Below are positions 1-46,108 of a stretch of DNA of 46,108 nucleotides, piece after piece (the first letter of the stretch is position 1; each line of letters opens with the position of its first letter). The DNA comes from Syntrophobacterales bacterium (GTDB lineage: Bacteria > Desulfobacterota > Syntrophia > Syntrophales > UBA5619), in contig JAHYJE010000028.1 in assembly GCA_019429105.1 (NCBI GenBank), forward strand, positions 1 to 46,108. The letters run 5' to 3'. Under the pieces are notes generated by a model. It had not been told where the DNA came from. It did no database searches and worked only from the letters and a program-made list of their open reading frames with translations. The translations under genes were made by a program, and so were the position numbers.

Positions 1-139
1 CATGCCACTTCCTCTGACATTCCTCTGACCCGCAAGTCTGCTGCCTGTCCCCAAGGCGAGGATTGGCAATGAACCACTTGCGACAGACTCGGCAGGGTCG
101 CTTCTTATATCTATTCTTTGCCCCCATAGTTCGCTCCAT
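1..139 (-). CDS. Small Cys-rich IS-associated protein, partial
   Basis: The gene starts at an ATG (139, minus strand) and runs off the left edge, giving 46 residues. The visible part contains KKRPCRVCRKWFIANPRLGD followed by QQTCGSEECQRKWH. This gives a CxxC pair about 22 residues before a C-x4-C pair, with many Arg and Lys, so a small zinc-ribbon DNA-binding domain is likely. Proteins with this CRxCRKWF...NPRxGDRQxTC signature are familiar from deltaproteobacterial genomes next to insertion sequences. Here it sits just inside IS21-like terminal repeats and reads away from them, so it is probably an accessory ORF of that element. An alternative in-frame ATG lies four codons downstream. The length of the full protein cannot be seen and no biochemical function is claimed. 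Confidence 0.6.
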   Translation of the reverse strand, partial: MERTMGAKNRYKKRPCRVCRKWFIANPRLGDRQQTCGSEECQRKWH

Positions 140-190
140 TTCGTGAGTTGCAGAAAACGAGGGAGTATCTCTTGCGGATCGAAAATAAAA

Positions 191-288
191 GGCGGGTCTC
201 TTTATGAGGGCGACTGAGTTAACAAAAAACCGATCAGGTGGGTCCGTTTATCGGCGGTGGGTGGGTTCATTCTTTGTCGGCGGTGACA
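191..288. repeat. Three imperfect terminal repeats of the IS21-like element
   Basis: Copies at about 191-213, 236-257 and 260-288 share GGTGGGTyC then a short T-rich spacer then TCGGCGGTG. The copy nearest the inside is the most degenerate. They are probable transposase binding sites and they define the element end at about 288. Confidence 0.5.
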
Positions 289-429
289 CTGATTTTTCCC
301 AAAAGAAGATTCGCTGCGGCGGTTGCGAGAACAGGTGCGCTGTTCTGAAACTTACGTTCGGAAACAATAACCGTTTTTATACGGGAAACCGCTGCGAACG
401 GCATTTCAGTAATGATGCCAAAAAAAATC

Positions 430-457
430 TTGACATTGCCCATTTTTGTGAGATAGA
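430..457 (+). promoter_or_regulatory. Predicted sigma-70 promoter of the tetR-type gene
   Basis: TTGACA at 430-435 is followed 16 nt later by GATAGA at 452-457. The perfect -35 and weaker -10 lie about 50 nt upstream of the regulator start. The start site would fall next to the inverted repeat at 471-488, consistent with autorepression. The rest of 289-507 shows no gene. Confidence 0.5.
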
Positions 458-470
458 AGCACTCCGCAAG

Positions 471-488
471 AATGAACGTTTACTCATT
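471..488. promoter_or_regulatory. Candidate TetR-family operator
   Basis: AATGAacgtttacTCATT is an inverted repeat with 5-bp arms and an 8-nt spacer, 19 nt upstream of the regulator start and just downstream of its predicted promoter. TetR/AcrR regulators commonly bind such short palindromes and repress themselves. The half-site TTTACTCA recurs at 1171-1178, upstream of the efflux genes. Confidence 0.45.
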
Positions 489-507
489 TGCGGGTGGGGA
501 TTGAATC

Positions 508-1083
508 ATGAAAACATCAGACAAGCGTCGCGACATCATGCAAGCAGCCCTCGACCTCATTGCGGAACAGGGTTTTCATCGAACCCCGATGGCCGAGATA
601 TCCGAAAAGGCGGGCGTGGCCGCCGGGACGATTTACCGTTATTTCGAGAGCAAGGACGTTCTCATCACCGCGTTGTACCGGGAACTGGAAGGGAAAATCA
701 TCACGGTTCTCCAGGGAGGCTATCCATCCGGGAGGCCCCTCCGGGAAAGATTTCTCTACCTGCTCAGGGAACTCATCCGATATTTTATAACGAATCCTCA
801 TCATTTCCGCTACATGGAGCAGTACTACAACTCGCCGTACGGAATCTCCCTGCACAGAGACAAGCTTTTGGGTAAGTCCGGCAACCACGATATCCTGATG
901 GATATTTTTGAACAGGGGATCGAGCAGCAGGTTCTCAAAGAGTTTCCGAAGGCCGTGCTGTTTTCCCTGGCCTTCGGTCCCCTGATCTCTCTGATGCGCG
1001 ACAATATTGTCGGCTTCATCGTCCTGGACGATCCCCTGATTGAGCGAATCACGGAAGCCTGCTGGGACGCGATCAAAAGGTGA
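508..1083 (+). CDS. TetR/AcrR-family transcriptional repressor
   Basis: 191 residues, normal for the family. The first 50 or so residues form the TetR_N helix-turn-helix: KRRDIMQAALDLIAEQGF, then MAEISEKAGVAAGTIYRYF with the recognition helix ending in the typical TIYRYFxSK. The remaining 140 residues are a variable helical ligand-binding and dimerisation domain with no diagnostic motif. The start ATG has a purine-rich GGTGGGGA upstream. The gene lies 164 nt before, and in the same direction as, a complete tripartite efflux operon. This is the classic arrangement of a local repressor relieved by pump substrates (AcrR, MexR or TtgR-like logic). The operator candidates at 471-488 and 1115-1180 support autoregulation and control of the pump. 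The inducer cannot be predicted. Confidence 0.9.
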   Translation: MKTSDKRRDIMQAALDLIAEQGFHRTPMAEISEKAGVAAGTIYRYFESKDVLITALYRELEGKIITVLQGGYPSGRPLRERFLYLLRELIRYFITNPHHFRYMEQYYNSPYGISLHRDKLLGKSGNHDILMDIFEQGIEQQVLKEFPKAVLFSLAFGPLISLMRDNIVGFIVLDDPLIERITEACWDAIKR

Positions 1084-1114
1084 TGCCCATATTTCATGGT
1101 GGAATCGGGGCGTT

Positions 1115-1180
1115 ATTCTTAGAATAAAGCATGAGAGTTCATTTTTACTCGGAAGTGAGTTTCACTGTGTTTTACTCACG
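1115..1180. promoter_or_regulatory. Candidate operator region upstream of the efflux operon
   Basis: The 164-nt gap between the repressor and adaptor genes holds a perfect palindrome ATTCTTAGAAT (1115-1125) and an inverted repeat GTGAGT (1155-1160)/ACTCAC (1174-1179). TTTACTCA at 1171-1178 is identical to part of the candidate operator upstream of the repressor gene. This suggests one regulator acts at both places. No convincing -35/-10 pair was identified, so the pump may be read through from the repressor gene as well. Confidence 0.35.
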
Positions 1181-1247
1181 ATCAAAACGTCGTCTTCCGG
1201 ATGTGATCGACAATGGGTCGTAAAATTTCAAATAACAGAGGTGTCGC

Positions 1248-2588
1248 ATGCAGATTTATGACAGGGCAAAACGAATCGCCGCCGGGGGTGTGCTTGCCGG
1301 GATCTTGATCCTGGGCGGTTGCGGGCAGACCACCACGGGCGGATCCCCACAGGCTGGACCCCCCGAAGTCGCCGTTGTTACCATACAACCGAAACGGTTT
1401 GTGGTGACAACTGAATTGGCCGGGCGGACGTCCGCCAATCGGGTCGCCGAAGTGCGTCCCCAGGTGGGCGGTATCATCCAGAAGCGTCTGTTCGAGGAAG
1501 GCGCCGATGTCAAGGCCGGCCAGGTGCTTTATCAGATCGACCCCGCCCCCTTTCAGGCGGCGTACGACAATGCGGCGGCGAGCCTTGCGGCCATGCGGAA
1601 AGCTGCCGACCGGGCACGGGCCGCCCTGAGAGCGAGCCTCGCCGGCGTCACCCGGCAGCAGGCCACCCTGGATTTCGCCCGGACGAACCGCGGGCGCTTC
1701 GAGGAGCTGTCCAAAGAGGGCGCCGTCTCCGCCAGCCAGCGCGACCAGGCCGTAACTGAGGCCGACGTGGCCGAAGCCACGATTCGGGCCGCCGAGGCGC
1801 AGGTGGAGAGCGACCGGGCAGCGGTAGCCGCGGCCGAGGCAACCATCCATCAGGCGGAAGCGGCGCTGGAGACGTTCCGGATCAATCTGAAGTACACCCG
1901 TGTGACGGCCCCCATCTCGGGCCGGATCGGGAGATCCGGCTTCACGGAGGGCGCCCTGGTAACGGCGCAACAGCCCGTAGCCCTGGCTACCATTCAACAA
2001 CTGGATCCCATGTACGTGGATTTGCCCCAATCCACGACCGAGCTGCTGCGATTGCGGCGCCGCCTGGAGGACGGCCGTCTCAGTCACAACGGGGAGATCC
2101 GGGACAAGGTCCGCCTCCTCTTTGAAGACGACGCCAAATATCCCTTGGAAGGGGCGCTTCAATTCCGCGACGTCACGGTAGATCCGACGACCGGATCGGT
2201 CATCCTGCGGGTCCTGTTTCCCAACCCAAAGGGGGTTCTGCTGCCGGGCATGTTCGTCCGGGCGGTGGTGGAAGAAGGATTCAATAAGCAAGCGCTCCTG
2301 ATTCCTCAACAGGCCGTCTCCCGCAACCCGAAGGGGGATCCCGTTGCACTGATCGTGGACGCCGAGGGCAAGGTGCAACAGAGGATGCTTACACTGGATC
2401 GTGCCATCGGCAATGTATGGCTTGTGTCATCGGGTCTGGCAGCAGGCGATCGGGTGATCGTCGAGGGGATGCAAAAGGTGAGACCGGGCGCTTCCGTGAA
2501 AATGGTTCCCTTTGAAGCGGATGGGGCAAAGAAAAACGGGGAAGGTCGGAAAGCGGCCCTCGCGGCTGTAAAAGCGGGAGGCAAGTGA
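1248..2588 (+). CDS. RND efflux periplasmic adaptor (membrane fusion protein), lipoprotein
   Basis: 446 residues, slightly longer than AcrA/MexA. An N-terminal signal with lipobox LILGGC places lipidated Cys at residue 25, so the protein is anchored in the inner membrane facing the periplasm. Then follow a biotinyl-lipoyl half-motif (VRPQVGGIIQKRLFEEGADVKAGQVLYQID), a long Ala/Glu-rich coiled-coil hairpin at about residues 100-205, the second lipoyl half (KYTRVTAPISGRIG), a beta-barrel domain and a membrane-proximal domain (VIVEGMQKVRPGASVK). It would bridge the RND pump and the outer-membrane channel. Its stop codon overlaps the pump start by one base, so translation is probably coupled. Substrate is unknown; homology is to the AcrA/MexA multidrug class. 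Confidence 0.93.
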   Translation: MQIYDRAKRIAAGGVLAGILILGGCGQTTTGGSPQAGPPEVAVVTIQPKRFVVTTELAGRTSANRVAEVRPQVGGIIQKRLFEEGADVKAGQVLYQIDPAPFQAAYDNAAASLAAMRKAADRARAALRASLAGVTRQQATLDFARTNRGRFEELSKEGAVSASQRDQAVTEADVAEATIRAAEAQVESDRAAVAAAEATIHQAEAALETFRINLKYTRVTAPISGRIGRSGFTEGALVTAQQPVALATIQQLDPMYVDLPQSTTELLRLRRRLEDGRLSHNGEIRDKVRLLFEDDAKYPLEGALQFRDVTVDPTTGSVILRVLFPNPKGVLLPGMFVRAVVEEGFNKQALLIPQQAVSRNPKGDPVALIVDAEGKVQQRMLTLDRAIGNVWLVSSGLAAGDRVIVEGMQKVRPGASVKMVPFEADGAKKNGEGRKAALAAVKAGGK

Positions 2589-5500
2589 TGCTATCGAGAT
2601 TCTTCCTGGACCGTCCAGTCTTCGCTTGGGTGATCGCCATTGTCATGATGGTGGCAGGCGGCCTGGCAATCTACAATCTGCCCATATCCCAATACCCCCC
2701 CATCGCACCGCCGTCGATTGCCATCACGGCCTTCTACCCGGGGGCTTCGGCGGAGACCGTTGAAAACAGCGTGACGCAAATCATCGAGCAGAAGATGGCC
2801 GGCTTCGACAAGATGCTGTACCTGTCCGCTGCGAGCGACTCGTCCGGCTCGTCTCGCATCGAGCTGACCTTTGCCCCGGGGACCGACCCGGACCTCGCCT
2901 GGGCCCAGGTGCAGAACAAGCTTCAGCTCGCCATGTCGAGCCTGCCGGACGTGGTGCAACGGGGAGGCGTCAAGGTCAGCAAATCCACAAGGAACTACCT
3001 GATCATCGTGGGTCTGATCTCGGAAGACGGCAGCATGGATGGCAATGATTTGCGAGACTATGCCCAATCCAACCTGGAGAAGGTGCTCTCAAGGGTTCCG
3101 GGGGTCGGCGAGGTTGAAACCTTTGGCACCCAGTACGCTATGCGGGTCTGGCTCAACCCCGATAAACTCACCGATTACCGGATGACGGTTCAGGATGTGA
3201 TCACGGCGCTGCGGGTCTACAACGCGCAGGTTTCCGCAGGCCAGTTCGGCGGGGCGCCGGCGGTGAAGGGCCAGCGTCTGAACGCCGCCATTATTGTCCA
3301 GAGCTTGCTCAAAACGCCGGAGGAGTTTGCCGCCATCCCCATCCGCACAAATCCGGACGGATCCGTTGTACGGGTCAAGGATGTGGGACGAACGGAACTG
3401 GGCACCGAGCAATATGACATCCAGGCTTATTTCAACGGCAAACCTTCCGCCGGCATGGCGATCAGGCAGGCCGCGGGCGCCAATGCCTTGGACACGGCCG
3501 ATGCCGTCCGGGCCAAGCTGGCAGAAATGAGCCGCTACTTTCCCTCCGGCATGAAGGTCGTTTATCCCTACGACACCACTCCCTTTGTCACGGTGGCCAT
3601 CAAGGAGGTGGTCAAGACCCTTTTCGAGGCGATCCTGCTCGTTTTCCTGGTGATGTTTCTGTTCATGGGAAACATGCGGGCCACCCTGATTCCGACCATC
3701 GCGGTGCCGGTGGTGATCCTGGGCACTTTCGCGGTGCTGGGGCTTTTCGGGTTCACCATCAACATGCTCACGATGTTCGCCATGGTGCTGTCCATCGGTC
3801 TTCTGGTGGACGACGCCATCGTGGTGGTGGAGAACGTGGAACGGATCATGGGCGAGGAAGGGCTTTCGCCGCGGGAAGCCACGGCCAAGTCCATGGACCA
3901 GATCACCAGCGCCTTGATCGGCATCGGGTTGGTGCTCTCGGCGGTCTTCGGCCCGATGATGTTTTTCGGCGGTTCCACCGGGGTGATCTACCGGCAGTTT
4001 TCCGTAACCATCATCGCCTCCATGCTCCTTTCGGTGGTGGTGGCCTTGGTGCTGACGCCGGTTCTCTGCGCATCGCTTCTCAAGCCGGTGCCCAAGGGGC
4101 ACGAGGCGGCGGAAACGGGAATCCGGTTCTTACGTCCCTTCTTCCGGTGGTTTGACCGCATCTTTTTCCGAACCAGGGACGTTTATCTGAAAGTGGTCGG
4201 TCACGCTCTTTCGAGGAAACGGCGTTATCTATTTGTCTTTTTGCTGATCGTAGTGGCGATGGGCTACCTGTTTCAACGGATGCCCACCGCCTATCTCCCG
4301 GACGAAGATCAGGGTATCCTGTTGGTTCAGGCCATGCTCCCGGCGAACTCGACCCTGGAGCAGACCGAGGAAGTCTTGGAGAGAGTCAGGAACCATTTTC
4401 TTGAGAGCGAGAAGGACGCAGTGGAATCCGTCATGACGGTTGCCGGCATGAGCTTCTCCGGCAGGGGACAGAATGTGGGCCTGGCTTTCGCCAAGCTCAA
4501 GGACTGGAAGCTGCGGAGCCGGCCGGACCAGAAGGTCTGGGCCGTGGCCGGAAGGGCCATGGGGGCCTTCTCCCAGATCCGCAACGCCATGGTGTTTGCG
4601 TTCGCGCCGCCGGCGGTCATCGAACTGGGCCAGGGCACGGGGTTTGATTTTCAGTTGCTCGACCGCGGCGGTCTGGGCCACGCCGATCTGATGGCGGCCC
4701 GCAACCAGCTTCTCGGCATGGCCATGAAGGACCCGAGATTGGTACGGGTTCGACCCAATGGCCTGGAAGATGTGCCCGAATACCGGATTGACGTGGATTG
4801 GGAAAAGGCCGGCGCCCTGGGGGTCCCCATTGCCGCTATCAACAACACCATTTCGGCGGCCTTCGGCAGCGCCTATGTCAACGACTTTATCCAAGGAGGC
4901 CGGGTCAAGCGGGTTTTCGCCCAGGCGGACGCCCCTTTCCGCATGCTGCCCGGAGATCTGGAAAAGCTCTATGTGGGCAATACTGCGGGTAAGATGGTCC
5001 CCTTTGCCTCTTTTGCGTCCGGCCATTGGACTTCCGGATCTCCCAAGCTGGAGCGCTTTAACGGCTTTCCATCCATCAACATCTGGGGCGAGCCGGCGCC
5101 GGGGAGGAGTTCCGGTGAGGCGATGCGGATCATGGAAGAACTGACCGCGAAGCTGCCTCCGGGGATCGGTTTCGACTGGACGGGGCTCTCCTACCAGGAG
5201 CGTCAGGCCGGCGCCCATACGGCCCTTCTGTACGCCTTTTCGATTCTGGTGATTTTCCTGTGTCTGGCGGCGCTCTACGAGAGTTGGCCTATTCCCCTTT
5301 CGATCCTGCTGGCCCTCCCCCTTGGGGCAATCGGTGGCGTGATTGGATCGACTCTCAGGGGCTTACCCAATGACGTCTATTTCCAGATCGGGCTTTTGAC
5401 CACCCTCGGCTTGACGACCAAGAACGCCATCCTGATCGTCCAGTTCGCAAAGGCGCGGGTGGATGAAGGAATGGGGTTGATCGAAGCAACGCTGGAAGGG

Positions 5501-5761
5501 GCAAAATTAAGGTTGCGTCCCATTATCATGACCTCGCTGGCGTTCGGATTCGGCGTGATGCCGCTGGCGTTTGCGACCGGAGCAGGCGCAGGCGCCCAAA
5601 AAGCGATCGGCACCGCCGTGCTGGGAGGGATGGTCACAGCCACCTTTTTGGTGACCTTGTTTGCACCCCTTTTCTATGTGGTGATCGAAAAGCTCTTCGG
5701 AAAACGGGGGAAGCGTGAAGCATCCAAGACAAACGATACAAATCCATCGGAGGATCGATGA
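2588..5761 (+). CDS. RND multidrug efflux permease (HAE1/AcrB-type)
   Basis: 1057 residues from the ATG at 2588, which overlaps the adaptor TGA by one base; a GTG one codon earlier is in frame but less likely. The N-terminus MLSRFFLDRPVFAWVIAIVMM is the usual first transmembrane helix. The TM4 proton-relay Asp pair is present in GLLVDDAIVVVENVER, and the TM10 Lys in LTTKNAILIV. Two large periplasmic loops and a 12-TM pattern complete the fold. It exports hydrophobic or amphipathic compounds using the proton gradient as part of the MFP-RND-OMF complex encoded here. The Asp and Lys relay residues are intact, so it should be functional. Confidence 0.95.
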   Translation: MLSRFFLDRPVFAWVIAIVMMVAGGLAIYNLPISQYPPIAPPSIAITAFYPGASAETVENSVTQIIEQKMAGFDKMLYLSAASDSSGSSRIELTFAPGTDPDLAWAQVQNKLQLAMSSLPDVVQRGGVKVSKSTRNYLIIVGLISEDGSMDGNDLRDYAQSNLEKVLSRVPGVGEVETFGTQYAMRVWLNPDKLTDYRMTVQDVITALRVYNAQVSAGQFGGAPAVKGQRLNAAIIVQSLLKTPEEFAAIPIRTNPDGSVVRVKDVGRTELGTEQYDIQAYFNGKPSAGMAIRQAAGANALDTADAVRAKLAEMSRYFPSGMKVVYPYDTTPFVTVAIKEVVKTLFEAILLVFLVMFLFMGNMRATLIPTIAVPVVILGTFAVLGLFGFTINMLTMFAMVLSIGLLVDDAIVVVENVERIMGEEGLSPREATAKSMDQITSALIGIGLVLSAVFGPMMFFGGSTGVIYRQFSVTIIASMLLSVVVALVLTPVLCASLLKPVPKGHEAAETGIRFLRPFFRWFDRIFFRTRDVYLKVVGHALSRKRRYLFVFLLIVVAMGYLFQRMPTAYLPDEDQGILLVQAMLPANSTLEQTEEVLERVRNHFLESEKDAVESVMTVAGMSFSGRGQNVGLAFAKLKDWKLRSRPDQKVWAVAGRAMGAFSQIRNAMVFAFAPPAVIELGQGTGFDFQLLDRGGLGHADLMAARNQLLGMAMKDPRLVRVRPNGLEDVPEYRIDVDWEKAGALGVPIAAINNTISAAFGSAYVNDFIQGGRVKRVFAQADAPFRMLPGDLEKLYVGNTAGKMVPFASFASGHWTSGSPKLERFNGFPSINIWGEPAPGRSSGEAMRIMEELTAKLPPGIGFDWTGLSYQERQAGAHTALLYAFSILVIFLCLAALYESWPIPLSILLALPLGAIGGVIGSTLRGLPNDVYFQIGLLTTLGLTTKNAILIVQFAKARVDEGMGLIEATLEGAKLRLRPIIMTSLAFGFGVMPLAFATGAGAGAQKAIGTAVLGGMVTATFLVTLFAPLFYVVIEKLFGKRGKREASKTNDTNPSEDR

Positions 5762-5762
5762 T

Positions 5763-7169
5763 ATGAATATAAACCGGTTTCTTCTTGTGGGTGCGATCAT
5801 CGCCCTTCTGGGGGGGTGCACGCTGGCCCCGGAATACACGCGGCCTGCCGCTCCCGTCCCGGCCGATTGGCCGGCCGGCGCGGCCTATCAGGAAACGAAG
5901 TCCGCCGCATCCGCGCCGATGGCGGAGGGGTTGCCGTGGCGGGAGTTCTTCACCGATGAACGCTTGCAAAAGATCATCGAAACCGCCTTGAACAACAACC
6001 GCGATCTGCGGCTTGCTGCCTTGAATGTCGAGAGGGCGCGGGCGTATTACGGCATTCAGCGGGGCGAACTTCTGCCTTCGGTCAATACGGTCGGGAGCGG
6101 GAGCCAGGAACGCGTTCCGGCTGATCTTTCTCCCACCGGAAGCGCGAGGACCACAGAACGATACGGAGTCAATCTCGGCATTACTTCCTGGGAAATCGAT
6201 TTCTTCGGCCGCATCCGTAGCCTGAAGGACCGTGCGCTGGAAGAGTACCTCGCCACGGATGAGGCCCGCGGTAGCGCACAGATTTTGTTGGTGTCCACGG
6301 TAGCACAGGCGTATCTCGCCCTGGCAGCCGATCGGGAAGCCCTCAAACTGGTGGCCTCCACCCTGAAAACGCAGGAGGCCTCCTACCAATTGATCCGGAA
6401 AAGTTATGACGTCGGGCTCGCGTCCAAATTGGATCTCGGTCGGGCGCAAAGCCAGGTGGATGCGGCCAGGGGAGATGTCGCCCGCTATACCCAACAGGCG
6501 GCGCAAGATGAAAACGCCTTGAATCTTCTGGTCGGATCTCCTCTGCCGCCAGCACTCCTGCCTGCGGAGTTGGGCAGCGTTAGCCCCCCCAAAGAGATCT
6601 CTCCCGGCCTCTCCTCCGAACGGCTCCTGCGCCGGCCGGATGTGCTTGCTGCGGAACATCGGCTCAAAGCGGCGAACGCCAATATCGGCGCTGCCCGTGC
6701 GGCTTTCTTTCCCCGCATCTCCCTGACGACCGCTGTCGGCACCGCAAGCGCCGATCTGTCCGGTCTCTTCCAATCCGGCTCGGGCACGTGGAGCTTTGCG
6801 CCGCTGATGGCCATTCCGATTTTTGATGCCCGTACCTGGTCGGCCTACGCGGTCACAAAAGTGGAAAGGGAAATATCCGTGGCCCAGTACGAAAAGGCGA
6901 TCCAGGCGGCTTTCAGAGAAGTGGCCGACGCCCTGGCCGTGCGGGGAACGGTGAACCGGCAGATCGCGGCGCAGCAATCGCTGGTAGCCGCCGTTGCGGA
7001 AACCTACCGCCTCTCCCAGGCGCGCTATACCAAGGGAATCGACAGCTACCTGGGCGTCCTCGATGCGCAACGTTCCCTCTATGGCGCGCAGCAGGGCCTG
7101 ATCGCCCTCCGCCTTGCCGGGGTTGCCAACCAGGTCACGCTCTACAGGGTGCTGGGCGGAGGTATGTAG
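5763..7169 (+). CDS. Outer-membrane efflux channel lipoprotein (OprM/NodT type)
   Basis: 468 residues from the ATG at 5763, chosen because GGAGG at 5749-5753 is 9 nt upstream and the protein then begins MNINRFLLVGAIIALLGGC, a lipoprotein signal. The extra 16 codons upstream overlap the pump gene and lack a ribosome site. The protein has two repeats of the outer-membrane-factor fold. The closing part contains GIDSYLGVLDAQRSLYGAQQ, a standard OMF motif. It would form the trimeric outer-membrane duct of the tripartite pump. It begins one base after the pump stop, so the three genes are one operon. No clear terminator follows; the next 60 nt lead into an IS4-like remnant. Confidence 0.94.
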   Translation: MNINRFLLVGAIIALLGGCTLAPEYTRPAAPVPADWPAGAAYQETKSAASAPMAEGLPWREFFTDERLQKIIETALNNNRDLRLAALNVERARAYYGIQRGELLPSVNTVGSGSQERVPADLSPTGSARTTERYGVNLGITSWEIDFFGRIRSLKDRALEEYLATDEARGSAQILLVSTVAQAYLALAADREALKLVASTLKTQEASYQLIRKSYDVGLASKLDLGRAQSQVDAARGDVARYTQQAAQDENALNLLVGSPLPPALLPAELGSVSPPKEISPGLSSERLLRRPDVLAAEHRLKAANANIGAARAAFFPRISLTTAVGTASADLSGLFQSGSGTWSFAPLMAIPIFDARTWSAYAVTKVEREISVAQYEKAIQAAFREVADALAVRGTVNRQIAAQQSLVAAVAETYRLSQARYTKGIDSYLGVLDAQRSLYGAQQGLIALRLAGVANQVTLYRVLGGGM

Positions 7170-7326
7170 GAAGGAGGTAAACTGACTCTGGCCGATGAAG
7201 ATGATCTTTCTTGCTCTTGTGGAAAAGAAACTCAGCGGTGTCCGGTTAGGATTTTGCATAGTCGGTTAAGTTTTTGTGTACCATTTTCGTCAGCTTTTGA
7301 TAAAAAACATGCATTAATATTAAAAT

Positions 7327-7361
7327 AATGCTTGACAAATCAAGCATTTAGTGGGTCTATT
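7327..7361 (+). promoter_or_regulatory. Promoter with a perfect inverted repeat over the -35, upstream of the IS4 transposase stump
   Basis: AATGCTTGA (7327-7335) and TCAAGCATT (7340-7348) form a perfect 9-bp inverted repeat with a 4-nt loop. The repeat contains TTGACA (7332-7337), followed 18 nt later by TCTATT (7356-7361). It is a plausible element promoter whose -35 lies in an operator or hairpin, which could limit transposase expression. Confidence 0.4.
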
Positions 7362-7394
7362 TCCATAACTACATGATATTACGGAGGATATTTA

Positions 7395-7705
7395 ATGACC
7401 CACACTTTAATTTTCAGAAAACCGGGGAAAACGCGAAGGTCCTACAGCAACCTTATGACACCTGTCAACAACATATTTCCCGACATCACACCTTTAGAGT
7501 CGGGATGCAACCGGCCCTTGAAGATGTCTTTTGAGGATCAACTGAACATCTTGGTGTATTTCCATCTGGAAGAACACCACTCAGGGCGTCACCTCCTGCA
7601 GGTTCTGAAAGAAGAGGATTTTGCCAGGCAGTGCATTGCTCCCGCCGGCGGCATCGAAAAGAGCAGTTTCTTCGAAGACATCAGCTCACGTGGATTGCAG
7701 CAGAT
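7395..7705 (+). pseudogene. IS4-family transposase, N-terminal fragment
   Basis: About 104 residues of transposase N-terminus are followed by out-of-frame sequence to a stop at 7854-7856. The start is an ATG with GGAGG at 7382-7386. The segment MSFEDQLNILVYFHLEEHHSG and then QVLKEEDFARQCIAPAGGIEKSSFFEDISSRGL matches the conserved N-terminal domain of IS4-type transposases found widely in deltaproteobacteria. The DDE catalytic domain is missing. The frame then runs into DUF374 acyltransferase DNA in the wrong register, producing a chimeric 153-residue ORF that should not be read as one protein. Confidence 0.7.
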
Positions 7706-8192
7706 GGCGGTTCAGCCATTACAGGCCGTCCGTCATGATCAGCAAAAGCCGCGACGGGGATCTGGTTACCGATATTTTCGGCCGCATGAACTTTCGACCC
7801 GTTCGAGGTTCCTCCTCGCACAACGGAAAGCAAGCCCTGACCGCAATGGTGGATGACCTGAGGGATCACTCCTTTGCTGTTCATGTCATGGATGGTCCGA
7901 AAGGACCCATAAGCGTCGTGAAACCGGGGTTGATCGTTATGGCGAAACAATCCGGCGCGCCGATCATCCCCGTTTATATCTCCATCAGCAGGGCATGGGT
8001 CCTCCACAGTGGGATCGCTGCCTGATTCCCAAGCCGTTCAGCAAAATTGTGATCCGGTGGGACCGACCGATGGCCATCCCTCGAGAAATCGATGAAAAGG
8101 CTTTCTAAGAAATCAGGTTGGGGATTGAAAAACAAATGCTGGAAAACCAGAGACATGACGACGACCATTTGGGATGGGAGTATCTTATATAA
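7706..8192 (+). pseudogene. Lysophospholipid acyltransferase (DUF374 family), broken
   Basis: Reading in the frame of 7621, the residues YRPSVMISKSRDGDL, then VRGSSSHNGKQAL, DGPKGP and VKPGLIVMAKQSGAPIIPVYIS follow the DUF374 (lysophospholipid acyltransferase) order, including the DGPxGP motif. Near 8009 one base is missing. Past it the expected WDRCLIPKPFSKIVIRWDRP continues in the next frame, interrupted by a TAA at 8106-8108 and ending at 8190-8192. The 5' half, including the first HxxxxD-like region, is replaced by the IS4 stump. Truncation, frameshift and stop all argue for a dead gene. DUF374 proteins are related to LpxL-type acyltransferases. The family match is from memory of motifs. 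Confidence 0.7.
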
Positions 8193-8270
8193 GCAGTGTC
8201 CGGCCTTTCCATTTTCCATGAACCGGGGGATGACATTATAAAATCCGGTCACTTGAAAAGTTGACATGAA

Positions 8271-9326
8271 ATGAAGCCAAAATCGTTTCCTGCGATCGCT
8301 TTGATTTTGATCCTTCTTCTCTTGCCACGTCTATCCGTTGCCGGGGACGAAGAAGCGAGGAAGTCTGACACTCTGACCATTTACCTGGAAAACGATCTCT
8401 TCGCCTTCGATAATAATGACCACTATTACACCCATGGGACAAAAATCTCTTGGATTTCCCGGGATCTTTCGGACTATCGCGACATTGTGATTGCGCCGTC
8501 ATGGATGCATCTTTTCATTGAACGGATGCCTTTCGTCAACGATCCTGGAGAGCAGCGCTCGGTTTCTGTCTCATTGGGACAGAACATCTACACACCGGAG
8601 GACAAAGAACGGAGCGACCTGATCTTAGACGACCGACCCTATGCCGGGATCACCTATCTTGGACTGGGGCTCCACAGTAAGAGCCAGCGTCAAATGGACA
8701 CCCTTGAATTTGATTTTGGCATCGTCGGACGCCATTCCTATGCTGAGGATTGCCAGCAGGAGATCCATAACTGGACGGATTCGGGCAAATCCACAGGGTG
8801 GTCGCATCAGCTCCATGACGAACTCCTATTGAACCTTTATTTCGAGCGCAAATGGAAAGCATTCAAATCCGGAAGTTCAGGAGGTCTCGGATTTGACTGC
8901 ATTCCCTACATGGGAGTCGCTGTCGGAAACGCCTACACCGGAGTCAATCTGGGCGGACAGATGCGCTTCGGCTGGAACATCCCGAACGATTTCGGGACCT
9001 ATCTGATCCGACCGGGATCGGACAGCAGTGCCCCGGTGGACAACGCAGACCCCCGTTTCTTCCGCCCGTTCCATCGTTTCGGCATCCACGTCTTCCTGGC
9101 CGTTGACGGAAACGCCGTTGCCCGGAACATCCTGCTCGACGGGAATACCTTTCGGGGCAGCCACAGCGTCGACAAAAAGCCGTTCGTCGCTGATCTGATC
9201 GGCGGAATTGGCATGATCATTCATCGATTCAAGATTACCTACGCCTATGTTCACCGAACGAAGGAATTTGATACCCAGAAGGACGAACAGGATTTTGGGG
9301 CGATCTCCGGATCGTTCACGTTTTAA
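8271..9326 (+). CDS. lpxR: LpxR-like lipid A 3'-O-deacylase (outer-membrane beta-barrel)
   Basis: 351 residues with a signal peptide (MKPKSFPAIALILILLLLPRLSVAG, cleavage about residue 25). LpxR-family hallmarks follow: YLENDLFAF with the Asn-Asp pair at residues 41-42, HYYTHG at 51-56, DRPYAG at 121-126, and QQEIH with His about 166 equivalent to the catalytic His. The C-terminus ends in alternating hydrophobics and a terminal Phe (SGSFTF), typical of barrel proteins. LpxR removes the 3'-acyloxyacyl chain of lipid A at the outer surface and depends on calcium. All key residues look intact although both neighbours are broken. The ribosome site is weak. It is probably monocistronic, with an acyltransferase pseudogene upstream. 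Confidence 0.85.
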   Translation: MKPKSFPAIALILILLLLPRLSVAGDEEARKSDTLTIYLENDLFAFDNNDHYYTHGTKISWISRDLSDYRDIVIAPSWMHLFIERMPFVNDPGEQRSVSVSLGQNIYTPEDKERSDLILDDRPYAGITYLGLGLHSKSQRQMDTLEFDFGIVGRHSYAEDCQQEIHNWTDSGKSTGWSHQLHDELLLNLYFERKWKAFKSGSSGGLGFDCIPYMGVAVGNAYTGVNLGGQMRFGWNIPNDFGTYLIRPGSDSSAPVDNADPRFFRPFHRFGIHVFLAVDGNAVARNILLDGNTFRGSHSVDKKPFVADLIGGIGMIIHRFKITYAYVHRTKEFDTQKDEQDFGAISGSFTF

Positions 9327-9438
9327 ATTCGGGGAAATAAAGGTGAATAAAGATGATCAGAAAAACAGTTGGTAGGCCCTTACGGCCATTTACGAAGAGT
9401 CGGCTTTTGACTGATCTCTCCAGGGGGTAGCTCTATTG

Positions 9439-9822
9439 ATGCGGGTGCCGGCAATCCTATTTTTCGTTCTGGCCCTCCTGTTCATGCCCCCTCGGCAATC
9501 ATGAGAGCATTGCCCAGGAGATCCGCATCCTGGGCGGCGTCGTTCAGGAGGATGATTCGCGGGATCGATCCTATTCCTGGGCCGTCCAATATCTGCATGG
9601 CCTGAACGAACACTGGGCCGTGAATTTCTCGTGGCTCAACGTAGGCCATTTTCAGCATCATTGCGACGGCCACACCCGGTAGCTCTGGGCGCGCACCAAA
9701 CCTCTCGGGAAAAGGCTTGCCCTCGCAGCCGGCGTCGGCCCTTATCGATATTACGACACGCAGTCGGCCAGGGAAGGGGCCTCCTACGTGGAGTGCCACT
9801 CTGCTGAATCTGAACGGTGAAG
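9439..9822 (+). pseudogene. Outer-membrane beta-barrel-like protein, degenerate
   Basis: ATG at 9439 opens a signal peptide (MRVPAILFFVLALLFMPPRQ) that hits TGA at 9502-9504. In the next frame similarity continues as ESIAQEIRILGGVVQEDDSR, then SYSWAVQYLHGLNEHWAVNF and WLNVGHFQHHCDGH, broken again by TAG near 9679. Beyond it come LWARTKPLGKRLALAAGVGP and YRYYDTQ. The short alternating strands and the GVGPYRYYDT turn look like a small outer-membrane barrel of unknown function. One frameshift and one stop show it is not functional as sequenced. Confidence 0.55.
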
Positions 9823-9830
9823 TCTTTCCC

Positions 9831-10145
9831 ATGGAAAACGGCTATTGGACCAAGTTTGAGGCGTGGTGGGTGGACACAGAACCGCACATTCCACACGGCA
9901 TCCGGTATTCCCTGAGTTTTCATGACCGGTACACCCGGATGATTCTGGGATTTGACAACGCCCACGCCATCCGACCGGCAAAGAAAGGTTACACCGCCTG
10001 GAAAATCAGTTGGGATCATCGTCACAACCGGGAAAAAGTGCACCGAAACATCCGGCCGGTGGTCGAAGCGACCGACTTCACGATTCAGTTCGGCTTGTAC
10101 GGTTCTTCTCGTAGCGAACAGGGTGTGAACACCGCAAAAAATTAG
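9831..10145 (+). CDS. TumE-like (DUF6516) toxin-family protein, possibly damaged
   Basis: 104 residues from ATG 9831, with GGTGA upstream. The first 65 residues (MENGYWTKFEAWWVD, then IPHGIRYSLSFHDRYTR, LGFDNAHAIRP and WDHRHNREKV) match the DUF6516/TumE core, including the HGIRYSL and DNAH motifs. After about residue 66 the family's usual PYxF...LLxDFW ending is not recognisable. The C-terminus may therefore have been altered by a frameshift or replacement. In TumE-TumA modules a helix-turn-helix antitoxin normally follows in an operon. Here the 395 nt downstream hold no such gene, so this is an orphan or a relic. Confidence 0.5.
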   Translation: MENGYWTKFEAWWVDTEPHIPHGIRYSLSFHDRYTRMILGFDNAHAIRPAKKGYTAWKISWDHRHNREKVHRNIRPVVEATDFTIQFGLYGSSRSEQGVNTAKN

Positions 10146-10540
10146 GCGAAAACGGGGTCTTTGCGGTAGGTATATATTTAGGTATACATGCAAGTCGCAC
10201 ATTTAAAAACAGTAGTCATTATAATTCGATATATAGCCTATTCAATCCCAGTACCGCCATAAAAATCAAGGGTTTAGCTGCAGCGGTTAACCCCTTGTTC
10301 TATCTTGGTGGCGGGTGTTGGTGAGGATATTCTAATTTCAATGGTGAGAAGTGTCTCTTACATTGGTATTTGCAATTATCCAGTAGCTTGAAATAATTAG
10401 CTTGTGATATTACGGTATGATCATGCGGTTAATCAAACCCGCTGCAGACGGATGCACCTCGTCGGCAGTCACGGGCTTGATCGTTTGTATGTCCGGGGGC
10501 TGCTAATTACGCCGTCGGTTCTCCCGCCCGCGGCAATAAG
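10146..10540. other. Intergenic stretch without a recognisable gene; contains one hairpin
   Basis: Nothing coding is seen on either strand. A hairpin CAAGGG (10267-10272)/CCCTTG (10292-10297), extended by a bulged TT/AA step, lies between converging transcription units: the TumE-like gene from the left and the eight-gene operon from the right. It lacks a clean T-tract on either side, so terminator function is only possible. The stretch is A+T-rich compared with the operon. Confidence 0.35.
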
Positions 10541-11173
10541 TCAGCCTTCCGAGCCGCCGCGCAGAAGTGCTGCCAGCCGCTCGTCGAAATCCTTTCCGAG
10601 TTCTTCGTGGAGGCTCCGACCATGGGCATCCATCGTGACGATTCCTGGGAAACGGTCCAGCCGTATCTTCCAGAGCGCCTCCGGTAAGCCGAACTCCTTC
10701 TTGAATACGTCGAGAACTTCGACAATCGCCCGGGCGTTGGTCACACCGGCCCCGCCTATGCCGTGTACATAGACGGCCCTGTGGGTCTTACAGGCGGCAA
10801 GTGTCCGCGGACCCATGCCGCCCTTGCCGATAATGACCCGCAGGCCGAAGGCGGCGATCACCTTGTCTTCATAGATTTCGTCGCGGATGCTTGTCGTCGG
10901 TCCGGAAGAGACGATGCTCCATTTCCCCGCATCGTTGCGGAGGATCGGACCGCTGTGGTAAATGGCCCCCCCGCGATAGATCTGCTTCAACTCGTCGAAG
11001 ATCCGCTGATCTTCCGTCGGCAGGGGTTTCTTCCCTTCGATGAGACGATCTACCAGGTATTTGTGGGCCGCATCCCGGCCTGTCGTTGCAATTCCGGAAA
11101 TCGCCACGGCGTCGCCGACATGGAGTTCCATTATCTGTTCTTCCGTAATGGGAATGGTCAAATCTCTGCTCAT
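10541..11173 (-). CDS. Fe-S hydro-lyase (class I fumarase/tartrate dehydratase) beta subunit
   Basis: 210 residues from the ATG at 11173, preceded by GGATGAGG; this start sits 7 nt after the alpha-subunit stop. An upstream in-frame ATG at 11215 would overlap alpha. Motifs of the C-terminal fumarase domain are present: GDAVAISGIATTGRDAAHKYL, then GGAIYHSGPI, SSGPTTSIR, IGKGGMG and VYVHGIGGAG. Together with alpha it forms a [4Fe-4S] dehydratase acting on fumarate/malate or L(+)-tartrate; two-subunit forms include TtdAB and anaerobic fumarases. As last gene of an operon with a tricarboxylate-type transporter and an acid-sugar dehydratase, a catabolic role on a tartrate-like substrate is likelier than housekeeping fumarase. 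Confidence 0.88.
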   Translation of the reverse strand: MSRDLTIPITEEQIMELHVGDAVAISGIATTGRDAAHKYLVDRLIEGKKPLPTEDQRIFDELKQIYRGGAIYHSGPILRNDAGKWSIVSSGPTTSIRDEIYEDKVIAAFGLRVIIGKGGMGPRTLAACKTHRAVYVHGIGGAGVTNARAIVEVLDVFKKEFGLPEALWKIRLDRFPGIVTMDAHGRSLHEELGKDFDERLAALLRGGSEG

Positions 11174-11180
11174 GGCTGCC

Positions 11181-12092
11181 TCATCCGATAAAACGACAGG
11201 ATCCGTCGGCTTCAATCCGGATGGCCCGTCGGCGGTTTTCCCAACACATATAAGTCACGGTGACAAAGTAGCACGCGGGCAGCCGGTGGAGTGCGCCGAT
11301 CTTGACCCCCAGAAGTGTGGCTTTTCCGCCGAGTCCCAGGGGGCCGATCCCCAGGGTGTTGGCCTCCCGGAGAATCAGTTCTTCCAGAGCCGCCAGCGCC
11401 GGATCGGGATTCACATCGCCCAGCGGTCGCAGCAACTGGTGCTTCGAATGGAGATAGGCAGAGCCGCGGTCGCCGCCGATGCAGATCCCCAAGATCCCCG
11501 GCGGACACCCCTTGCCTTCCGCACGGCGAACTGCGTCCAGTACCACCCGGCGAATCCCCTCCAGATCGCGTCCCGCATTGAGGGCGTCATCGGGTAGGCT
11601 GTACTGCCGTCCCACATTCTCGCTGCCGCCGCCCTTGAGGATGAGCGCTACGGAGATGGCCTCATCATCACACTCCTCGAAAAAGACCCCCGGGAATCCG
11701 TTACCCACGTTGTTTCCGCTGTTGACGCCGGTTACCGGATCCACGGCGTTGTGCCGTAGAAACAGCTCTTGCGTCGCCCGGGCCACCGCCTTCTCGCACA
11801 ACCGGCGCATGGCACGCTGGGAGAGCCCCACCGGATGGTTGATGAAAAAGAGCGGCGTCCCCGTGTCCTGGCAGAGCGGCGCCTGTTTTTTCCGGGCCAG
11901 GGCCATGTTTTCGAGAAAGGTCGCCAGAACGACCCGCGCTGTTGACTCAGGCGCCTCTTCGTCATACGCCCGCTTCAGGGCCGTCTCCATATCCTCGGGT
12001 AGTTCACACGCCGTCCGGCGTACGAGGTCGAAGATCGCTTCGCCGAAGGCGGGTCCGTTCAGTATCTCTGTCCAGTTGCGTTCCACGTTCAT
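11181..12092 (-). CDS. Fe-S hydro-lyase (class I fumarase/tartrate dehydratase) alpha subunit
   Basis: About 303 residues from MNVERNW at 12092; the frame stays open to an ATG at 12140 with no ribosome site, and a GGAGAG abuts the 12092 ATG. Cluster-binding motifs of the N-terminal fumarase domain are visible: APLCQDTGTPLFF, VNSGNNVGNGFPGVF, KGGGSENVGRQYSL and AEGKGCPPGILGICIGGDRG, then CWENRRR near the end. These carry the three conserved Cys that hold the [4Fe-4S] cluster. Such enzymes are oxygen-labile, fitting an anaerobe. Partner of the beta subunit 7 nt downstream. Fumarase and tartrate dehydratase cannot be told apart from motifs; context leans to a catabolic hydroxy-diacid dehydratase. 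Confidence 0.88.
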   Translation of the reverse strand: MNVERNWTEILNGPAFGEAIFDLVRRTACELPEDMETALKRAYDEEAPESTARVVLATFLENMALARKKQAPLCQDTGTPLFFINHPVGLSQRAMRRLCEKAVARATQELFLRHNAVDPVTGVNSGNNVGNGFPGVFFEECDDEAISVALILKGGGSENVGRQYSLPDDALNAGRDLEGIRRVVLDAVRRAEGKGCPPGILGICIGGDRGSAYLHSKHQLLRPLGDVNPDPALAALEELILREANTLGIGPLGLGGKATLLGVKIGALHRLPACYFVTVTYMCWENRRRAIRIEADGSCRFIG

Positions 12093-12258
12093 CTCTCCAT
12101 GTTTTGCGGACATTGCCGCAACGGTGGCAGTCATATCCATCCGGTATTGGGGCCGCGCGCGTTTCCCTTTTTCCGTCTGTCCGTCGGTGCAGAGCGTATG
12201 CCCACGGCAATTGGTTTCCCGCGCCTGCGTTTGCGCGACCCCTTCGACGGACGGGAGG

Positions 12259-13362
12259 TCACGCCACCCGGAAACGGCGGATGGTTTCCTCGGGGATCTC
12301 CAGACCCAGCCCCGGCTTCTGCGGCGGCATCATCAGGCCGTTTTTAATCTGCACGGGTTCGGAAAACGCGGCGGCCACCCACGGCATGTATTCGATCGAG
12401 CCCGTTTCCATAACGCCGCAGGCCACCTGGATCGCGCTTTCCATCATGTGATGAGGCTCCAGAGGCAAATTGGCGACATCGGCCATCGTCGCCACCTTGA
12501 CCATTTCGGTAATGCCGCCGATCCGGATGATGTCCGGCTGCAGGATGTCCGCCGCCTCGGCCCGCAGATAGGCGGCGAATTCATAACGCGACCCCAGCGT
12601 TTCTCCCATCGCGATGGGGATGTCCAGTTCCGCCGCGAGCCGGGCGTGGCCAGGAATATCCTCGCACAAAAGCGGTTCCTCAAACCACGCGATTTCGAGC
12701 TGTTCCAGTTCGCGACCGATCCGCACGGCCGTCGGGTAGTCCCATTTCTGGTTCGCGTCAACGGCGATCCAGACCTGGTCACCCAGTGCCTTGCGAACCT
12801 CCCGGACCCGCTGGATGTCAGTCCGGTAATCGGGATGACCAATCTTCATCTTGACGCCGAACATCCCCTGGCTCAGGTATTCCTCGAACGCTGCGACCAT
12901 TTCGGATACGCTCATATAGAGCCATCCGCCGTCGGAGTAATAGACCGGCGCGCTTTCCCGACGGCCGCCCAGCAGCTTGTAAACCGGCAAACCGGCGATC
13001 TTCCCCTTGATGTCCCACAGGGCCAGATCGACCGCGGCCTGGGCCTGGGTGACCAGGCCGCGCCTGCCCCCCGTCTGCATTCGCCTGTAGAGCTTGTGCC
13101 ACAGCCGTTCATGATCGAGGGCATCCTCATCGATCAACAGCGGCGCAAGATCGTCCTTCAGAATGCAGCGAGTGGCGGTGTCGCCGCCCAAAAGGCTCCA
13201 GGAGTATCCTACTCCCGTTGTCCCGTCTTCGGTGGTAATGAAGACGACCGGCATGTTGACGTTGCTGACCGGACCGCCCTTTTTCCCGCTGGAGGAGGCT
13301 GCCTGCATCGGCCGCGGCAGCGGCATCCGCAGCAATTCGGTTCTTATTTCTGTAATACGCAT
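12259..13362 (-). CDS. Enolase-superfamily acid-sugar dehydratase (mandelate racemase subgroup)
   Basis: 367 residues with a good site (AGGAGAACACC) before the ATG. The superfamily parts are an N-terminal capping domain to about residue 125 and a TIM barrel with KMK (171-173) as the KxK motif. Metal ligands are Asp202 in AVDANQKW, Glu in WFEEP (228-229) and Glu254 in GET. Asp277 and His304/305 (PHH) form the His-Asp dyad of the mandelate racemase subgroup. This set dehydrates or epimerises acid sugars such as galactonate, glucarate or D-tartrate. TarD-type D(-)-tartrate dehydratase uses the same Lys and His and would fit the neighbouring L-tartrate dehydratase-like subunits. Substrate remains unproven. 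It follows tctB by 18 nt in the operon. Confidence 0.85.
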   Translation of the reverse strand: MRITEIRTELLRMPLPRPMQAASSSGKKGGPVSNVNMPVVFITTEDGTTGVGYSWSLLGGDTATRCILKDDLAPLLIDEDALDHERLWHKLYRRMQTGGRRGLVTQAQAAVDLALWDIKGKIAGLPVYKLLGGRRESAPVYYSDGGWLYMSVSEMVAAFEEYLSQGMFGVKMKIGHPDYRTDIQRVREVRKALGDQVWIAVDANQKWDYPTAVRIGRELEQLEIAWFEEPLLCEDIPGHARLAAELDIPIAMGETLGSRYEFAAYLRAEAADILQPDIIRIGGITEMVKVATMADVANLPLEPHHMMESAIQVACGVMETGSIEYMPWVAAAFSEPVQIKNGLMMPPQKPGLGLEIPEETIRRFRVA

Positions 13363-13380
13363 GGTGTTCTCCTTGCTTTC

Positions 13381-13845
13381 TCAATCAAAGATATCCCCGG
13401 AAGGAATGGGAACCTGCAGCAGGCGGCCGAAGATGTAAACAATCAGAAAGGTAATAATCAGCGCCACGGCCGCCGCCTTGACAATCGTCCGCCAATTCTT
13501 TCGTTCCCCGCTGATGTACCAGGCAATGGACGTGAAGCACACCGCACTCGTCAGCGCGAATCCAAGGTAGCGGAGAGATAAAACCCACGCCAACATGATC
13601 GCAATGACGACGGCCACGTTACCCCAGCGGTTTCCCTCAGGCTCCGTCTCTTCCTTGTCCTTGATCACTCGGTACCGGGTGAACGACAGGATCAGTGCCA
13701 GGATAACGAAAGCCGCCATCAGCAGCATGATCCGGTCGGGAAAGATGCCGCCGAAGGGGGTTGTATAGTCCCGCTGGACCCAAAGCACCGCGATGAATAT
13801 CAGCATCAGCGCCGATCCCAAGCGATCCCGAAATGTTGCACCCAT
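13381..13845 (-). CDS. tctB: TctB-family small membrane subunit of a tripartite tricarboxylate transporter
   Basis: 154 residues with GGAGGTTTTACG before the ATG. Four hydrophobic segments are seen: about 11-25, 33-52 (IMLLMAAFVILALILSF), 74-105, and 123-142 (IVKAAAVALIITFLIVYIFG). This is the usual TctB/DUF1468 architecture. It joins the large TctA subunit in the inner membrane. It sits 29 nt after tctA. The gene order here, C-A-B, differs from the more common C-B-A. Confidence 0.88.
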   Translation of the reverse strand: MGATFRDRLGSALMLIFIAVLWVQRDYTTPFGGIFPDRIMLLMAAFVILALILSFTRYRVIKDKEETEPEGNRWGNVAVVIAIMLAWVLSLRYLGFALTSAVCFTSIAWYISGERKNWRTIVKAAAVALIITFLIVYIFGRLLQVPIPSGDIFD

Positions 13846-13874
13846 CGTAAAACCTCCTTGCTAATTTACCGCAG

Positions 13875-15395
13875 CTACTTCTTGGAAATCCCATTGCCCT
13901 GCAGCCGTGTCTTGATCGGTCCGAAGTAGGGCCAGAGAAACGAGAAGAGGGACATCGCGATCAGGATCCAGGAGATCGGGCTGACGAACAGCGCGAACCA
14001 GGGGGAGTCGTACGCTTTCCCCGACAGATAGGTCTGGACGAGACCGGTTTCCATAAGCGGACCCAGGATCAGCCCCAGGACAATCGGGGGGCCGGTGAAA
14101 CCCAGGCGCCGGATGCCAAACCCGATGACTCCAAAAAGCAGCATCAGGATCACATCGAGGAAATTGTTCCGGATCGCGTAGGAGCCGACGATCGTCAGGA
14201 TCGCGATCCCCGGCACCAGGTATCGGGTTGACAGCGTCGAGACGAACCGGGACAGGAGCCGGCCGCCGTAGATGCCGACCGGGACCATCACGATCGCCGA
14301 CAGCCCCACCGCCAGCATGAAGGTGTAGGTGATGTCCGCCTGCTGGGAAAAGAGCTCCGGCCCCGGCCGGAGACCCTGGAGCATCAGGACACCGTAGATG
14401 ATCGCATCCGGCGGCGCCCCGGGGATGCCCAGCGTCACCAGCGGGATCATCCCGCCGCCGACGACGGCGTTATTGGCCGCTTCCGTTGCAACGACCCCGT
14501 CGATGATTCCCGTGCCGAACTTCTCCGGGGTCTTGGAGGCCCGCTTCGCCTCGTTGTAGGAGACGAGGTTGGCAATGTTACCTCCGGCCCCCGGCAGGAT
14601 GCCGACGATCGTGCCAATAATCGAGGAACGGATCAGATTTCCTGGCATGGAGAAAACGTGGCGGGTCGTCTTCCAGAGGACCCCCTTGGTCCGTTTGTAT
14701 TCGACCCGCTCCTTGTGGGATTCGCCCTGGAGGACCAGGTTGATCAGCTCGGGGATGCAGAAAAGGCCGATCAGGATCACGATGAGTTCCACACCTCCCT
14801 GCATCGAGGTCATGCCGAAGGTGTACCGCACGTCGCCGCCAATCGGGGCGATGCCGATCGTGGAGATGAGGACGCCGAAGGCGGCGCCGGTGATCCCCTT
14901 CAGAAACGCCCCGGCGGAGAGGCTGGAGATGATCGTGATGCCGAACACCCCCACCCAGAAGTATTCGGCCGGGCCGAATTTCAGTGCGATGTCCGCCAGC
15001 GGTGGGCTGAGAAAAATCAGGCAGACGACGCCGAAGAGGCCTCCGATCGCGGAGCCGACCGTGGCCCCGATGATCGCCTCTTCGCCACGGCCCTGCCGGG
15101 CCATCGGGTAGCCGTCGAAAGTGGTGCCGATGGAGCTGGGCGTTCCCGGCGTGTTGATCAGAATCGCGCTGAAGGCGCCCCCGTAGATGCAACCCATGTA
15201 GATCGCGCCCAGTGTCACGAGTCCCGCGATTGGGCTCATCGAATAGGTGAAGGGGACGAGAAGCGCCACGGCCATCGTCGCCGTCAGTCCCGGCAGCGCG
15301 CCCATGGTCATCCCCGCAACCGTCCCGGCGATGACCAGCAGGAAGTTCTGTACCGTAAAGAGATTGTGCAACCCGATCAGGATATATTCAAACAT
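13875..15395 (-). CDS. tctA: TctA-family large membrane subunit of a tripartite tricarboxylate transporter
   Basis: 506 residues from MFEYILIGL at 15395, with a G-run ribosome site ending 6 nt upstream; 21 additional in-frame codons upstream are unlikely. It has about 12 transmembrane helices and the family signatures GTVAGMTMGALPGLTATMAVAL, GAIYMGCIYGGAFSAILINTPGTP and GILPGAGGNIANLVSYNEAKR. It is the transport subunit that accepts a carboxylate delivered by the TctC binding protein and uses an ion gradient. Encoded between tctC (79 nt away) and tctB. The substrate is probably a hydroxylated di- or tricarboxylate given the dehydratases in the operon. Confidence 0.94.
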   Translation of the reverse strand: MFEYILIGLHNLFTVQNFLLVIAGTVAGMTMGALPGLTATMAVALLVPFTYSMSPIAGLVTLGAIYMGCIYGGAFSAILINTPGTPSSIGTTFDGYPMARQGRGEEAIIGATVGSAIGGLFGVVCLIFLSPPLADIALKFGPAEYFWVGVFGITIISSLSAGAFLKGITGAAFGVLISTIGIAPIGGDVRYTFGMTSMQGGVELIVILIGLFCIPELINLVLQGESHKERVEYKRTKGVLWKTTRHVFSMPGNLIRSSIIGTIVGILPGAGGNIANLVSYNEAKRASKTPEKFGTGIIDGVVATEAANNAVVGGGMIPLVTLGIPGAPPDAIIYGVLMLQGLRPGPELFSQQADITYTFMLAVGLSAIVMVPVGIYGGRLLSRFVSTLSTRYLVPGIAILTIVGSYAIRNNFLDVILMLLFGVIGFGIRRLGFTGPPIVLGLILGPLMETGLVQTYLSGKAYDSPWFALFVSPISWILIAMSLFSFLWPYFGPIKTRLQGNGISKK

Positions 15396-15473
15396 AGACA
15401 ACCCCCCGTTTCGGCAACGGGCAGACATCGGCTCCGACAGAACCGACGTCCGCCACAAACCGCCGCAATAGAG

Positions 15474-16442
15474 CTACTTCTTCAGCCGCCCCAAATCCTT
15501 CATGATGGCCTCGTATTCGACCATCTTCTTCTTCACCAGGGCCAGTGAGGCCTCGGGTCCCAAGAATTCGGTCTTGAACCCGTTCTGGTCCATCTTCTTC
15601 TGCACCTCCGGGTCCTTCATCACCTTCTCGAAGACACTTGCCAGCTTGTTGACTATCTCGTCCGGTGTCCCCGCAGGCGCGGCGACTCCCCGATAGGCCC
15701 CTTCGACAACGTCATATCCCAATTCCTTGAAGGTCGGAACATCCTTCAGGACGGCCATCCGCTCTTCGGAGGCGATCGCCAGCGCGCGGAACTTGCCGGC
15801 GTACTGAACCCCCATCGTGGAGTAGGTCATCAGCGCCGTCACGTGGCCGCCCAAGAGCGCAGGAACGGCGGAGCCGGTGCCGCCGAAGGGAATGTAGGTC
15901 AGCTTGATTCCCGCGGTCTTGTTCAGCATCGCCGTTCCCAAGTCGTTGGCCGTCGAGGAGCCGCTGCCGCCGATGGTCACGACGCCCGCGGGCTGTTTCT
16001 TGACGTAGTCTATGAAATCCTTGAGGGTCTTGAATGGACTGTCCTGCCGGACAACCAGCAGATCGGGGGTGCTCTCGAAGAAATAAATGCTCTTGAGGTC
16101 CAGGGTATTGTAGCCGGCTTTACCCCTCTCGAGCGGCTGCAGGATGATGTGGGGCAGGTTGTGACCGGCGATGGTGTAGCCGTCGGGTTTGCTGCGGAGC
16201 ATCTCCGCCCAGCCGATGGAGCCGCCGCCGCCGATCTTGTAAGTGATGACGACGTTCTGGCCGAAGTGCTTCTTCAGCGCCTGCTCCTGGATCCGGGCGG
16301 TGATGTCAGACTCTCCGCCGGGATTGAAACTGATGATGTAGGTAAGGGGTTTTTCGGGATACCCCGCTGCACCGACGCTGCCGGTCAGGGCAACCGCGAG
16401 CAGCGCAAACAGGACGATACAACCGATGGCAATTTTCTTCAT
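15474..16442 (-). CDS. tctC: TctC/Bug-family periplasmic carboxylate-binding protein
   Basis: 322 residues from the ATG at 16442, supported by GGAGGAAAGAG directly upstream; 70 in-frame codons further upstream lack a start signal. The signal peptide MKKIAIGCIVLFALLAVALT ends near GSVGAAG. The mature protein begins YPEKPLTYIISFNPGGESD, the Bug-family hallmark. Later IGGSGSSTANDLGTAMLN and YIPFGGTGSAVPALLGGHVTA follow the Bug fold. It captures an organic acid in the periplasm and delivers it to TctA/TctB. An in-frame 195-nt gap separates it from the upstream small hydro-lyase subunit. Confidence 0.94.
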   Translation of the reverse strand: MKKIAIGCIVLFALLAVALTGSVGAAGYPEKPLTYIISFNPGGESDITARIQEQALKKHFGQNVVITYKIGGGGSIGWAEMLRSKPDGYTIAGHNLPHIILQPLERGKAGYNTLDLKSIYFFESTPDLLVVRQDSPFKTLKDFIDYVKKQPAGVVTIGGSGSSTANDLGTAMLNKTAGIKLTYIPFGGTGSAVPALLGGHVTALMTYSTMGVQYAGKFRALAIASEERMAVLKDVPTFKELGYDVVEGAYRGVAAPAGTPDEIVNKLASVFEKVMKDPEVQKKMDQNGFKTEFLGPEASLALVKKKMVEYEAIMKDLGRLKK

Positions 16443-16638
16443 CTCTTTCCTCCTTATAGTGGTTGAAGGTTTAATTTCCCGGATGCGCTGCCCGGAGCAG
16501 TCATCCGCGCGTGACCATTTCCTTCCGGCTACGGGCGGCCATGGCGACCATCGGTTCCTGCCCGATACCGGAACATTGATATGCTTCCCCTGCTTCGTGA
16601 AAAACTCGTTCTTTGTCTTTACGGACGTCGTCTTGCCG

Positions 16639-17175
16639 TCATGTGTCAACACGGGCCGTCCCGTCCGCCGGCGAGAGGAGGCCCATCTTCCTTCTGATCA
16701 TCGGCTTGACACCACCATGCATGAGGATGGCGGATACATATGCAGAAAGAGGCTGAGCCGTGGCAGTAGCGCCGGTTGTCAGATTGATCACCGTACCCAC
16801 CACCGGATCCACGCTCAACAGATCGTGCCGTTTCACCAGGGAGGCAATGCCGGGACATACCAGCAGCGGCAGCCCCAGATTGATTGCGTTGCGATAGAAG
16901 ATGCGGGCGAAAGATTCGGCGAGCACCGCCGCAATGCCGGACGCCTTCAGCGCCACTGCGGCATGTTCGCGGCTGGAGCCGCAACCAAAATTTGCGTCGG
17001 CAACGATCATGTCTCCCGGTTTGACCTCACGGACAAAGTCGGGGTCAACCCGCTCCAGGGTGTGTTCAGCGACCCGCTCGGGATCGGTAAGGTCGAGGTA
17101 GCCGCCGGGATAAATCTGATCCGTGTCGATATTGGCGCCGTAAACGAATGCCTTGCCCCTGATGATTCCAGTCAT
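16639..17175 (-). CDS. Aconitase-superfamily hydro-lyase small subunit (LeuD/HacB type)
   Basis: 178 residues, typical of the short archaeal-type LeuD/homoaconitase small subunit. The swivel-domain motifs are YGANIDTDQIYPGGYL and ADANFGCGSSREHAAVAL, followed by ARIFYRNAINLGLP. These match substrate-binding residues of 3-isopropylmalate dehydratase and homoaconitase. It lies 92 nt after the large subunit. No leuA or leuB gene is nearby, so leucine synthesis is not indicated. The operon context favours dehydration or isomerisation of an imported hydroxy acid, as done by dimethylmalate- or homoaconitate-type enzymes. Confidence 0.88.
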   Translation of the reverse strand: MTGIIRGKAFVYGANIDTDQIYPGGYLDLTDPERVAEHTLERVDPDFVREVKPGDMIVADANFGCGSSREHAAVALKASGIAAVLAESFARIFYRNAINLGLPLLVCPGIASLVKRHDLLSVDPVVGTVINLTTGATATAQPLSAYVSAILMHGGVKPMIRRKMGLLSPADGTARVDT

Positions 17176-17267
17176 GCCCGCCCCCCTGATGCAAGCGCTT
17201 TGTCCTCACGATTGTTCGCCACCCTTTCTCCTCCTTACTACGTAGGCTGTTATCAGAGCCACTGCCG

Positions 17268-18521
17268 CTAAAGCAGGTATTGTGCCGGATCGGCGATCTT
17301 GCCCTCCAGCGCTGCCGCGGCTACCGAGGCCGGTGAGGCGACGAAGATTTCAGCCGCCGCATCTCCCATACGGCCCGGAAAGTTCCGGCTTGACGCGGTG
17401 ATGCAGGTTTCGCCTGCGGCCAATACCCCCTGATGCGTTCCCAGGCAGGCGGCGCAGCTCGGGGTAACGAGGGTTGCGCCGGCCTCGACCAACGTTTGAA
17501 TATACCCTTTTGCCATCGCCTCCAGCAAGACCTTTTTGGAGGCGGGAACAACGACGAAGCGCGTCCGGGAATGGATGCGCTTTCCCTGGAGGATCCGGGC
17601 GGCTACGGCAATATCCTCCACCCTGCCGCCGGTACAGGTACCGAGATAGGCCTGGTCGATCGGTCGCCCCAGATATTCGGCGATGTCGGTGACATTGTCC
17701 ACGCTGTGGGGCGCCGCCACCTGCGGCCGGAGGCCGGTGACGTCGAAGGTATGTTCCGCGGCATAGTCGTAGCCGGGATCGGTGGTCGCCAGGGGAAAAG
17801 CCGTATCCCCATGGCTTTGCAGGAAATCGAAGGTAATCCGGTCGGGCTGAATGTAGGCCGTTTTGGCCCCCAGCTCCGTCGTCATGTTGCAGAGGGTCAT
17901 CCGCTCCGATACACCGAGCCTGTCCAGCAGCGGACCAGTAAACTCAATGGCGCGATAGACGCCGTAATCGGCGCCCAGTGTTCCGATCACCTTGAGGATG
18001 ATATCCTTCGCGGCAACCCCCTTGCCCGTTACCCCTTCCAGATTAATGCGGATCACTTCCGGCACACGGAACCAGAGCTGTCCCGTCATTAGAATGATGG
18101 CCAGATCGGTGGCGCCTACGCCGGTCCCGAAGGCGCCGAATGCCCCATGGGTAGTGGTGTGGGAGTCGGTGACGACCAGCAGCATGCCCGGACGAACCAG
18201 CCCTCTGTCCGCCAGGATCTGGTGGCAGACTCCCTGATCGATATCCATCAAGAGATCGATCCGCTGCTCGCGGCAGAACTGACGGAACTGCTTCTGGTTG
18301 TCGGCCTGGATGATTGTCGAAGCGGGGGCGAAATGATCCAGAAACATCACTACCCGGTCGGGGGCAAAGACCCTCTTGCCGCCCATTTCGGCAAACGATC
18401 GAAGCGTTTGCAGGTAGAGATCGTTGATGCCGGCAAGATCGACTGTACAATTGACGATTTCACCGGCGATTACCCGCTCTTTTCCGGCGGCCCGGGCCAG
18501 AATTTTCTCAACGGCGTGCAC
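17268..18521 (-). CDS. Aconitase-superfamily hydro-lyase large subunit (LeuC/HacA type)
   Basis: 417 residues starting at GTG (18521) with AGGAGG seven bases upstream. The [4Fe-4S] ligands are in TDSHTTTHGAFGAFGTGVGA, in LGTCTGGRVEDIAVAA, and in PSCAACLGTHQGVLAAGE with its CxxC. The length and the compact C-terminus match the archaeal/bacterial LeuC2-homoaconitase group rather than E. coli LeuC. It is first gene of the operon and lies about 90 nt downstream of the sigma-54 promoter start. It acts with the small subunit downstream. Candidate substrates are isopropylmalate-like hydroxy-diacids; the exact one is unknown. Confidence 0.9.
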   Translation of the reverse strand: MHAVEKILARAAGKERVIAGEIVNCTVDLAGINDLYLQTLRSFAEMGGKRVFAPDRVVMFLDHFAPASTIIQADNQKQFRQFCREQRIDLLMDIDQGVCHQILADRGLVRPGMLLVVTDSHTTTHGAFGAFGTGVGATDLAIILMTGQLWFRVPEVIRINLEGVTGKGVAAKDIILKVIGTLGADYGVYRAIEFTGPLLDRLGVSERMTLCNMTTELGAKTAYIQPDRITFDFLQSHGDTAFPLATTDPGYDYAAEHTFDVTGLRPQVAAPHSVDNVTDIAEYLGRPIDQAYLGTCTGGRVEDIAVAARILQGKRIHSRTRFVVVPASKKVLLEAMAKGYIQTLVEAGATLVTPSCAACLGTHQGVLAAGETCITASSRNFPGRMGDAAAEIFVASPASVAAAALEGKIADPAQYLL

Positions 18522-18621
18522 AGATTTTCCTCCTGACGTTGTCAGACGATAATTTCCCTCCCCCTGAGGAAAGGGCGTTGTGCATGACTATCACCGATAG
18601 CGCACAGACATCATCACAACC

Positions 18622-18637
18622 GCAAAGATAATGCCAA
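18622..18637 (-). promoter_or_regulatory. Sigma-54 (-24/-12) promoter of the catabolic operon
   Basis: On the minus strand 18637-18622 reads TTGGCATTATCTTTGC. It has the invariant GG and GC exactly 12 bases apart, as required for sigma-54 (consensus TTGGCAC-N5-TTGC). Transcription would start near 18611, about 90 nt before the GTG of the first operon gene. The divergent neighbour encodes a sigma-54 activator, which strongly supports the call. Confidence 0.75.
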
Positions 18638-18795
18638 CGGCTAAAAGCAATATAACACGATGAGCCTGTCATCCATTCAAGTTACTTATTTTGAAGAAAA
18701 AAATTAAATTGTAAGCTGCGCTATTTTCGCCTGTTGCGGACAAAAAAACTATCGTGGGCAATAAAATTTGCCCCGCCGGTGGAAGTTTTCTTGTA

Positions 18796-18826
18796 TTGCA
18801 ACAAAAAAAGGTTTATTTTGTTGCAA
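18796..18826. promoter_or_regulatory. Probable upstream activator site for the sigma-54 regulator
   Basis: TTGCAACAAAA (18796-18806) and TTTTGTTGCAA (18816-18826) form a perfect 11-bp inverted repeat with a 9-nt spacer. Its centre is about 200 bp upstream of the predicted sigma-54 start, the usual distance for an enhancer, and 44 nt upstream of the regulator's own GTG, so it could also mediate autoregulation. The rest of 18522-18854 is A+T-rich and could be bent by IHF; no gene is seen there. Confidence 0.7.
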
Positions 18827-18854
18827 AATGTTTCATCACGATTGAGGAGGAGCC

Positions 18855-20726
18855 GTGCCGAACATCGCCTTCCTGGCACCCGATGAAGAGATGCTGACCA
18901 CCGCAAGGGCCACGCTTGCCGAAACCCATCCCGAGATTTTGCTTGAACAGGGGCTGCTGAGCGCCGGGGTGCGCAAGGCCCGGATACTCGCCCGGCAAGG
19001 CGTAGAGATTGTAATCAGCCGCGGGGGAACGGCCGACGCCATCAAAGAGGCGCGGCTGGGTCTGACGGTGGTGGAGGTGCCGATTACGGGGCTGGACATG
19101 ATCCGCGCACTGGAGGAAGCCAGGCGCCACGGCCGTCGGATAGCCGTCATCGCCTTTCCGTCGATGATCATGGGGATCGACTGTCTGGGAACGATCCTCG
19201 ATATCGACCTGAGGTGCTATATCATCCACAGTGAATTCGAGGCGGAGGCCAATGTTATCAAGGCCTTCCGAGAGGGGGCGGATATCGTCATCGGCGGCGT
19301 CATCACGACGCAGACCGGAAGGAGGCACAACCGCCCCTGCGTCATGATCCGCAGCGGCGCCGAAGGGATCATCCAGGCCGCTCTCGAGGCCGAGCGTATC
19401 GCCGAGGCCAGGCGGATCGAAAAGGTCAAAGGCACGCTTTTCCAAACCGTTCTGGACTACGCCTATGAGGGGATCATCTCGATCGATCAGGAGCGCCAGG
19501 TCGTTACGTTCAATCCGGAAGCGGAACGGATCACCCGAACCGATGGCAAGCGGGCAATCGGCCGAAAAATCCAGGAGAGCCTGCCGCAGTTGAAGCTGGA
19601 GCGACTTCTTGCCACAGGAAAGGAGGAACTCGGCCAGGTCATCGACGTCGGAAGGGTCCAAATCCTGTGCAACAAGGTGCCGATCCGAGTCAGCGGAAAA
19701 ACGATCGGCGCCGTGGCGACCTTTCAGGATACCGGCAACATCCAGCAGTGGGAAGCGAATATCCGCAAGAAGATCTATGCGGAGGAGCATACCGCCGTCT
19801 TCACCTTCGCGGATATAATCGGCGCCAGCCGTCAGATGCGCCACTGCGTGGCGGTCGCCGAACAGTTTGCAGCGGCGGACGCCTCCATCCTGATCTCCGG
19901 AGAGACGGGCACCGGAAAAGAGGTTTTCTCCCAGAGTATCCACAACGCGAGTAAACGCGGCCATCAACCGTTCGTCGCGATCAACTGCGCAGCCCTTCCC
20001 GCCCAAATCTTAGAGAGCGAGCTGTTCGGTTATGTCGGGGGCGCGTTTACCGGGGCAAGCCAGAAGGGAAAACCGGGATTGCTTGAGATCGCCCACGGAG
20101 GGACCCTCCTCCTCGACGAGATCGCCGAAATGGACTACTCTCTTCAGAGCAAGCTGCTGCGGGTAATTCAGGAGCGAAAAGTGATGCGTCTTGGCAGCGA
20201 TCGGGTTCTGCCGGTCGATATTCGCCTGATCGCCGCGACCAACAAAAACCTCAAGGAACTGGTCGGCGCCAGCCGATTCCGCGCCGATCTTTACTACCGG
20301 CTGAATGTACTGCGTCTCCACCTGCCGCCGCTTCGGGAAAGGCCCGAGGATATCGTCCCATTTGCCCGAAGCTTTCTGGCGAAACATGCCGCCCAGCTCA
20401 ATCGCCATCTCCGGTTCAGCCGGGCGGCCATGGAGGTCTTCTTCCGGCACCCCTGGCCGGGCAACGTCCGCGAACTTCAGAATACGATCGAACGCATTGT
20501 TGCCGTCTGCAGGCAGGAGACGGTTCAGGTCGATCTGGTACTCCAGATGATGCGGGAGGATGAGATGGTTGAACCCTTTGCGGTCGGCGCAGGCGCCATG
20601 GGGGTAGAGACGATTCGGCAGGCGCTCGCCACTGCCCGCGGCAGGAAAACGGAAGCCGCCAAACTCCTCGGTGTCAGCCGATCAACCCTCTGGCGGAGGA
20701 TGAAAGGCCTGGGCAATCAGCGGTGA
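18855..20726 (+). CDS. Sigma-54-dependent activator with PrpR-type sensor domain
   Basis: 623 residues, GTG start with GAGGAGG four bases upstream. Residues 1-185 form a PrpR_N-type domain (GLLSAGVRKARILARQGVEI, ISRGGTADAIKE), which in PrpR senses a small carboxylate such as 2-methylcitrate. A PAS domain follows at about 192-300. The AAA+ core has Walker A GETGTGKE (349-356), GAFTGA (396-401) and GGTLLLDEI (415-423), so it can contact sigma-54. A Fis-type helix-turn-helix ends the protein (KTEAAKLLGVSRSTLWRRMK). It is divergent from the eight-gene operon across a 333-nt gap holding a sigma-54 promoter and a perfect inverted repeat. It most likely activates that operon in response to its substrate or a product. 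Confidence 0.92.
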   Translation: MPNIAFLAPDEEMLTTARATLAETHPEILLEQGLLSAGVRKARILARQGVEIVISRGGTADAIKEARLGLTVVEVPITGLDMIRALEEARRHGRRIAVIAFPSMIMGIDCLGTILDIDLRCYIIHSEFEAEANVIKAFREGADIVIGGVITTQTGRRHNRPCVMIRSGAEGIIQAALEAERIAEARRIEKVKGTLFQTVLDYAYEGIISIDQERQVVTFNPEAERITRTDGKRAIGRKIQESLPQLKLERLLATGKEELGQVIDVGRVQILCNKVPIRVSGKTIGAVATFQDTGNIQQWEANIRKKIYAEEHTAVFTFADIIGASRQMRHCVAVAEQFAAADASILISGETGTGKEVFSQSIHNASKRGHQPFVAINCAALPAQILESELFGYVGGAFTGASQKGKPGLLEIAHGGTLLLDEIAEMDYSLQSKLLRVIQERKVMRLGSDRVLPVDIRLIAATNKNLKELVGASRFRADLYYRLNVLRLHLPPLRERPEDIVPFARSFLAKHAAQLNRHLRFSRAAMEVFFRHPWPGNVRELQNTIERIVAVCRQETVQVDLVLQMMREDEMVEPFAVGAGAMGVETIRQALATARGRKTEAAKLLGVSRSTLWRRMKGLGNQR

Positions 20727-20943
20727 GAGATCAGGAGAGGTTCGCTGCGGGTCATGCCTCAGGCTGAGACCGGATATTCGGCAGAAGCTGATTGATAAGA
20801 CCTTGTTTTTACGAAAATCGTGCGATAGGGGGAGCGGCCTTGTACGTCAAGTAAAATTTATCACAACACATGGTGTTAAATCGACAGGCGTTTCTGGGTA
20901 TTCAAAGACAGTTCCATTTGAACATCATCCATAAAATATTATT

Positions 20944-21567
20944 TCAAGCAGTTCCGAACTTTAGTGTTTTCATTGCAAAGTCTTTGATGCATACGGCAAG
21001 CTCTTCTACTCGCGACTGGAAGAAATGATCTGCGCCGGGGATGATCTCCAAGCGGCAGGCAAGCTCAGCCTCAACATTTTTTATCCTCTCTACTGAACAG
21101 TACGGATCGTGATCCCCGCAGACAACAAGGCCCACTTTCCCCCGCAATGTCTGAAAGTCAAAATCGAAGAGATTGATCGGCGGTGAAACAAAAAGTGCCG
21201 GAAGCAAGTTTCTGCTGCCGAGCATTTCGGCATTCACCCATGCCCCGAATGAATAGCCGGCAGGCAGGATCTCCGTAATCCCCTGGTCCTCCATAAAGGA
21301 GATAGCCGCCAGGACATCATACTGCTCTCCCCGCCCGTCATCAAAAGATCCGGAGCTCTTTCCTGCTCCCCGGAAATTGAAACGAAGTGTTGAAATACCA
21401 GCGGCAAAAAAGGTTTCAGCAAGCGTCTTCACAATGGGATTGTCCATGTCACCTCCCATCAAAGAATGAGGGTGTGAGATTACCGCTCCAATAGCTCCAC
21501 CCGAGTTGGCATAGAGACCCTCAAGACGGATATTCCCTTGACCAAAGACAACCTTTTTCTCTTCCAT
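20944..21567 (-). CDS. Alpha/beta hydrolase (COG2945-like)
   Basis: 207 residues, short like the COG2945 group. The core is ISHPHSLMGGDMDNPIVKTL with an HPHS oxyanion region, then STLRFNFRGAGKSSGSFDDG, the nucleophile elbow AGYSFGAW (Ser), an Asp in CGDHDPYC and a His in GADHFF. All three catalytic positions are present. It is a cytoplasmic serine hydrolase of unknown substrate. It lies in the same direction as the thioesterase-glyoxalase genes but 179 nt from them. The 217 nt between this gene and the sigma-54 regulator hold only a small palindrome AACACatgGTGTT at 20865-20877. Confidence 0.82.
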   Translation of the reverse strand: MEEKKVVFGQGNIRLEGLYANSGGAIGAVISHPHSLMGGDMDNPIVKTLAETFFAAGISTLRFNFRGAGKSSGSFDDGRGEQYDVLAAISFMEDQGITEILPAGYSFGAWVNAEMLGSRNLLPALFVSPPINLFDFDFQTLRGKVGLVVCGDHDPYCSVERIKNVEAELACRLEIIPGADHFFQSRVEELAVCIKDFAMKTLKFGTA

Positions 21568-21746
21568 CTCAGTTTACAGCCAATTTACCGGTTCACCGGC
21601 ATTTTTGTTGAATTTCGTTTCGGACGGCTTGAGTTGAAAATCCCTATTCGCTTCAACAATGGCCGTATTGAGAGGCAACAGTCATTTTCGCCGTCCGTTC
21701 TAATGATTTTGTCATGCAATAATAAATCCCCTTTTACTTTTTACTT

Positions 21747-22205
21747 TTAACCGGTCCCCTTTTCCTGCCTCAGACGTTCCGCCGGAACTGCCATCAGCGT
21801 CACCACGGCTTTGGCGACCAATTTTTCACCGCTCACCCGGACGTCGTAAACATCAGATTCGGAAACGATGATTCTTTTCCCTTGGCTGATTACCTGCGAA
21901 CGGCAGCGAATAACATTTCCAAATGCGGGTTTCAGCAAATTGATTTTGAACTCGATCGTCAAGATTCTGAAGTTTTCGGTAACTGTCGTGAAAGCGGAAT
22001 AGCCGGCTGTATGATCGGCCATGGCAGCCATCAGCCCCGCATGGATAAAATTATCCTGGGTGCGGTGATGGTCGCCGATCGCCACCTCTGATTCGAAAAA
22101 CCCTTGCTCCACCTTCAGCGCCTTCAAGCCGCAGTATTTGATAAATCCCCTGCAGAAATCGGCGGCAAGAAAATCCCTTCTTTCCTGAGTCAGACCATGC
22201 TCCAT
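21747..22205 (-). CDS. PaaI-type hotdog thioesterase
   Basis: 152 residues from MEHGLTQERR at 22205, chosen because GAGGTG lies 10 nt upstream; an ATG six codons earlier has no ribosome site. The hotdog motif HRTQDNFIHAGLMAAMADHTAG corresponds to the PaaI active-site loop and helix (HxNxxGxxHGGxxxxLxD), with Asp in MADHT as likely catalytic residue. Later IEFKINLLKPAFGN and AVVTLMAVP are typical strands. It should hydrolyse a short- or medium-chain or aromatic acyl-CoA. It follows glyoxalase I by 82 nt and may belong to the same transcript. The substrate is not deducible. Confidence 0.83.
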   Translation of the reverse strand: MEHGLTQERRDFLAADFCRGFIKYCGLKALKVEQGFFESEVAIGDHHRTQDNFIHAGLMAAMADHTAGYSAFTTVTENFRILTIEFKINLLKPAFGNVIRCRSQVISQGKRIIVSESDVYDVRVSGEKLVAKAVVTLMAVPAERLRQEKGTG

Positions 22206-22287
22206 ATTAAAGATGCACCTCATTGATCTTGATTATAATTAAAGAGAGAGTAGAGCGGAAGGGGTTTTCCTCCCCCATTATCCGCTC

Positions 22288-22656
22288 TTATCGCCGGGGA
22301 AGAATTTCGATCCAGTAATCGTCCGGGTCGTGGATAAAGTAGATTCCCATATTGGGGTTTTCGTGACAGATGCAGCCCATTTGCTGATGAAGGGCATGGG
22401 CTGCGGCAAAGTCGTCCACGATCAGTGCCAGGTGAAACTCGTTGTCGCCGAGGTTATACGGTTCCTTCCGGTCTCGAAGCCAGGTGAGTTCCAGTTGGTG
22501 TCCAGTCTCGCCGTCGCCCAAAAAAACGAGGATGAAGCTGCCGTCGGCGGGCGCCTTTCTGCGGACCTCGGTCAGATTCAGCGCCTCCTTATAGAAATTG
22601 ACGCTTTTCTCCAGATCAAGGACGTTGAAATTGTTGTGCGCAAAGCGAAATTTCAT
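22288..22656 (-). CDS. gloA: Glyoxalase I (lactoylglutathione lyase family)
   Basis: 122 residues with the two beta-alpha-beta-beta-beta modules of VOC metalloenzymes. It begins MKFRFAHNNFNVLDLEKSVNFY with the first metal His. Glu follows in HQLELTW, His in NEFHLALIVDDF and Glu in DDYWIEILP. These are the four metal ligands of nickel-type GloA. It converts the methylglyoxal-thiol adduct to an S-lactoyl thioester. It starts 13 nt after the glyoxalase II-like gene, so the pair probably detoxifies methylglyoxal together. The length is shorter than E. coli GloA (135) because of a short C-terminus. Confidence 0.9.
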   Translation of the reverse strand: MKFRFAHNNFNVLDLEKSVNFYKEALNLTEVRRKAPADGSFILVFLGDGETGHQLELTWLRDRKEPYNLGDNEFHLALIVDDFAAAHALHQQMGCICHENPNMGIYFIHDPDDYWIEILPRR

Positions 22657-22669
22657 TGCGAATTCTCCT

Positions 22670-23368
22670 TTATTCGATGCTCATAAGCGATTGCCAGCGT
22701 TCCCACTGTGTCTCCCGGGGAAGCTTCCGCTTCGCCAAAAGAGCAATGATATCCGGTTCATTGAAACGGAAATAGGGATTGATGTTTTTCTCATCGGCCA
22801 GAGTGGAAAAGACATGTTCCGGGTCGTAACGCCGCAGGAAGTCGTCGCCTGCCTGGTTTCCCGGTTCGAGGTACTTGGCGAAGGCCAGGGAATCGCGGAC
22901 ATAATCGTGGCCGGCGTAAACGACCGTCGCTTCCGGAAGCTCTTTCAGCCTCAGGATTGAGTTGTAGAATCCCTTCAGATCGCCGGAAAAACAGTTGCCG
23001 ATAGTGCCGTTAAAGAGAGTGTCGCCGGAAATCAGGGCGCTGCCGGTGTAAAAACAACGAGAATCATTGGTATGTCCCGGCGTAGGGATGATTCGGATCT
23101 TCTGACGATCAAGTTCAATATTCTCGCCGCGAAGGTCATCGCCGGTCAAAAGACGCGCCTGCGACCCCTTCAGCAGGGCGACATTGCCGCACGTATGATC
23201 CTGATGAGTATGGGTATTTACGACATGCTGCAGAGAAAGACCGTGTTTAGCGACGAATGCAATGATTGCGTCTGCCGCCCCGCCGTCCACGGCCATGGCT
23301 TGTGCTTCTCCGTAAACCAGATAGCCGAGGTTGTCGGCGCCGTAACGAAACTGTTTTATCTTCAGCAA
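22670..23368 (-). CDS. Metallo-beta-lactamase-fold hydrolase, glyoxalase II-like
   Basis: 232 residues. The start is TTG at 23368 with GGGGG five bases upstream; no ATG fits the N-terminal strand better. The binuclear metal motif NTHTHQDHTCGN (HxHxDH), PGHT, SGDTLFNGTIG and AGHDY are all present and follow hydroxyacylglutathione hydrolases. The C-terminal part (NINPYFRFNEPDI) resembles the GloB substrate-binding helix region. It would hydrolyse S-lactoylglutathione or a similar thioester to lactate. It pairs with glyoxalase I 13 nt downstream. The thiol cofactor in this organism is unknown, so the exact substrate is inferred. Confidence 0.85.
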   Translation of the reverse strand: MLKIKQFRYGADNLGYLVYGEAQAMAVDGGAADAIIAFVAKHGLSLQHVVNTHTHQDHTCGNVALLKGSQARLLTGDDLRGENIELDRQKIRIIPTPGHTNDSRCFYTGSALISGDTLFNGTIGNCFSGDLKGFYNSILRLKELPEATVVYAGHDYVRDSLAFAKYLEPGNQAGDDFLRRYDPEHVFSTLADEKNINPYFRFNEPDIIALLAKRKLPRETQWERWQSLMSIE

Positions 23369-23407
23369 GCAGCCCCCAAAGATGGATGAGGTAAAAGAGG
23401 TTTGCGG

Positions 23408-24160
23408 TTACCCGTTATGTCCGCTGTTTAAAGGACAAACCTTGATGCATTCAGCACAGGCAATCCAGTAGTTGTCGCCGGCCGTGTTGATAACCCGTTC
23501 AATTTTTTCCAATCCTTCCCTGGTTTGCAGGGCCAGGGGATAAATGGCATGCTTGATCGCGTAGCCAAGGCAGGTCATTTTGTGAAACCGGCCGTTTTCG
23601 TCAAAAGCTTGGGCGGGACAAGATTTGGCGCAAGCCGTGCATTGGGGAGGGCAGGGATCGGGCGCCAGCATCGGATCGGCTTCTATTTCCGCATCGGTGA
23701 CGACGGCGGCGAACCGCAAGCGCGAGCCGTATTGCGGATGATAGGTCTGGCCGCTGCGGCCAAAGCTCCCCAGGCCGGCATTTACCGCGGCATGTTTCAA
23801 AGACAGCATGCCCCAGGGTTCAAGCTTATGAAAGACCAGCGGGGCATAGCTCGGAACGGGAACGGCGAGGAATTTGCCCTGGGCTTCGATATAATTGCAA
23901 AGGGCCAGGGATATGTCGTCAAGACGTTTATAGGTGCTGTGATAGCAGCGGTGCAGTGCATAAAGGTGATAATCAGGCGAACTCAGTATGCCCTGCGGCA
24001 TGGCGAAGCCGAAGACAATAACCGTTGCTGCGTTGCGGCAGATGCGCGCCGGATGGTGCGCCTCCGGGGCAGCGGCAAACCGTTCTGCTGAAGCAACACC
24101 CCAGACTTCAACTTGTGTCTCCAAAAACTTGCCGATTGCCTGCTTCAAGTCACCGCTCAT
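23408..24160 (-). CDS. Double [4Fe-4S] cluster protein (QueG-like reductase family)
   Basis: 250 residues from the third of three tandem ATGs (24160), which gives GGAGG a 7-nt spacing. The N-terminal part carries GLGSFGRSGQTYHPQYGSRL, a motif shared with epoxyqueuosine reductase-like proteins. Two ferredoxin motifs follow: CPPQCTACAKSCP and CAECIKVCP. It lacks the HEAT-repeat extension of QueG and is shorter, so it is a stand-alone family member, often annotated only as an iron-sulfur binding protein. It lies 53 nt after iscU and 39 nt before the glyoxalase II gene. It is probably cotranscribed with nifS-iscU and might be one of their clients. Confidence 0.8.
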   Translation of the reverse strand: MSGDLKQAIGKFLETQVEVWGVASAERFAAAPEAHHPARICRNAATVIVFGFAMPQGILSSPDYHLYALHRCYHSTYKRLDDISLALCNYIEAQGKFLAVPVPSYAPLVFHKLEPWGMLSLKHAAVNAGLGSFGRSGQTYHPQYGSRLRFAAVVTDAEIEADPMLAPDPCPPQCTACAKSCPAQAFDENGRFHKMTCLGYAIKHAIYPLALQTREGLEKIERVINTAGDNYWIACAECIKVCPLNSGHNG

Positions 24161-24213
24161 CATCATGCCTCCCTGTAAGCAAATCAATCCACGCCAAAAC
24201 GCTTCAAGATGCC

Positions 24214-24666
24214 TTAGTCGTCAAAAATTTCAGCGCTCCCATGGGTCTGGTTGCACTTATTGCAGCACCCTTTACAGGCAATGCTTTCATTGGGCGGAAA
24301 ACCGCTCTTTATTCGATAATCCTCAAGCGCCGCCGCAATCGCTTCCTGCGCGAGATTTGAGCAGTGCATCTTTACCTGCGGCAGACCGTCCAGCGCCTCG
24401 GCGACGGCCAAGTTTGTTATTTTCATGGCTTCATCAACGGTCTTGCCCTTTACCAGCTCGGTCGCCATACTGCTTGTGGCGACAGCGGCGCCGCAGCCAA
24501 AGGTCTTGAATTTGGCATCAACGATAATGTTGTTCTCGATCTTCAGATACATTTTCATTATATCGCCGCATTTGGGATTGCCCACCTGGCCTATGCCGCT
24601 CGCATCTGCAATTTCTCCGACATTTCTTGGATTTGTAAAATGATCCATGACCTTTGCACTGTACAT
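24214..24666 (-). CDS. iscU: IscU/NifU N-terminal-type Fe-S scaffold protein
   Basis: 150 residues. It begins MYSAKVMDHFTNPRNVGE. The three conserved cluster Cys are seen in NPKCGDIM, KTFGCGAAVATSSMA and VKMHCSNLAQEA. The C-terminus adds a further Cys-rich tail, ACKGCCNKCNQTH, absent from E. coli IscU but seen in NifU-like proteins of anaerobes. It assembles [2Fe-2S]/[4Fe-4S] clusters using sulfur from the desulfurase encoded 27 nt upstream. The Asp of the usual NPxxCGD motif is present, suggesting cluster transfer is possible. No iscA, hscA or iscR is nearby, so this is a minimal two-gene system. Confidence 0.92.
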   Translation of the reverse strand: MYSAKVMDHFTNPRNVGEIADASGIGQVGNPKCGDIMKMYLKIENNIIVDAKFKTFGCGAAVATSSMATELVKGKTVDEAMKITNLAVAEALDGLPQVKMHCSNLAQEAIAAALEDYRIKSGFPPNESIACKGCCNKCNQTHGSAEIFDD

Positions 24667-24693
24667 TTTATTTACCTCGTTTTACTCTGTTTT

Positions 24694-25890
24694 TTAAAAC
24701 TTTTGCGCGCTTTCTTTGCCTTTGACTGCCTCATACAGGGGAGACATTTCTCTCAGCCTGGCGACAATTTTAGGGATCTCCGCCAGTAAATAAGCGACAT
24801 CTTCCTCGGTGTTTTCTTCTCCGAAGGTCAGCCTCAGGGAACCATGGGCTATTTCATGGGGAAGGCCGATAGCCAAAAGCACATGTGAGGGGTCTAATGA
24901 ACCGGAGGCGCAGGCAGAGCCGCTTGACCCGCAGACACCCTTCATATCCAGCATCAGCAGCAGTGACTCTCCCTCAATGTACCGAAACGAAATATTTACA
25001 TTGCCGGGCAATCGGCTATCTCTGTGTCCATTAAGTTTGATATGCGGCACACTGGCCATAAGCCCTTCAATCGTCTTTTCCCTTAGATTAACCAGTTTTT
25101 TATTATATTCAGCAACATTTTCTGTCGCCAATTCAATTGCTTTTCCCAAGCCAACAATGCCGGGAATATTTTCCGTGCTGGCCCTTTTCCCTCTTTCCTG
25201 GTGCCCGCCATGGATAAAGGAGGAAATCCGGACGCCCTTGCGAATATAGAGAACCCCTGTTCCTTTAGGCCCGTAGAACTTATGACCGGACAACGACAAC
25301 AGGTCGATATTCATCTTCTCGACATCAATAGGGATATTGCCTACTGCCTGAACGGCATCTGTGTGGAATAAAACGCCATTTTCTCTTGCCAGGGCGCCGA
25401 TCTCCGCGATTGGCTCGATAGTGCCGATCTCATTATTGGCGAACATTATGCTGATAAGAATGGTAGTACCTTTAATGGCATTTTTAACCTGCTCCAGGGA
25501 TACCAGCCCATCCCGGTCAACCGGCAGATATGTTACCTCGAAACCCTCTTCTTCCAAATATTTGCATGAATTCAAGATCGCCGCGTGTTCGATTGCGGAA
25601 GTGATAATATGCTTGCCTTTTTTCTTATGGGCGGCAGCAATGCCCTTCAACGCCCAGTTGTCGGCCTCACTGCCCGAGCCGGTAAAATATATTTCTCTTG
25701 CCTGCGCACCGATGGCCCGGGCCACTTTCTCTCGGGCCGCTTCGATGGCGTCTTTGGTCGCTCGGCCTAAACTGTATATTGAAGAGGCATTGCCAAAATG
25801 TTCGCAAAAATACGGCTTCATGGCATCAAATACTTCCGGCTTTACATAGGTGGTTGCAGCATGATCCAGGTAAATAATTCTATCTCCCAT
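24694..25890 (-). CDS. nifS: Cysteine desulfurase (NifS/IscS type)
   Basis: 398 residues from [14 protein letters not shown] at 25890, supported by AAGGAGCGTTGTT; 12 in-frame codons upstream are not needed. The PLP Lys is in [12 protein letters not shown]. Other motifs are [25 protein letters not shown] and [12 protein letters not shown]. The catalytic Cys is in [13 protein letters not shown] on the usual mobile loop. It supplies persulfide sulfur to the scaffold encoded directly downstream. It has its own strong predicted promoter at 26035-26063 with a 138-nt leader. It is probably first gene of a six-gene run ending at the thioesterase. Confidence 0.94.
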
Positions 25891-26034
25891 AACAACGCTC
25901 CTTATATGTTTTTGCTCAATTTGCAATCAATCGGCACATCGGCAAACACGCAAGTTTTACAGCTTCTTGCCGGCATGTCTAAATCAATGCTATCCAATGC
26001 TTAGATTGATCAGGCTTTGCTGTTTGACGCTTGG

Positions 26035-26063
26035 AATATATGGGGGCTCTTTTTGCTTGTCAA
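26035..26063 (-). promoter_or_regulatory. Strong sigma-70 promoter of the nifS-iscU operon
   Basis: On the minus strand TTGACA (26063-26058), a 17-nt spacer, then TATATT (26040-26035). This is 11/12 to consensus. The predicted start is near 26028, giving a leader of about 138 nt. The leader contains a direct repeat AGCATTGGAT/AGCATTGATT (about 26001-25982 on the minus strand), which might be a regulatory site. No IscR-type box was recognised. Confidence 0.7.
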
Positions 26064-26091
26064 GATATATTTTGCAGTAATTATTCAGTAC

Positions 26092-26781
26092 TCAGGACAG
26101 CCGTTTTTCTCCTTCTGCCAGTTTTTTCAGCCCGGCGCGGTTCAGAATTTGGACTTGACGCGCTTCCCTGATTGCAATCAGCCCTTCGTTGCTCATGCGG
26201 GCAAGAATCCGTGAAAGGGTTTCGGGAATCGTGCCCAGCAGGCTGGCAAGCTGGTTTTTGGAGATATCAAGCGTCAACTCGGGGGCGCCCTCTTTTTGGT
26301 CGCTCAAAAAGAGAAAATGCGCGGCCAGCCTCCCCGGCACCTCCTTAAGGGAAAGACTTTCGATCATGCCGGCAAAGAGGCGCAGGCGGCGGGCCAATAA
26401 GGCCATCATATTGAGAGCCAGCGCCGGATTTTTTTTGATCAGATTTACAAAGGCGGGGCGGGGAAAAAAGAAGGTATGGCTGTCTTCCATGGCCTCTGCA
26501 TACGCGGGGAAACGCTCGCCGGCAAACACAGGAACCTCCCCGAAGGGTTCGCCCTGGGAGCTTATGTGGAGAATCTGCTCTTTACCGTCGGGGGAGAGTT
26601 TAAATATTTTTACCCGGCCCGAAACGATTACGTAGAAACCCTCGGCCTCGTCACCCTCGGAAAAAATCACCTGGCCTCGTTTGATTGATTTCGCTGCCAT
26701 TATCCGTGCTAAATCCTGAAGTTGCTCAACGGGCAGGCCTTCAAACAGCGGGACAGAAGCAATCTGGTTTATGATTTCCAT
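26092..26781 (-). CDS. CRP/FNR-family regulator, HcpR/DNR-like
   Basis: 229 residues from MEIINQIASV at 26781. A cNMP-type sensor barrel (GQVIFSEGDEAEGFYVIVSGRVKIF, GEPFGEVPVF) precedes a dimer helix and a Crp-type helix-turn-helix (ISKNQLASLLGTIPETLSRILARM). The recognition helix keeps the E-x-x-S-R set used by FNR-like proteins to read TTGA half-sites. The protein contains no Cys, so it cannot hold an FNR-type cluster and may use heme or another ligand, as DNR and HcpR do. The gap to its divergent neighbour holds TTGACttaaGTCAA, the HcpR-type box. It probably governs the nitrosative-stress-type genes to its right. Confidence 0.85.
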   Translation of the reverse strand: MEIINQIASVPLFEGLPVEQLQDLARIMAAKSIKRGQVIFSEGDEAEGFYVIVSGRVKIFKLSPDGKEQILHISSQGEPFGEVPVFAGERFPAYAEAMEDSHTFFFPRPAFVNLIKKNPALALNMMALLARRLRLFAGMIESLSLKEVPGRLAAHFLFLSDQKEGAPELTLDISKNQLASLLGTIPETLSRILARMSNEGLIAIREARQVQILNRAGLKKLAEGEKRLS

Positions 26782-26822
26782 GTTTTTTCCAGTTCCATTC
26801 GAACGCAAATTAACACTCGCTT

Positions 26823-26863
26823 TTGACTTAAGTCAAGGCTTATGGATTTTTTTCATGTATAGT
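26823..26863 (+). promoter_or_regulatory. HcpR/FNR-like box and -10 of the HD-ferredoxin operon
   Basis: TTGACttaaGTCAA (26823-26836) is a perfect palindrome of the type TTGAC-N4-GTCAA. TATAGT (26858-26863) follows as -10, so the box centre falls at about -40.5 from the predicted start. This is the class II activator position. It lies between the divergent CRP/FNR gene and the HD gene, consistent with that regulator activating rightward transcription. Confidence 0.65.
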
Positions 26864-26903
26864 GCAATCAAGTTTTGGGAAAAATATTTATGGAGGCATA
26901 ACC

Positions 26904-27656
26904 ATGCAATGTCCGGGACAAGATACTCGTTACTGGAAACCGGGGGCTATCTTCGAGTTTCCCTGTACCCACTGCGGCCACCCGATTGAATTCTTCAAGG
27001 ATGAATCCACCCGTAAATGCAAAAACTGCGGGCAGACGATGGTAAATCCCAAAATGGACTTCGGCTGCGCCGCCTATTGCCCGCACGCCAGCCAGTGCCT
27101 CGGTCAACTGCCGCCGGAACTGCTGGCACAGCGCAAGGAACTGCTCAAGGACAGGGCTGCCCTGGAAATGAAACGCTACTTCAAACAGGACTTCAAACGA
27201 ATTGGGCATGCCACCAGGGTGGCGCGCTATGCGGAGCAGATCGGCAGGCAGGAGAAGGGCGATCTGATGGTGATCCTTTGCGCCGCCTATCTCCACGATA
27301 TCGGCATTCACGAGGCTGAACGGAAATACAGCAGTACCGCCGCCCACCATCAGGAGGAGGAAGGGCCGCCCATCGCCCGGGAAATCCTGGTTAGACTGGG
27401 GGCAGGGGAGGAGATCATCGCGGAGGTGTGCGACATTGTCGGCCATCACCATCATCCGCGCCCGGAAGAAACGACTAACTTCAAGGCAGTCTATGATGCC
27501 GATCTTATTGTGAATATGGAAGAAAATAAACAGGCGGAAAAAACCGGTGAAGAAAAACTTATTTCGATTATCGAGACGGCATTTTTGACGGCAAGTGGTC
27601 GCAAACTGGCCAAAGAGATGCTCTTGAAGAATATTGGCATGGCGTCGCAACACTAA
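26904..27656 (+). CDS. Cys-rich zinc-ribbon plus HD-domain protein
   Basis: 250 residues from MQCPGQDTRY at 26904, with GGAGG nine bases upstream. The N-terminal 70 residues hold two CxxC pairs, FPCTHCGHPI and RKCKNCGQTM, then three more Cys (GCAAYCPHASQC). This suggests a metal-binding or redox ribbon. Residues from about 100 form an HD phosphohydrolase domain: IGHATRVARYAEQIG, CAAYLHDIGIHE, AAHHQEEEGPPIAREI, VGHHHHPR and VYDADLIVN, with all HD metal ligands visible. It precedes the ferredoxin-type gene by 18 nt. Such pairs occur beside hcp and HcpR genes in anaerobes, although hcp itself is absent here. Substrate unknown. Confidence 0.8.
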   Translation: MQCPGQDTRYWKPGAIFEFPCTHCGHPIEFFKDESTRKCKNCGQTMVNPKMDFGCAAYCPHASQCLGQLPPELLAQRKELLKDRAALEMKRYFKQDFKRIGHATRVARYAEQIGRQEKGDLMVILCAAYLHDIGIHEAERKYSSTAAHHQEEEGPPIAREILVRLGAGEEIIAEVCDIVGHHHHPRPEETTNFKAVYDADLIVNMEENKQAEKTGEEKLISIIETAFLTASGRKLAKEMLLKNIGMASQH

Positions 27657-27674
27657 CATTGAGAGGAGACATAC

Positions 27675-28418
27675 ATGAAGATAACGAGGAAAATCATCCA
27701 GATTGATGAAGAAAAATGCAATGGCTGCGGTCAGTGCGTACCCTCCTGCGCGGAAGGGGCGATCGCCATAGTGGACGGCAAGGCCCGGCTTTCCGCGGAA
27801 AAATATTGCGATGGACTGGGCGCCTGCCTCGGGGAGTGTCCCCAGGGTGCGCTCACAATCGTCGAGCGGGAGGCGGAGGATTTTGATGAAACGGCGGTAG
27901 TGGAGCATCTGGAGGGGAAGCGACTCCCCGCCAGCGGCGAGCCGCTCACGATGGCCTGCGGCTGTCCCTCCTCCCAGATTCAGAGCTTCCCGCGGGCAAC
28001 GTCCTGTGCGGAGGCGAACAAACCCCGTTTGCAGGCAAGCTCCGCCTCGGCGCTTACTCACTGGCCGGTGCAGATATCCCTCGTTCCTCCCACCGCCCCC
28101 TTTTTGCAAGGGGCCGATCTGCTGGTGGCGGCGGACTGCACCCCCGTTGCCTATCCCAATTTCCACCGTGACTTTCTCCAGGGGAAAGCCGTCATGTTGG
28201 GATGCCCGAAATTCGACGACGCGGAGGCCTACGTCCGTAAATTCGCGGAAATATTTAAAACGGCAGGCATTAAAAGCGTTACCGTGCTGACCATGGAGGT
28301 TCCCTGCTGCCAGGGTCTGCCCGGAATCGTCAAGAAGGGCATGGCAGCGGCGGGAGCAGTCGTGCCCTTTCGTCAAGTCATTGTCAGCGCCCGCGGTGAA
28401 ATTATTGAGAAAAGATAG
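27675..28418 (+). CDS. 4Fe-4S ferredoxin-domain protein with Cys-rich C-terminus
   Basis: 247 residues with GAGAGGAG upstream. An N-terminal double-cluster ferredoxin region has CNGCGQCVPSC at about 16-26 and then YCDGLGACLGECP. A linker with ACGCPSSQ follows, then a C-terminal domain (ADLLVAADCTPVAYPNFHRD, MLGCPKFDD, EVPCCQGL). Those Cys suggest a further metal site or active Cys. Proteins of this architecture are found next to HcpR and hybrid-cluster protein genes and are thought to supply electrons. It is the second gene of the unit controlled by the TTGAC box. No strong terminator was found, though the next 150 nt hold no gene. Confidence 0.82.
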   Translation: MKITRKIIQIDEEKCNGCGQCVPSCAEGAIAIVDGKARLSAEKYCDGLGACLGECPQGALTIVEREAEDFDETAVVEHLEGKRLPASGEPLTMACGCPSSQIQSFPRATSCAEANKPRLQASSASALTHWPVQISLVPPTAPFLQGADLLVAADCTPVAYPNFHRDFLQGKAVMLGCPKFDDAEAYVRKFAEIFKTAGIKSVTVLTMEVPCCQGLPGIVKKGMAAAGAVVPFRQVIVSARGEIIEKR

Positions 28419-28571
28419 CAGCAACGGCGCCTTTTGCAATTGCCGCTCTTGTTATTCAATAGGTTTCCCCAATGCTTTCAATGGAAAATGCGTGCATAAC
28501 CGGTAATTTTATAGAGGCAGGCATTTTTTGAAAATCACCGTGGACGCGACAAAGTTCGTCCCTCCCGCGGT

Positions 28572-30314
28572 TCATGTTGCCGTAAGCAGCGGGGGAATGG
28601 CCGCGCCATGGGGATTATTCAGGATATCCCTGCTGTCGAATAGCCATTCACCATTTCCCCGCAGTTGCAGAACCTGTTCGTGAAACGCCAGAAGGCTGGA
28701 ACGATGGCCGACGCTTATGTAAGTGGCCCCGCTTTTTTGCAGTTCATGATAAAGATTGGCTTCATTGGCCTCGTCGAGGGCGCTTGTGGCTTCATCGAGG
28801 AGCGCATAGCGAGGTGCGGTCAGTAAAAGTCGGGCAAAGGCCAGGCGCTGCTGTTCTCCCAGAGACAGCAGTTGTCCCCAGTCCAGTTCCGCATCGAGCC
28901 CGCCGACCCGCTCCGGCAGATCCTTAAGGTTTACCCTTTCCAAAGCGCTTATCAAGGTTGCGTCGTCAACTGTTTTTTCCGTGTGGGGATAGAGAAGCTG
29001 TTCCCGCAGCGAACCGATAACCATATAGGGACGTTGAGGCAAAAACAGCATCTGGTCAAAAGGCGGGCGTTCGATCATCCCTTCGCCTGTTTCCCAGAGG
29101 CCGGCTACTGCCCGCAGTAGCGAACTTTTGCCGACACCGCTGACTCCCGTGATCAGTAAACCCTTTCCTGATCTGGCCCGCACGGAAAGATCGCGGATGA
29201 GGGTTTTTTTATCGTCGGGAGTTTTTAAGGTAACGCGCCGAAGTTCCAGATGGGATTCTTCCTTCGCCGCGATGCGGGGAGCATCCTCGACTCTTTTTGA
29301 CGAGCTGCTGTCATCAATGGCCGTGGAAAATGTTTCCAGACGGGTGATGCCGGCGACAAAACCGGTTAGCTGTTCGAACTGCGAGACGATGATGGAAAGG
29401 GCGCCAAGAACCTGGACAAAAGCGCTTTCCGCCTGGGTTACGACACCGAATTTTATTTGCCCGGCAAAGTACAAAGGCGCCATCACCACAACGGGCAGCA
29501 CCAAAATTAGGTACTCGTAACCCTTCGTGAAAAATTCCAGGTTTCGCTGCCAACCGATCAGAAAACGGAGGTTTTTGATTGCGATGAGCAGACGATCCTT
29601 GACTTGATTCTGCTCCCGTTCTTCCCCGCGGTAAAACGCGATTGATTCGGCGTTGTCGCGCACGTGCACGAGTCCATACCGCAGGTCCGCCTCTTTGCGA
29701 AGCTGCATGAAATTAAGATTTACCAGTTTCTTGCCGAAAAAAAAGGTGACCGTCGTGCCGAAGGCGGCATAGCCCAAAAGGATAAGGACAAGCTTGATGG
29801 AAATCCCCCAGAGAATGCCGATAAACGAGATCAACTGAACAATAGAAAAAAATATAATTGACAGGAATTCGAGACTTGTTGCGGTAAACGCTGAGATGTC
29901 CTGAGAGATGCGCTGGTCGGGATTGTCGATTTCCCGGTTGTCCTTGATGTGATAATAGGCCCTGTTCCGGAAGTACTTGTCCAGAAAATGGCGGGTGAGC
30001 CAAAGCCGCCAGTTGACGCTCAAGATTCTTCGGGTAAACGAGTAAAAGACGCTGACCGGGGTAGCGATAATAAAAATGCCAAGATACAAAAGCAGATTTT
30101 TATTGAACGCCGGAATATTTTTTTCCGAAAGGGCGGTCATGAAATCCCTGCCGACAAAATTCAACGTCACATTTAAAGCTGTAAAGGAAAAAAGCAGCAA
30201 AAGCAAAAGCACAAGTACGCCCGTTGCGCGCCACTTTTCGGCGGAAAGCCAGTACATTTTGGCAATCTCCCAAAAACGCTTCCACAGGCGCCGGTCAAAA
30301 ACATTCGTTTCCAA
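28572..30314 (-). CDS. ABC transporter, fused membrane-ATPase (SbmA/BacA-like, ABCD family; YddA type)
   Basis: About 580 residues. The best start is TTG at 30314, because AGGAG lies six bases upstream and the gene then begins 19 nt after the preceding stop. The ABC_membrane_2 domain (about 30-330; VTLNFVGRDFMTALSEKN, WRLWLTRHFLDKYFRNRAYY) matches the SbmA/BacA and peroxisomal ABCD type. The ATPase has Walker A GVSGVGKSSLLRA, signature LSLGEQQRLAFAR, Walker B YALLDEATSALD and switch GHRSS. It is a homodimeric half-transporter of YddA type. Substrates in relatives include peptides, cobalamin and very long-chain acids; none can be assigned here. Confidence 0.87.
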   Translation of the reverse strand: METNVFDRRLWKRFWEIAKMYWLSAEKWRATGVLVLLLLLLFSFTALNVTLNFVGRDFMTALSEKNIPAFNKNLLLYLGIFIIATPVSVFYSFTRRILSVNWRLWLTRHFLDKYFRNRAYYHIKDNREIDNPDQRISQDISAFTATSLEFLSIIFFSIVQLISFIGILWGISIKLVLILLGYAAFGTTVTFFFGKKLVNLNFMQLRKEADLRYGLVHVRDNAESIAFYRGEEREQNQVKDRLLIAIKNLRFLIGWQRNLEFFTKGYEYLILVLPVVVMAPLYFAGQIKFGVVTQAESAFVQVLGALSIIVSQFEQLTGFVAGITRLETFSTAIDDSSSSKRVEDAPRIAAKEESHLELRRVTLKTPDDKKTLIRDLSVRARSGKGLLITGVSGVGKSSLLRAVAGLWETGEGMIERPPFDQMLFLPQRPYMVIGSLREQLLYPHTEKTVDDATLISALERVNLKDLPERVGGLDAELDWGQLLSLGEQQRLAFARLLLTAPRYALLDEATSALDEANEANLYHELQKSGATYISVGHRSSLLAFHEQVLQLRGNGEWLFDSRDILNNPHGAAIPPLLTAT

Positions 30315-30333
30315 ATAAATCTCCTGTAACAGG

Positions 30334-30618
30334 TCAACGGCGATATTTTTTATATCCGGAAAATACCCAGACCCCTCCCCAGAAAATGAAGGCGGGGGCA
30401 ATCCCGGTGTACAGATATAACAATAAGTTCGTGTCCCAGGGCTCTATAATTGCCGCAAGACCCGCAAGCCATAAAATGGTAACCAGTATCGCCAGGCGCA
30501 TCCAGCCGGTAAGTACGGGGAGTTGGGCGGCCGCGCGAGTAGCTGTTTTGCCTGCCCTCTGCCGGGGAATATAAAACAGCGCCAAAACGATAACGATCAG
30601 CAGCAAGATTTCCTGCAT
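30334..30618 (-). CDS. Small three-helix inner-membrane protein
   Basis: 94 residues, about 70 percent hydrophobic, with three predicted membrane segments: LLLIVIVLALFYI near the start, MRLAILVTILWLAGLAAII in the middle, and LLLYLYTGIAPAFIFWGGVW. The C-terminus is basic (SGYKKYRR), expected to lie in the cytoplasm. It ends 19 nt before the TTG start of the ABC transporter and begins 14 nt after the phosphomutase stop, so it is part of that operon. No family was recognised. Confidence 0.7.
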   Translation of the reverse strand: MQEILLLIVIVLALFYIPRQRAGKTATRAAAQLPVLTGWMRLAILVTILWLAGLAAIIEPWDTNLLLYLYTGIAPAFIFWGGVWVFSGYKKYRR

Positions 30619-30632
30619 GTCCAGCCTCGGGG

Positions 30633-31994
30633 TTAAAAAGTTTTGTCTTGATTTAGCGCCTTTTCCAAGACAGACTCCATTCCTTTACGAATTGCTTCGA
30701 GCCTTGGCTGCGTCTGTGCCTCGAAGCGCAGAACAAGCACCGGCTGTGTGTTGGAGGCCCTGATGAGCCCCCAGCCGTCGCTGAAATTGACCCGTACCCC
30801 GTCGATGGCAACAATGTCATGGCCCTCTTTGTAATAATTGCGAATTGACTCCACAATTCCGAATTTCCGGTGGTCGGGGCAGTCTCGTCTGATTTCGGGG
30901 GTTGAAAAACTCTCCGGGACATCGGATAAAAGTGTGGATAGCTTCTGTTCTGTTTGCGAAAGAATCTCCAGAAGGCGCAATGATGCGTAAATGGCGTCGT
31001 CAAACCCGAAATAGCGATCCGCAAAAAAGATATGGCCGCTCATTTCGCCGGCAAGGAGGGCATTTTCCTCTTTCATCTTGCCCTTGATCAGCGAGTGGCC
31101 GGCTTTCCACATGATGGCGCGCCCGCCATGATTGGCAATGTCGTCGTAGAGCTTTTGCGAACATTTTACCTCGCCGATAATTGCGGCGCCGGGATTGTCT
31201 TTCAGGATAAAGCGGGCAAAAAGCAGCAACAGCTCATCCCCCCACAGCACTTTTCCCTGATCCGTGACCACGCCGATCCGGTCGGCATCACCGTCATAGG
31301 CAATGCCGAGGTCGGCTTTTTCCCCGAGGACGCGGCGAACCAGTTCCTGAAGATTTTCCGGAACGGTCGGATCGGGGAAGTGGTTGGGAAAGCGGCCGTT
31401 CGGATCGCAGTATAGATCGGTAACCTGGCAGCCATATCTCTTTAACAGGGGCAGGGCAAATATCCCGCCTACCCCGTTTCCGGCATCGAGAACGATTTTT
31501 TTCCCGGGCTTGATCGTTACATGTTCGAACAGGTAGTTCTCATAAGCTTCGGCAATGTCCTGACGATTATATTGACCAGCGCCGTTTACGTAGTCTCCCG
31601 CTTCCATGATCTTCCGTAATTCCTGAATCTGCTCGCCATAGATCGTATCGGGGCCGATGCATATTTTGAAACCATTGAAATCAGGAGGGTTATGGCTTCC
31701 TGTGACCATGACGCCGCCTTCCGTCCGGAGATGGCGGATGGCAAAATAGAGGATCGGGGTTGCACACAGGCCGATATCGATAACAGCGATTCCGGCAGAC
31801 ATGATCCCTTTCCCCACTTGCGACAGGTAGCTCTCTGAGCTAAGACGACAATCCCTTCCCAGAGCCATCTTTTTTACCCCGGCACGGGCTGCATACGAAC
31901 CGATAGCCTTACCCAACAGATAAACAAATTCCTCGTCAAGATCGACTCCTACAAGGCCCCGGACATCGTACTCGCGAAACACCGCTGGATTCAT
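30633..31994 (-). CDS. Phosphomannomutase/phosphoglucomutase (AlgC type)
   Basis: 453 residues from ATG 31994 (GAGGTG five bases upstream; a GTG two codons earlier is in frame). The four phosphohexomutase motifs are intact: phosphoserine loop VMVTGSHNPP with Ser100, metal loop YDGDADR (234-239), sugar-recognition loop LAGEMSGH, and phosphate-binding RASNTQPV. The N-terminus FREYDVRG is typical of the bifunctional PMM/PGM group. It interconverts the 1- and 6-phosphates of mannose and glucose for LPS or exopolysaccharide precursors. It ends just upstream of a small membrane protein and ABC transporter gene and lies 18 nt after the CoA-transferase fusion. No other sugar-nucleotide gene is nearby. 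Confidence 0.93.
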   Translation of the reverse strand: MNPAVFREYDVRGLVGVDLDEEFVYLLGKAIGSYAARAGVKKMALGRDCRLSSESYLSQVGKGIMSAGIAVIDIGLCATPILYFAIRHLRTEGGVMVTGSHNPPDFNGFKICIGPDTIYGEQIQELRKIMEAGDYVNGAGQYNRQDIAEAYENYLFEHVTIKPGKKIVLDAGNGVGGIFALPLLKRYGCQVTDLYCDPNGRFPNHFPDPTVPENLQELVRRVLGEKADLGIAYDGDADRIGVVTDQGKVLWGDELLLLFARFILKDNPGAAIIGEVKCSQKLYDDIANHGGRAIMWKAGHSLIKGKMKEENALLAGEMSGHIFFADRYFGFDDAIYASLRLLEILSQTEQKLSTLLSDVPESFSTPEIRRDCPDHRKFGIVESIRNYYKEGHDIVAIDGVRVNFSDGWGLIRASNTQPVLVLRFEAQTQPRLEAIRKGMESVLEKALNQDKTF

Positions 31995-32012
31995 TTTCAC
32001 CTCGTGATTTGT

Positions 32013-33938
32013 TTATATGAACCGCATCTTCAATTCGTACACACAATCATCTCTTCTCATGGTTATGTCGAATCCGCCCTTTTCAAATACATGAAGCATC
32101 GCCCTGTTCTCGGGAAGAACCTCGGCGGTAAAGCCCAGAAGTCCTTCTTTCCGGGCGATGTTTGTCAGACAGGCAAGCAGTTCCTGGGCAATGCCCCGAT
32201 TCTGAAAATCGTCGCGGACGGCAAATGCTGCCTCCGCGGTATGCGAACCCGGATGAATCGAGTATTGTCCAATCCCTACAATCACTTCCTTTTTTGAGGT
32301 TCCTGTGACGGCAAGGATCACGATTTCCTTGGAATAATCGATAACCACGAATTCCTGAAGGCGTTCATGCGGCATGTCGATTCGGGACGAGATGAAGCGG
32401 CGGTTCATGCTGTTTTCGGAAAGGGAATAGAAAAAATCCTTCAACAGGGGTTCGTCGCTGATCTTTACCGGCCGCAGGAAAAGCTGCAAGCCGGTTTTCG
32501 TCGTTCGGTACGTCTCTATGTGTTCCGGATATTCCCCTTTTTCTCCAGGGATGAAGGCCTGATCGGCGTAGATCAGCCCTCTTTTTTTCGCCTCCTCGAC
32601 AAGCCAGGGGCGGAATTTGGGGTGGGCGATTGCAATCAGCGACATCGCCCTCTCCCTGATGTTTTTCCCGTGCAGATAGGCAATGCCGTATTCAGTCACG
32701 ACATAGCGGACATCGCCGCGGTTCAGCGTTACCCCGGCGGCTTCCCGGAGCGACGGGACTATGCGGGAAACGCTATCCTCCCGGGCGGTTGCTTTCATCG
32801 TCAGAATGGTTCTGCCGCCTTTCGCAAGCAGGGCGCCCCGCATGAAATCCTGATGGCCGCCGATGCCGCTGTAAAAAGAACCGCCAATCGATTCGGCCGT
32901 GGACTGGCCGGTCAAATCGATTTCCAGGGCGCTGTTGATGGCAACCATATTGTCCTGTTGCGCGATGATGAGCGGGTTATTTGTGTAGTCGATTGTTCTA
33001 AAGAGAATGGAAGGGTTGTCATGAAGAAATTGATAGGTTGCCTTTTTGCCCATCGCAAAGGTCGCTACGGTTTTCCCGGGATTGATCGTTTTGCGGGAGT
33101 TATCGACAACCCCGGCTTGGATGAGCGAGGCAATCCCGTCACTGAGCAGTTCGGTATGCACTCCGAGATGCTGTTTATGGGTTAGTTTAGACAAAACGGC
33201 GTTCGGCAGGCCGCCATAACCGACCTGGATGGTGTCGCCGTCCTTGACAAGTCCTGCGACGTACTCACCGATTTTTTGCATGGTATCATCAACAGTTACA
33301 TCGGGAAGTTCAAGTAACGCTTCCTCTTTCTCAATAATAAACCGAACATCCCTGATATGGATGAATCCGTCTCCATGTACGCGCGGCATGGCGGAATTTA
33401 CCTGCGCAATGATCAGCGACGCATGGTCAATTGCCGCCTTTACCATATCGACGCTTACCCCCAGACTCATATATCCATGCTCATCAGGGGGGGATGTCTG
33501 GATCAGGGCTGCATCAATCTTGACAGCGCTGCTTCTGATAAGCTCAGGTACGTTGGACAAAGAGACGGGCGTGTAATCGGCCATCCCCTCATTTACCGGC
33601 CCGCGGATATTGTTGCCGATGAAAAAGGAGTTGAGGCGGAAATTGCTTTTGAATTTCAAATCGGTGTAAGGGGCAACGCCGAAGGAATAAACATGAATGA
33701 TCTCCGTATCAAAAAATGCCTTGGGGTGGGAATCAACATAATTGACCATTGCCTGGACGAGGAATTGCGGCTCTCCGCAGCCGGATACTACAAAGATGTG
33801 ATCTCCCCGGTGAATGTTGCCAAAAACAAGCGCTGCGTCGGCAAATTTTTCGGGATACAATTTTTTCCAGTCATCGAGGGAATTCATGGGCGCTTTAAAA
33901 CCTGTTATCGGATCCGGTTTGCCGGATAATGTTTTCAC
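32013..33938 (-). CDS. Acetyl-CoA hydrolase/CoA-transferase fused to a GNAT domain (intact active site)
   Basis: 641 residues, GTG start with GAGG eight bases upstream. Residues about 20-450 form the two CoA-transferase domains of the acetyl-CoA hydrolase/4-hydroxybutyrate CoA-transferase family: IQTSPPDEHGYMSLGVSVD, GDTIQVGYGGLPNAV and INSALEIDLTGQ with catalytic Glu339. GIGGHQDFMRGA and VVTEYGIAYLHGKNIRERA follow. From about 485 a GNAT acetyltransferase domain is attached, with its acetyl-CoA loop in DDFQNRGIAQELL. It likely moves CoA between acetate and another acid. The GNAT part could modify a protein or small molecule, or act as a regulatory acetyl-CoA sensor. A paralogue at 38028-39902 has lost the catalytic Glu. 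Confidence 0.9.
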   Translation of the reverse strand: MKTLSGKPDPITGFKAPMNSLDDWKKLYPEKFADAALVFGNIHRGDHIFVVSGCGEPQFLVQAMVNYVDSHPKAFFDTEIIHVYSFGVAPYTDLKFKSNFRLNSFFIGNNIRGPVNEGMADYTPVSLSNVPELIRSSAVKIDAALIQTSPPDEHGYMSLGVSVDMVKAAIDHASLIIAQVNSAMPRVHGDGFIHIRDVRFIIEKEEALLELPDVTVDDTMQKIGEYVAGLVKDGDTIQVGYGGLPNAVLSKLTHKQHLGVHTELLSDGIASLIQAGVVDNSRKTINPGKTVATFAMGKKATYQFLHDNPSILFRTIDYTNNPLIIAQQDNMVAINSALEIDLTGQSTAESIGGSFYSGIGGHQDFMRGALLAKGGRTILTMKATAREDSVSRIVPSLREAAGVTLNRGDVRYVVTEYGIAYLHGKNIRERAMSLIAIAHPKFRPWLVEEAKKRGLIYADQAFIPGEKGEYPEHIETYRTTKTGLQLFLRPVKISDEPLLKDFFYSLSENSMNRRFISSRIDMPHERLQEFVVIDYSKEIVILAVTGTSKKEVIVGIGQYSIHPGSHTAEAAFAVRDDFQNRGIAQELLACLTNIARKEGLLGFTAEVLPENRAMLHVFEKGGFDITMRRDDCVYELKMRFI

Positions 33939-34064
33939 AGTCGCTGCCTCATTGCTTACAGCGCGCAGGCATACTAAGCGGCGCGCCTCTATCTGTCAAG
34001 AAAAGATTGCAGCAAGCAGGCGGCGCTGTTGCTTGATCATTTTACTCATTGAGGCCACCGCTGA

Positions 34065-34931
34065 TCATGCCGGAGAGCCGGCCGACAGATAACCGGATGA
34101 TAGTTTTCTCGAGATTACTGGGCCTTTTCTATTTTCGGGAAGGCGGTAATCCATTACTATGCTGAGAAAATCTACCGTGATGTTGAAGGTTGCCCCCCAG
34201 AGAATTTCCTCTTTTCCGTCATTTCCGTAATGAATTAGGCAAGGGTAGGCGATTGGCGGTGTATTTTGCCCGGGTGTCTCTATTTCAAGAGAGCCTATCG
34301 CAGCGGGATTATAGAACGAGGCGAGGGGTATCTCCACGATCTTTTCCACCTCGCTGTTGGGACAAAGCAAGCCATGATTTTTTACAAAACCGGCAATGGG
34401 GAAGATGGTACGTTTAAAAAAAATGAGATTGTAGGTGGGCAGGGGGCCGATCAGCTCGGTATGAAAAGGCGAAAGACCTGTTTCCTCCCATGCTTCGCGC
34501 AGGGCGGTTGTCATAAAAAGGGTAATTAGACGGGATGATTTGGACTTTTTCCCGTCAGTTGCACTGGCGGCATTATGCCTCAGCGCCGGCAGCAGGCGAT
34601 AAAGAAAGATATATCTCAGAATTCGATCGCCTATGGGATTAAGCATTCCGCCGGGAAAGCTCAGATCACCGGCCTGGGCTACGGTGGAAGAGCGTTTTAT
34701 CAGCAGGATGACGAACGAACCGGTTGTCCCAGCTTTGCCCAGCGAAGATTTGCGAAAAATCAGCGGCATCAAAACCCCGGCGGCAAGACGGCGGTCGTTT
34801 TTATTGGCCAGTAATTTCAGGTTCATCCAGGCATCATTGTAATCAGAAGGATGCGCCCAGATTCTTTCTGTCACCCGCTGTAGAAAGAGTTCCCTTTTTG
34901 TGAAAATATCGGGAATTTCATGCGCTTGCAT
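34065..34931 (-). CDS. Nudix hydrolase (CoA-pyrophosphatase-like) with an expanded Nudix box
   Basis: 288 residues. Before the box the sequence AGDLSFPGGM matches CoA-diphosphatase Nudix proteins, and after it TTALREAWEETGLSPF gives the catalytic REAWEE. Between FPGG and REAWEE lie 49 residues rather than the usual 14 or so. The extra segment contains a hydrophobic stretch and a basic patch (GKKSKSSR). Downstream LPTYNLIFFKRTIFPIAGFV is well ordered, so this looks like a subfamily feature, not an artefact. It would cleave a nucleoside diphosphate linked to X, perhaps CoA. Its ATG overlaps the YheT stop (TAATG). Confidence 0.78.
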   Translation of the reverse strand: MQAHEIPDIFTKRELFLQRVTERIWAHPSDYNDAWMNLKLLANKNDRRLAAGVLMPLIFRKSSLGKAGTTGSFVILLIKRSSTVAQAGDLSFPGGMLNPIGDRILRYIFLYRLLPALRHNAASATDGKKSKSSRLITLFMTTALREAWEETGLSPFHTELIGPLPTYNLIFFKRTIFPIAGFVKNHGLLCPNSEVEKIVEIPLASFYNPAAIGSLEIETPGQNTPPIAYPCLIHYGNDGKEEILWGATFNITVDFLSIVMDYRLPENRKGPVISRKLSSGYLSAGSPA

Positions 34932-35920
34932 TATCTACTCTCCAGATGCGCAATCAGTCGGGCGATCTGGCGTTCATACCAGCATCCGAAGGGAAAAGGA
35001 TCAATAAAACCGCAATGGCCGCCGTAGCGCTGAATCGAGACATACAGAAGCGGATTCGCGGGCAGTTGATAGAAGTCTTCCACGGGGACGGCCGGATCAT
35101 CCTGAGCCATAATAATGAAGGCCGGCATCGTAAGCGAGGCCAGAGCATTGCCAGTCAGCGTGTAAATATTGAAATATTCGCGGTAATTATTGAATTGGGG
35201 ATACCATGCCATGATGGCTTCCGTAAACGGCATCAACTTTTTGTGGTGCATTATCGAGTCGAAGTTGTAAAGATCGGGGAAGCATTTTTGTTTTTGCCGT
35301 AAAGAGCGCTTCCATTTTGCCATGAAATAGCGGCGATAAACCGCCGGTCCCTCATCGATTGCAAGCGTTGCCTTGTAGGGATCGATGGCCGGACTGATGG
35401 CAAACACCATTTTCAGGTTGTCTATGGGAGCAAGTGCCTGTTTCAGCGCGATTCTCAGTGCAAAGTTGCCCCCGAGGGAAAAGCCTATCAGAAAGCAGGG
35501 AAGGGTCGGTTGCCGGCTGGCGATAGTCCTTACCGCGCTGGCCGCTTCTTCGGTCAGCGCGCCGTGAAAGAGCCCTTCGTTGAGGCCATGACTGTTGCCG
35601 TGATCCCGTAAATTGAGACGAAATACCTCATAGCCGAGCCGGTAGAAAAAGCGGCCGGTGGAAAGCATATAGGTGGAATCGGAACTTCCCTCCCAGCCGT
35701 GGATAATAATAATAATCCCTGCCGGTTTTCTATTTTTTTGCCGGGAGCGATATCCCCGCAGACGAACGCCTTCGCCTGCGCCGACAATATTTTCTTCAGC
35801 AGCGTCCAGCATCTCGTTTTTCCCGGACGCCCTTATGTGCAGACTCCCGAAGGTTGTCTGGATGTGGGTGTTTCGGAAAAAAAAGGATGGGGAAAAAGGT
35901 TCGTCCAGCAAGCTGTCCAT
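34931..35920 (-). CDS. YheT-family alpha/beta hydrolase
   Basis: 329 residues, full length for YheT. The characteristic N-terminal FRNTHIQTTFGSL is present. The hydrolase core follows: IIIIHGWEGSSDSTYM, RLNLRDHGNSH, the Ser elbow LIGFSLGGNFALR, Asp in AQDDPAVP and His in YGGHCGFID. The triad is complete. It is a cytoplasmic esterase-like protein, with COG0429 relatives acting on lipid esters. It is translationally coupled to the Nudix gene (TAATG). The region between this gene and tRNA-Met carries a strong hairpin at 35941-35975 that belongs to the tRNA unit. Confidence 0.88.
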   Translation of the reverse strand: MDSLLDEPFSPSFFFRNTHIQTTFGSLHIRASGKNEMLDAAEENIVGAGEGVRLRGYRSRQKNRKPAGIIIIIHGWEGSSDSTYMLSTGRFFYRLGYEVFRLNLRDHGNSHGLNEGLFHGALTEEAASAVRTIASRQPTLPCFLIGFSLGGNFALRIALKQALAPIDNLKMVFAISPAIDPYKATLAIDEGPAVYRRYFMAKWKRSLRQKQKCFPDLYNFDSIMHHKKLMPFTEAIMAWYPQFNNYREYFNIYTLTGNALASLTMPAFIIMAQDDPAVPVEDFYQLPANPLLYVSIQRYGGHCGFIDPFPFGCWYERQIARLIAHLESR

Positions 35921-35940
35921 GATGATCTCTCGTGGTAAAA

Positions 35941-35975
35941 ATGCAAAAGCCCGGTCAGGGACCGGGCTTTTGCAT
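35941..35975 (-). terminator. Terminator hairpin after tRNA-Met
   Basis: A 16-bp perfect stem, ATGCAAAAGCCCGGTC (35941-35956) and GACCGGGCTTTTGCAT (35960-35975), has a 3-nt loop. Read on the minus strand it follows the tRNA CCA end by four bases. The T run sits within the descending arm (CTTTT), as in many tRNA terminators. Confidence 0.8.
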
Positions 35976-35979
35976 TGAA

Positions 35980-36056
35980 TGGTGGCGGTGCAGGGAATTG
36001 AACCCCGGACACTACGGATATGAGCCGTATGCTCTAACCGGCTGAGCTACACCGCC
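35980..36056 (-). tRNA. tRNA-Met(CAU), elongator-like
   Basis: Cloverleaf on the minus strand. The acceptor arms GGCGGTG/CACCGCC are followed by A73 and an encoded CCA at 35982-35980. The D stem is GCTC/GAGC, the anticodon stem TACGG/CCGTA around CTCATAT with anticodon CAU (complement at 36020-36022), and the T arm CGGGG-TTCAATT-CCCTG. The G1-C72 pair and missing initiator features fit elongator tRNA-Met. A CAU tRNA-Ile modified by TilS cannot be fully excluded. Confidence 0.95.
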
Positions 36057-36134
36057 AGATTATGACAGAGCCCGCGACAATGACAGTCTTGTCTTGCGCC
36101 ACGCTCCCTTTTTTACCTGCCTTCAAGGTGGGCG

Positions 36135-36163
36135 CTTCTACAATAGTTTCCGCCAAATGTCAA
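36135..36163 (-). promoter_or_regulatory. Promoter of tRNA-Met
   Basis: On the minus strand TTGACA (36163-36158), 17-nt spacer, TAGAAG (36140-36135). The start would be near 36128, about 70 nt before the mature tRNA. The FG-GAP gene upstream ends at 36175, so the tRNA has its own unit. Confidence 0.6.
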
Positions 36164-36174
36164 CCCCTCGTTGT

Positions 36175-37866
36175 TTATTCGCCCTGCAGGGAATAAGAAA
36201 CGATTACGCTGCGCGCCTTCAGCGACCCGCCCGTGGACAGAACGAGGGCAAGAACGATGTCGTTTTCCCCATCATTGTCAATGTCCTTAAACTGGTAGTC
36301 GGCGATATAACCGGTGATCTTCTTGGTTTTCCAGTTTGCAACGATGCCCATCCCGTCCCATTCCAGGTTATGCACCTCGGCGCTCGTAAACAACTTCAGA
36401 TTCTGAAACATCCGCGACGAAGAAGAGATGTTTTTGGGGATTATGATCTCCCTTTTGCCGTCTTTGTTGGTGTCGTAGGTGAGTATTCGCGAATTAATGA
36501 AATAGGTTCTGTTGTCCGCTTCCCCCGACTGCACTTTATTCATCGGCTCGATTATGGTAGTGCTTCCCCCGAAGGGTTCCTCGCTTTTCCAGACAAATTC
36601 CTCACTGCCGCCAAAGACCAGGACCTTGGAAAGAGGTTTCGCAGTCTGTTCGAAGATGCACAGATAATCGTCACTGTTTAACGCGATTATCCTTTCCGCA
36701 CCGCTCGCGCCCAGTTTGTCCATGGTAAGCCCGTATATGGAAAGCCCCTGGGGAATATTCAGTCTCTTTCGCTCCTGGTACCTTCCGTCACTCCAGAAAA
36801 TTTCATAAACAGGCGTGTCGAAGGGGTCTTCCAGGCCGCGTCTCTGTCCCAAAAGAACCGGCTCGGAATCGCCATTCTGGATTACGCGCAGGAACCAGGG
36901 GAGATTGGCTGCGATAGTTTCATACTTGCCGTTTCGGTATTCCATCACAAAAGAAACAATCTCCTGCCCCGAATAGGTCGTCACGATTATTTCCTTGGTG
37001 CCGTTGCCGTTGATATCAGCAACATCTAGGCTGAGATAATTGTCATACTTTTTTCCGGCAATTTGCTGGATGAGTTTGAAAGAGTCGCCTTTTTTTTGAT
37101 AGATAAAAATATTGTTGGTATCAATAAAGACCGTTTCGTTCAGCTTGTCCCCGTTTACATCCCCGATATCAATTCCCCTGAACTCGTTGGAAAACTGCTG
37201 GCTTTTCCAAAAGGTTTTACGGTCAAGCGGCTGTTCGGCGTTGATAAAGTAGGGGTTGATCGAGGATGTAAATGTGCCTTTCTTGCCTTTTCCCATGGCT
37301 GAGATTATTTCTGATTCCCGCTTTGCCGTGGGGGATGGCGTGCGGGAGACGACGATTTCTTTGGCAGTAGGTTGACCTGCGGCAGTTAGAGGCTGAACGC
37401 CCAATATCTGCGCTGTTATTCTTTCCGAAAAATCGTTGACTCGGGGGATTATGTCGTCAAGGCTGCATTGCGCAGAGAAATTTACATCGGTAGAACCGTT
37501 TGCCGCATTCAGCAATTTACCGTCAATATTTATTATCGCGCCGATTTTTGTGAGACTTCCCCAGACCACATAATCGGCATTCAGCTTTTTGCCGAGCGCT
37601 GATACGCCTGCTGCGGAGAGCTCCGGCCCGGCCATTTCTTTTATCAAGGGCTGGAGCGTATCCTTTCCTATAACCGTCATCTTTTCATTCAGGGAAAGTC
37701 TCGATCTCAGCATATCCTCAGTGCCCTGTCTGATATAATCAATATTTTCTGCACTATGGACAGAAAAAGGTAAAACGGCAATACGGTAGTTGTCTTTTGC
37801 CCAGGAAGGCTGGCTGAAAAACAGCGCCGCTAAAAGGCAAAAAACAGATATTCTCGGATATTTCAT
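36175..37866 (-). CDS. Exported FG-GAP/VCBS-repeat protein with TolB-like N-terminus
   Basis: 563 residues. Signal peptide MKYPRISVFCLLAALFFSQPSWA. Next YRIAVLPFSVHSAENIDYIR and ADYVVWGSLTKIG resemble the periplasmic TolB/LpoB-like alpha-beta domain (about 27-155). The C-terminal part holds FG-GAP repeats with calcium-type loops DVNGDKLNE, DINGNGTKE, DTNKDGKRE and DIDNDGEND, evenly spread and suggestive of a beta-propeller. It is likely periplasmic or surface-exposed. Deltaproteobacteria have many proteins of this architecture, yet no function is known to me. It stands alone, upstream of the tRNA-Met promoter. Confidence 0.8.
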   Translation of the reverse strand: MKYPRISVFCLLAALFFSQPSWAKDNYRIAVLPFSVHSAENIDYIRQGTEDMLRSRLSLNEKMTVIGKDTLQPLIKEMAGPELSAAGVSALGKKLNADYVVWGSLTKIGAIINIDGKLLNAANGSTDVNFSAQCSLDDIIPRVNDFSERITAQILGVQPLTAAGQPTAKEIVVSRTPSPTAKRESEIISAMGKGKKGTFTSSINPYFINAEQPLDRKTFWKSQQFSNEFRGIDIGDVNGDKLNETVFIDTNNIFIYQKKGDSFKLIQQIAGKKYDNYLSLDVADINGNGTKEIIVTTYSGQEIVSFVMEYRNGKYETIAANLPWFLRVIQNGDSEPVLLGQRRGLEDPFDTPVYEIFWSDGRYQERKRLNIPQGLSIYGLTMDKLGASGAERIIALNSDDYLCIFEQTAKPLSKVLVFGGSEEFVWKSEEPFGGSTTIIEPMNKVQSGEADNRTYFINSRILTYDTNKDGKREIIIPKNISSSSRMFQNLKLFTSAEVHNLEWDGMGIVANWKTKKITGYIADYQFKDIDNDGENDIVLALVLSTGGSLKARSVIVSYSLQGE

Positions 37867-38027
37867 TATCGATCTCCTCTATTTTTGAATAGATTAAAAA
37901 ACATCAGACGCACGGCTCCTCTATCACTTCGTCCCTGAGAATTCAACGGGATTGTTGCTGAACAGATTTCTTAGCCTGAAAAGTTATCCTCGGGATCTTC
38001 AGTCTGACATTTCCCGATTGCTTGCGT

Positions 38028-39902
38028 TTAGGGCAACCCTGTTTTTTTGAAGGGTATTTCCAGTTTGTAAACACCGTATTTGATGACGGCGTTGATCGGA
38101 AAGGATGCCTTTTCAAATACCTTAAGCATGGACTTGTTGTCGTAAAGAACATCCGCCGTGAAACCTTCAATTCCCTGTTCCAGCGCCGCCTCAATCAGCA
38201 TTTTCAAAAGAAACGAGGCAATCCCTTTCCCCTGATAATTCTCATCGACAATGAAGGCAACTTCGGCGTAAGGACGATCGTTTAGCCGAACATAGCGCCC
38301 CTCGGCAATGATTCTTTCTCCGCCTGCCTCGGTGACCGTTCCGACCAGTGATAATGTTTTTTGATAATCGATATTTACATACCCCTGCATCTCCTTGTGG
38401 GGCATGGATTTTACATGAGAAAAATATCGGTAATAAACGGCATTGTCGGAAAAACGATAGAAAAGCCTCCGCATCTCCTCTTCGTCGGAGGGCTTGATCG
38501 CCCGGAAATTTACGGAAAGTCCCTCCTTAAAGGTAGAAACAGTTGAAAGTTTATCGGGATAAAGGGCGCCGGAACCGGCAAGATAAATCTGATCGCGATA
38601 GAGAATGTTGGCCTCTTTCGCCTGTCGCACCAATTCTTCCCGGTCGTCAGGATGGGCTATGTCAATCAGGGCCTGGGCGCGTTCCCGGACAGTGCGGCCG
38701 ATCATGGAGGCAATTCCATATTCGGTAACGATCCAGTCGAGTGATTCCTTATTGTTAAATTGGTTCGGGAAATCCTCAACCGACAGCATAATATTAGAAG
38801 CGCCTTTCAAATTGCGGCTGGGAAGGGCAAAAATTGCCCGCCCTCCGCAGGAGTGCTGAGCCGCGGCATAAAATTCATGGGCATGTCCGGGGCCGGCGGT
38901 AACATTGCCCTTGCCGATATGGAGGGCAACCCCCCCCATCAGGTCAACCTTGCGTACCGGCATGATAAAAATGGTCTTGTCGTTAAAACTTATCCGGGCA
39001 TTGTCGGCAACCACTTTAATTCCCTGAAACTCGACCAGGGGGTTGCGATGCAGCCACTTCATCAGTTCAGCAGTTCCTAAGGCATAGGAGGTAACTGATT
39101 TGTTGCTGAAATTATTTTTACAGCGATTGGTGACAACGCCGCTCTTCAATAGATCCATCAGGACGTCGGTAAAAAATAGTGTATGGACGCCGAGGTTGCG
39201 CTTTTTGGCAAGATGTTTGCCCAGAGCCTCAAAAAGGGCCCCGGGGTAGAAGGAAAGACAACTGCCGTCATCAATCAGCGAGGCTACATTGGCGGCGACC
39301 TTATCCATGACGCTGTCCACCGGCCAGCGGTTGAAATAGATTGGGGATTCCGTGGCCTTTACAAGGTAGTTGAAATCGGCAATATTGACAAAGGTGTCTC
39401 CCATCGTGCGGGGAACGCTGCTGTTGATCTCTCCCACGACAATGGAGGCCCTTTCCATCGCGTATTTGGCTATATCAACCGCCACGCCGAGACTGGCATA
39501 TCCCGCCTTGTCCGGCGGGGTGATCTGCACAAAAGCGGCGTCGATCCGGATCGCCCCTGATTCAACCAGAGAGGGAATCTGGGAAAAACGGCAGGGGATC
39601 ATATCGACTGAGCCGGAGAGGATCGCCTTGCTTGCCAGCCAGCCCGCGAAAAATGTTTTGAGGCGAAATTTGTAGGCGCGAGGGGTCTCGATTAAAGATA
39701 TGACGTCCCCAAGGCTGACAATCTGGATGAGTTCCAGATCGGTAAGGTTGTAGATGTCGGATTCCTTGAGACGCTTTACCAGCGTTCGCGGCTCGGCAAC
39801 GCCCGTTCCCAGAAAAATGCTCATCCCCGGCTCTATATGCGAGAGAACCACGTCCGGAGAAACCACCATGCTTTCCCATCCGGAATCGACATCATCAAAC
39901 AT
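38028..39902 (-). CDS. Acetyl-CoA hydrolase/transferase-like protein fused to GNAT, catalytic Glu lost
   Basis: 624 residues from MFDDVDSGWE at 39902, with AGGAGG eight bases upstream. The fold follows the paralogue at 32013-33938: VQITPPDKAGYASLGVAVD, LGVHTLFFTDVLMDLLKSG, WIVTEYGIASMIGRTVRERA. However, the segment equivalent to NSALEIDLTGQ reads MPVRKVDLMGG, so the catalytic Glu is Lys (about residue 318), and the GYGGLP loop reads FYPGALF. The GNAT domain at the C-terminus keeps a good acetyl-CoA loop (DENYQGKGIASFLLKM). CoA transfer by the usual covalent mechanism therefore looks impossible. A CoA-binding regulatory or acetyltransferase role is inferred. The frame is intact, so this is not a pseudogene. 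Confidence 0.85.
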   Translation of the reverse strand: MFDDVDSGWESMVVSPDVVLSHIEPGMSIFLGTGVAEPRTLVKRLKESDIYNLTDLELIQIVSLGDVISLIETPRAYKFRLKTFFAGWLASKAILSGSVDMIPCRFSQIPSLVESGAIRIDAAFVQITPPDKAGYASLGVAVDIAKYAMERASIVVGEINSSVPRTMGDTFVNIADFNYLVKATESPIYFNRWPVDSVMDKVAANVASLIDDGSCLSFYPGALFEALGKHLAKKRNLGVHTLFFTDVLMDLLKSGVVTNRCKNNFSNKSVTSYALGTAELMKWLHRNPLVEFQGIKVVADNARISFNDKTIFIMPVRKVDLMGGVALHIGKGNVTAGPGHAHEFYAAAQHSCGGRAIFALPSRNLKGASNIMLSVEDFPNQFNNKESLDWIVTEYGIASMIGRTVRERAQALIDIAHPDDREELVRQAKEANILYRDQIYLAGSGALYPDKLSTVSTFKEGLSVNFRAIKPSDEEEMRRLFYRFSDNAVYYRYFSHVKSMPHKEMQGYVNIDYQKTLSLVGTVTEAGGERIIAEGRYVRLNDRPYAEVAFIVDENYQGKGIASFLLKMLIEAALEQGIEGFTADVLYDNKSMLKVFEKASFPINAVIKYGVYKLEIPFKKTGLP

Positions 39903-39940
39903 TTTTATCGCCTCCTGAAAAAGTTTATGCATCCAGAGCC

Positions 39941-40107
39941 AATTGCAAAACCATTTGTCATTCCCGAAAGCGCAGCTTAATGTCCATAATGTCTCTATCG
40001 GAAATATGGTTTTTTCAAGCAGTTAGAACCAGATTATGAACATTAAACTTCGTTTTCCCGCTCAGAATCGTTGCGGGAATGACAAGAATGGGGAGTTTTG
40101 CAATTGC
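39941..40107. repeat. Imperfect palindromic repeat, MITE-like
   Basis: Matching arms run AATTGCAAAAC (39941-39951)/GTTTTGCAATT (40095-40105), then GTCATTCCCG (39957-39966)/CGGGAATGAC (40074-40083). A third inner pair matches TTAATGTcCATAAT with ATTATGaACATTAA (about 39978-40051). The roughly 167-bp unit could fold into one long stem and carries no ORF. A 13-base match to its tip (TTTTGCAATTGCC) recurs at 28432-28444. The rest of 39903-40419 shows no gene; a short GCGCAAATA tandem lies near 40167. Confidence 0.6.
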
Positions 40108-40419
40108 CTCTCCAGGATAAAGGTAAAATCCCGCGCTGATTTTCAACAAACTCTTGAGGATTGTCAAGCGCAAATAGCGCAAATAGCGGCTCAAACCCGA
40201 TTATCTCCAAAGACAGGGACGTCGCGTGCGCGCAGGACGGCGTAATATCAAAAATGGCCTGGCTGCATGCGCTCGAAAAATTTCTTGTCCCCTCGAGGTG
40301 CAAAAAGGGAAATAATCGTTTTCAAATGCGTGACTCCGGCTCCATTTGGTGGTATGAGGTTCGCCAAACGTTATATGCTAATACAAATTCGCTTTTAATA
40401 TGGATAAGGAGGCAATCTC

Positions 40420-41193
40420 ATGATTCGTTTCAGCGCCAATATCAGCATGCTCTTTACCGAGGCAGATTTCCTCGACCGGTTCGAACAGGCGGCCGAGGCC
40501 GGTTTCAAGGCTGTTGAATACATGTTCCCTTACGCCTTTAAAAAGGAGGAGCTGGCCGAAAAGCTCTCAGAATACGGGCTTAACCAGGTTCTCTTCAACC
40601 TCCCCGCCGGCGATTGGGCAGCCGGGGAGCGGGGAATTGCCTGCCTGCCAGGCAGGGAAGGGGAATTCCGGGAGGGTGTCGGTTTGGCAACAGAGTACGC
40701 GCATGCCTTGGGCTGCCCGCTGGTTAATTGCCTCGTCGGAACGACCCCCACTGATCCCCCGGAGAAGGTCCGCCAGACGCTGATCGGGAACCTGCGCTTT
40801 GCCGCGGAATCCCTGGAAAACGAGGGCATCAGTCTGCTGGTCGAGCCCTTGAATAATCAGGATATTCCCGGATTCCACCTTTGCCGTACCAGCGATGCCC
40901 TGGTGTTGATAAAAGAGGTCGGACACCCGAATCTCCGGCTTCAGTACGACATTTACCACATGCAGGTGATGGAGGGGAACCTCCTGCAGACGATCGGGGA
41001 TAATCTCGCCCGGATCGGTCATATCCAGATCGCCGACAACCCCGGCCGTCACGAGCCGGGAACAGGCGAGATCAACTATCCGAATATCTTTAATTTTCTG
41101 AATAAGCAGGGCTACGCTGGCTGGATCGGCTGCGAGTACAAGCCGCTTCGCAAAACCGCGGAAGGGCTTGACTGGCTGAAGCCGTATCTGTAA
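40420..41193 (+). CDS. hyi: Hydroxypyruvate isomerase family protein (Hyi/OtnI)
   Basis: 257 residues, as expected for Hyi, with AAGGAGG ahead of the ATG. It begins MIRFSANISMLFTEADFLDR. Barrel motifs of the family are EYMFPYAF, FNLPAGDWAAGERGIACLPGR, LLVEPLNNQDIPGFHL with the first metal Glu, LQYDIYHMQVMEG with Asp, HIQIADNPGRHEPGTGEINY and GCEYKPL with the last Glu. It interconverts hydroxypyruvate and tartronate semialdehyde or a related 2-oxo sugar acid. The gene is followed 25 nt later by the matching reductase. The pair may process dihydroxy-acid breakdown products; a link with the eight-gene operon is inference. Confidence 0.92.
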   Translation: MIRFSANISMLFTEADFLDRFEQAAEAGFKAVEYMFPYAFKKEELAEKLSEYGLNQVLFNLPAGDWAAGERGIACLPGREGEFREGVGLATEYAHALGCPLVNCLVGTTPTDPPEKVRQTLIGNLRFAAESLENEGISLLVEPLNNQDIPGFHLCRTSDALVLIKEVGHPNLRLQYDIYHMQVMEGNLLQTIGDNLARIGHIQIADNPGRHEPGTGEINYPNIFNFLNKQGYAGWIGCEYKPLRKTAEGLDWLKPYL

Positions 41194-41218
41194 ATAAATA
41201 TACAAGGAGGAAAATAGC

Positions 41219-42106
41219 ATGGCAAAGATAGGTTTTATCGGTTTGGGAATCATGGGAAAACCCATGAGCAGGAATCTTATGAAGGCAGGGCATTCGCTTG
41301 TCATTTATTGCAGAGCGGCGGCGACCGAAAAGGAGTTTAAGGAGGCCGGCGCCCAGATAGCCGCCTCGCCCCGGGAAGTAGCCCAAAATGCCGACATCAT
41401 TATCACAATGCTCCCGAACTCGCCGGAGGTTAAGGAGGTTGTGCTGGGACAAAACGGTCTGATCGAGGGGATGCGCCCAAATTCGATGCTGATCGACATG
41501 ACCTCCCTCGATCCGCTGGTGAGCCGGGAAATCGCCGCGAAGCTGGCCGAAAAAAATGTCCGGATGATGGATGCGCCGGTCAGCGGCGGCGAGCCGAAGG
41601 CGATCGCGGGATCGCTTTCGATCATGGTCGGTTGTCGGCAGGAGGACTTTGACGAATTTCTGCCGATTTTGAAGGCGATGGGTTCATCCGCCGTCCGCTG
41701 CGGTGAAGCCGGCGCCGGAAATGTAACGAAACTTGCCAATCAGATCATCGTCGCGGCCAACATCGCCGCCGTTTCCGAAGCCCTCGTGCTTGCCGCCAAG
41801 GCGGGCGTCAATCCGGATCTCGTTTTTCAGGCGATTCGGGGTGGCCTGGCCGGGAGCGTTGCCCTTGATGCCAAGGCCCCGCTGATGCTGGATCGCAATT
41901 TTAACCCCGGCTTCCGGATCAACCTGCACATCAAGGATTTGAACAACGTGCTGAACACCGCCAAAGGCATTTCGACGCCGACGCCGCTTACCGAAAATGT
42001 CATGCAAATGATGCTGTCACTCCGCGATAACGGCATGGGCGACGCCGATCACAGCGCCCTGGTCAGATATTATGAAAACCTTGCCGGGATTGAGCTCTCC
42101 CGGTAG
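41219..42106 (+). CDS. garR: 2-hydroxy-3-oxopropionate (tartronate semialdehyde) reductase
   Basis: 295 residues, ATG preceded by AAGGAGGAAAATAGC. Rossmann N-terminus KIGFIGLGIMGKPMSRNLMK with GLGxMGxxM. The substrate loop DAPVSGGEPKAIAGSLSIMVGG-type region reads PVSGGEPKAIAGSLSIMVGC. The catalytic Lys is in GNVTKLANQI. All are characteristic of beta-hydroxyacid dehydrogenases of the GarR/GlxR group. It reduces tartronate semialdehyde to D-glycerate with NAD(P)H. It is coupled with the isomerase 25 nt upstream. Related 3-hydroxyisobutyrate dehydrogenases share the fold, but the Hyi neighbour favours GarR. Confidence 0.92.
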   Translation: MAKIGFIGLGIMGKPMSRNLMKAGHSLVIYCRAAATEKEFKEAGAQIAASPREVAQNADIIITMLPNSPEVKEVVLGQNGLIEGMRPNSMLIDMTSLDPLVSREIAAKLAEKNVRMMDAPVSGGEPKAIAGSLSIMVGCRQEDFDEFLPILKAMGSSAVRCGEAGAGNVTKLANQIIVAANIAAVSEALVLAAKAGVNPDLVFQAIRGGLAGSVALDAKAPLMLDRNFNPGFRINLHIKDLNNVLNTAKGISTPTPLTENVMQMMLSLRDNGMGDADHSALVRYYENLAGIELSR

Positions 42107-42154
42107 ATGGGAGCTGAGGGGTTTGCCCGATATGGCTTCGCACATCCTGTCAAA

Positions 42155-42482
42155 CCATTTATAACGATACCTGGCAGGAATATTACCGCCAAATCGATCT
42201 GTGCGTACGGGAAAGGAACCTGTCTGGATTTATCAGTTATGCCGTGCTCGGTTTCCGCGACGGGCTGCAGGGCGTTCTGGATACCGTTCAGGCAAACCTT
42301 CTGGAAATGTCATGGCAAAAATTCATCTATGATACCCTGGACGGCAAGAAGGCCATGGGCAAGACCCGCGCCATTGTAAAGCGGCAGCGTAGCCTTGCCC
42401 TCCAGTTCCCCGTGGAGAAGTGGAATACCCCTGAAGAGCTTGTCGTCAGCTCCGGAATCCTTGCGAAGGAGTATGCCATCCC
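42155..42482 (+). pseudogene. Fic-family protein, C-terminal fragment
   Basis: An open frame reads DTWQEYYRQIDLCVRERNLS, then GFISYAVLGFRDGLQGVLDT, SWQKFIYDTLDGKKAMGKTR and LALQFPVEKWNTPEELVVSS. This pattern (YYRxIDxCVRxxxLxxFISYALxGFxDGL) is the region after the Fic domain in Fic AMP-transferase-like proteins. The catalytic HPFxxGNGR motif is missing. The 5' end is lost and the frame runs into RecQ-derived sequence near 42485. It is probably a relic. Family assignment is from motif memory. Confidence 0.5.
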
Positions 42483-42490
42483 TTGCTTCA

Positions 42491-42880
42491 GCAACGATCG
42501 TGGTTTCCCCGCTGATCTTCCTCATGAAGGACCAGATGGACCAGTTGCGGGAATACGGCGTTCCGGACCGTTGTGGAATGTGCGACAACTGCCGAATGGG
42601 GGAAGCGGAAAGTGTCCTCGTCGATCTGACCATCCCAGCGCAGATGTTTCTCTCCCGTGTCAAACGGACCGGCGAAATCTTCGGCGCGGGCCATATCGTC
42701 GATGTCCTGCGGGGGTCGAATTCGCAGAAGATCCTGAAATTCCGGTACGAAAGACTCTCCAACTATGGAATCGGCACGGCCTGTTCCTTAAAGCAATGGC
42801 GCCACTTATCTCGCCAATTTATTCATAAAAGCCTGTTGCTTTATGACTATGAGCACGGAACGACAGAAACCGGTCCCAAT
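42491..42880 (+). pseudogene. recQ: RecQ helicase with helicase core deleted
   Basis: In one frame ATIVVSPLIFLMKDQMDQLREYG, the RecQ motif Ia region (SPLxSLMxDQ), is followed immediately by VPDRCGMCDNC, part of the RecQ zinc site. Then VDLTIPAQMFLSRVKRTGEI, HIVDVLRGSNSQKIL and LSNYGIGTACSLKQWRHLSR form the RQC winged helix. Everything between is gone, including Walker B (DExH) and the second RecA domain, roughly 300 residues. A clean in-frame deletion leaves an open but non-functional gene. No start or helicase motif I is visible. Confidence 0.75.
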
Positions 42881-42966
42881 AGCAGAGCTCGCGCCTGCTC
42901 CCCCAGACGACAGCGGCAAGCGCCGGTATCTTGTCATCGGCGAACGTTTGCCTTAATTACCATGTT

Positions 42967-43461
42967 TTACAGGTTGTCCAGCGGACTGCGCACCGCAAGT
43001 CCCTGCCGGTTGAGTACATGGGTATAAATCATGGTAGTCGCGACATCCGCGTGGCCGAGCAGTTCCTGTACCGTGCGCGTATCCGCTCCCCCGGACAGCA
43101 GGTGGGTGGCGAAGGAGTGACGCATGGTACAGGGGGTGACCCGCTGGGAAAGGTTGGCTGCAGTTTTGAAAAACCACCGCAGGGAAGCTCGAACCGAATC
43201 CGTATTTTTCTCCTCATTCTCCAGTGAGTGCAGATAGTCCAGTACCGATTCTATAGAGGTTCGGCGGTGTGCGGCCTTAAGGAATTTCAGCCAGGCAAAG
43301 ATATCCTGTTCCCATGTGCGTAGAACGGCAGGATCGGGGGCATCCCGATTGCAGGACTTCCCGCCATCCGGGAAACGAAACGGAGGCGTCTGCAGCAGCG
43401 CTGACTTTGTCTTCTGACTTTTGCATTGGGTAAAAATAGCAAATTCAGTTCCTGAATTCAA
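42967..43461 (-). pseudogene. intI: Integron integrase (IntI-like), internally deleted
   Basis: Open frame of 164 residues. The N-terminal part [20 protein letters not shown], then [14 protein letters not shown], is a SAM-like tyrosine recombinase domain. It is joined directly to the C-terminal part [16 protein letters not shown], then [20 protein letters not shown] and [20 protein letters not shown]. The THVLNRxGxxVRSPLD ending is typical of IntI. The first catalytic Arg region and about 150 residues are missing, and the usual His of HTLRH is Cys. The box II Arg, the H of LLGH and the nucleophile Tyr remain. It is inactive as sequenced and divergent from the cassette at 43650, exactly as an integron integrase should be. 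Confidence 0.75.
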
Positions 43462-43649
43462 GCCCTATGATTTTTTTGTGGCGTGAGGCGCCAAACTTTG
43501 CGTTGTTCGTTATAATTTATTGAAAATGTTAAATATGCACGGATACATTTCGCTTGACATACGAAACAGTATCATCTTATGGAAACAAAAACTTCACTGA
43601 TTTTCAACTGGCCATGTCTCCCAATGTTAAGACAGGCCTATTAATACTG
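43462..43649 (+). promoter_or_regulatory. Probable attI/Pc region of the integron
   Basis: This is the stretch between the integrase frame and the cassette insertion point. It ends at GTTGGGC (43649-43655), a core site GTTRRRY. TTGACA at 43554-43559 points toward the cassette and could be a Pc-type -35, although the -10 (TTATGG, 17 nt on) is weak. No other gene is visible in this segment. Confidence 0.5.
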
Positions 43650-43706
43650 TTGGGCATCAATGTTATCCTGACCTCAGCGAATAGTCGTCAAAACGGAGAC
43701 ATGAAT

Positions 43707-44027
43707 ATGGCAGAGTTAGACAAAATCCAGGTAGCAAATTTAATACGCGAAGCCATTAAAGATTCTCCCAAAAAATCGAAACGAGTGTTTCTAAAAACCC
43801 TCTTGAAAATGTTTGGCCACAAAACTTGGCAACGTCATTGGATTGAAGAGATGGACAAGTCCCTGACCAAATCAGGAATTTTGGTTTCTCCTTCCTTGGT
43901 CGAAGTCGTGCGCGATGGATGGGTTGTTCTTTCGGTTACCGACACACAGCTTCCCGTTGCCTTTCCAAAGGATCAAGGAGATGACGCCGCAAACAACAAT
44001 CAAAGCCATGGAGTTATATCGAGATGA
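43707..44027 (+). CDS. Cassette-encoded protein of unknown function, first gene
   Basis: 106 residues from ATG 43707, with GGAG eight bases upstream; an ATG two codons earlier is also possible. No known family was recognised. Features are an N-terminal amphipathic stretch (MAELDKIQVANLIREAIKD), a strongly basic middle (SPKKSKRVFLKTLLKMFGHK), and WQRHWIEEMDKSLTKSGILV, which together resemble a small helical nucleic-acid-binding protein. The rest is GWVVLSVTDTQLPVAF and a polar, disordered tail. There is no signal peptide or membrane helix. Its stop overlaps the start of the next gene (ATGA), so the two proteins are probably made together and may interact. Codon use is A+T-rich relative to the flanking chromosome. 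Confidence 0.65.
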   Translation: MAELDKIQVANLIREAIKDSPKKSKRVFLKTLLKMFGHKTWQRHWIEEMDKSLTKSGILVSPSLVEVVRDGWVVLSVTDTQLPVAFPKDQGDDAANNNQSHGVISR

Positions 44028-44602
44028 TTACGGTCATAAAGTCAAACAAAGAAATTAGTTTTGTAGTTTCTGAATATTTTTCCAAAAAAGCTGAGCAATT
44101 TATCAATGACATTAATAAGAAAGTGCTTGAAGAGCAATTAGTCACTAAACGCCTAAAAGATATCGAGATTCCAGAGCCAAGGCTGAAATCTATGATGAAA
44201 CAAAAATTAGAGAGCATGAATAATAAGGATGCTGACATTCATTTCATGCCATATTACGGAGTTGACGGGAGTTTTGGTTCTCCCTTATTCCAGTTTCAAA
44301 TATCACCATCCATCTCAACTTTGAAAATTACGCACTGGTATACGAAAGAAAGTATTGACTTAAAATCAGAGCGTATTACAGCCGCCGGTGTTATCGGAAA
44401 TAATGACAATAAATTAATTAAATATCGTATTGCTGGCAACGAGCTGAAAAATCTAATTGCCTGGGATGAATGGTCTGACAGCTTCGCGTTGTCAGACCGA
44501 TACATTTATGAATTTATAAGCGTCAGTATCGGAACAGCAGTCAGTGTAAAAAATATTGAAACAGGCAATGAAATCAACATTACAGACTATGATGATTGGT
44601 AA
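44024..44602 (+). CDS. Cassette-encoded protein of unknown function, second gene
   Basis: 192 residues; ATG overlaps the previous stop by four bases. It begins MITVIKSNKEISFVVSEYFS. A Lys/Glu-rich helical segment follows at about 20-70 (KKVLEEQLVTKRLKDIEIPE, then MMKQKLESMN). The second half is beta-rich (QFQISPSISTLKITHWYTKE, YEFISVSIGTAVSV) and ends in an acidic NITDYDDW. No catalytic motif or family was recognised; no signal or membrane segment. The stop lies seven bases before the attC, the typical position of a cassette gene end. A toxin-antitoxin, defence or stress function would be usual for cassette cargo, but nothing in the sequence proves one. Confidence 0.65.
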   Translation: MITVIKSNKEISFVVSEYFSKKAEQFINDINKKVLEEQLVTKRLKDIEIPEPRLKSMMKQKLESMNNKDADIHFMPYYGVDGSFGSPLFQFQISPSISTLKITHWYTKESIDLKSERITAAGVIGNNDNKLIKYRIAGNELKNLIAWDEWSDSFALSDRYIYEFISVSIGTAVSVKNIETGNEINITDYDDW

Positions 44603-44609
44603 TATATTA

Positions 44610-44700
44610 GCCCAACAAAAGCATTCACCAGATGGCGAGAACGCCGGCGGCGCTGACGCGGCAAGCTCATTGGCGCCACTGGTGATACAGGTCGTTCCCG
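44610..44700 (+). other. attC recombination site
   Basis: R'' core GCCCAAC (44610-44616) and R' GTT (44694-44696) flank a stem. TCACCAG (44625-44631) pairs with CTGGTGA (44679-44685), then T44633 with A44678, then GGCG (44634-44637) with CGCC (44674-44677). A44632 stays unpaired as the single extrahelical base that gives attC its polarity. The spacers between core and stem are 8 nt on both sides. The bases after GTT (CCCG) do not fit RRRY, so a canonical next cassette does not follow. Confidence 0.78.
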
Positions 44701-44757
44701 GCGACTGCGTCGCCGCGATTAGGTGGCACGAATAGGGAAAAAATTAGCGATAAACCG

Positions 44758-45387
44758 GTGTTCACCAAGTATCTCAAAGAGCTTTCCGCCGTGGCCCTGC
44801 AAGGGGACGCGAGAGAGGAAAGTTTCTACCCGACGCTTGCCGAAATGCTGGCGGCTATAGCCATGTTAACTGGGCGGGCGCATGTGCGCGTCACTACCCT
44901 TCCCAAACCCACCGATGCCGGGAACCCCGATTTTCGTCTGTGGAATGGTACGGACCGCATCATCGGCTATGTCGAAGCCAAGAAGCCGACGGAAGATAGG
45001 CTGGACGTTGTCGAGGAGTCTGAACAACTCACGCGCTATCGCTCCACGTTCCCCAACCTCATTCTTACCAACTTTCTTGAATTTCGGTTATACCGGAACG
45101 GCGAGCGCGTGGAGACGGTTCTTGCCGCCCGGCCTTTGATTCTTAACCGGTTGCGCACGATGCCGCCGGTGGAAAAGGCGGACGAACTGTATGCCCTTCT
45201 TGACCGCTTTCTCGGTTTCTCGCTGCCCAAGGCGTTCACGGCAGAATCTCTCGCCGTCGAACTGGCCAAACGAACTCGCTTCCTTCGGGATGTTGTCGCT
45301 CAGCAGCTTGGGCAGGAAAAGGATATGCCGGACGTGCTTTCCGGATTCTTTGAAGCTTTCCAGACCTATCTCATCAGACACGCATGA
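44758..45387 (+). pseudogene. Type I/IIG-like restriction-modification protein, N-terminal fragment
   Basis: 209 residues from GTG 44758 with no clear ribosome site. The sequence DAREESFYPTLAEMLAAIAM, then VRVTTLPKPTDAGNPDFRLW, GYVEAKKP and LTNFLEFRLYRNGERV matches the N-terminal nuclease domain (PD-(D/E)xK-like, with PDF...EAK) of large fused N-6 adenine methylase/restriction enzymes (type ISP/IIG class). Those enzymes exceed 1000 residues. Here the frame stops just after FQTYLI, at the usual start of the methylase domain, so it is a truncated relic. The DNA after 45388 is unrelated. Confidence 0.72.
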
Positions 45388-45896
45388 CCCGCCAAACATC
45401 GAATACGCCACTGCTGATTATCTCGCTCATGCTCCACATCCGCAAACCAACGCCTACGCCGACCCCGAATATTCCTGGGATGATTACATACAGTCATAAC
45501 GTCCTGACGAACACAGAAACAGGACGTGACGCAGGCGTGTGCTTGAATTCCGGCCTAAAGGGTCTTGTCCGGCATCTTTACAGAATAAAATCATAAAAGG
45601 ACGATGTGAGTAATGCAGCGCCGATCCGGTCAGATCATCCATCTCCCACATCTTGTGCCCAAACTCTTCTTGACATACAAGAAACCGCTAAATATACTTC
45701 GGCCCACAAAAAGGAAGTTCTTATCAATGACCTCGCCATCCTGTTCACTTGGCGTCAGATTGCTAAGATGAAGAACAGCGTCAACACACATTATGATTCT
45801 CGACGAGATTCTTGATGGAGCTCTTGATGGCGCTGGTATCGATTACTTCTTGTCGATTATGAATCAGTTTGGTGAACAGGCTAGTACCATGTAACT
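45388..45896. other. Stretch of short remnants without an intact gene
   Basis: Three short open frames are visible, with no recognised domains. One ends at 45499 (IEYATADYLAHAPHPQTNAY). One of 69 residues spans 45606-45815 (HKKEVLINDLAILFTWRQIA). One of 33 codons starts at 45790 (MILDEILDGALDGAGIDYFL). All are probably fragments of larger genes. An inverted repeat ACGTCCTG/CAGGACGT occurs at about 45497-45526. I see no promoter or RNA gene here. Confidence 0.4.
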
Positions 45897-45897
45897 C

Positions 45898-46108
45898 CTA
45901 TAACTTCGGATAAAGACGTTTCAGTTTGATCCGAGCGTCCGATGTCGTAAATTGCCAGGAAATTTTTCTGGCACTGTTATTTTGAGCACGGCCACAGAAA
46001 ATGGTGGACAAATAATCTGATTTAGCCAAGAAGGGTGAGGGGAAGTAAAAGGAGCCCCCTCGCGTTTCTTGACCGATTCGATGAAGGGACTCCTGCCCAG
46101 AGAAAGGC
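45898..46108 (-). pseudogene. IS630-like transposase, 3' remnant
   Basis: On the minus strand one frame gives SPHPSWLNQI, the SWLNQ(I/V)E motif of the IS630/Tc1-mariner DDE domain, near 46014-46040. The adjacent frame ends with NNSARKISWQFTTSDARIKL then KRLYPKL and TAG at 45900-45898, a transposase-like C-terminus. The frame change between them and the missing E show decay. The element continues beyond the right edge. Confidence 0.5.

Follow-up and report, generated by a model that had tools for sequence, protein, structure and literature searches.

Most integron cassette genes lack an assigned function, and recent screens have found that a notable share of them protect against phages. Integron cassettes are an established phage-defence reservoir (Darracq 2025; Getz 2025; Kieffer 2025; reviewed in PMC12409362), from which defence systems with three or more genes have been reported to be absent (PMC12409362), and integrons are described, as in Xanthomonas, in which large deletions or frameshifts have inactivated intI (PMC12444791). 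The cassette analysed here lies in contig C28 (46,108 bp; hereafter the window, which is the entire contig), from a genome of 3.1 Mb in 95 contigs. As in the defence cassettes of sedentary chromosomal integrons, it is small, is bounded by attI and attC, carries genes without known function and occupies the first position by the promoter; unlike these, it adjoins a broken integrase gene, has a single recognisable attC at its locus, with an R' box non-canonical in its outer half, and has a defence role that is putative. Likewise, as in Xanthomonas, intI was inactivated and the cassette retained, but in a different lineage, by a deletion through which an N-terminal extension now runs directly into the final 66 residues of the integrase, and with copies from the same genus and the same family bearing different deletions. 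A cassette in an inactivated integron is, then, a known kind of arrangement with a new gene content, and the locus illustrates, in a lineage that has received little study, how a cassette becomes fixed once the integrase is lost.

The cassette and its attI junction

The window was compared with genomes of the same genus, family or order and, at attI, five integron copies were aligned: that of the window, one from G001 (same genus), two from G003 and one from contig C20 of the window genome. The attI of the window (43622-43655, forward strand), CAATGTTAAGACAGGCCTATTAATACTGTT, is conserved in G001 and shows small changes in the two G003 copies; CAATGTTAAGACAGGCCTATTAATACTG, located 5' of the integrase gene, is also common to the window, G001 and, with small changes, both copies of G003. 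The C20 copy has only the end of the conserved stretch (ATACTG). All five copies read ATACTG and then TT, and diverge straight afterwards, with TTGGGC in the window, TTAGGG in G001, TTAGTC and TTGGCC in G003 and TTATCT in C20. Divergence at this point indicates that different cassettes were inserted at one attI, and it sets the crossover at G43649/T43650, with the window diverging directly after GTT. We take the left edge of the cassette to be a genuine attI junction, which places the cassette first in the integron, directly beside the promoter.

A Pc-like promoter candidate, TTGACA-17-TTATGG, is found at 43554-43582 on the forward strand. The TTGACA, ca. 90 bp upstream of the attI crossover, is identical in the five copies, and the hexamer 17 nt after it is TTATAA in G001 and TTATGG in the window; the combination TTGACA-17-TTATGG was absent from the listing of the promoter consensus scan. 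The TTGACA element is a plausible candidate for a cassette-directed promoter.

The cassette spans 1045 bp (43650-44694, forward strand), with a G+C content of 40% as compared to 54% for the window. It contains ORF1 (43707-44027, forward strand; 106 aa) and ORF2 (44024-44602, forward strand; 192 aa), and we confirmed that these two co-directional genes overlap by ATGA, the start of ORF2 lying within the stop of ORF1. The first-pass annotation had proposed an integron cassette with matched cores, a reading that is borne out by the exact reverse complementarity between the 5' boundary GTTGGGC (43649-43655; TTGGGC on the cassette side) and the R'' box GCCCAAC (44610-44616), and by the attI junction conserved in five copies. 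The same boundary/R'' complementarity occurs in two other cassettes of the window genome. The integrase remnant, the conserved attI with its TTGACA and the further attC-bearing contigs of the genome were not part of that annotation. Homologues of the two genes with the same flanks and no attC, which it had considered contrary to a cassette, were not seen; the relatives of ORF1 and ORF2 that we did find are apart from each other, with different flanks. Together, these comparisons indicate that 43650-44694 is a genuine gene cassette captured at attI.

The attC site

The attC comprises 91 nt (44610-44700, forward strand), with R'' at 44610-44616, the extrahelical A44632 and R' at 44694-44700. Its stem, TCACCAG-(A44632)-TGGCG paired with CGCCA-CTGGTGA, has spacers of 8 nt on both sides, AAAAGCAT and TACAGGTC, and 15 nt separate each core from the extrahelical base. 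This is the geometry of the aadA-type attC sites from class 1 integrons, in which R'' is followed by 15 nt and the extrahelical base, with 15 nt and GTT on the opposite side. Our geometry test required RYYYAAC, the 15-nt spacing and GTT, and scored 12 stem pairs; all 12 form in the window attC, in agreement with the equal spacers and extrahelical A44632 noted in the first-pass annotation. Its estimate that chance agreement of these features is small also held, since 12 Mb of order-2 Markov sequence yielded 32 matches with 8 of the pairs and three with 9 of them, and nothing above that. In the real loci that we examined, scores of 10/12 or above were limited to known class 1 attC sites, to apparent attC sites in the window genome and its relatives, and to a single 10/12 match in L098 that we attribute to chance. 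The sole other 12/12 site in these loci is a 91-nt attC on another contig of the same genome (C43:5587). The window attC has its extrahelical base on the R''-L'' arm and a C directly before the final GTT, both as described for attC sites (PMC2727003).

The R' box, GTTCCCG, departs from GTTRRRY and is canonical only in its GTT core. AAC and GTT are the only attC positions stated to be conserved, with GTTRRRY being common and not defining (PMC2727003), and RRRY is also broken at other attC-like sites, such as GTTCTCT (C20:12005) and GTTCGGT (L043). The sequence that now follows the cassette has taken the place of the outer half of R'; in the window, it is the beginning of a type IIG restriction gene that is truncated (44758-45387, forward strand). 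This gene retains the N-terminal 209 aa, of which residues 2-207 match positions 2-201 of the 1096 in PADLOC profile PDLC03610 (E = 1.6e-23).

Covariance searches, which the first-pass annotation had proposed as a check, with a missing match to count against the attC, went partly in that direction. The models R1 and R2, built here from 10 and 29 attC rows, are dominated by AAGCCG stems; R1, too specific for such stems, had no match at the window attC, and R2 gave a weak 12.5 bits (E 0.11 in 6.1 kb), the site not being listed in a larger, filtered R2 search. R1 scored the C43:5587 attC at 54.8 bits, and the accepted OXA-1 attC at only 14 bits; R2 recalls the OXA-1 and aac(6')-Ib sites better than R1, and stays weak at the window attC. 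These models also score the accepted OXA-1 attC poorly, the geometry and the comparative attI evidence outweigh the low scores of the window site, and we consider that the attC deduced at 44610-44700 is real. It is the one attC recognisable in the window locus.

The single-strand folding energy of the site is unremarkable (z -1.45), and was rejected as not informative for discriminating attC sites. A search across the order for the exact pattern GCCCAAC-N-GTTGGGC retrieved mostly chance matches, as judged from control columns.

Remnants of the integrase and recQ genes

The integrase remnant occupies 42967-43461 on the reverse strand, and was delimited by comparison with the C20, C3 and C7 copies and with a protein from the same genus. 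Its last 66 residues match TIGR02249 (positions 250-315, E = 3e-29) and are preceded by a region of ca. 100 residues that also starts a longer integrase in G001. The catalytic middle is missing, so that the N-terminal extension is fused directly to the 66-residue end; additionally, the His of the HxxR motif is a Cys (TPCTMRH versus TPHTLRH), and there is an apparent frameshift close to the start of the remnant. No intact tyrosine-recombinase integrase was found in cis, TIGR02249 positions 250-315 being all that is left in the window copy. The integron beside the cassette is, as judged from this comparison, disabled, with a broken integrase gene. With the catalytic part of intI gone and the outer half of R' non-canonical, the cassette is probably held in the first position, effectively fixed there and beyond mobilisation by an integrase in cis. 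However, contigs C3, C7 and C20 of the same genome end within integrase genes, so that further copies may survive and allow mobilisation in trans.

An N-terminal extension of ca. 100 residues precedes the usual domain in the integron integrases of this group. The integrases at 42967-43461 in the window, at 895-1788 in L097 and at 957-1565 in L098 each lack a different internal part, including catalytic regions, with the frame open. The end of C7 (L013) and the start of C3 (L014) stop at the same base within an integrase gene and are 94% identical over 279 bp; integrase repeats thus probably broke the assembly at these two points. Next to the integrase remnant there is also a recQ remnant (42395-43027), which lacks two internal segments with respect to its relatives. 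At the two junctions, its aligned pieces overlap by ca. 17 and 15 bp, as would fit deletion between short direct repeats.

The two cassette genes

Neither product had been assigned to a recognisable family in the first-pass annotation, which does not hold for ORF1, whereas ORF2 has one remote relative. ORF1 is preceded by GGAG 8 nt 5' of its start. Residues 1-96 of its product are 68% identical to the N-terminus of a 266-aa protein from the Desulfobulbaceae metagenome-assembled genome UBA2213, the nearest relative with a name, and the product also aligns with the N-terminus of WP_104992435.1 from Deinococcus sp. NW-56 (43% over 72 aa), a protein with an HsdR_N domain whose gene adjoins pglZ and brxL. 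Between the window and UBA2213, third codon positions are 56% identical and the first two 84-85%, with a dN/dS of ca. 0.15-0.2. The homology with these HsdR_N-type proteins covers their N-terminal domain of ca. 86 residues. Unlike them, ORF1 lacks the HsdR_N nuclease domain, stopping at the linker before it, and is followed by an unrelated gene; its last residues are unlike the C-terminus of the longer relatives. By these alignments, ORF1 represents, as a protein on its own, the domain with which HsdR_N-type proteins begin. The resemblance to BREX loci is limited to the neighbours of the Deinococcus relative: core BREX genes (such as pglZ, pglX and brxC) were not found among the ORFs around the cassette up to the contig end.

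The AlphaFold2 model of ORF1 has the order helix-helix-helix-strand-strand (mean pLDDT 71.5), a winged-helix-like order of elements in a model of moderate confidence. Foldseek retrieved no significant match with this model, and the structural matches from VIA were rejected (Z below 6 only, to mixed unrelated folds). A match to the Pfam family 2CompARG was weak (E 0.13), the ORF1 family was not found in the viral contigs or phages searched, and no attC was detected around the gene for the UBA2213 relative.

ORF2 belongs to a rare protein family, with no family match in Pfam, NCBIfam or PADLOC, no usable match in PDB sequences, IMG/VR, GTDB contigs, plasmids or phages, and only a weak C-terminal match in PHROGs (E 0.008). 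Among 155 genomes of the order, a single one (G101) contains a relative, which is full length, with 29-31% identity (E = 3.8e-13), and ends with the same conserved C-terminal motif, RYIYxFxSxSIGxA...DYxxW. A profile match in G045 (E 0.0015) was rejected, as it lies within a longer, apparently unrelated ORF. The structure prediction of ORF2 reached a pLDDT of 34, too low to provide a fold, and no catalytic motif was recognised in the protein.

The gene for the G101 relative lies 213 bp downstream, on the same strand, of a gene whose product matches AIPR (PF10592, E = 4e-33) and the PADLOC profile AbiU (E = 4e-27). The connection of ORF2 to AIPR/AbiU abortive-infection proteins lies in the location of its sole relative; ORF2 itself shows no homology to AIPR, and no AIPR gene was found near the cassette. 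No attC was detected in the G101 locus, and an ORF1-like gene is absent directly upstream of the ORF2 relative. We consider the pair of AIPR/AbiU gene and ORF2 relative a candidate defence operon. In the G101 locus (L054, 7750-10305), these two genes are found with genes for an AAA ATPase and a WYL regulator beside them.

Possible role of the ORF1-ORF2 pair

We hold it to be, on balance, probable that ORF1 and ORF2, in their fixed first-position cassette, constitute one small two-gene phage-defence or toxin-antitoxin operon. The first position would let the conserved upstream TTGACA element drive the cassette; the two genes would be co-expressed, with ORF2 probably translated by coupling to ORF1. 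The ORF1 domain, which is compact and winged-helix-like in its model and in other proteins precedes an HsdR_N-type nuclease domain, would supply nucleic-acid binding, sensing or autoregulation, and ORF2 would be the effector, standing in for the nuclease domain. Three considerations favour defence over other roles: the neighbourhoods to which both leads point are of restriction or abortive-infection type, the C20 sister array carries many restriction and toxin-antitoxin cassettes, and phage defence is well established among integron cassettes (PMC12409362). Neither gene matches the PADLOC defence models, and their relatives were never found together. The paired defence or toxin-antitoxin system suggested in the first-pass annotation is, from this context, plausible. 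More tentatively, as something possible yet short of probable, the pair could be a two-gene defence module not described before: a recognition domain otherwise fused to a nuclease would have been separated from it and paired with an ORF2-family effector, in a cassette that at 1 kb is small enough to travel and that the loss of the integrase now keeps permanently in the expressed first position. The cassette gains in this way a first functional lead, from relatives in restriction-type and abortive-infection-type contexts and from a position that predicts expression.

Were 43650-44694 not a cassette, the attC would be a fortuitous hairpin that follows an ordinary chromosomal operon. This would agree with the non-canonical R', the weak covariance scores and the unremarkable folding energy; however, it is contradicted by the attI divergence point shared by five copies, and the adjoining integrase remnant, the exact attC geometry, the break in composition and the many further attC sites in the same genome also speak against it; we regard it as extremely improbable. 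We assign far more weight, albeit still on the improbable side, to a genuine cassette where ORF1 is the leftover N-terminus of an HsdR_N-type nuclease gene, now mainly serving to start translation of ORF2, the latter alone being, or having been, useful. The homology of ORF1 ends at the linker that precedes the nuclease domain, truncations or internal deletions affect the recQ, intI and type IIG genes nearby, and the G101 relative of ORF2 does without an ORF1-like gene directly upstream. Against this reading, ORF1 has an open frame with its own ribosome site, covers the entire N-terminal domain, shows a low dN/dS with respect to UBA2213 and overlaps ORF2 by ATGA, and its final residues differ from the C-terminus of its longer relatives.

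A type II toxin-antitoxin system, with ORF1 as DNA-binding antitoxin and autoregulator and ORF2 as toxin, is a narrower form of the two-gene operon that we favour. Gene order and size, the ATGA overlap and a winged-helix-like first gene would all fit, and the sister array on C20 includes toxin-antitoxin cassettes. We find it unlikely nonetheless, given that neither gene matches a toxin or antitoxin family in Pfam, NCBIfam or PADLOC (an undescribed family being possible), that in our searches the ORF1 domain came up in fusions with a nuclease and never in antitoxins, and that the relative of ORF2 occurs without an ORF1-like partner. For the ORF1-ORF2 pair, we retain the broader reading of a small phage-defence or toxin-antitoxin operon.

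Other cassette arrays in the genome

The window genome, according to our attC searches, holds several separate arrays or solo attC sites. The most unexpected observation is on contig C20 (L017, 483-7531), where genes for HsdM, RhuM, HsdS and HsdR lie in one first-position cassette of ca. 7.04 kb, bounded by attI GTTATCT (483) and by an attC with the complementary R'' AGATAAC (7460). No attC was detected within these 7 kb, and each of the four genes matches its Pfam family along the greater part of its length. The cassette appears to be a complete four-gene type I restriction system, and is of direct relevance to the published statement that integrons lack larger multi-gene defence systems.

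The C20 array continues (L017, 7525-12816) with cassettes for MBL-like, DUF6064, HigBA-like, DNA methylase plus MjaI-type nuclease and zeta-toxin-like products, with attC sites at 9196 (placed there rather than at 9189 by spacer symmetry), 9922, 12005 and 12758. Further attC sites, with R2 scores of ca. 23 to 59 bits, are found on contigs C43, C33, C11 and C18 (L101-L104).
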